From a virus: a DNA stretch of 23,282 nt. The notes beneath the pieces are model-generated. The model saw only the letters and a list, made by a program, of their open reading frames with translations. It was not told the origin of the DNA and searched no databases. The stretch is from positions 1 to 23,282 of IMG/VR virus record IMGVR_UViG_3300044951_000432; one strand, given 5' to 3'. A program made the translations under genes and the position numbers. The stretch's first letter is position 1, and every line of letters starts with the position of its first letter. Shown here piece after piece: positions 1 to 23,282 of the stretch.

Positions 1-200
1 TTGTACTCCTCCACGCGCTTGTTCAAACGCTCAATGCGGTTCACGTTGTAGTCCACGATTGACTGGGTGTACTCCACCGCAGTCTCTGCTTCTAGCTTAG
101 CCAAGTGGGCTTCTGCCAACTCGGTGGCGATCACCTCCAAGGGGCTGGGCTTGCGGAATGGGTCTTTGAATAGTTCACGTAGTCCTATGCGGCGCATCAT
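1..200 (-). CDS. Unknown phage protein, partial (C-terminus beyond left edge)
   Basis: The first 66 codons are visible, beginning MMRRIGLRELFKDPF and running off the left edge without a stop. The ATG at 198-200 has AGGAG five nt upstream on the minus strand and follows the stop of the preceding gene by 9 bp, so it is the next cistron of the leftward operon. A proline-containing N-terminus (KDPFRKPSP) is followed by a charged, heptad-like helix rich in Glu, Ala and Leu (IATELAEAHLAKLEAE), then a YNVNRIERLNKRVEEY segment, suggesting a coiled coil. I do not recognise the family and propose no function. Confidence 0.75.
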   Translation of the reverse strand, partial: MMRRIGLRELFKDPFRKPSPLEVIATELAEAHLAKLEAETAVEYTQSIVDYNVNRIERLNKRVEEY

Positions 201-209
201 GGTGTCTCC

Positions 210-665
210 TTACTTGAATAAGTTGTTGAGCGCATCGCGCAGTTCTTTGGCCTGATAAATGGTCAAGTTCTTGATGATGCGGTCTACGTCATAGTTGGTC
301 GTGATGATGGCTGTCCTTGGCGCGGGTGCCTCTACCTTGACCTTTGCAGGTTTCTTGTCCGCCATTACCCTGCGAAATTTGGCCTTGAGCGGCGTGTACT
401 CAGGGAAGTTGGCATACAGCATACCGCCCTCCTCACGTACCAAACGCTGCCTAATCATCTGCGAGATAAGGGTCGAGGTTGATGTAGCTTTGTACCCCAA
501 GGTTTCCAGCTTGGCCACTGCACCCCTGCGCATGATGCCGGGGTTGTCCCTGACCATATTGAACGTGCTGCGGGTCACGTTGTTGGTTGGTTGGAACCGT
601 TGCTTGCCCTTGGGTTCTTCCCATGCAGCAATTGCAGCTTCCAATTTTTCTTTAAGCAAGGTCAT
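210..665 (-). CDS. Putative winged-helix-like DNA-binding phage protein
   Basis: A 151-aa protein. A TTG lies five codons further upstream, but GGAG sits 9 nt before the ATG at 665, so the ATG is preferred. Residues about 25-95 have the rhythm of a winged-helix fold: helices in STFNMVRDNPGIMRRGAVAKLETLGY, then TSTLISQMIRQRLVREEGGMLYAN, where the last part resembles a beta wing. A basic, Pro/Ala-rich linker (KKPAKVKVEAPAP) leads to a C-terminal amphipathic helix (IYQAKELRDALNNLFK) that could mediate oligomerisation. The start overlaps the end of the 57-aa upstream gene. A regulatory role is inference from fold appearance only. Confidence 0.7.
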   Translation of the reverse strand: MTLLKEKLEAAIAAWEEPKGKQRFQPTNNVTRSTFNMVRDNPGIMRRGAVAKLETLGYKATSTSTLISQMIRQRLVREEGGMLYANFPEYTPLKAKFRRVMADKKPAKVKVEAPAPRTAIITTNYDVDRIIKNLTIYQAKELRDALNNLFK

Positions 666-825
666 CGAGTTGTTCTCCAAGTTCTATAAGTTCATTTTGC
701 AAATCTTCAATCTCACGTATGCGCATGTCCAGCCTTTCGGCCAGTAGCTCCAGTAGTTTGTCTTTCTTAAGTAGCATGTCTACTTCATGCAGTAACTCCC
801 TATCGGTCATGTTGTCAAAGATCAT
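652..825 (-). CDS. Small coiled-coil protein (57 aa)
   Basis: Reading the minus strand from ATG 825 gives a 57-residue ORF, MIFDNMTDREL...ELGEQLDDLA, ending at TAA 652-654. It is below common ORF-length cutoffs. It overlaps the end of the upstream gene (stop at 815-817) and the start of the downstream gene (665), the same coupled arrangement as its neighbours, which supports it being real. Nearly the whole sequence is a heptad-like helix (LLHEVDMLLKKDKLLELLAE, then IREIEDLQNELIELGEQL), so a homo- or hetero-oligomeric coiled coil is likely. No family is recognised. It could partner the winged-helix-like product of the next gene, but only proximity suggests that. Confidence 0.65.
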   Translation of the reverse strand: MIFDNMTDRELLHEVDMLLKKDKLLELLAERLDMRIREIEDLQNELIELGEQLDDLA

Positions 826-1063
826 GGCTAAACCTCACTAGGTTATTGTTGTCGTCCGTCTCAAACCACAGGATGTGTTTTGGTGGTTGGTTTCTGATAA
901 CGGGGAGCTTCCCCGCTACCCGTGCTACGTCTAATATGGTAAGTAACCAATCAGGACGCATATCTAACCGATATAAGGAAGTGAAAGGCTTAGACGCAAA
1001 CCTATCATATTCATACGCGGTCAGTCGAAACATGTCGTCCTGTTCTTCGTATCTATACTCCAT
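815..1063 (-). CDS. Unknown phage protein (82 aa)
   Basis: The likely start is the ATG at 1061-1063, preceded by GGGGA at five-nt spacing. A TTG five codons upstream (1078) is less likely. The protein begins MEYRYEEQDDMFRLTAYEYD, is rich in aromatic and charged residues, and ends DNNNLVRFSHDL. The pattern of short hydrophobic strands alternating with polar loops (RLDMRPDWLLTILDVARV, PPKHILWFETDD) suggests a small alpha/beta protein. It lies directly downstream of the HNH endonuclease gene and overlaps the following 57-aa gene by 11 bp. I do not recognise the family. Confidence 0.65.
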   Translation of the reverse strand: MEYRYEEQDDMFRLTAYEYDRFASKPFTSLYRLDMRPDWLLTILDVARVAGKLPVIRNQPPKHILWFETDDNNNLVRFSHDL

Positions 1064-1116
1064 CAGTTCCCCAATCAAAAAACATAAGATATCCCGACAT
1101 CCTTACGCGGCACTTA

Positions 1117-1599
1117 CTACAAATTTCCATGTGAATGCTTCTTTCTTTTTACGTTTGTATACACGGCGAACGCCTCGTCAGCACTACCAAAATATCCAAG
1201 GTGTGTAGGCTTACCCTGCACCCTAATTTGTGCCTGCCAGAGCTGCCTACCTTTATGCCAACTGACTCCTATGTAGGGGTTCCCCCCTTGCGGTGTTCGT
1301 CGGTTTTGTTGGTTCTCTTGGTTGGTTGCCAGCCGTAAGTTGGTTACGCGGTTGTCGTGCTTGATGCCGTTTATATGGTCAAGCATGTGCGGAGGCCAGC
1401 TACCGTACACATAGCACCATGCCAGCCTATGTGCTTGGTATAACTTCCGGTCAATTTTTATTTGCTGGTACCCCCGGTTATCAGACCCGGCACGGGTTCC
1501 TCCAACGCGGTTAGATACCGTATGCCGCCACGTAAAAATCCCCGTGGTAGAGTTGTAATCTAAGAGTTCCCGCAAGCGGGTAAAATCTAAAGTGCTCAT
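1117..1599 (-). CDS. HNH endonuclease with C-terminal AP2 domain (homing-type)
   Basis: A 160-aa protein with the layout of free-standing phage HNH homing endonucleases. Residues about 40-100 form the HNH motif: AHRLAW with His57, LDHINGIKHDN with Asp74-His75, then NRVTNLRLAT. Residues about 107-155 form an AP2/ERF-like DNA-binding domain (NPYIGVSWHKGRQLWQAQI, LGYFGSADEAFAVY). Such enzymes nick or cut DNA at a target site and spread their own gene. The gene has a private promoter (1668-1696) and a 5' hairpin (1634-1661), and AAGG lies 8 nt before the ATG. This resembles an inserted cassette rather than an ordinary cistron. Family assignment is confident; target and activity are unknown. Confidence 0.92.
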   Translation of the reverse strand: MSTLDFTRLRELLDYNSTTGIFTWRHTVSNRVGGTRAGSDNRGYQQIKIDRKLYQAHRLAWCYVYGSWPPHMLDHINGIKHDNRVTNLRLATNQENQQNRRTPQGGNPYIGVSWHKGRQLWQAQIRVQGKPTHLGYFGSADEAFAVYTNVKRKKHSHGNL

Positions 1600-1633
1600 C
1601 TGTCGTACCTTTCATACGATGGTTTGGGAAGTG

Positions 1634-1661
1634 ACGGCATGGGGCTGCAACCCTATGCCGT
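1634..1661 (-). promoter_or_regulatory. 5'-end hairpin of the HNH endonuclease mRNA
   Basis: ACGGCAT (1634-1640) pairs with ATGCCGT (1655-1661), and GGG/CCC pair inside, giving a stem of about 10 bp around a short loop. The hairpin begins 6 nt after the -10 box of the promoter at 1668-1696, so the transcript would start with it. No T-tract follows, so it is not an obvious terminator. An mRNA-stabilising or operator role is inference. Confidence 0.55.
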
Positions 1662-1667
1662 TGCGAT

Positions 1668-1696
1668 ATTATAGATTTACTCTGCGCCCCAATCAA
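1668..1696 (-). promoter_or_regulatory. Sigma70-type promoter for the HNH endonuclease gene
   Basis: On the minus strand TTGATT (1691-1696) and TATAAT (1668-1673) are separated by exactly 17 bp. The -10 is perfect consensus. The -35 lies inside the last codons of the upstream 293-aa gene. Transcription would start near 1661 and read into the endonuclease. The same -35, spacing and -10 occur upstream of the 10145-10693 gene. Confidence 0.7.
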
Positions 1697-2558
1697 ATGC
1701 AGACAGGATGTCATCAACTTTTTGTTTGACCAGTACACGAGTACCATCTTCCTCCCGCAACTCTTTCGGCGATACCCCGGATAGCACATCTTGTAATCGC
1801 CTACGTGCTTTCTCCAACTCAGGGTCGTTGGTCACGTTCATGGCGGTCAGCAAGTCACACAACTCCACGGCACCAGTCACCAAGGTATCGTGGAACTTAC
1901 GCTTCTCCCCGTCCTCCTCCACAGTCAGGCGGTCACTCAGCTTGGTCAGGGCACTGTGCAGCCGAGTCCATGAGTCCTGCGTAGCCGATGCCAACTGCTC
2001 ACCTAGCTTGCGCTCGTACTGCTCCATAAGTTCCCGCTGTACTTCGCTCTCAACATCTAACCGGAAGTCGCCCGATGTAGGTAGTGGGACAAACCCTATG
2101 TCCATTCGGAACCTACGCGCCACCTGAGTAGTGTCGGGGTACTCTTGGCGGTCAAACAACGTACCCAACTGGAACGCAGCAGCCGCCACCAGCGTGTCGT
2201 ACTTAGCAAGGAACGCATCGACCAGTAACTGAAACTCAGCTTGATACCGGTTCATCTCTGCCTTGTAGTCCAGCAGGGTCGCAGTGGGCAATAGCCTTGC
2301 GCCACGGTCATTCCACGGCAGGGTCAGGCGGTAGTGCTCAGCCCTAGCCCGTGCTTGGAACTTGGTGATAGCTTCCAACTCTCTGCACTCCGCAAACAGG
2401 TTCTTGTACACCGATGCAGCCTTAGATGAACCTGAGCCCTTGGCGGTAGTTACCTCGGCTTGCGTAGCCCTGTCCTGCTTACGTCCTGAGTAGGTTGAGA
2501 TGTTAAGGTCAACGAGCATAGCAGCCCGTGCAACACCAGCGATGTGTGTATTAGTCAT
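1677..2558 (-). CDS. Phage protein, possibly DUF3150-like, linked to MoxR/vWA module
   Basis: A 293-aa, largely helical, charged protein with no signal peptide or TM segment. Visible features are a polar N-terminus with GSGSSKAASVYKNLF, an aromatic patch LPWNDRGARLLPTATLLDYK (near residue 80), an alanine-rich helix around residue 125, and a long helical C-terminal half (ESEVQRELMEQYERKLGEQL; NDPELEKARRRLQDVLSGV). Size and texture recall DUF3150-type proteins, which in other mobile elements accompany a CobS/MoxR ATPase and a vWA protein; both are encoded 1.5-4 kb upstream in this operon. I could not verify the family. The ATG has GGAG 7 nt upstream, and a dyad repeat sits just before that site. 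Confidence 0.75.
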   Translation of the reverse strand: MTNTHIAGVARAAMLVDLNISTYSGRKQDRATQAEVTTAKGSGSSKAASVYKNLFAECRELEAITKFQARARAEHYRLTLPWNDRGARLLPTATLLDYKAEMNRYQAEFQLLVDAFLAKYDTLVAAAAFQLGTLFDRQEYPDTTQVARRFRMDIGFVPLPTSGDFRLDVESEVQRELMEQYERKLGEQLASATQDSWTRLHSALTKLSDRLTVEEDGEKRKFHDTLVTGAVELCDLLTAMNVTNDPELEKARRRLQDVLSGVSPKELREEDGTRVLVKQKVDDILSAFDWGAE

Positions 2559-2573
2559 GTTAATTCTCCAAAG

Positions 2574-2588
2574 TTCTAATGATTAGAA
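2574..2588. repeat. Dyad repeat copy 1 (TTCTAA-TGA-TTAGAA)
   Basis: A perfect 6+6 dyad located 15 bp before the ATG of the 293-aa gene, directly upstream of its GGAG. It separates that gene from the 2592-2846 gene. Confidence 0.85.
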
Positions 2589-2591
2589 GTT

Positions 2592-2846
2592 TCATTTGTT
2601 TATTCCTTGCGTGAATTTCAGCGTGTCATAGTAATCCTCGTTAACACACAGCACATTGAGCCAGCCGCGTGTTGGTACCTTCTTAATTACGTCTATGTAA
2701 TGCAAGGAATCCCCATGCGTACCTTGGTTAGCGCCTATGTACTTCTCCTCCATAAACTCGCAATCCGCTAGCACCGCACTTAGTTGTGCTAGTTGAGTAT
2801 CATCTAACAGTACTTTCTTATCGCTCACACTAATTGCATACTTCAT
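2592..2846 (-). CDS. Unknown phage protein (84 aa)
   Basis: The start is ATG 2844-2846, with AGGAG 7 nt upstream. A TTG 15 nt further out would include the ribosome binding site itself and is rejected. The protein begins MKYAISVSDKKVLLDDTQLA and ends YYDTLKFTQGINK. It is a compact alpha/beta-looking protein with strand-like ISVSDKKVLLD, a helix QLAQLSAVLADCEFMEEKY, and a strand pair around DSLHYIDVIKKVPTRGWLNV. Its start overlaps the end of the upstream gene by 17 bp, indicating translational coupling. No family is recognised. Confidence 0.75.
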   Translation of the reverse strand: MKYAISVSDKKVLLDDTQLAQLSAVLADCEFMEEKYIGANQGTHGDSLHYIDVIKKVPTRGWLNVLCVNEDYYDTLKFTQGINK

Positions 2847-3432
2847 CTTCGTTCTCCTCAAAAGTTATTTCATTACACTCACACGACTCGATAAACGATT
2901 CCTCGGATGTCAGGTGCTCATACGCGTCACGTAGCTCCCGGTACAACTTACGGCAACGCTCACTTACCCACTTCTGTATGGCATCCTCAAGGTTCGCCAT
3001 GTCGCATTGCTCCTCAACTAATTCATCCCATGCCTCACGGTCTAGGTGCTTGAATATCCCCGATGGGTAGGTGTTACCTACTACTGCATGCTCAAGGTTC
3101 ACACGAGCGTTCCCCCTATGGCTTGTAGATACAGTCGCGTACTCTCGGTAGTCATCCATTGCTACGTACAGCGCGGGATACTTAACGTCATACCCTTGGG
3201 CTTGCATCCACTCAACCACATCTATCTGCCCGTTGAAAGCAGCGTAGTCACTCTGCGAATACCCTAGGTTAAATTGGATGGTTTCTACCGTAATGCCATA
3301 CTCAGCGCAGTCAGCTTTCAAACCCTCTTGTACATACTCCCACCAGTCGTAATCAAGGGCATACTCGCGCCACTTGGCGTGCTCTTTCTCGAACCGCTCA
3401 GGGTCGTTAGCTTTCAATTCAAGTGCATTCAT
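2830..3432 (-). CDS. Phage protein of the 'WWE...GYSQSD' family (200 aa)
   Basis: Residues 29-62 carry a DWWEYV helix, an acidic helix (QEGLKADCAEYGI) and the strand motif IQFNLGYSQSDYAAFNGQI. This matches a widespread but uncharacterised phage family I recognise by its WWE-x(n)-GxxSQGDGACF-type signature. The C-terminus is very acidic (IESCECNEITFEENEDEVCN). The ATG overlaps the upstream stop (ATGA), and GGAG is 8 nt upstream. A DNA-mimic or anti-defence function would fit the acidity but is speculation. Calculated charge appears strongly negative by eye. Confidence 0.75.
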   Translation of the reverse strand: MNALELKANDPERFEKEHAKWREYALDYDWWEYVQEGLKADCAEYGITVETIQFNLGYSQSDYAAFNGQIDVVEWMQAQGYDVKYPALYVAMDDYREYATVSTSHRGNARVNLEHAVVGNTYPSGIFKHLDREAWDELVEEQCDMANLEDAIQKWVSERCRKLYRELRDAYEHLTSEESFIESCECNEITFEENEDEVCN

Positions 3433-3656
3433 TCTGCGTTCTCCTTAATGTGGTACACAGTTATCAATCCATCAAACGCTTCCTTAGCTTCTGCCTTAGT
3501 GCGAAAGATGTTGTTAAAGAATACGTCCAAGCCCAATGGGCCACGGACGCTCGGGCTAATGGATAGCATCCACCCATCGTTGAATGGTTGTAACCAGCAC
3601 ATGACCCCGAACTCGGGGTGGTGATACACAGAATCCTCAATCCACTCGCCTTTCAT
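3429..3656 (-). CDS. Unknown small phage protein (75 aa)
   Basis: A 75-aa product beginning MKGEWIEDSVYHHPEFGVMC. It is rich in aromatic residues and looks like a small beta-sheet followed by a helix (FRTKAEAKEAFDGLITVYHIK). The pattern of strand-strand then TKAEAKEAFDGL recalls small single-domain phage proteins with a beta-beta-beta-alpha core. It overlaps both neighbours by ATGA junctions (start at 3656, stop at 3429-3431), a strong sign that it is translated. No family name can be given. Confidence 0.72.
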   Translation of the reverse strand: MKGEWIEDSVYHHPEFGVMCWLQPFNDGWMLSISPSVRGPLGLDVFFNNIFRTKAEAKEAFDGLITVYHIKENAE

Positions 3657-4048
3657 CGGTGTCCCCTAACTATTGCTGTTTGCGTACCTAAGTAATACTC
3701 GCCAGTCATTGACTGATGGTGGTCAATATCGCCCGAATCCTCGCCCACACGTATAAATTCGATGGCGATACCTTCAAACTCATCGGCTTCAATTCGGTCA
3801 CGCATATCTTCAAAGGCCTTAACCTCGACGTAATCCCCATACCATTTCACATCAGGTATGTCGAACTCCAATATGCACCCCTCGTCAATCCACTCCATTA
3901 ACGAACCCCACTCTTTCACCACATCCTTGAACGTAGTAGCCATGAGAGTTTTAAGTAACGCATACTTCTCTTCTCTGTTTACGCTTTCCCCAGTAAGTAA
4001 ACGATTAGCTGGATAGATGATGCACACAACATCACTGCGGTTGCCCAT
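3653..4048 (-). CDS. Unknown phage protein (131 aa)
   Basis: A 131-aa acidic protein beginning MGNRSDVVCIIYPANRLLTG. A helical segment (EEKYALLKTLMATTFKDVVKEW) is followed by strand-like stretches (CILEFDIPDVKWYGDYVEV; GIAIEFIRVGED) and a C-terminal IDHHQSMTGEYYLGTQTAIV. The paired histidines and acidic residues could bind metal, but no known motif is complete. GGAGG lies inside the end of the upstream vWA gene, 6 nt before the ATG, so its translation is coupled to that gene. No family is recognised. Confidence 0.7.
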   Translation of the reverse strand: MGNRSDVVCIIYPANRLLTGESVNREEKYALLKTLMATTFKDVVKEWGSLMEWIDEGCILEFDIPDVKWYGDYVEVKAFEDMRDRIEADEFEGIAIEFIRVGEDSGDIDHHQSMTGEYYLGTQTAIVRGHR

Positions 4049-4049
4049 G

Positions 4050-5210
4050 TCACACCTCCAATTGAATAGTCGTACCGAACGGCGCTTTGATATCGGATGT
4101 CACCGCCCACAATGTAGGCACATCACTACGCCCCCAGTCACCTACGTAGCCATCGGTAAACTGCACGATGGCCTGCGGAGTAATGCGCTTCTTGCGTAAG
4201 TAGTTGAACAACACAGCACCATCGGTGCCGCCACCGCCCTTGGGCTTGAGGTCTTGCACAGCGAACTGCCCATCCTCGAACGTCTGATGCCCTGCCACTG
4301 CCGTGTCCCAATAGATAACGTGAACCTTATGCGGCTTGACATCACTGATGATGGTCGTTATCTCGGACACGAACCTAGTCATCTCATCACCACCGAAGCA
4401 CGAGCCCGATGTGTCGAACCCAATGACCAACTCGCTCATGGTGGTGCCCAGCATGGTAGGCATGTAGATGTCCTCGCTGATGAACCTACGGTTAGGCCGA
4501 GCCCACGACGACTCATCACGTCCGCTGCACGTCTCTTGCACAAACTCACGCAACGCCTTGCGCCAGTCAATCTTGGGTGCGAGTAAGTCACCGAACACAC
4601 CATCCGAACCATCGGCACCCTCTTTGGACAGACGCTTACGCAGCATCTCGCCTTGACGTATGGCACGTTGAATCTCGTTGGCTTGCTCTTGCTCAGCAGC
4701 AGGGTCGTTATTAGCTGCGTTACCCTCCCAGTCATGGTCGTCCATGCTGCCGCCACCGCTGCCGTTCTCAGGGTCTTTCATGAGGTCATTGAATATCTGC
4801 AACACCGACCAGCCACGATACTCAGGCTTAGGTTGGATGCCACTCTTGCTCGGCATCTCGATAAAGCCCTCACCGTCATCGGTGTCCACCAGTGCGCCGT
4901 TGACAAAGTAGTCAGCCGCCACGTTAGCTAGCTGGGCATTGATGTTGTGCAATGACTTCCACACAGCCATGTGCCGATACGCTTTGTGTGTCGCCTCGTG
5001 CAGTACAAGAAACCGCAACTCAGGGTCGGTAGGCATGTTCGCTTCGATGAAGTCAGGGTTGTACAAAACGTCCCACCCATCGGTAGCTGCGGTAGGTACT
5101 GATGTAGTCACCTCGACTTTGCCACACGCAATCACACCGCTGTACGCACAGAACTTCTTGTGCTGCATGATGGCGATGTGTGCTTTCTTGATACGGTTAC
5201 TTACGTCCAT
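4050..5210 (-). CDS. DUF2201-like zinc metallopeptidase fused to a vWA domain
   Basis: A 386-aa protein with two recognisable halves. The N-terminal domain has the zinc-metallopeptidase signature HEATH at residues 71-75, followed by NVAADYFVNGAL (97-108), where Asp100 is a plausible further ligand. A Gly/Asp-rich acidic linker (about 145-175) and a helical segment lead to a C-terminal von Willebrand A domain: MIDAS DTSGS at 266-270, GGGTD at 326-330 and FTDG at 351-354. This matches the vWA-like metallopeptidase (DUF2201) proteins that work with MoxR-type ATPases; the AAA+ partner is encoded just upstream (5584-6645). Substrate is unknown. GGAG lies 7 nt before the ATG, with a dyad repeat immediately before it. 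Confidence 0.9.
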   Translation of the reverse strand: MDVSNRIKKAHIAIMQHKKFCAYSGVIACGKVEVTTSVPTAATDGWDVLYNPDFIEANMPTDPELRFLVLHEATHKAYRHMAVWKSLHNINAQLANVAADYFVNGALVDTDDGEGFIEMPSKSGIQPKPEYRGWSVLQIFNDLMKDPENGSGGGSMDDHDWEGNAANNDPAAEQEQANEIQRAIRQGEMLRKRLSKEGADGSDGVFGDLLAPKIDWRKALREFVQETCSGRDESSWARPNRRFISEDIYMPTMLGTTMSELVIGFDTSGSCFGGDEMTRFVSEITTIISDVKPHKVHVIYWDTAVAGHQTFEDGQFAVQDLKPKGGGGTDGAVLFNYLRKKRITPQAIVQFTDGYVGDWGRSDVPTLWAVTSDIKAPFGTTIQLEV

Positions 5211-5225
5211 GTTTTTTCTCCAAAG

Positions 5226-5240
5226 TTCTAAGGGTTAGAA
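5226..5240. repeat. Dyad repeat copy 2 (TTCTAA-GGG-TTAGAA)
   Basis: Located 15 bp before the ATG of the metallopeptidase/vWA gene, the same distance as copy 1 to its gene. The sequence from repeat to GGAG (minus strand AGAACTTTGGAGAA) is the same in copies 1 and 2. Confidence 0.85.
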
Positions 5241-5270
5241 GTTTCAAGTAGTTGTTGGGTTTGTGTGCAG

Positions 5271-5320
5271 CCCCGATACGTCCGGGGTGCCAGTCTTTAT
5301 GTAAGCGCACAATCGTGCGC
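5271..5320 (-). promoter_or_regulatory. Two intercistronic hairpins between the 85-aa-region gene and vWA gene
   Basis: CCCCG (5271-5275) pairs with CGGGG (5283-5287), and GCGCAC (5305-5310) pairs with GTGCGC (5315-5320) across a 4-nt loop. They occupy the 113-bp gap between two leftward genes. No T-tract follows on the minus strand, so they look like processing or stability hairpins rather than a complete terminator. Confidence 0.4.
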
Positions 5321-5323
5321 CCG

Positions 5324-5575
5324 TCACTTGTGCGTTCCGTTATCAACATCAAAATACTCCTCTTGTTGTTTCATGATTGCCATGGCCGCGTCGGAGAACG
5401 TCTGCGTCACCTCCAGCAGTTGCTTCAGGTCTGTCTGTGCTTGCGTAAGAATGCCGAACGACTGCATGTAAGCCATGTCCCTCATGATGGCCTTGATGAT
5501 GTTAGGTTTTGTGAGCATGGTTTTGCGCACCACCTCTATGGCTTCGCGTTCGGCGATTGTGTATTTGGTTGTCAT
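5324..5575 (-). CDS. Unknown helical protein between MoxR and vWA genes (83 aa)
   Basis: Two in-frame ATGs exist. AAGG is 6 nt from the ATG at 5575 but abuts the one at 5581, so 5575 is chosen. The product begins MTTKYTIAEREAIEVVRKTM and is almost entirely helical, with methionine-rich amphipathic stretches (IIKAIMRDMAYMQSFGILTQ) and an acidic C-terminus (QQEEYFDVDNGTHK). Its position between the AAA+ and vWA genes suggests an adaptor or accessory subunit of that module; only context supports this. No family is recognised. Confidence 0.7.
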   Translation of the reverse strand: MTTKYTIAEREAIEVVRKTMLTKPNIIKAIMRDMAYMQSFGILTQAQTDLKQLLEVTQTFSDAAMAIMKQQEEYFDVDNGTHK

Positions 5576-5583
5576 AGTCATCC

Positions 5584-6645
5584 TTAGAAGAACTTACCGA
5601 GCTTGGCGGCGGCAGTAGTAAACGAACGGTTACGGCATGCCATACCTACCTTGGCGTTATTGGTAGCCAGCGACATAACGAACAGCGCATGCGCCTCGAA
5701 CGACTCCGCACTCATACGATGGGCATACTCCATCACCGCGTCCATCGTGTCCTCGGTCACTTTGCCAGCCAGCATGAAGGCCATGAGGAACAGAGCCCCG
5801 GCAGTCTTGGGCACCTTGGTCGTGCTAGGTGATAGGCATATAGCCTTGAACGATGGCAACTGGTCAGCCATGTTGATAATCGCGTCCATCTGCCGAGCCG
5901 CCGACTCACCGATAGTGCCCGCCAGTGCAGGCAGGGTAGCATCCCCTAGCACCGCACGTTGACTGATGATGTTGCCCGCCTTGACCAGCGAACGGGGCGA
6001 ACAGAATGCCTTAGTGTTGCCAGTCATTGGGTTGAAGATGTACGGGTTCTTGGTCTTGGCATCGAGGTCGGTGTAGCAGTCGAATATCTCAGGCGTCTGA
6101 TGTGCAAACGCCATAATCTCAGGCGCTACGTTGTTACCCGCAGCCCATTGCAGCCACTCTTCGGAAGTAGGGTTAGCCATTGTTACCACGGTCATACGAT
6201 TGAACGCATGTGCAGGGATGTTGTCGCCCACGCCATCGGTATCTAGGTTAGTAGTACCGAACACAATCGAACCCTTGGGTAACTTAACGTCACCGATGCG
6301 ATGCTCTAACACAACCGGCAGCAGCATGTTCATGACAGGGCGGGACGCTTTACCTAGTTCGTCAAGCATAAGCACGACAGGCTTGGTCTGATTCTTACTG
6401 ACACCGAAGCGCACGTTGGGTGCGTAGCTAGTGGTCATGGTCTCACGGTCAATGACCGGCATTCCAAGGTCGCCGAGGTCTAGGTTAGCTACGTCGATAT
6501 AGCAGAAGTGATGGGTAGGCAGGGATGAACGCAGGGATTTGAATACATCGGACTTGCCGATGCCGGGTTGCCCCCGCAGCAGGATGGTGTTGTTAGCACC
6601 GATGGACTGAATGAGCGTAGCGGATTGAGAATGATTGACTTTCAT
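5584..6645 (-). CDS. MoxR/CobS-like AAA+ ATPase
   Basis: A 353-aa AAA+ protein. Walker A is GQPGIGKS (25-32), Walker B is VVLMLDEL (90-97), sensor-1-like GTTN lies at 130-133 and a candidate arginine finger is in AHAFNRM (Arg150). The spacing and the NLDLGDLGMP segment after the first strand fit the MoxR/CobS clade. These ATPases remodel or insert metals into protein partners together with vWA proteins (CobS-CobT, RavA-ViaA, MoxR-vWA pairs). A vWA/metallopeptidase follows after one small gene. AGGA is 6 nt before the ATG, and a dyad repeat lies upstream. The phage substrate is unknown. Confidence 0.92.
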   Translation of the reverse strand: MKVNHSQSATLIQSIGANNTILLRGQPGIGKSDVFKSLRSSLPTHHFCYIDVANLDLGDLGMPVIDRETMTTSYAPNVRFGVSKNQTKPVVLMLDELGKASRPVMNMLLPVVLEHRIGDVKLPKGSIVFGTTNLDTDGVGDNIPAHAFNRMTVVTMANPTSEEWLQWAAGNNVAPEIMAFAHQTPEIFDCYTDLDAKTKNPYIFNPMTGNTKAFCSPRSLVKAGNIISQRAVLGDATLPALAGTIGESAARQMDAIINMADQLPSFKAICLSPSTTKVPKTAGALFLMAFMLAGKVTEDTMDAVMEYAHRMSAESFEAHALFVMSLATNNAKVGMACRNRSFTTAAAKLGKFF

Positions 6646-6670
6646 GATGTGTCCTAAAAATAAATAGAAG

Positions 6671-6685
6671 TTCTAAGGGTTAGAA
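6671..6685. repeat. Dyad repeat copy 3 (TTCTAA-GGG-TTAGAA)
   Basis: Lies in the 64-bp gap before the AAA+ ATPase gene, 25 bp from its ATG. Confidence 0.85.
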
Positions 6686-6709
6686 GTTTGAGAGGATAAA
6701 TGGTATGGC

Positions 6710-7468
6710 TTACTTGATGCTTACTACCTCCGTGCTTACTGTGTTGTACATACTGCGTTTGCAGTCGGACATGATGCGTGACCAGCAGGTTTGGGCGCTG
6801 CCTACCTCTACCCATCCCCGTTTACCCCCAATACCTAACCACCGCTGTTCGTACTTGTACTTGGCGATGATGTGGGGCCAGTCTGCGGCATGCTCGGGGT
6901 CTGTCAGGATGTCACTTAATCTGCGGTGCTGGACTACGAGAACAAGTCTGTAAGTTGGCTGCACCGTGGCGTACAACAACTTGAACATGTCCTTGAACCC
7001 CGATGCCTCGACTGCATCCATGAATTCTTTGGACTCTGCCTTGTCGATACGCCGCGCCTCGAACGGGCGCAACGGGGTGATGACCTTGCCCTCGCCGTCC
7101 ATCGTAATCCCATCATAGTACTTGACCATGGTGCCATATCGGGTGCGCAGCACCGTCTGACTCAGGCTCATGATGCTACGGTTAAACACCGAGTAGTGGA
7201 ACGGCATAAACAATGCCGCGTCCCGCAGTGCCATCGCAGTGGTGGACTTTGCTACCCACCCGTTGCAATCAATCATCACGCGCCCATCGGGGTAAGCCCG
7301 CACAATGTCCGTGTTGTGGAATCTGATAGCCATGAATTGACTGCGCTGCACTACGCGGTGATGGCTACGTCCGCGCTTTGACTTGTCGGCAGGGGCATCG
7401 CCCTTGTATTGCCCACGAGTGTATTGGTGGGTGTCTAAGTGGTATTCGAGTTTGTCATACGTGTTCAT
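6710..7468 (-). CDS. Unknown phage protein (252 aa)
   Basis: A 252-aa basic protein beginning MNTYDKLEYHLDTHQYTRGQ. A basic, low-complexity stretch (DKSKRGRSHHRVVQRSQ, about 29-45) precedes a beta-rich segment IRFHNTDIVRAYPDGRVMIDC (48-68), then NGWVAKSTTAMALRDA and mixed alpha/beta sequence; the C-terminus is MYNTVSTEVVSIK. The FHNTDIVxxxxDGxVxIxxxGW strand pattern is one I associate with a recurring uncharacterised phage/plasmid family, but I have no name for it. AAGGA precedes the ATG, and a dyad repeat lies 28 bp upstream. A nucleic-acid-associated role is inferred only from its basic character. Confidence 0.75.
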   Translation of the reverse strand: MNTYDKLEYHLDTHQYTRGQYKGDAPADKSKRGRSHHRVVQRSQFMAIRFHNTDIVRAYPDGRVMIDCNGWVAKSTTAMALRDAALFMPFHYSVFNRSIMSLSQTVLRTRYGTMVKYYDGITMDGEGKVITPLRPFEARRIDKAESKEFMDAVEASGFKDMFKLLYATVQPTYRLVLVVQHRRLSDILTDPEHAADWPHIIAKYKYEQRWLGIGGKRGWVEVGSAQTCWSRIMSDCKRSMYNTVSTEVVSIK

Positions 7469-7496
7469 AATGTTTCCTTAATTGTCTACACAAATG

Positions 7497-7511
7497 TTCT
7501 AATGGTTAGAG
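7497..7511. repeat. Dyad repeat copy 4 (TTCTAA-TGG-TTAGAG)
   Basis: One mismatch in the last base. It lies between the stop of the 65-aa gene and the start of the 252-aa gene. Confidence 0.8.
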
Positions 7512-7513
7512 GT

Positions 7514-7711
7514 TTAGCCTTCACGGCTCGGTTGGTCTAGTTCATACGGCAGTTCGTATATGTCACTGAGCGTCCAGTCGGCAACGCCGTCAGATACCGA
7601 CCCGCTCTCAACCCTCTCCCATGCTAGGGTCTCGGCTTGCTCGGGCGTGTCAGCTTCAATGGTCAGGTCAACATACGATAGGCGCTTGAGTTCTACGATA
7701 TAGGTTGTCAT
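7514..7711 (-). CDS. Unknown small protein (65 aa)
   Basis: The frame is open further upstream, but ATG 7709-7711 has AGGA 7 nt before it and overlaps the stop of the upstream HTH gene (ATGA). It is therefore the supported start. The 65-aa product starts MTTYIVELKRLSYVDLTIEA, with DTPEQAETLAWERVESGSV and an acidic C-terminal half. The strand-helix pattern (YIVELKRLSYVDLTIEADTPEQAETLAWE) matches small phage proteins with a betaalpha 'T-x-x-A-x-E-x-A' module. No named family or function can be given. Confidence 0.7.
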   Translation of the reverse strand: MTTYIVELKRLSYVDLTIEADTPEQAETLAWERVESGSVSDGVADWTLSDIYELPYELDQPSREG

Positions 7712-7842
7712 TTCAGCTTCCTTAACCAGCGGCGTATCGTGCTGGGGTGTTTCTTTGCTTGACGGGCAATCTCTTTGACTGGTACTCCCGCAGAATGAAG
7801 GTTGTGTACCGCTAATAGGGCACATATTTTTTCATAGGTCAT
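7708..7842 (-). CDS. Minimal helix-turn-helix protein (44 aa)
   Basis: The ATG at 7840-7842 overlaps the upstream stop (ATGA), with AGAGGA 9 nt upstream. The 44-residue product MTYEKICALLAVHNLHSAGV... ends with PVKEIARQAKKHPSTIRRWL and RKLK. The segment EIARQAKKHPSTIRRWLRKLK is a good helix-turn-helix of the resolvase/Homeodomain-like type, with a basic recognition helix. The protein is little more than one DNA-binding unit. It could be a transcription factor and is a candidate reader of the nine dyad repeats, but that link is inference. Start choice is supported by the overlap at both ends. Confidence 0.72.
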   Translation of the reverse strand: MTYEKICALLAVHNLHSAGVPVKEIARQAKKHPSTIRRWLRKLK

Positions 7843-8207
7843 GATGTCAGTTCCTCTGGTACATCTACCTCGACACCCAGCTCGCTGGCAACGTAGCATC
7901 GCATTGCTGCGATAAGGGGTGTTTGCCCCCCACTTAAATAACCCTGCCAATGCCCGTCGCCTTTTCTGGCTTGCCACGTATCTTCCCAATCCTCGCCGAT
8001 ATGAATAACCGTGATTCCTTCGCGCTCAATAATCGGCCCGCCTTGTGCCCAGTCGGTTGATGGTGTGTAAACCGTGCCAAGACTGGAAGGGTGAACTTTT
8101 AGCTGCCCACGGTATATTTGCAAATTCCCACCGTGAATGGCTAGCAACCCCTCGCACTTCGCCACCGCCCAATCAAGAGCGGTTCCTGTTAGTTCATTGG
8201 TTTTCAT
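7839..8207 (-). CDS. DUF2591 (NinX-like) phage protein, copy 2
   Basis: A 122-aa protein beginning MKTNELTGTALDWAVAKCEG, the hallmark N-terminus of DUF2591 proteins found in many phages and prophages. The family signature STDWAQGGPIIEREGI lies mid-protein, and the C-terminal TPLIAAMRCYVASELGVEVDVP is also typical. Length is usual for the family, whose function is unknown. It overlaps the upstream paralogue by 4 bp (ATGA) and is a tandem duplicate of it; the two share the N- and C-terminal blocks but differ in the middle. Confidence 0.9.
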   Translation of the reverse strand: MKTNELTGTALDWAVAKCEGLLAIHGGNLQIYRGQLKVHPSSLGTVYTPSTDWAQGGPIIEREGITVIHIGEDWEDTWQARKGDGHWQGYLSGGQTPLIAAMRCYVASELGVEVDVPEELTS

Positions 8208-8563
8208 TTCAGTCCTTCAGGTAGTTCTACGTTATCCCCGAGCTTGCTGGCTACGTAGCAGCGCATAGCTGCGATCAGGGGTGTGGGGCCGCTTACCATG
8301 TGGCGCGGTTCATCATCGTAGTTTTGTTTTGTCCACGACAACCATACGCCTGCGGAATCAATGTCAAGGCACAGCTTCTCCCGCTCAATGATTGACCCAC
8401 CTTGTGACCAGTCGGTTGAGTAGTTCGCAGGTGCGCCAAAATCGTTGGCGTCTACGACTAGTAGTGAGCCGCCGTAACCTTCCCTGACATTCATACCCGC
8501 TTCTTTCTCACACTTCGCTACTGCCCAATCAAGAGCGGCTCCGGTTAGTTCATTTGTTTTCAT
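8204..8563 (-). CDS. DUF2591 (NinX-like) phage protein, copy 1
   Basis: A 119-aa paralogue of the next gene. It begins MKTNELTGAALDWAVAKCEK, with STDWSQGGSIIEREKLCLDI in the middle and TPLIAAMRCYVASKLGDNVE near the end. The central segment (residues about 22-50 and 75-92) is diverged from copy 2, suggesting that the two variable parts have different partners. The ATG at 8563 overlaps the end of the upstream membrane-protein gene by 14 bp. Family recognition is firm; the molecular role is not known for any member that I can name. Confidence 0.9.
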   Translation of the reverse strand: MKTNELTGAALDWAVAKCEKEAGMNVREGYGGSLLVVDANDFGAPANYSTDWSQGGSIIEREKLCLDIDSAGVWLSWTKQNYDDEPRHMVSGPTPLIAAMRCYVASKLGDNVELPEGLK

Positions 8564-8744
8564 GGTAGTTTCCTTGGTTTAAATAAATAGTCACGATGTA
8601 CCCTGCACACATCCCGCCCCATATCAGGGCTAGATTGAACAGCCAGCCTTCTTGGCCCCAGCCCACCATGATGGATACTGCGGCGCACACGGCAATGGCT
8701 ATGTCTGCAAGGGTTTGGGATTTGGTTGTCTGATACTCGGTCAT
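8550..8744 (-). CDS. Small two-TM membrane protein (64 aa)
   Basis: A 64-aa protein beginning MTEYQTTKSQTLADIAIAVC. Two hydrophobic helices are visible at about 11-30 (TLADIAIAVCAAVSIMVGWG) and 34-55 (WLFNLALIWGGMCAGYIVTI), separated by a short polar turn, with a polar C-terminus (NQGNYHENK). It is the first gene of the leftward operon after the structured leader, with AAGGA 7 nt before the ATG and a dyad repeat just upstream. It could be an inner-membrane protein or holin-like, but position in the early-type arm makes a lysis role doubtful. Confidence 0.75.
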   Translation of the reverse strand: MTEYQTTKSQTLADIAIAVCAAVSIMVGWGQEGWLFNLALIWGGMCAGYIVTIYLNQGNYHENK

Positions 8745-8758
8745 ATAGTTTCCTTAAG

Positions 8759-8773
8759 TTCTAATGGTTAGAA
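8759..8773. repeat. Dyad repeat copy 5 (TTCTAA-TGG-TTAGAA)
   Basis: A perfect dyad 14 bp before the ATG of the two-TM protein. It marks the 3' boundary of the structured leader on the minus strand. Confidence 0.85.
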
Positions 8774-9233
8774 GATAGCGGCTGCTATCGAATAGGGCAC
8801 AGAATGCCCTATACGCTAGGCCCTCTGGTATTGAGGGCTGTTGCCCCAGCTAGGTGCTGGTGGACTACGATAGGGTTTGTCGTTCACGCTTATTCCCCGT
8901 GAGGGGTTCGTGTTCCTAGTGCGGTATCAATCGTCGTCTTATGTGCCCCCGTATATGTAAGTGGTAGGCGTTGTCCGACCCGATACTCTCCGCACGTTAG
9001 GGTTCGCAGGGGATTAGCCTGAGAAGCCCGCCCATTTAAGTAGTTAACGTCTGTATTGCATGCAGCTATCGCCCACCTGACCTCGGCCTATGGGGCTACA
9101 CCGTTGCATGCAGGGACTGGCTACCCTACGCCTATTCACTCAGGGAGATATCGCAAAGCCTGCCTCAGGTCTCATTCCTTCTATGTAGTTTCCGGTCGCA
9201 ATGACCAGCGGCGGTTTGTTTGAGTCCGATAAG
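8774..9233 (-). ncRNA. Candidate long structured leader RNA (about 460 nt)
   Basis: No supportable ORF lies here. The segment is dense in inverted repeats: GATAGC/GCTATC (8774-8789), an 8-bp stem 8792-8812, GCCCTC/GAGGGC (8820-8838), CCAGC/GCTGG (8846-8860), CCCC-GTGA-GGGG (8895-8906) inside CACG/CGTG (8885-8912), a long-range stem GTGCGG+TATC with GATA+CCGCAC (8919-8928 with 8982-8995), TGCATGCA with itself (9057-9064 with 9105-9112), and GGTC/GACC (9194-9206). It is bounded by dyad repeats at 8759 and 9234 and lies downstream of a strong leftward promoter and a boxA. I infer minus-strand transcription. It is reminiscent of large ornate phage RNAs (GOLLD, ROOL), but I could not match it to either. 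Confidence 0.5.
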
Positions 9234-9248
9234 TTCTAATGGTTAGAA
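9234..9248. repeat. Dyad repeat copy 6, extended (9-bp arms)
   Basis: TTCTAA-TGG-TTAGAA, with the dyad extending three bases each side to 9231-9251 (AAG/CTT), making it the most perfect copy. It marks the 5' boundary of the structured leader. Confidence 0.85.
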
Positions 9249-9273
9249 CTTACCAAACATAGCCAATAAATTT

Positions 9274-9283
9274 TTAAAGAGCA
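9274..9283 (-). promoter_or_regulatory. boxA-like antitermination motif (TGCTCTTTAA)
   Basis: On the minus strand TGCTCTTTAA is followed by AAATTTATTGG, closely matching the boxA region of proteobacterial rRNA leaders (TGCTCTTTAACAATTTAT in E. coli). It lies about 55 nt downstream of the predicted start of the leftward transcript. NusB/S10 binding and antitermination through the long untranslated leader is inference from rrn and nut-site biology. Confidence 0.65.
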
Positions 9284-9342
9284 GGCACCGAATGTAGGTA
9301 GGGGGTTGCCGTGATTGGAGCGATATCCAAGTCGAGGGGTCT

Positions 9343-9371
9343 ATTCTAGCAGATTGCAGGGGGTTTGTCAA
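9343..9371 (-). promoter_or_regulatory. Strong sigma70 promoter for the leftward operon
   Basis: On the minus strand TTGACA (9366-9371, perfect consensus) and TAGAAT (9343-9348) are separated by 17 bp. The predicted start is near 9336, reading into boxA, the structured leader and then the gene at 8744. The GTAAC array begins 62 bp upstream. Confidence 0.8.
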
Positions 9372-9700
9372 GTGTTTAGATAACTAATTCTGGAGCGTTT
9401 TAGGGGTAATAACCATGATGGTGGTAGGGTTTGTTACGCATGTTACAAGGAAATGGGGCTTGTTACAAAAATGGCTGTAACGGGAATCGCCTTATAAATC
9501 AACGACTTAGAATTTGGAAAATTGCTTGTTACGGCTGTTACGGGGTTTTAGGGTATAAACGCCCCCATCCGCCCTAATATGTCCGCGAATCACCAAAACG
9601 GTGCATTTTCATCGCTCCATATTTAGTTTTCTGTAAGTGGGTGCGGACAGATTGAATTTTTGAAAAAAGGCCTAAAAAGCCTGTAACACCTGTAACAACA

Positions 9701-9734
9701 ATAAAATATATATATTATATCTCTCTCTCTCTCT
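9701..9734. repeat. AT-rich tract followed by (TC)n repeat
   Basis: An almost pure A/T run (9701-9720) is followed by CT dinucleotides to 9734, in the middle of the GTAAC array. It is a plausible duplex-unwinding element. It also contains a leftward TATAAT (9714-9719) without a convincing -35. Confidence 0.6.
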
Positions 9735-9846
9735 GTAACTCATTGATTTGTATAGGCACTTGCATGCATTCCTTGTTACAAGCAGTTTTGTAACATGTCA
9801 AGTATTTTTGTAACACGTGTAACAAACCCTACTGCCATCATGGTAA

Positions 9847-9861
9847 TTCTAATTGTTAGAA
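9847..9861. repeat. Dyad repeat copy 7 (TTCTAA-TTG-TTAGAA)
   Basis: A perfect 6+6 dyad embedded between GTAAC boxes at 9819 and 9870, far from any gene start. Confidence 0.85.
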
Positions 9862-9943
9862 GTTTGCCTGTAACAAGTTTCGTAACACGCGTAACAAGTT
9901 TTGTAACCAGCCCCGCCCGCGCGGCAACTATGACGCGCCAATG

Positions 9944-9958
9944 TTCTAATCGTTAGAA
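9944..9958. repeat. Dyad repeat copy 8 (TTCTAA-TCG-TTAGAA)
   Basis: A perfect 6+6 dyad 37 bp beyond the last GTAAC box and 97 bp from copy 7. Confidence 0.85.
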
Positions 9959-10007
9959 GTTTCGTCGCCACGAAGGGTTCCCCCTGCCAGCCCCGCCCGA
10001 TGCCCTC

Positions 10008-10047
10008 GCTCGCCCGCTCGCCCGCTCGCCCGCTCGCCCGCTCGCCC
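10008..10047. repeat. Five tandem copies of GCTCGCCC
   Basis: Five perfect 8-bp units in a non-coding stretch between the last dyad repeat of the array and the terminator of the 10145-10693 gene. The tract is C-rich on one strand and G-rich on the other. It may be simple slippage or a binding array. Confidence 0.9.
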
Positions 10048-10102
10048 GCAGTCGCACTACTATGACGCCATCCGCACGGATAGTGCGGAAATCAACGGGC
10101 GC

Positions 10103-10125
10103 AAAAAAGCCCGCCGAAGCGGGCT
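10103..10125 (-). terminator. Rho-independent terminator of the 182-aa gene
   Basis: On the minus strand a 7-bp stem AGCCCGC/GCGGGCT closes a TTCG loop (10108-10125) and is followed by TTTTTT (10103-10108). It lies 20 bp past the stop codon of the leftward 182-aa gene and would separate that gene from the control region and leftward operon. Confidence 0.9.
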
Positions 10126-10144
10126 CGATGGTAAGGGTAAACCC

Positions 10145-10693
10145 TTATTCGATTTCTTTGAAGGCATCCAATGATTCAATACACTGGTCAAGCACGCATG
10201 CCGCAAATTCAGTCAACCCAAGCAAACGGGCTTGTTTGATAGCCTTGGACAATGTTTTATCTAATTCGGCGCGTGTAGTGCTTTCCACTTTTCCGGCCTT
10301 GGGGGTTGCAGTGGCTTTGCTCGCGCCTTCGGCTTTTTTGGTAGCGGCTTTTTCGTTTATCAAACTGCGCGAGAATGGCACGCCATTTTCAAACGCAAGC
10401 CAAAAGCAGGATTGATACTGCGCAGCGGATTTTGCCTTGATGTAGTCCTTTTCTACCAAGGCCGCGAACAATTCGGCTATCTGCGCACGCGCAGGGTTTG
10501 AACGGGCATTACCCTTTAAGAATTCGGCCTTAGGTTTATCGGCATTAACAACCATGGTATCTAATACCAATTGAACGGCTTTGTCCTGAATAGCGATAAT
10601 TTTCGCACCGGTAGTAACGGCAAGGTTATGGGCTTTGCCGAATGCTGCAATAGTAGCGGCAGAAATGTCCGAAGGGATAAATACGGTTTTCAT
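10145..10693 (-). CDS. Unknown protein encoded as an isolated unit in the control region (182 aa)
   Basis: A 182-aa, Ala/Lys-rich protein beginning MKTVFIPSDISAATIAAFGK. An N-terminal alpha/beta segment (to about residue 55) is followed by a basic helical part (AEFLKGNARSNPARAQIAEL), an Ala/Lys/Thr-rich linker (about 113-138) and a C-terminal helical bundle (ELDKTLSKAIKQARLLGLTE; CVLDQCIESLDAFKEIE). It has its own promoter (10734-10762), a 5'-terminal dyad (10711-10728), operator-like dyads in and above the promoter, and its own terminator. That layout is common for autoregulated regulators or replication/partition initiators. No HTH or known family is visible, so the role is inferred from context only. 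Confidence 0.8.
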   Translation of the reverse strand: MKTVFIPSDISAATIAAFGKAHNLAVTTGAKIIAIQDKAVQLVLDTMVVNADKPKAEFLKGNARSNPARAQIAELFAALVEKDYIKAKSAAQYQSCFWLAFENGVPFSRSLINEKAATKKAEGASKATATPKAGKVESTTRAELDKTLSKAIKQARLLGLTEFAACVLDQCIESLDAFKEIE

Positions 10694-10710
10694 TTTGAGC
10701 TTTCATTAAG

Positions 10711-10728
10711 TATGGCGAATTTGCCATA
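10711..10728 (-). promoter_or_regulatory. Dyad at the 5' end of the 182-aa gene mRNA
   Basis: TATGGC (10711-10716) and GCCATA (10723-10728) flank GAATTT. The dyad starts 5 nt after the -10 box, exactly at the expected transcription start. It could be an operator or a 5' mRNA hairpin, and it parallels the hairpin of the HNH gene. Confidence 0.5.
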
Positions 10729-10733
10729 GCCCG

Positions 10734-10762
10734 ATTATATCTATTCCATTAGAATTAATCAA
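10734..10762 (-). promoter_or_regulatory. Sigma70 promoter of the 182-aa gene, with operator-like half site in spacer
   Basis: On the minus strand TTGATT (10757-10762) and TATAAT (10734-10739) are separated by 17 bp. The spacer contains TTCTAATGG, the left half of the dyad repeat, followed by a degenerate right half (AATAGA). A full dyad (copy 9) lies immediately upstream of the -35, as expected for repressor or activator control. Confidence 0.78.
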
Positions 10763-10764
10763 AC

Positions 10765-10779
10765 GTCTAACCATTAGAC
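10765..10779. repeat. Dyad repeat copy 9, inverted (GTCTAA-CCA-TTAGAC)
   Basis: The only copy with the central trinucleotide in the opposite orientation (TGG on the minus strand), and with a C/G pair replaced symmetrically in both arms (CGTCTAA/TTAGACG, 10764-10780). The compensating change keeps the dyad intact. It abuts the -35 of the promoter at 10734-10762. Confidence 0.8.
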
Positions 10780-10780
10780 G

Positions 10781-11011
10781 CCAGCCCCGCTGACCCACCC
10801 CATCCCCACCCGCCCAATCTGTAATGGGACTCCGCCGTGCGCTATTACACTGAGTGATCGACAAACGAACCACAATCCCACAGAAACTACTGTATGCCTA
10901 TACAGTACCCCCACCCCCCTCAAAATAGGAGACCCCCCGGTACAAAAATAAAAGCCTACCCCCAAAAAATATCGCATATACTCCGCCCAACTTAGGCTGC
11001 GTCAACTCGCC
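10781..11011. other. Non-coding control region before the packaging genes
   Basis: A C-rich stretch with no supportable gene. It holds the LexA-type box at 10888-10907 and a TATACT hexamer at 10977-10982, which could be a rightward -10 giving a leader of about 22 nt. No good -35 is found at the right spacing, so the rightward promoter may need an activator or lie further upstream. Confidence 0.5.
10888..10907. promoter_or_regulatory. LexA-type SOS box (TACTGTATGCCTATACAGTA)
   Basis: CTGT-N8-ACAG with extended flanks. It matches the E. coli LexA consensus TACTGTATATATATACAGTA at 17 of 20 positions, the differences being three central bases. It lies about 105 bp before the first packaging gene and about 195 bp above the divergent 182-aa gene. 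Which transcript it controls is unresolved. Confidence 0.7.
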
Positions 11012-11554
11012 ATGTACACTGTATCTGTAGATTACGATATCCCCGTTGCGGATTTTCTCCCAACTTTTGAGTCTCTGGAAGACAGGGTGGCTGCTGCCAT
11101 TGCGTCTTTGGTCGATACTGACTCGATACCCCAAGAAGTTTCTAAGCGTGAGCAAGAAGTATCCCGCGACATATTTGCTGGACACCAGCGGGCCTCCGAC
11201 GAAGACCTAGCCCGCCCCGGAGTAGTTGCCCACCTTGCTGGGCTCTTGCAAGAGTACGACCATGTGGTGGTCAAGTCTGCGGTACAACTGCGTACCTATA
11301 TAACAAACAAGTTAATCCTTGACTCGGACAATGCTGACCCGCGTATTCGCCTGAAGGCGTTGGAGATGTTGGGCAAAATCAGTGATGTCGGGCTGTTCAC
11401 GGACAAGTCAGAAATCACCATGCGCCACCGGCCAACGGAAGAACTGGAGCAACTCCTGCGGGAGCGGCTTACTCGGGTGGTTGAGGCGGGGGAGTTTGAC
11501 CCGACGCCCAGATCATCGCCCATGCGATTAGATATTACAGAGGTCGTGGGGTAA
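11012..11554 (+). CDS. terS: Putative small terminase subunit
   Basis: A 180-aa acidic protein immediately upstream of, and overlapping by one base, the large terminase gene. It begins MYTVSVDYDIPVADFLPTFE. It is mostly helical, with a central segment GVVAHLAGLLQEYDHVVVKSAVQLRTYITNKLILDSDNADPRIRLKALEMLGKISDVGLF that resembles terminase small-subunit or phage DNA-binding proteins of similar neighbourhood. The final part ELEQLLRERLTRVVE may be the oligomerisation or TerL-contact region. Small terminases recognise the packaging site and recruit the motor. No Shine-Dalgarno is seen before the ATG, and there is no earlier start in frame, so a short or near-leaderless message is possible. Assignment rests mainly on position. 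Confidence 0.72.
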   Translation: MYTVSVDYDIPVADFLPTFESLEDRVAAAIASLVDTDSIPQEVSKREQEVSRDIFAGHQRASDEDLARPGVVAHLAGLLQEYDHVVVKSAVQLRTYITNKLILDSDNADPRIRLKALEMLGKISDVGLFTDKSEITMRHRPTEELEQLLRERLTRVVEAGEFDPTPRSSPMRLDITEVVG

Positions 11555-13071
11555 TGGAGCTATCCAAAGCGATGATCGAGAAGATCATCAGGAACATGCC
11601 GCACAATGAAGCGGCAGAACTACTGGTTATGTTTGACGAGATTGAGGAGCGCAAGCGGGTGCAGATGGCCCGTGATGACTTCCTTGCGTTTATTGCGGCT
11701 ATCGACAAACCGTATAAATTTGGTACTCACCTAAAACGCCTAGGTTCCCTGCTCATGGATGTGGAGCAGGACATAAAAAGTAGGATCGCGGTGTCGATGG
11801 CACCCCGTATGGGTAAGTCCCAGATGATTTCTATCTACTACCCGGCATGGTATTTGGGTCGGCACCCTGACCATAAGGTGATTGTGGCCTCCCACACGGC
11901 TGATTTGGCGTTGGTGATGGCCCGCAAGGTGCGAAATCTGATTAATACGCCTGAGTACAAGGCTATTTTCCCGGCAACTGCCATTGCATCAGACGCCAAG
12001 GCGGCGGGACAGTGGAACACCACCCGTGGGGGCGAGTATTTCTCTATTGGAGTGGGGGGTGCGCTGGCCGGACGGGGTGCTAACCTCATAATTGCAGACG
12101 ATCCGCTGTCCGAACAGGACATTAAGTCGGGCAATACCACCTCATTGGACGCTACATACGAGTGGTTTAGTGCGGGCCTGCGTACTCGCCTCATGCCTAA
12201 CGGGAAAATATGCGTTTTGCACACGCGCTGGCACCAGCGGGACTTGATTGGGCGGCTTTTAAAGGATTCTGCGGTCAACGAGGGCGGCGATGTCTACGAA
12301 GCCTTTGAATTTCCTGCGATTCTTAACGAAAACACCGAAAACGAGAAGTCAATATGGCCTGAGCAGTGGTCAATTGAGTCTTTGCAGCAAACTCGGGCGT
12401 CGATGCACCACATTATGTGGCAGTGGTATGCGCAATATCAGCAGAACCCCACCGCGTCGGAGGCTGCGATCATTAAGCGGGAGTGGATTAAATGGTGGGG
12501 GAAGAAAGACCCGCCGACAATCGACTTTATTGTGCAGTCCTACGATACCGCCCTTACTACTAATAACCGGTCAGACTATTCCGTGTGCCATACGTGGGGT
12601 ACGTGGACAAGCGAGGAGGACAACAGTAATAATGTGATCCTGCTTAACTCGGTCAAGGGTAAGTACGAGTTCCCTGAGCTGAAAATCATGGCCCATGAAC
12701 AGTTTGCCAACTGGGAGCCGGACAGTGTGATCGTGGAGGCTAAGGCCAGCGGACAGCCGCTTATCGACGAGATGCGCCGATCAGGTATTTTTGTGCAGGA
12801 TTTTAGTCCGGGGAAAGGACAGGATAAGATCGCACGGTTGAACTCCGTGGCGGACATGTTTGCCTCCGGGCATGTGTGGTTTCCCGAGACTAGCTGGGCA
12901 GCAACCACAGTAGAAGAAATACTAGCGTTTCCTGCTGGGGAACATGACGACGAGGTTGACACCATGACGTTGGCGCTAATACGTATTCGTAAGGGTGGAC
13001 TACTTACCATGAAGAGCGATCCCGAAGACGAACAGTTTTTCCGTAGTAACCGTCGCCCTGCGTATTATTAG
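11554..13071 (+). CDS. terL: Terminase large subunit (packaging ATPase/nuclease)
   Basis: A 505-aa motor protein. The ATPase domain has Walker A APRMGKS (83-89), a following ASHTADLALVMARKVRNL segment, Walker B LIIADDP (178-184), and the coupling region LHTRWHQRDLIGRL (222-235). The RNase H-like nuclease domain shows SYDTAL (Asp331), VIVEAKASG (Glu395) and HDDEVDTMTLAL (Asp466/469), the three acidic clusters expected for metal binding. The protein pumps DNA into the prohead and cuts concatemers. Length is normal for the family. It overlaps the small subunit gene by one base and is followed after 21 bp by the portal gene. Confidence 0.96.
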   Translation: MELSKAMIEKIIRNMPHNEAAELLVMFDEIEERKRVQMARDDFLAFIAAIDKPYKFGTHLKRLGSLLMDVEQDIKSRIAVSMAPRMGKSQMISIYYPAWYLGRHPDHKVIVASHTADLALVMARKVRNLINTPEYKAIFPATAIASDAKAAGQWNTTRGGEYFSIGVGGALAGRGANLIIADDPLSEQDIKSGNTTSLDATYEWFSAGLRTRLMPNGKICVLHTRWHQRDLIGRLLKDSAVNEGGDVYEAFEFPAILNENTENEKSIWPEQWSIESLQQTRASMHHIMWQWYAQYQQNPTASEAAIIKREWIKWWGKKDPPTIDFIVQSYDTALTTNNRSDYSVCHTWGTWTSEEDNSNNVILLNSVKGKYEFPELKIMAHEQFANWEPDSVIVEAKASGQPLIDEMRRSGIFVQDFSPGKGQDKIARLNSVADMFASGHVWFPETSWAATTVEEILAFPAGEHDDEVDTMTLALIRIRKGGLLTMKSDPEDEQFFRSNRRPAYY

Positions 13072-13092
13072 GAACACTTTTAAGGAATTAAT

Positions 13093-15582
13093 ATGGCTAC
13101 CAATAGCATGAGCCCTTCCCTGTACCAAGCCCCGATGGGCATTGACGAAGGCGTTGACGACCCAATTGAGATTGAGGTGGAGAATCCTGATAGCGTTAAG
13201 ATTAATACTGGGGGTATGGAGATTGAGATTCTGCCCCACGGTGAGGGCGAGTTTGACGAGAACTTAGCTGAAGTCATGGAAGAGAGCGAGTTGCAACTAC
13301 TCGGCTCTGAGCTTATTGAATTGATTGACGCCGATATCCAGTCACGCAAAGACTGGGTTGAGATGTATGTCAAGGGGCTGGAAGTCCTTGGTATGAACTA
13401 CGAAGAGCGCACTGAGCCGTGGAACGGTGCATGCGGGGTGTTCTCCACCATACTTACTGAAGCGGCTATCAGGTTCCAGTCAGAAACCATCACCGAAAGT
13501 TTCCCAGCGCAGGGCCCAGTTAAGACACAGATTATTGGGGAAGACACCCCCGAGACGGCAGAAGCTGCGGATCGTGTCCGGGAGGACATGAACTACCAGT
13601 TGACTGAGGAGATGCCTGAATACCGGCCCGAGCATGAACGCATGCTGTACAACCTTGGCTTGGCAGGCGCGGCGTTTAAGAAAGTGTACTTCGACCCAGC
13701 GTTGGGGCGTCAGACAGCGATGTTTATCCCAGCCGAAGACCTCATCATCCCGTATGGCGCGTCCAGTGCGCAGACTGCGGAGCGTGTTACGCACCTCATG
13801 CGTAAGACCAAGAATGAGATTAAACGCCTACAGGTGGCGGGCTTCTACAGGGACGTTGAGCTTGGTGAGCCGGACAATACTCACACTGATGTAGAAAAGA
13901 AAAAAGCTGAAGGGCAAGGCTACTCCCTGACCGATGATGACCGGTACCAAGTTTATGAAGTCCACGTTGACTACGACATGCCGGGGTACGAGGACAAGGA
14001 CGGGGTGGCGCGTCCGTATGTGGTCACTATTGACCGTAGTAGCACCGAGATTCTGGCTATACGCCGTAACTGGGAAGAGGACGACAAGTTAAAACTAAAG
14101 CGCCAGCACTTCGTACAGTACACCTACGTACCGGGGTTTGGGGCCTACGGCCTTGGGTTGATCCATTTGATCGGCGGCTATGCACGCGCAGGCACTTCCC
14201 TAATTCGTCAGTTGGTAGATGCGGGCACGCTGAGTAACCTGCCCGGAGGGATGAAAGCCCGAGGGCTTCGGGTCAAGGGTGACGATACGCCTATTGCACC
14301 GGGCGAGTTCCGGGACGTTGACGTTGCATCAGGGTCAATCCGTGACAACATCATGCCGCTTCCGTATAAAGAACCGTCGCAAGTTCTGGCGGCGCTGCTT
14401 AACCAAATCACCGAAGAAGGTCGCCGTCTAGGGTCGATTGCTGATTTGAATATCAGCGACATGGGTGCGAACGCTCCGGTAGGTACGACTCTGGCGTTGT
14501 TGGAGCGCCAGCTTAAGACCATGAGCGCGGTGCAGGCGCGGGTTCACTACTCGATGAAGCAGGAGTTCAAGCTGCTCAAGGCGCTGATCCGTGACCATAC
14601 GCCGCAAGAGTACAAATACAAGCCCGAAGGCGGGAACCGTAAAGCTAAGCAGTCGGACTACGACTTGGTTGAGATTATCCCGGTCAGTGATCCCAACAGC
14701 AGCACAATGGCGCAGCGGATCATGCAGTATCAGGCGATTACCCAACTGTCTGCTCAGGCTCCCAATATTTACAACCTACCGTACCTACATCGCCAGATGA
14801 TTGAGGTGTTGGGGGTTAAGAACGCCGACAAGATCGTGCCTATTGAGGACGACCAGAAGCCGCGTGATCCGATCAGCGAGAACATGGCCTTCCTTAAGGG
14901 TAAGCCTACGCAAGCGTTTATCTACCAAGACCATGAGGCCCATATCGCGGTGCATTCGACATTCATGCAAGACCCGATGATAGCCGCGCAGATCGGTCAG
15001 AGCCCGATGGCCCAGCAGATGCAGGCGGCAATTCAGGCTCATATTGCAGAACACCTCGGGTTCCTGTACAGGTCTAAGATTGAGGAGCGCCTTGGGGCCC
15101 CGTTGCCTAAGCCGGACGTTGAGCTTCCACCTCAGTTGGAGGTCGAGTTGTCACGCGCTGTGGCGCAGGCATCGCAGCAGTTGTTGCAGATGAATAAATC
15201 TCAAGCGGCTCAGGCTCAAGCCCAGCAGCAGATGCAAGACCCGATCATCCAGATGCAGATGCAAGAAATTCAAATTAAGAAGCAGGAAGCTGACAGTAAA
15301 GCTAGGAAAATCGACGCGGACATAGCACTTGCTCAAGCCCGCTTGGCTTTGGATGCGGACAAGAGCGGCATCGACCCAATGCAGATTGAGCGGGAAGCAA
15401 TGCAGGCTGAGCAGATGCACCAGCAACAGCTTCAGATTAATGCTCAAAAAGCAGCCCAAGCCCAACAGCAACAGGCCCAAGCCCAACAGCAACAGGCCCA
15501 GCTACATCAACAGGGCATGATGCACAAGGATCAAATGCAGCAACAGAAACTGGCAGCGGGGGGTAGTGTAAATGAGCAATGA
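13093..15582 (+). CDS. Portal protein with long Gln-rich C-terminus
   Basis: An 829-aa protein in the standard portal position after terL, with AAGGA 7 nt before the ATG. An acidic N-terminal region (to about 80) leads into the portal-like core containing GMNYEERTEPWNGACGVFST (100-119), ITESFPAQGPVKTQIIGEDT, and AFKKVYFDPALGRQTAMFIP, typical of P22-type and related podovirus portals. The protein is long for the family because of a C-terminal Gln/Ala coiled region from about residue 690, including AQAQQQQ repeats coded by a 21-bp tandem repeat. It ends AAGGSVNEQ. Portals form the dodecameric DNA gate at one capsid vertex. Family call from sequence texture plus synteny. Confidence 0.9.
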   Translation: MATNSMSPSLYQAPMGIDEGVDDPIEIEVENPDSVKINTGGMEIEILPHGEGEFDENLAEVMEESELQLLGSELIELIDADIQSRKDWVEMYVKGLEVLGMNYEERTEPWNGACGVFSTILTEAAIRFQSETITESFPAQGPVKTQIIGEDTPETAEAADRVREDMNYQLTEEMPEYRPEHERMLYNLGLAGAAFKKVYFDPALGRQTAMFIPAEDLIIPYGASSAQTAERVTHLMRKTKNEIKRLQVAGFYRDVELGEPDNTHTDVEKKKAEGQGYSLTDDDRYQVYEVHVDYDMPGYEDKDGVARPYVVTIDRSSTEILAIRRNWEEDDKLKLKRQHFVQYTYVPGFGAYGLGLIHLIGGYARAGTSLIRQLVDAGTLSNLPGGMKARGLRVKGDDTPIAPGEFRDVDVASGSIRDNIMPLPYKEPSQVLAALLNQITEEGRRLGSIADLNISDMGANAPVGTTLALLERQLKTMSAVQARVHYSMKQEFKLLKALIRDHTPQEYKYKPEGGNRKAKQSDYDLVEIIPVSDPNSSTMAQRIMQYQAITQLSAQAPNIYNLPYLHRQMIEVLGVKNADKIVPIEDDQKPRDPISENMAFLKGKPTQAFIYQDHEAHIAVHSTFMQDPMIAAQIGQSPMAQQMQAAIQAHIAEHLGFLYRSKIEERLGAPLPKPDVELPPQLEVELSRAVAQASQQLLQMNKSQAAQAQAQQQMQDPIIQMQMQEIQIKKQEADSKARKIDADIALAQARLALDADKSGIDPMQIEREAMQAEQMHQQQLQINAQKAAQAQQQQAQAQQQQAQLHQQGMMHKDQMQQQKLAAGGSVNEQ
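15454..15500 (+). repeat. 21-bp tandem repeat in the portal C-terminus
   Basis: Two perfect units (15454-15474, 15475-15495) and a 5-bp remnant encode consecutive AQAQQQQ heptads. The length of the Gln-rich tail probably varies between relatives by slippage. Confidence 0.85.
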
Positions 15583-15766
15583 CGCAATGAGCCTGCTGAT
15601 TAAGCAGATGGATGAGGACATCCAGCAGTTATCCCAAGTTGTTTCGGATGGAGCCGCTACAGATTTTTCGGAGTATAAATATTTGTGTGGGCAGGTGCTA
15701 GGGTTAACCCGAGCGATGAATTATGTAAAAGCTATGGAGCAACGCCTGCAAAGGGCGGAGGATTAA
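15572..15766 (+). CDS. Small helical protein after the portal (64 aa)
   Basis: A 64-aa protein whose ATG overlaps the portal stop by 11 bp, with GGGGG 8 nt upstream. It begins MSNDAMSLLIKQMDEDIQQL and contains an acidic amphipathic helix, a YKYLCGQVLGLTRAMNYV segment and MEQRLQRAED at the end. The look (paired helices with a mid-sequence YxxLxGxxxGL motif) matches small phage proteins found between portal and capsid genes, sometimes annotated simply as hypothetical. No catalytic motif is seen; a structural or assembly-accessory role is only contextual. Confidence 0.75.
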   Translation: MSNDAMSLLIKQMDEDIQQLSQVVSDGAATDFSEYKYLCGQVLGLTRAMNYVKAMEQRLQRAED

Positions 15767-15834
15767 GTTTGGATGGGTTTATCTGGGGTTACCCGCCGAA
15801 ATACGCTCAAACCCCATGCGTGTAAGGAAAACAA

Positions 15835-16242
15835 ATGAAAGACTTTAATGTCGCTGCGGTTGATCTATCTGGAATTCTAAATACTGAGCCAGAAGAAAAA
15901 GCCAAGCAGGTACCTGACCCTGCAACATATTACTTGTTGTGTATGGTTCCAAAAGCCGAAGAAGAAATTAACGACTCTGGAATTGGGTTGGTAAAAACAG
16001 CACAAATGATGCACCACGAGGAACTTCTGTCCCCCGTGTTATTTGTGGCAAAAATGGGGCCTGACGCCTTCAAAGACGAGAAGCGATTTCCAAGCGGCCC
16101 AAGCTGCAAGGTAGGCGACTTTATCCTTACTAGGCCCAATACCGGCACGCGGATGAAAATCCACGGTACTGAGTGGCGGCTAATTCATGATGAGTCTGTA
16201 GAAGCAGTTGTGCAAGACCCACGCGGCATTCAACGTCCTTAA
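15835..16242 (+). CDS. GroES-like co-chaperonin domain protein (135 aa)
   Basis: The central and C-terminal parts read as a chaperonin-10 fold: PATYYLLCMVPKAEEEINDS (roof/strand), SPVLFVAKMGPDAFKDEKRF, then SCKVGDFILTRPNTGTRMKI and WRLIHDESVEAVV, equivalent to the vGxGxxxxG...vkvGDxVlxxxxxGxxxxxdgxeyxllxexdila pattern of GroES. An N-terminal extension of about 28 residues (LSGILNTEPEEKAKQVP) precedes it. Phage co-chaperonins (for example T4 gp31) help the host GroEL fold capsid protein. Its place between portal and scaffold/capsid genes fits that. Whether a GroEL-binding mobile loop is present is uncertain; INDSGIGLVKTAQMMHHEEL is a candidate. AAGGA precedes the ATG. Confidence 0.82.
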   Translation: MKDFNVAAVDLSGILNTEPEEKAKQVPDPATYYLLCMVPKAEEEINDSGIGLVKTAQMMHHEELLSPVLFVAKMGPDAFKDEKRFPSGPSCKVGDFILTRPNTGTRMKIHGTEWRLIHDESVEAVVQDPRGIQRP

Positions 16243-16251
16243 GGAGTCACC

Positions 16252-17184
16252 ATGGCAACAGAACAAACTACATTTGAATTTCCTGACGAAATCGAGGCGA
16301 AGAACTCCCAAGTAGCCCCCGAGTCCGAAGCGGAAATTGAAGTCGTTGACGATACTCCTGCGGCTGACAGACACCGCACTCCTATGAAGGAGGCCCCGGC
16401 TCCGGTAACGGACGAGGAGTTGGCTAAGTATTCTGACCAGAAGCTCAAAGACCGGCTGGCCCATATTAATAAGGGCTACCACGAGGAGCGTCGGGCAAAG
16501 GACACAGCTATACGTGAGCGGGAAGAAGCCTTGCGTATGGCTGAAGCGGTTGTAGAAGAGAATAAGCGCCTACAGGGCTCCCTAGCTACTAACCAGACAG
16601 CTTTACTGGAACAAGCCAAGAAAGTGGTGGAGTCGGAGATTGATAGCGCCCAGCGGGAATATAAGGACGCCTATGAATCCGGGGATACTGATCGGCTCGT
16701 TAAGGCGCAGGCAAAGTTAACTACCGCCGCAATCCGGGCAGACAAGGTAAATAATTTTAAGCCCGCCCCTTTACAAGAGCCAAAAACTGTAGTAAAACCC
16801 GCGCCAGTATCTGAAATTCATCCTGATACCCAAGCATGGATAGATAACAATCCGTGGTGGGGTAAGAACCGGGGTATGACTGCGTATGCGGTTGCACTCC
16901 ATGAGGATGTACTGGATTCTGGAGTTCAAAATGGCAGCAAAGAATACTTTGAAGTCATCGACAAGGAAGTGAAAGCAAGGTTCCCTGAAGCATTTGCAGA
17001 GGAACCCGCTGATGCGAAACCATCTCAGCGAACAAAGTCAAATGTTGTAGCACCGGCTTCACGTAGTACAGCGCCTAGAAAAATCGTACTTACACAAACG
17101 CAGGTAAATATCGCCAAGCGGCTTGGGGTTCCTTTGGAACTTTATGCTCGTAAGGTTGCTGAAGAAATGAGGAAACAAGCATGA
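16252..17184 (+). CDS. Putative head scaffolding protein
   Basis: A 310-aa acidic, low-complexity N-terminus (to about 60) is followed by a long predicted coiled coil (about 75-175: EERRAKDTAIREREEALRMA, VVEENKRLQGSLATN, AKKVVESEIDSAQREYKDAY), a proline-rich linker, a short ordered part with WIDNNPWWGKNRGMTAYAVA, and a basic C-terminal helix (NIAKRLGVPLELYARKVAEE). This architecture and its position just before the capsid genes are typical of scaffolding proteins, which template prohead assembly through a basic C-terminus. It has GGAG 6 nt before the ATG and overlaps the next gene by 4 bp. Confidence 0.8.
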   Translation: MATEQTTFEFPDEIEAKNSQVAPESEAEIEVVDDTPAADRHRTPMKEAPAPVTDEELAKYSDQKLKDRLAHINKGYHEERRAKDTAIREREEALRMAEAVVEENKRLQGSLATNQTALLEQAKKVVESEIDSAQREYKDAYESGDTDRLVKAQAKLTTAAIRADKVNNFKPAPLQEPKTVVKPAPVSEIHPDTQAWIDNNPWWGKNRGMTAYAVALHEDVLDSGVQNGSKEYFEVIDKEVKARFPEAFAEEPADAKPSQRTKSNVVAPASRSTAPRKIVLTQTQVNIAKRLGVPLELYARKVAEEMRKQA

Positions 17185-17633
17185 CTGAACAAATTCGCAA
17201 AAGTAGAGAACTTGATACTCGTGAGGCTACTGCCCGTCCTACGCGGTGGAAACCTCCCCAGCTTCTCCCTGATCCAAAACCGGAACATGGGTATGCGTTT
17301 CGCTGGATTCGTATTGCTACTTTGGGCAAAGATGATCCGACTAACTTGAATTCAAAGCTTCAGGAGGGCTGGGAGCCCGTGAAAGCATCTGACCATCCCG
17401 AAATTCGGTTGTTTGGGGCGTCCAACAAGGACTTTCCGGGCAATATCGTTACCGGTGGTTTGATTCTTTGCAAATCCCCAGTAGAGTTTGTCGAGCAACG
17501 TGACGAGTACTTCCGTAACCAATCGGATACCCAAATGAACTCGGTAGACAATACTTTCATGCGTGAGAATAACCCGAAGATGCCTTTGTTCAAGGAACGA
17601 AGCTCTAGTGTTACTTTCGGTAAAGGTATTTAA
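17181..17633 (+). CDS. Unknown head-region protein (150 aa)
   Basis: A 150-aa protein whose ATG overlaps the scaffold stop (ATGA). It begins MTEQIRKSRELDTREATARP. It has an ordered centre: GYAFRWIRIATLGKDDPTNL, NSKLQEGWEPVKASDHPEIR and GNIVTGGLILCKSPVEFVEQ, followed by a polar, Asn-rich C-terminus ending SSVTFGKGI. The pattern of 'RWIR...D..N...KL.EGWEPV...P' is one I have seen in conserved phage head-cluster proteins next to scaffold and capsid genes, without known function. A head-assembly or minor capsid role is inferred from synteny only. Confidence 0.75.
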   Translation: MTEQIRKSRELDTREATARPTRWKPPQLLPDPKPEHGYAFRWIRIATLGKDDPTNLNSKLQEGWEPVKASDHPEIRLFGASNKDFPGNIVTGGLILCKSPVEFVEQRDEYFRNQSDTQMNSVDNTFMRENNPKMPLFKERSSSVTFGKGI

Positions 17634-17650
17634 TTTTTTGGAGTTTAACT

Positions 17651-18247
17651 ATGGCTTATCCTACAGTTAGCGCCCCATACGGTCTAAAACCTGTCAATCG
17701 AATTGACGGTATGCCTTATGCTGGTGCTATTCGTCAGATTCCCGTAGCTGCTGGCTTTGCAACCGCTATTTTTAATGGCGACACTGTACAAGTTGACAGC
17801 ACCGGCTATCTGGTTCTTTCTTCCACCACCAATTCTGGTGCAGTGGTTGGCGTTTGTCTCGGTGGTCAGTATGTAAACTCTAGCGGTCAAACCGTTCAGG
17901 GCCAATATCTGCCTGCTTTGATTTCTACGTCTACCAACCTTGCTTATGCATACGTTGTGGATGATCCTATGGCACTATTCAAAGTAGCCGTGGTTTCGTC
18001 TGGCACGACCATGAGTTCCGCAGGTCGCACTGTGGTTGGAACCAACTTGGCCTTGGTACTGAATGCTGGTAACACCACCACTGGTGATTCCGCATTTGCC
18101 GTTACCTTGACTGGTGCTGGTACTACCGCGACTATCCCAATCCGTGTTATCGACGTAGTGCCTGAGACTGCTACCGCAGCCGATACCTACACCGAACTAT
18201 TGGTGAAGATCAACACTCACCAATATAACAACACCACTGGTGTTTAA
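17651..18247 (+). CDS. Putative capsid decoration or minor structural protein (198 aa)
   Basis: A beta-rich, Thr/Gly/Ala-rich 198-aa protein beginning MAYPTVSAPYGLKPVNRIDG. It contains FNGDTVQVDSTGYLVLSSTT, AVVGVCLGGQYVNSSGQTVQ and ALFKVAVVSSGTTMSSAGRT, the kind of alternating strands seen in decoration and head-fibre proteins. It has GGAG 8 nt before the ATG and is separated by 10 bp from the capsid gene that follows. Codon use favours the same set as the capsid gene (for example ACC, GGT), suggesting high expression. Alternative: a capsid-stabilising protein rather than a surface one. Confidence 0.75.
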   Translation: MAYPTVSAPYGLKPVNRIDGMPYAGAIRQIPVAAGFATAIFNGDTVQVDSTGYLVLSSTTNSGAVVGVCLGGQYVNSSGQTVQGQYLPALISTSTNLAYAYVVDDPMALFKVAVVSSGTTMSSAGRTVVGTNLALVLNAGNTTTGDSAFAVTLTGAGTTATIPIRVIDVVPETATAADTYTELLVKINTHQYNNTTGV

Positions 18248-18257
18248 GGAGTAAATC

Positions 18258-19169
18258 ATGGCTATTTCACGCGCACAACTACTTAAAGAACTGCTCCCCG
18301 GACTGAATGCATTGTTTGGTCTGGAGTACGCTAAATACGGCGAAGAGCATAAAGAAATCTACGAAACCGAAACGTCGGAGCGTAGCTTTGAAGAAGAAAC
18401 GAAACTGTCTGGTTTCTCCGCTGCACCTGTTAAAAATGAAGGCTCTGCCATTCAGTACGACAATGCACAGGAAGCATGGACTGCTCGTTACAACCACGAA
18501 ACCATTGCCCTTGGCTTCTCCATCACGGAAGAAGCTGTGGAAGATAACTTGTATGACTCACTGTCTGCTCGTTACACCAAGGCACTGGCTCGTGGTATGG
18601 CTTACACCAAGCAAGTCAAAGCAGCTTTTGTGCTGAACAATGCATTTACCACTACTGTCGTTTATGGCGATGGCGTGTCTTTATGCAATACAGCACACCC
18701 GCTGATTTCTGGTGGCACTAACAGCAATCGTCCTTCCACTGGCGCTGACCTGAATGAGACTTCGTTGGAAAACGCAGTTATTCAGATCGCTGCTTGGACA
18801 GACGAGCGCGGCCTGCTGATCGCAGCTAAGCCAAACAAGCTGGTTGTTCCTCCATCTCTGATGTTCGTTGCTACCCGTCTGTTGGAAACCAGCCTCCGTG
18901 TTGGTACTACCGACAACGATATCAACGCACTGAAGAACAATGGTTCGATCCCCGGTGGCTACTGCGTTAACCACTTCTTGACCGACACCAATGGCTGGTT
19001 CCTGACCACTGACGTACCTAACGGTTTAAAGCACTTTGTGCGTACACCGCTGGCTAACTCAATGGACGGTGATTTTGACACGGGGAACGTGAGATACAAG
19101 GCACGCGAGCGTTACAGCTTCGGCGTATCTGACCCACTAGGTATCTTCGGATCGCCCGGTTCGGCATAA
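18258..19169 (+). CDS. Major capsid protein (Mu gpT-like, HK97 fold)
   Basis: A 303-aa protein in the major capsid position. It begins MAISRAQLLKELLPGLNALF. It contains FSITEEAVEDNLYDSLSARY, MAYTKQVKAAFVLNNAF, LCNTAHPLISGGTNSNRPST, and a C-terminal GLKHFVRTPLANSMDGDFDT, RERYSFGVSDPLGIFGSPGS. The segments fEithEAiedDly and fnTAHP.. are characteristic of Mu gpT-type/HK97-fold capsid proteins. AAGGAG lies 7 nt before the ATG, and a strong UUCG terminator follows 25 bp after the stop, ending the head operon. I see no obvious protease gene, so maturation may be proteolysis-independent. Confidence in the capsid assignment is high; the precise family is less sure. Confidence 0.9.
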   Translation: MAISRAQLLKELLPGLNALFGLEYAKYGEEHKEIYETETSERSFEEETKLSGFSAAPVKNEGSAIQYDNAQEAWTARYNHETIALGFSITEEAVEDNLYDSLSARYTKALARGMAYTKQVKAAFVLNNAFTTTVVYGDGVSLCNTAHPLISGGTNSNRPSTGADLNETSLENAVIQIAAWTDERGLLIAAKPNKLVVPPSLMFVATRLLETSLRVGTTDNDINALKNNGSIPGGYCVNHFLTDTNGWFLTTDVPNGLKHFVRTPLANSMDGDFDTGNVRYKARERYSFGVSDPLGIFGSPGSA

Positions 19170-19194
19170 AAACCAAGGGTTTACCCCTAGTTTT

Positions 19195-19215
19195 AAGGCC
19201 CTTCGGGGCCTTTTT
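19195..19215 (+). terminator. Rho-independent terminator of the head operon
   Basis: A 7-bp stem AAGGCCC/GGGCCTT closes a UUCG loop, followed by a T-tract (19211-19215). It lies 25 bp after the capsid stop codon. Confidence 0.9.
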
Positions 19216-19239
19216 CTTTGTCTGTTAGTTTTTGAGTAG

Positions 19240-19279
19240 ATTACCTGTGTCGTACCACAACCTATTGGGTATTACCTGT
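19240..19279. repeat. Direct repeat ATTACCTGT, 31 bp apart
   Basis: ATTACCTGT occurs at 19240-19248 and 19271-19279, a start-to-start spacing of 31 bp (about three helical turns), directly upstream of the promoter at 19301. It could be an activator site. Confidence 0.4.
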
Positions 19280-19300
19280 AACTAAACGACTGAAACCATC

Positions 19301-19329
19301 TTGCACCCCCCTGAAAAATAGTGTATATT
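19301..19329 (+). promoter_or_regulatory. Sigma70-type promoter for the second structural unit
   Basis: TTGCAC (19301-19306) and TATATT (19324-19329) are separated by 17 bp. It lies just after the head-operon terminator and drives the 19418 gene and probably those beyond. Confidence 0.75.
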
Positions 19330-19393
19330 GGAGCCACTCCGGGGTTCCCGGTGCATCAAACTGTCCCGGCAGACGACATACCGATTGATGCAC
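19330..19393 (+). promoter_or_regulatory. Structured 5' untranslated leader
   Basis: Hairpins GGAG/CTCC (19330-19340) and CCGGG/CCCGG (19339-19351) are followed by a 9-bp stem GTGCATCAA/TTGATGCAC (19351-19359 with 19385-19393) enclosing a 25-nt segment. The leader ends before TAAGGA (19406-19411) and the ATG at 19418. A 5' stabilising element is likely; no known riboswitch is recognised. Confidence 0.55.
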
Positions 19394-19417
19394 TTCACTT
19401 GTATGTAAGGAATTATC

Positions 19418-19921
19418 ATGGGATTCGCAACTCATCTCGGCCCTTGGCTGCTTGGCACGGTTAAAAACACCACAGGCACTACTGCTGGCACGATCCGCAA
19501 CATGGGCGCAACTATCGTTGCCCAGACCTACACCGCAGCCACAGCCACTATTTTGGCATCCCCCACCGCAGTACAGATGTTTGTCCTGCCCGCAGGAGCC
19601 AAGATTGTTCGTTTTGGCCTTGAAGTCAATGTTGCGCTGACTGGCGCAACAAACTGCGGCGTTACCATCGGTAGCAGCGGCACTGCCAACTTGTACATGG
19701 CTTCGGTTAACACCGGCACTTCAGCGGTTCAGACTTCCCCCGCTACCATCGCTGCGGCTACTTCAGGCGTTTATGACAGCATTGGCACAACTGATGCGAT
19801 CATCTTTGGTACGTTTACCGCAGCTACTGCGGATGCTACTGCCGGTACGATTACTGTCACTGTTGAGTACATCGTTCGTGACTCTGACGGTTCAGCCAAC
19901 CCAACCGCTACACAGCAGTAA
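19418..19921 (+). CDS. Putative highly expressed structural protein (167 aa)
   Basis: A Thr/Ala/Gly-rich, beta-strand-dominated protein of 167 aa beginning MGFATHLGPWLLGTVKNTTG. It includes VQMFVLPAGAKIVRFGLEVN, GVTIGSSGTANLYMASVNTG and GTITVTVEYIVRDSDGSANP. The alternating strands and lack of charged clusters resemble phage decoration, tail-tube-like or fibre-associated proteins. It has its own promoter, a structured leader and a good TAAGGA site, and a UUCG hairpin directly after the stop. That arrangement points to a major virion component. No family name is certain; a secreted capsid-surface protein is the best guess. Confidence 0.75.
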   Translation: MGFATHLGPWLLGTVKNTTGTTAGTIRNMGATIVAQTYTAATATILASPTAVQMFVLPAGAKIVRFGLEVNVALTGATNCGVTIGSSGTANLYMASVNTGTSAVQTSPATIAAATSGVYDSIGTTDAIIFGTFTAATADATAGTITVTVEYIVRDSDGSANPTATQQ

Positions 19922-19928
19922 TTAATCT

Positions 19929-19949
19929 CAGGGGCTTCGGCCCCTGTTC
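19929..19949 (+). terminator. Intercistronic UUCG hairpin, weak terminator
   Basis: CAGGGGC/GCCCCTG (7 bp) closes a TTCG loop, followed by TTCT only. It lies between the 167-aa gene and the next one and probably partially terminates or protects the 3' end of the upstream message. Confidence 0.65.
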
Positions 19950-19964
19950 TAAAGGAGATTGATT

Positions 19965-20438
19965 ATGGGTATGCAATATGATGTTAAGTCGCAACACGCG
20001 GCTGTTTCTGGCTTGATGGTTCCGTACCGAACTCGTTTAAAAGGGGCTGTAATATTTCCTTTCAGCGGTGCTACGGGCTACTCGGCTTTTGTTGATAACA
20101 CCTCGATTGCTGGTACGTACGCACGCGCCACAACCACCGCAACTGTAACCGCAGCAAACCACGGTTTGTCTACGGGGCAGTGGGTGTACTTGGACTGGGA
20201 TTTGACTGATAACCCCTACCAAGTAACTGTGACAAACTCCAACGTCTTTACAGTAACTGTGGCAGACAGCGGCGCAGCAAGCGGTAACGTAACTGTGTAC
20301 AACAAGATGTTGCTTCAGGCCGATGCCTCAAACGCTACGGCGTATAACTTAATCATTCCCGGAGAAGGCATTTTGTCCGATAACGGCATTCGAGTGTTTT
20401 TGGCAGCAAGCATTCACTGCACGGTGTTCTATGGCTGA
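19965..20438 (+). CDS. Putative virion protein with beta-rich domain (157 aa)
   Basis: The start is ATG 19965, 7 nt after AAAGGAG; a TTG two codons upstream is too close to that site. The product begins MGMQYDVKSQHAAVSGLMVP and carries a domain ATVTAANHGLSTGQWVYLDW, YQVTVTNSNVFTVTVADSGA, SGNVTVYNKM that matches a small beta fold commonly repeated in phage fibre or adhesin proteins (ATxTxxxHGLxxGxxVxl...YxVtvxxxnxFtvt). It ends IRVFLAASIHCTVFYG. The stop overlaps the start of the glycosyltransferase-like gene by 8 bp. Confidence 0.75.
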   Translation: MGMQYDVKSQHAAVSGLMVPYRTRLKGAVIFPFSGATGYSAFVDNTSIAGTYARATTTATVTAANHGLSTGQWVYLDWDLTDNPYQVTVTNSNVFTVTVADSGAASGNVTVYNKMLLQADASNATAYNLIIPGEGILSDNGIRVFLAASIHCTVFYG

Positions 20439-21174
20439 TAAGAGCTTTAACTTGGTGGGGCGCAAGCTTATGCTTGCTATCCCGTGTTATGACGGCAAGG
20501 TCAATATCAGGACTGCGTTTGCTATAGCTCAACTCGTTCCCAAGTTGGACAAGATGGGTGTCCAGATTCATCTGGTTCATTTGTCTGGATGTTCTATCAT
20601 CTCCAAAGCGCGTAATAAGTTGGTGCGCAACTTCATGGAAACAGACTGCACTGACATGTTGTTTGTAGACGCAGATGTAGTCATTAACGTAGAAGCTGTA
20701 ACCCGGTTGTTAGCCCTGTCCACAGACAAAGATGTGGTTGCTGGTACGTACCCGCGCCGCGCAGACGATGCCAAGTTTTTCCTTGACTTCTACTTGGATG
20801 AAAATCACCAGCTAGAGTTTGATGAGAATGGCCTGATGCGCGTAGAAAGCGCCCCTACAGGGTTCATGCTTATCCGCCGCCATGTAATTGAACACATGAT
20901 GGAAAAACATCCTGAGTGGCGTTACGCCGGGGATGGTGACGGTGAAGACGAATACGCTATCTTTGACTTCCTGTTGATTGACGGGCAGTACATTGGCGAG
21001 GACTATGCCTTCTGCCGTCGCGCTCGTGAGGAAGGGTTTAAGATTTATTTAGACCCTATGATTAGTTTGCCGCACATAGGCTCAAAAGAATTCACCCGTA
21101 ACTTTGAACAAGATGCCTTGCAGCCGCTCCTCAAGGAACATGCACGGCTTAAACTTAAAGTAGCAAATGGCTAA
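20431..21174 (+). CDS. GT-A-fold glycosyltransferase-like protein
   Basis: A 247-aa protein. Its N-terminus RKLMLAIPCYDGKVNIRTAF is the first Rossmann strand of GT2-like enzymes. A loop LSGCSIISKARNKLVRNFME precedes MLFVDADVVINVEAVTRLLA, which holds the nucleotide-sugar/metal-binding DAD at the DXD position. APTGFMLIRRHVIEHM and the C-terminal IGEDYAFCRRAREEGFKIYL, DPMISLPHIGS supply the expected acceptor/acid (ED) and His-containing ends. It may glycosylate a virion protein or host surface glycans. No Shine-Dalgarno is visible and it overlaps its neighbour by 8 bp, so it is probably translated by coupling. Substrate unknown. Confidence 0.85.
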   Translation: MADKSFNLVGRKLMLAIPCYDGKVNIRTAFAIAQLVPKLDKMGVQIHLVHLSGCSIISKARNKLVRNFMETDCTDMLFVDADVVINVEAVTRLLALSTDKDVVAGTYPRRADDAKFFLDFYLDENHQLEFDENGLMRVESAPTGFMLIRRHVIEHMMEKHPEWRYAGDGDGEDEYAIFDFLLIDGQYIGEDYAFCRRAREEGFKIYLDPMISLPHIGSKEFTRNFEQDALQPLLKEHARLKLKVANG

Positions 21175-21421
21175 GAAAACCCCATCCCTTGCAGTAGGCC
21201 GTGGCGAGAAGCTACCGGTCTCCAAGGGGGCAGGCTTGACTGCAAAAGGTCGAGCTAAATATAACGCGGCAACAGGCAGTAACCTCAAAGCTCCACAGCC
21301 CCAAGGTGGCAAGCGCAAGGATTCATTTTGTGCGCGGATGTCTGGTATGCCGGGGCCGATGAAAGACGAGAAGGGCAAACCAACCCGGAAAGCCGCTTCA
21401 CTAGCTAGATGGAAGTGTTGA
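21167..21421 (+). CDS. Small basic phage protein, DUF6321-like (84 aa)
   Basis: An 84-aa basic protein MAKKTPSLAVGRGEKLPVSK... with GLTAKGRAKYNAATGSNLKA, then KRKDSFCARMSGMPGPM and KGKPTRKAASLARWKC at the end. I recognise this as the DUF6321-type family common in aquatic phages, in which the terminal CARMSGM...ARWKC part is highly conserved. The family function is unknown; the charge suggests nucleic-acid or virion association. It overlaps the previous gene by 8 bp. The two conserved cysteines (in FCARM and WKC) could form a metal site or disulphide, as inference. Confidence 0.82.
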   Translation: MAKKTPSLAVGRGEKLPVSKGAGLTAKGRAKYNAATGSNLKAPQPQGGKRKDSFCARMSGMPGPMKDEKGKPTRKAASLARWKC

Positions 21422-21422
21422 T

Positions 21423-21665
21423 ATGACTGACAGCGCAATACAAACCGCCCGCGAACTTGCTACTCATGCAGCAGATATTGAGCATTTGCAAAGAGATATG
21501 GACAAGCTGGTTGCTAGCGTAACCGAAATGCAAAAGACGCTTTCTGAAATCAACAAAACGCTGTCTGAAGCCCGAGGTGGATGGAAAGTCTTGATGCTTG
21601 TGGGCGGTGCCAGCGGCACCCTTGGAGCGGGGATCGTACAGATCGTTCACTGGTGGAGCAAGTAG
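21423..21665 (+). CDS. Coiled-coil/C-terminal TM protein, holin- or spanin-like
   Basis: An 80-aa protein with a heptad-rich helix at about 5-50 (IEHLQRDMDKLVASVTEMQK, SEINKTLSEARGG) and a single hydrophobic C-terminal segment LMLVGGASGTLGAGIVQIVH (about 57-76) ending WWSK. This layout is that of XhlA/hemolysin-type small phage membrane proteins, often located in lysis modules. A lysis function is plausible but no endolysin lies next to it in this window. Its start follows the previous stop by 1 bp, and its TAG overlaps a GTG start for the next gene. Confidence 0.75.
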   Translation: MTDSAIQTARELATHAADIEHLQRDMDKLVASVTEMQKTLSEINKTLSEARGGWKVLMLVGGASGTLGAGIVQIVHWWSK

Positions 21666-21997
21666 TGCCATCGACCAGTAAGAAGCAGCACAAATTTATG
21701 GAAGCGGTGGCAAACAACCCATCGTTTGCCAAGAAGGTAGGAGTCCCACAGTCCGTGGGCAAAGATTTTTCAACTGCGGACAAGAGCCGCAAATTTTCTA
21801 AAGGTGGTGATACTATGGCTAAGATGAACCCCGGTTTTATGGCAATGATGGCTAAGAAAAAAGCTGGAACCAAAGCAGAAATGCCCATGAAGAAAATGGC
21901 TGCTGGCGGTTTTACCCGTTCTGCGGACGGTATTGCGTCCAAAGGCAAAACTAAAGCTAAGCAAATCACAATGAAAAAGGGCGGCATGGCCTGCTAA
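21665..21997 (+). CDS. Small basic two-part protein with C-terminal RADG-type motif (110 aa)
   Basis: GTG 21665-21667 overlaps the upstream TAG and gives a product starting with the conserved PSTSKKQHKFMEAVANNPSF and KKVGVPQSVGKDFSTADKS. In other phages I associate that segment with a separate small protein ending at the KGG position (here 47-48). Upstream in-frame ATG at 21581 lies inside the neighbouring gene and is rejected. The second part is Met/Lys-rich (DTMAKMNPGFMAMMAKKKAG) and carries the shared motif GGFTRSADGIASKGKTKAK at 81-99. An internal ATG at codon 51 could also start this part. It may be a fusion. Function unknown; virion-associated by context. Confidence 0.75.
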   Translation: MPSTSKKQHKFMEAVANNPSFAKKVGVPQSVGKDFSTADKSRKFSKGGDTMAKMNPGFMAMMAKKKAGTKAEMPMKKMAAGGFTRSADGIASKGKTKAKQITMKKGGMAC

Positions 21998-22008
21998 GGA
22001 GTACTACG

Positions 22009-22515
22009 ATGAAAACCAAACGCTATGACGGTGAAGAGGGTAGTGAAGTAATTGACGATTTAGAACAAGCCAATAAGGGCGAAAATCTTGATACTACTCC
22101 CGGCCCTGTTGCTAAACGCACGCCTATGGTTACCAAGGAGCAGCTTGCTGCGTCCGGTCTTAGCCTGCGCGACTACCTGAATAAGCAGCAAGGTTTGACT
22201 CGTCGCGGCGGCTCTGAGAAATCAACCCGTATGCCCGCACGCCCCGGGCAAGAAGATTCAGTATCCAGTAATGAAGGTCGAAATAACCCCCGCGTTAGTA
22301 AACCCGGTATGTATAGCAAGACCATTAAAGATATAAAAGGTATATTCAAAGGCCCTCGTCGTAACGATGATAGCGACAAAATGGCGTCGCGTATGGGGGT
22401 TAACCCTAATACGTTATTGCCCAGCCGCATGGCCTCTGGCGGGTCGGTAGGTTCTGCATCCAAACGTGCTGATGGTATTGCCCAACGAGGTAAAACCAAA
22501 GGCAAAATGTGCTAA
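22009..22515 (+). CDS. Small basic protein with RADG-type C-terminal motif (168 aa)
   Basis: A 168-aa largely disordered-looking protein beginning MKTKRYDGEEGSEVIDDLEQ. A conserved region KRTPMVTKEQLAASGLSLRD, YLNKQQGLTRRGG is followed by polar sequence. The last 28 residues (141-168) carry the shared motif GGSVGSASKRADGIAQRGKT-KGKMC. AAGGAG lies 8 nt before the ATG. The conserved LAxSGxSLRDYLNxQQGLTRR block is one I have seen repeatedly in aquatic-phage proteins without known function. A nucleoid or capsid-interior role would suit its basic character, but that is inference. Confidence 0.75.
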   Translation: MKTKRYDGEEGSEVIDDLEQANKGENLDTTPGPVAKRTPMVTKEQLAASGLSLRDYLNKQQGLTRRGGSEKSTRMPARPGQEDSVSSNEGRNNPRVSKPGMYSKTIKDIKGIFKGPRRNDDSDKMASRMGVNPNTLLPSRMASGGSVGSASKRADGIAQRGKTKGKMC

Positions 22516-22524
22516 GGAGCCGTC

Positions 22525-22731
22525 ATGGCTGATTACAAATACCCTAACTCTACGCCGGTAGATGAGCCTGTAGCTAAGAAGCCTAAGCCTAAACCCAAGC
22601 CAAAGCCCACAATGTATCCTGACTCTGTGCCTGTTGATGAGCCGGTAAAGAAGATGGCTATGGGTGGCTCTGCATCTAGCCGTGCCGATGGTTGTGCCCA
22701 GCGCGGTAAAACCCGAGGAATGATGCGGTGA
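22525..22731 (+). CDS. Lys-Pro repeat protein with RADG-type C-terminal motif (68 aa)
   Basis: A 68-aa protein with the repeated segment YPNSTPVDEPV (about 5-15) and YPDSVPVDEPV (about 31-41) separated by the Lys-Pro run KPKPKPKPKPT, and the shared C-terminus GGSASSRADGCAQRGKTRGM. The internal repeat suggests duplication of a short peptide. It is proline-rich and basic, thus probably extended. GGAG lies 6 nt before the ATG, and its TGA overlaps the GTG start of the next gene. Function unknown. Confidence 0.72.
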   Translation: MADYKYPNSTPVDEPVAKKPKPKPKPKPTMYPDSVPVDEPVKKMAMGGSASSRADGCAQRGKTRGMMR

Positions 22732-23003
22732 GAGCCAGTCGCGGTATGGGAGCTATCTCCCCCTCCAAAATGCCAAAGGGCAAGAAAATGCCCCGTAGGG
22801 ATGACACTGACTTCACGCAGTACGCTGAAGGTGGTACGGTTAACGCTGCGGCGAACTACACCAAGCCAAGCCTTCGTAAGCGTATCGTGTCTCAGGTAAA
22901 AGCAGCGGCTACTCAAGGTACTGGCGCAGGGCAATGGAGCGCGAGAAAAGCCCAGCTTGTAGCTAAGAAGTACAAGGCTTCTGGTGGAGGGTACAGAGAT
23001 TGA
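22728..23003 (+). CDS. Small basic protein with GQWSARKAQ motif (91 aa)
   Basis: GTG start at 22728, overlapping the upstream TGA (GTGA). The 91-aa protein has a basic N-terminus (SPSKMPKGKKMPRRDDTDFT), the GG motif in YAEGGTVNAAANYTKP, and a conserved C-terminal domain LRKRIVSQVKAAATQGTGAG, QWSARKAQLVAKKYKASGGG, YRD. I recognise the GQWSARKAQxxAxxYKxxGGGYR signature as a domain frequent in phages and giant viruses (possibly DUF5872-related). Function unknown; the basic charge suggests nucleic-acid binding. Confidence 0.78.
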   Translation: MRASRGMGAISPSKMPKGKKMPRRDDTDFTQYAEGGTVNAAANYTKPSLRKRIVSQVKAAATQGTGAGQWSARKAQLVAKKYKASGGGYRD

Positions 23004-23233
23004 AAGCACCGCAGCAATCCCTTAAAAACTGGGGCGACCAGAAATGGCGCACCAAGTCGGGAAAGCCTTCGTCAAAAACAGGTGAGCGGTACTTACCTGA
23101 AGCTGCTATAAAATCTCTTAGTCCATCTGAATACGCAGCTACCACCAAAGCAAAGCGTGCGGGCAAAGCGGCAGGTAAGCAATTTGTGGCACAGCCTAAA
23201 ACCATAGCAAAGAAAACAGCAGGATTTAGATAA
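23000..23233 (+). CDS. Small basic protein, DUF5872-like (77 aa)
   Basis: TTG start at 23000 overlaps the preceding TGA (TTGA), with GGAGG 8 nt upstream; no ATG lies early in the frame. The 77-aa product MKAPQQSLKNWGDQKWRTKS, GKPSSKTGERYLPEAAIKSL, SPSEYAATTKAKRAGKAAGK, QFVAQPKTIAKKTAGFR matches a strongly conserved small protein family with the signature SLKxWxxQKWRTKSGK...GERYLP...EYAATxxAK..G...GKQFVxQPK.IA. I believe this is the DUF5872 family, not verified. Function unknown. Its order next to the GQWSARKAQ protein is a recurring neighbour pair. Confidence 0.8.
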   Translation: MKAPQQSLKNWGDQKWRTKSGKPSSKTGERYLPEAAIKSLSPSEYAATTKAKRAGKAAGKQFVAQPKTIAKKTAGFR

Positions 23234-23282
23234 TGGCTACTTCGGGAACCGCTACTTTTAACCTCGACCTCACGGAAATCGT
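23233..23282 (+). CDS. Start of a structural gene (partial, right edge)
   Basis: The ATG at 23233 overlaps the TAA of the previous gene (TAATG) and opens 16 codons, MATSGTATFNLDLTEI, before the window ends. The G-TATFNLDLTEIV N-terminus is typical of a head-to-tail connector or tail-tube-associated protein family in podovirus-like aquatic phages (usually continuing with an EEAFERxG segment). The identification rests on 16 residues, so it is tentative. Confidence 0.5.
   Translation, partial: MATSGTATFNLDLTEI

Follow-up and report, generated by a model that had tools for sequence, protein, structure and literature searches.

A conserved structured RNA without an Rfam counterpart at the head of a phage leftward operon

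We conclude with high confidence that the minus strand of window positions 8774-9342 encodes a conserved structured RNA whose class is not represented in Rfam. The window is the whole stretch of DNA analysed, the 23,282-base linear virus record IMGVR_UViG_3300044951_000432, a tailed-phage contig. An initial annotation had suggested that a segment at 8774-9233 may be a large structured RNA. Strong covariation, about 50 distinct homologues in IMG/VR and the lack of a coding frame bear out the suggestion, but the 5' limit does not hold: the element reaches to about 9336 and takes in a hairpin and an rrn-like boxA.

Genomic setting of the RNA

Leftward genes fill window positions 1-8744. They include genes for NinX-like proteins and the following:

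4050-5210, leftward: gene for a DUF2201 metallopeptidase/VWA protein
5584-6645, leftward: gene for an AAA ATPase
8550-8744, minus strand: first gene of the leftward operon, its start codon 49 nt past the terminal hairpin of the RNA

The non-coding stretch extends from 8745 to about 10144; beyond it lie a single leftward gene and then the rightward packaging and head genes (terminase, portal, capsid). The closest cultured terminases, from Pelagibacter phage HTVC023P, lake phage DSL-LC04 and Planktothrix phage Pag-Yong1, are about 40% identical. The operon behind the leader promoter is about 20 kb long and has a single strong promoter, and the RNA would form the first ~560 nt of its predicted transcript (~380-730 nt in relatives).

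No convincing ORF was found in 8745-9343, and the longest open frame in the 50 members of the RNA family was 60 codons, compared with 64 in shuffled sequence, so the segment is without an ORF, as had been claimed. tRNA genes were found neither in the window nor in 15 relative loci.

Two further gene arrangements were observed. The genes at 7839-8207 and 8204-8563 are tandem paralogues, the second matching P22 NinX (Pfam PF10765); in L061 and L071, NinX-type gene copies likewise lie close to the ATPase. An HNH-type ORF at 1117-1599, located between two conserved genes, has a 47% identical copy in a comparable position in L005 and is missing in L003; it is probably a mobile homing endonuclease.

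Homologues in a single phage clade

Relatives were gathered by protein and DNA-pattern scans of IMG/VR. A profile built from the first four sequences detected the element in 82 loci, and the final profile in 108 loci at E<1e-5; 50 distinct sequences were obtained. The homologues hold the same genomic place as the window RNA. Among relatives with at least 4 kb of upstream sequence, the RNA was present in 44 of the 44 whose ATPase is at least 60% identical, and in one of the eight loci whose ATPase falls below 60%. In the 61- and 68-kb relatives, it occupies one of only two non-coding gaps longer than 350 nt and adjoins the promoter at the start of the rightward operon.

A nucleotide search of cultured phages gave no match, and the relatives identified by terminase (HTVC023P, DSL-LC04 and Pag-Yong1) had no match to the RNA. 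Scans for core motifs beyond the clade returned clade members plus one single-motif match (L391), apparently by chance. Genomic matches to the pattern CCGYCGCTG..CAGAAGC likewise look like chance among the matches listed, with a best nhmmer E above 0.1.

Covariation supports a conserved fold

Minimum free energy (MFE) folding of the single sequence gave z = -1.47 for the minus strand, with 10 of 100 shuffles as good, and z = -0.09 for the plus strand. The stems named in the initial annotation do exist in the sequence, but since the MFE is not significant, some ten stems in one sequence are weak evidence; with folding energy this unremarkable, the case could be decided only with homologues.

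Covariation was assessed with our own R-scape-like implementation, which uses a G statistic with average-product correction, receives no structure, and takes as its null alignments simulated on a FastTree phylogeny. In a MAFFT alignment of the 50 sequences, 27 column pairs were obtained at E<1, 21 of them Watson-Crick or GU, and the canonical covarying pairs build helices that are nested and extend over 178 nt. A second alignment, of 46 sequences and independently anchored, yielded nine pairs at E<0.05, eight of them canonical. Covariation among homologues, the check by which the initial annotation had said the idea should be judged, is thus significant, and hidden coding was not found.

Controls with a preset structure agreed. 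In the P4/P5 domain, 90.7% of cells were paired; shuffles gave 73.5%, and slid controls never more than 45%. For this domain and for hairpin 1, no shuffle or slid control equalled the helix counts. The covariance model R1, built from the P4/P5 domain, scored 97.5 bits in the window and recovered members on which it had not been trained (L074 at 5e-13, L149 at 2e-13, L126 at 1e-9 and L132 at 3e-5); in the cultured phages and the relatives with ATPases below 60% identity that were searched, it matched nothing except L144. These results come from our own program, automatic alignments and a single phage clade, and alignment quality is lowest in the 3' quarter, with several odd pairs at 8811-8821.

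Promoter, 5' hairpins and boxA

The 5' part of the element comprises:

9371-9343, minus strand: promoter TTGACA-17-TAGAAT with extended -10, by sequence
9330-9326/9319-9315, minus strand: stem of hairpin 1, loop UAUCGC, 12-13 nt past the -10 box
9284..9310, minus strand: hairpin 2 (GGCA/UGCC), kept in most members, without a separate covariation test
9273..9283, minus strand: boxA, by sequence; GCTCTTTAAA at 9282-9273, given as UGCUCUUUAAA over the full interval

The strong promoter and the boxA that had been placed ahead of the element are both present in the sequence, and the order is promoter, hairpin 1, hairpin 2 (in most members), boxA, palindromic dyad, core and first gene. Within window positions 1-11000, the promoter is the only sigma-70-like site with 11 of 12 matches, and transcription is expected, from its position, to start near 9336. 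Of the extracted homologues, all except three have a TTGAC/TATAAT-type promoter immediately 5' of the RNA, and one of these promoters, in the 61-kb relative G001, is a perfect TTGACA-17-TATAAT.

Hairpin 1 had 86.7% of cells paired versus 68.5% in shuffles (0/500 as good) and at most 56% in slid controls, with a covariation of 0.661 versus 0.335 in shuffles; its pair 9326-9319 was recovered by the covariation test without preset structure. Hairpin 2 is missing in L098, L099, L113, L120 and L150. A pseudoknot between the hairpin 1 loop and GUUA in the region downstream of boxA, drawn by eye, was rejected because its covariation was inconsistent.

The extended boxA element of the window is identical to the Escherichia coli rrnB leader boxA region at 18 of 21 positions, and those of L101 and L118 at 20 of 21; shuffled controls averaged 11.0 with a maximum of 15. 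A boxA close to the promoter, one of the features of an rrn-type antitermination leader, is present here.

Helices and modules of the core

The core and the 3' end contain the following elements, all on the minus strand:

9210..9213: P1 5' strand CGCC, pairing with GGCG 9132-9129 (consensus CGYC/GRCG, E<0.03)
9129..9132: P1 3' strand GGCG, by covariation
9208-9203/9197-9192: hairpin P2, CUGGUC/GACCGG, with the motif CCGYCG before it
9189-9187/9140-9138: P3, ACU with AGU, enclosing a variable insert (9186-9141)
9127-9124/9115-9112: hairpin P4, 100% of cells paired, double changes in three of four pairs
9111-9105/9064-9058: P5, closing the domain 9058..9111, 91% of cells paired
9096-9093/9074-9071 and 9088-9086/9081-9079: inner helices of the P5 domain
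9031..9044: P6 5' side, with ACUAC (9044-9040), the conserved internal-loop strand UUAAAU and GGG (9033-9031)
8864..8875: P6 3' side, with CCC (8875-8873), conserved UAUC (8872-8869) and GUAGU (8868-8864)
8912-8909/8888-8885: stem-loop P7, CACG/CGUG, with inner CCCC/GGGG (8906-8903/8898-8895), by covariation
~8914..9030: virus-specific insert, largely missing in L003 and replaced by a different module in L015/L055
8792..8812: terminal hairpin AUAGGGCA/UGCCCUAU, with covarying pairs 8808-8796 and 8811-8793 and no U-run after it
8774..8789: last small hairpin, GAUAGC/GCUAUC, by sequence; also in relatives

The strongest covariation lies in P2 (pair 9205-9195, score 82.8). In P1, pair 9211-9131 is C-G in 33 of the 50 members and U-A in the other 17, while P3 pair 9187-9140 is C-G in 35 and U-A in 8. 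P5 carries double changes in six of eight pairs; this is the helix that had been proposed as a long-range closure of 9057-9064 with 9105-9112, and it proves real, covarying and among the best supported. The 8-bp local stem noted earlier is 8812-8805/8799-8792 of the terminal hairpin, and it covaries. The P4 loop base 9116 covaries with 9215 (GC/AU, canonical in 50 of 50) and is a candidate tertiary pair. Two non-canonical pairs also covary, 9100-9068 (UU/AA) in the P5 domain and 8908-8889 (GA/AG) in P7, and suggest ordered internal loops with conserved non-Watson-Crick motifs.

P6 joins strands that are 178 nt apart in the window and ~80-180 nt apart among members, and it is fully paired in most of the 50. 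Its stem occurs as ACUAC/GUAGU, AGUGC/GCACU, CUAGG/CCUAG, UGUAC/GUACA and GGUGC/GCACC, around an internal loop, YUAAMU/UAUC, that is nearly invariant across these variants. With these stem swaps around a near-invariant loop, P6 is the most telling of the helices. The likeness of the CUAAAU/UAUC loop to the 11-nt tetraloop-receptor-like motif is a resemblance only.

The other long-range closure proposed, 8919-8928 with 8982-8995, is a good stem (GUGCGG-AGA-GUAUC/GAUACCGCAC); it lies inside the insert absent from relatives and thus outside the reach of covariation. Core length varies between 307 and 677 nt (median 466) through the insertion or exchange of whole helices. The build of the RNA is modular, with peripheral modules present in some members and absent from others. 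In L098, L099, L113 and L120, the members cited above as lacking hairpin 2 apart from L150, an extra module of more than 100 nt (TTAGTGTCCAGTTCATACAAGAGTTGG...) was observed at the variable insertion point; in L099 it lies at about 2400-2600.

At the 3' end, a spacer of usually 20-70 nt separates the terminal hairpin from the start of the first gene, and unrelated small ORFs hold its place in other members. No TTTTT was found between RNA and first gene in any member scanned, and hence no sign of a terminator there.

Comparison with known RNAs

Rfam 15 gave no match to the window even at E<=5. In four relatives nothing relevant was found, the only hit being a sub-threshold isrD match outside the RNA. 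The check proposed against GOLLD, ROOL, OLE, HEARO and group I/II introns has accordingly been carried through without a match to any family model, and the suggestion of a new class stands, with a fold supported by covariation.

GOLLD and ROOL are frequently located at tRNA islands and form homo-oligomeric RNA cages. The leader RNA resembles them in being a large phage-encoded, elaborate fold with variable peripheral parts (PMC12286853), but it matches neither by sequence nor by covariance model, does not lie at a tRNA island, has a boxA leader, and is the 5' leader of an early operon and not an independent unit with its own terminator. The initial comparison with these RNAs is therefore apt for size and elaborateness but fails for setting, sequence and structure. 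OLE RNA, which is co-transcribed with neighbouring genes, is likewise a large structured bacterial RNA; the phage RNA has no Rfam match, and hosts and setting differ.

The closest known system in layout is the rRNA operon leader. In the E. coli leader (P2, boxB hairpin, boxA, boxC), as here, a hairpin and then boxA follow soon after a sigma-70 promoter (PMC10250234), the boxA region is up to 20/21 identical, and a large untranslated structured RNA comes next. The phage RNA differs in that it is not rRNA, is followed by protein genes and lacks a general leader-trailer helix: complementarity of at least 10 nt between own flanks occurred in 15 of 50 members (21 of 500 mismatched partners), and such a processing helix was rejected as a general feature. 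On rRNA, boxA is necessary and sufficient for Nus/SuhB recruitment and the untranslated RNA is shielded from Rho (PMC10250234, PMC4807359). The put RNA of phage HK022, ~70 nt long, carries a pair of stem-loops immediately 3' of PL and exerts its effect across at least 10 kb (PMC9378689). In layout, the phage leader of most members similarly places two stem-loops right behind an early promoter, with no apparent phage protein partner; it differs in adding a boxA and a 300-680 nt core, and in that its hairpin 1 is conserved whereas hairpin 2 is missing in several members.

Proposed role and alternatives

We lean toward the explanation that a phage early-operon transcript begins with a large structured RNA of a new class. 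Host sigma-70 RNA polymerase would start this transcript early in infection; boxA would, by analogy with rRNA, recruit the NusB/NusE (SuhB) complex of the host; and the complex would keep Rho from halting polymerase along a lengthy transcript that is untranslated and carries no ribosomes. The core would fold during synthesis and function by itself at the RNA level, perhaps once cleaved out of the mRNA, and that same modified polymerase would meanwhile continue into the ~20-kb operon. The use of Nus factors and boxA is extrapolated from E. coli, as the host is unidentified. It seems to us rather probable that the locus works through this large conserved fold, as its product or active part, because the fold is unneeded for boxA function and the downstream genes differ; a core too large and modular for antitermination by boxA alone, together with unrelated first genes, counts for the same reading. 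Against it, no transcript has been seen, and a purely cis-acting leader would likewise show no terminator or processing site.

Such a leader is the main rival: an RNA that binds the elongating polymerase for processive antitermination, like HK022 put or the EAR and rrn leaders, so that the whole RNA, or hairpins 1 and 2 with boxA and core, lets one promoter serve the ~20-kb operon. The constant position directly behind a strong promoter, the 5' hairpins and boxA, the lack of a terminator ahead of the first gene and the long operon with a single strong promoter all fit, and put shows that ~70 nt with two stem-loops can act over at least 10 kb (PMC9378689). We nevertheless consider it unlikely, if still a serious contender: hairpin 2 is dispensable (L098, L099, L113, L120, L150), and 300-680 nt of extra conserved fold with invariant internal loops would remain unexplained. 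Put, nut and rrn elements are shorter than about 150 nt. Whether the locus makes an RNA product under rRNA-type antitermination or an operon-wide antitermination leader is a matter of inference and remains unresolved.

A 5' UTR position 20-70 nt from the start codon would also suit a riboswitch, or an RNA that regulates translation of the first gene. We regard this as very unlikely: the gene in first place is not related from one member to the next, no terminator or other expression platform exists, and known riboswitches are far smaller. That no RNA is involved, the hairpins being due to chance, a hidden gene or a DNA element (origin, operators), draws on the MFE z of only -1.47 and on the adjoining palindromic dyads and iteron-like repeats; it is highly improbable, since helices whose strands lie up to 178 nt apart show compensatory changes, GU is tolerated and no open frame exists, and the dyads, which may be DNA sites, lie outside the core. 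Hardest of all to sustain is a divergent member of GOLLD, ROOL, OLE, HEARO or the group I/II introns: size and elaborateness are similar and the phage setting recalls GOLLD and ROOL (PMC12286853), but Rfam gave no match in the window at gathering or at E<=5 and none relevant in four relatives, and no tRNA lies nearby.

Returning to the RNA-product reading, we suggest only tentatively its boldest form: the phage would commandeer the host's rRNA antitermination machinery to make a giant RNA that is processed and acts in trans. The locus would then be to the phage what an rRNA transcription unit is to the cell, with the RNA reaching high levels early in infection and acting as an RNA machine, a scaffold or a host/defence-modifying RNA. 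To our knowledge, very few RNAs of such size and intricacy have been described in phages, and what they do is an open question. The present family is deeply conserved in its clade (44/44) and has a clear expression logic, a strong promoter with an rRNA-type boxA; with dozens of homologues offering a testable fold, conserved internal-loop motifs and exchangeable modules, the role of giant phage RNAs, and why they are made under antitermination, becomes directly testable.

Dyads and upstream repeats

The dyads that the initial annotation described as flanking the element, 8755-8773 and 9230-9248, are indeed identical, but they do not mark its boundary, as the window has at least nine copies, mostly just before gene starts. 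The 5' dyad and the other copies of its palindrome are:

9230..9248, minus strand: 5' dyad TTCTAACCATTAGAA with flanks, one of ~10 window copies
2574-2588, 5226-5240, 6671-6685, 7497-7511, 8759-8773, 9234-9248, 9847-9861, 9944-9958 and 10765-10779: copies of TTCTAAYNRTTAGAA

The palindrome TTCTAAYNRTTAGAA, present in about ten window copies (11 matches at <=3 mismatches versus 2.1 expected), mostly lies 15-30 nt ahead of leftward gene starts. Relatives carry different palindromes in equivalent places (GTTATAACCTTATAAC, GTCTTAAGCTTAAGAC), and TTCTAAYNRTTAGAA therefore looks like a phage-type-specific operator/stoperator or a hairpin 5' of the ribosome-binding site.

The stretch 9400-9920, which lies upstream of the promoter of the leader, contains iteron-like (T)GTTAC(A) repeats, and a 74-nt imperfect inverted repeat pairs 9408-9481 with 9775-9848; the region 9400-9920 is a possible replication origin or control region. 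Farther along, CGCTCGCC forms a tandem 8-bp repeat at 10007-10057.
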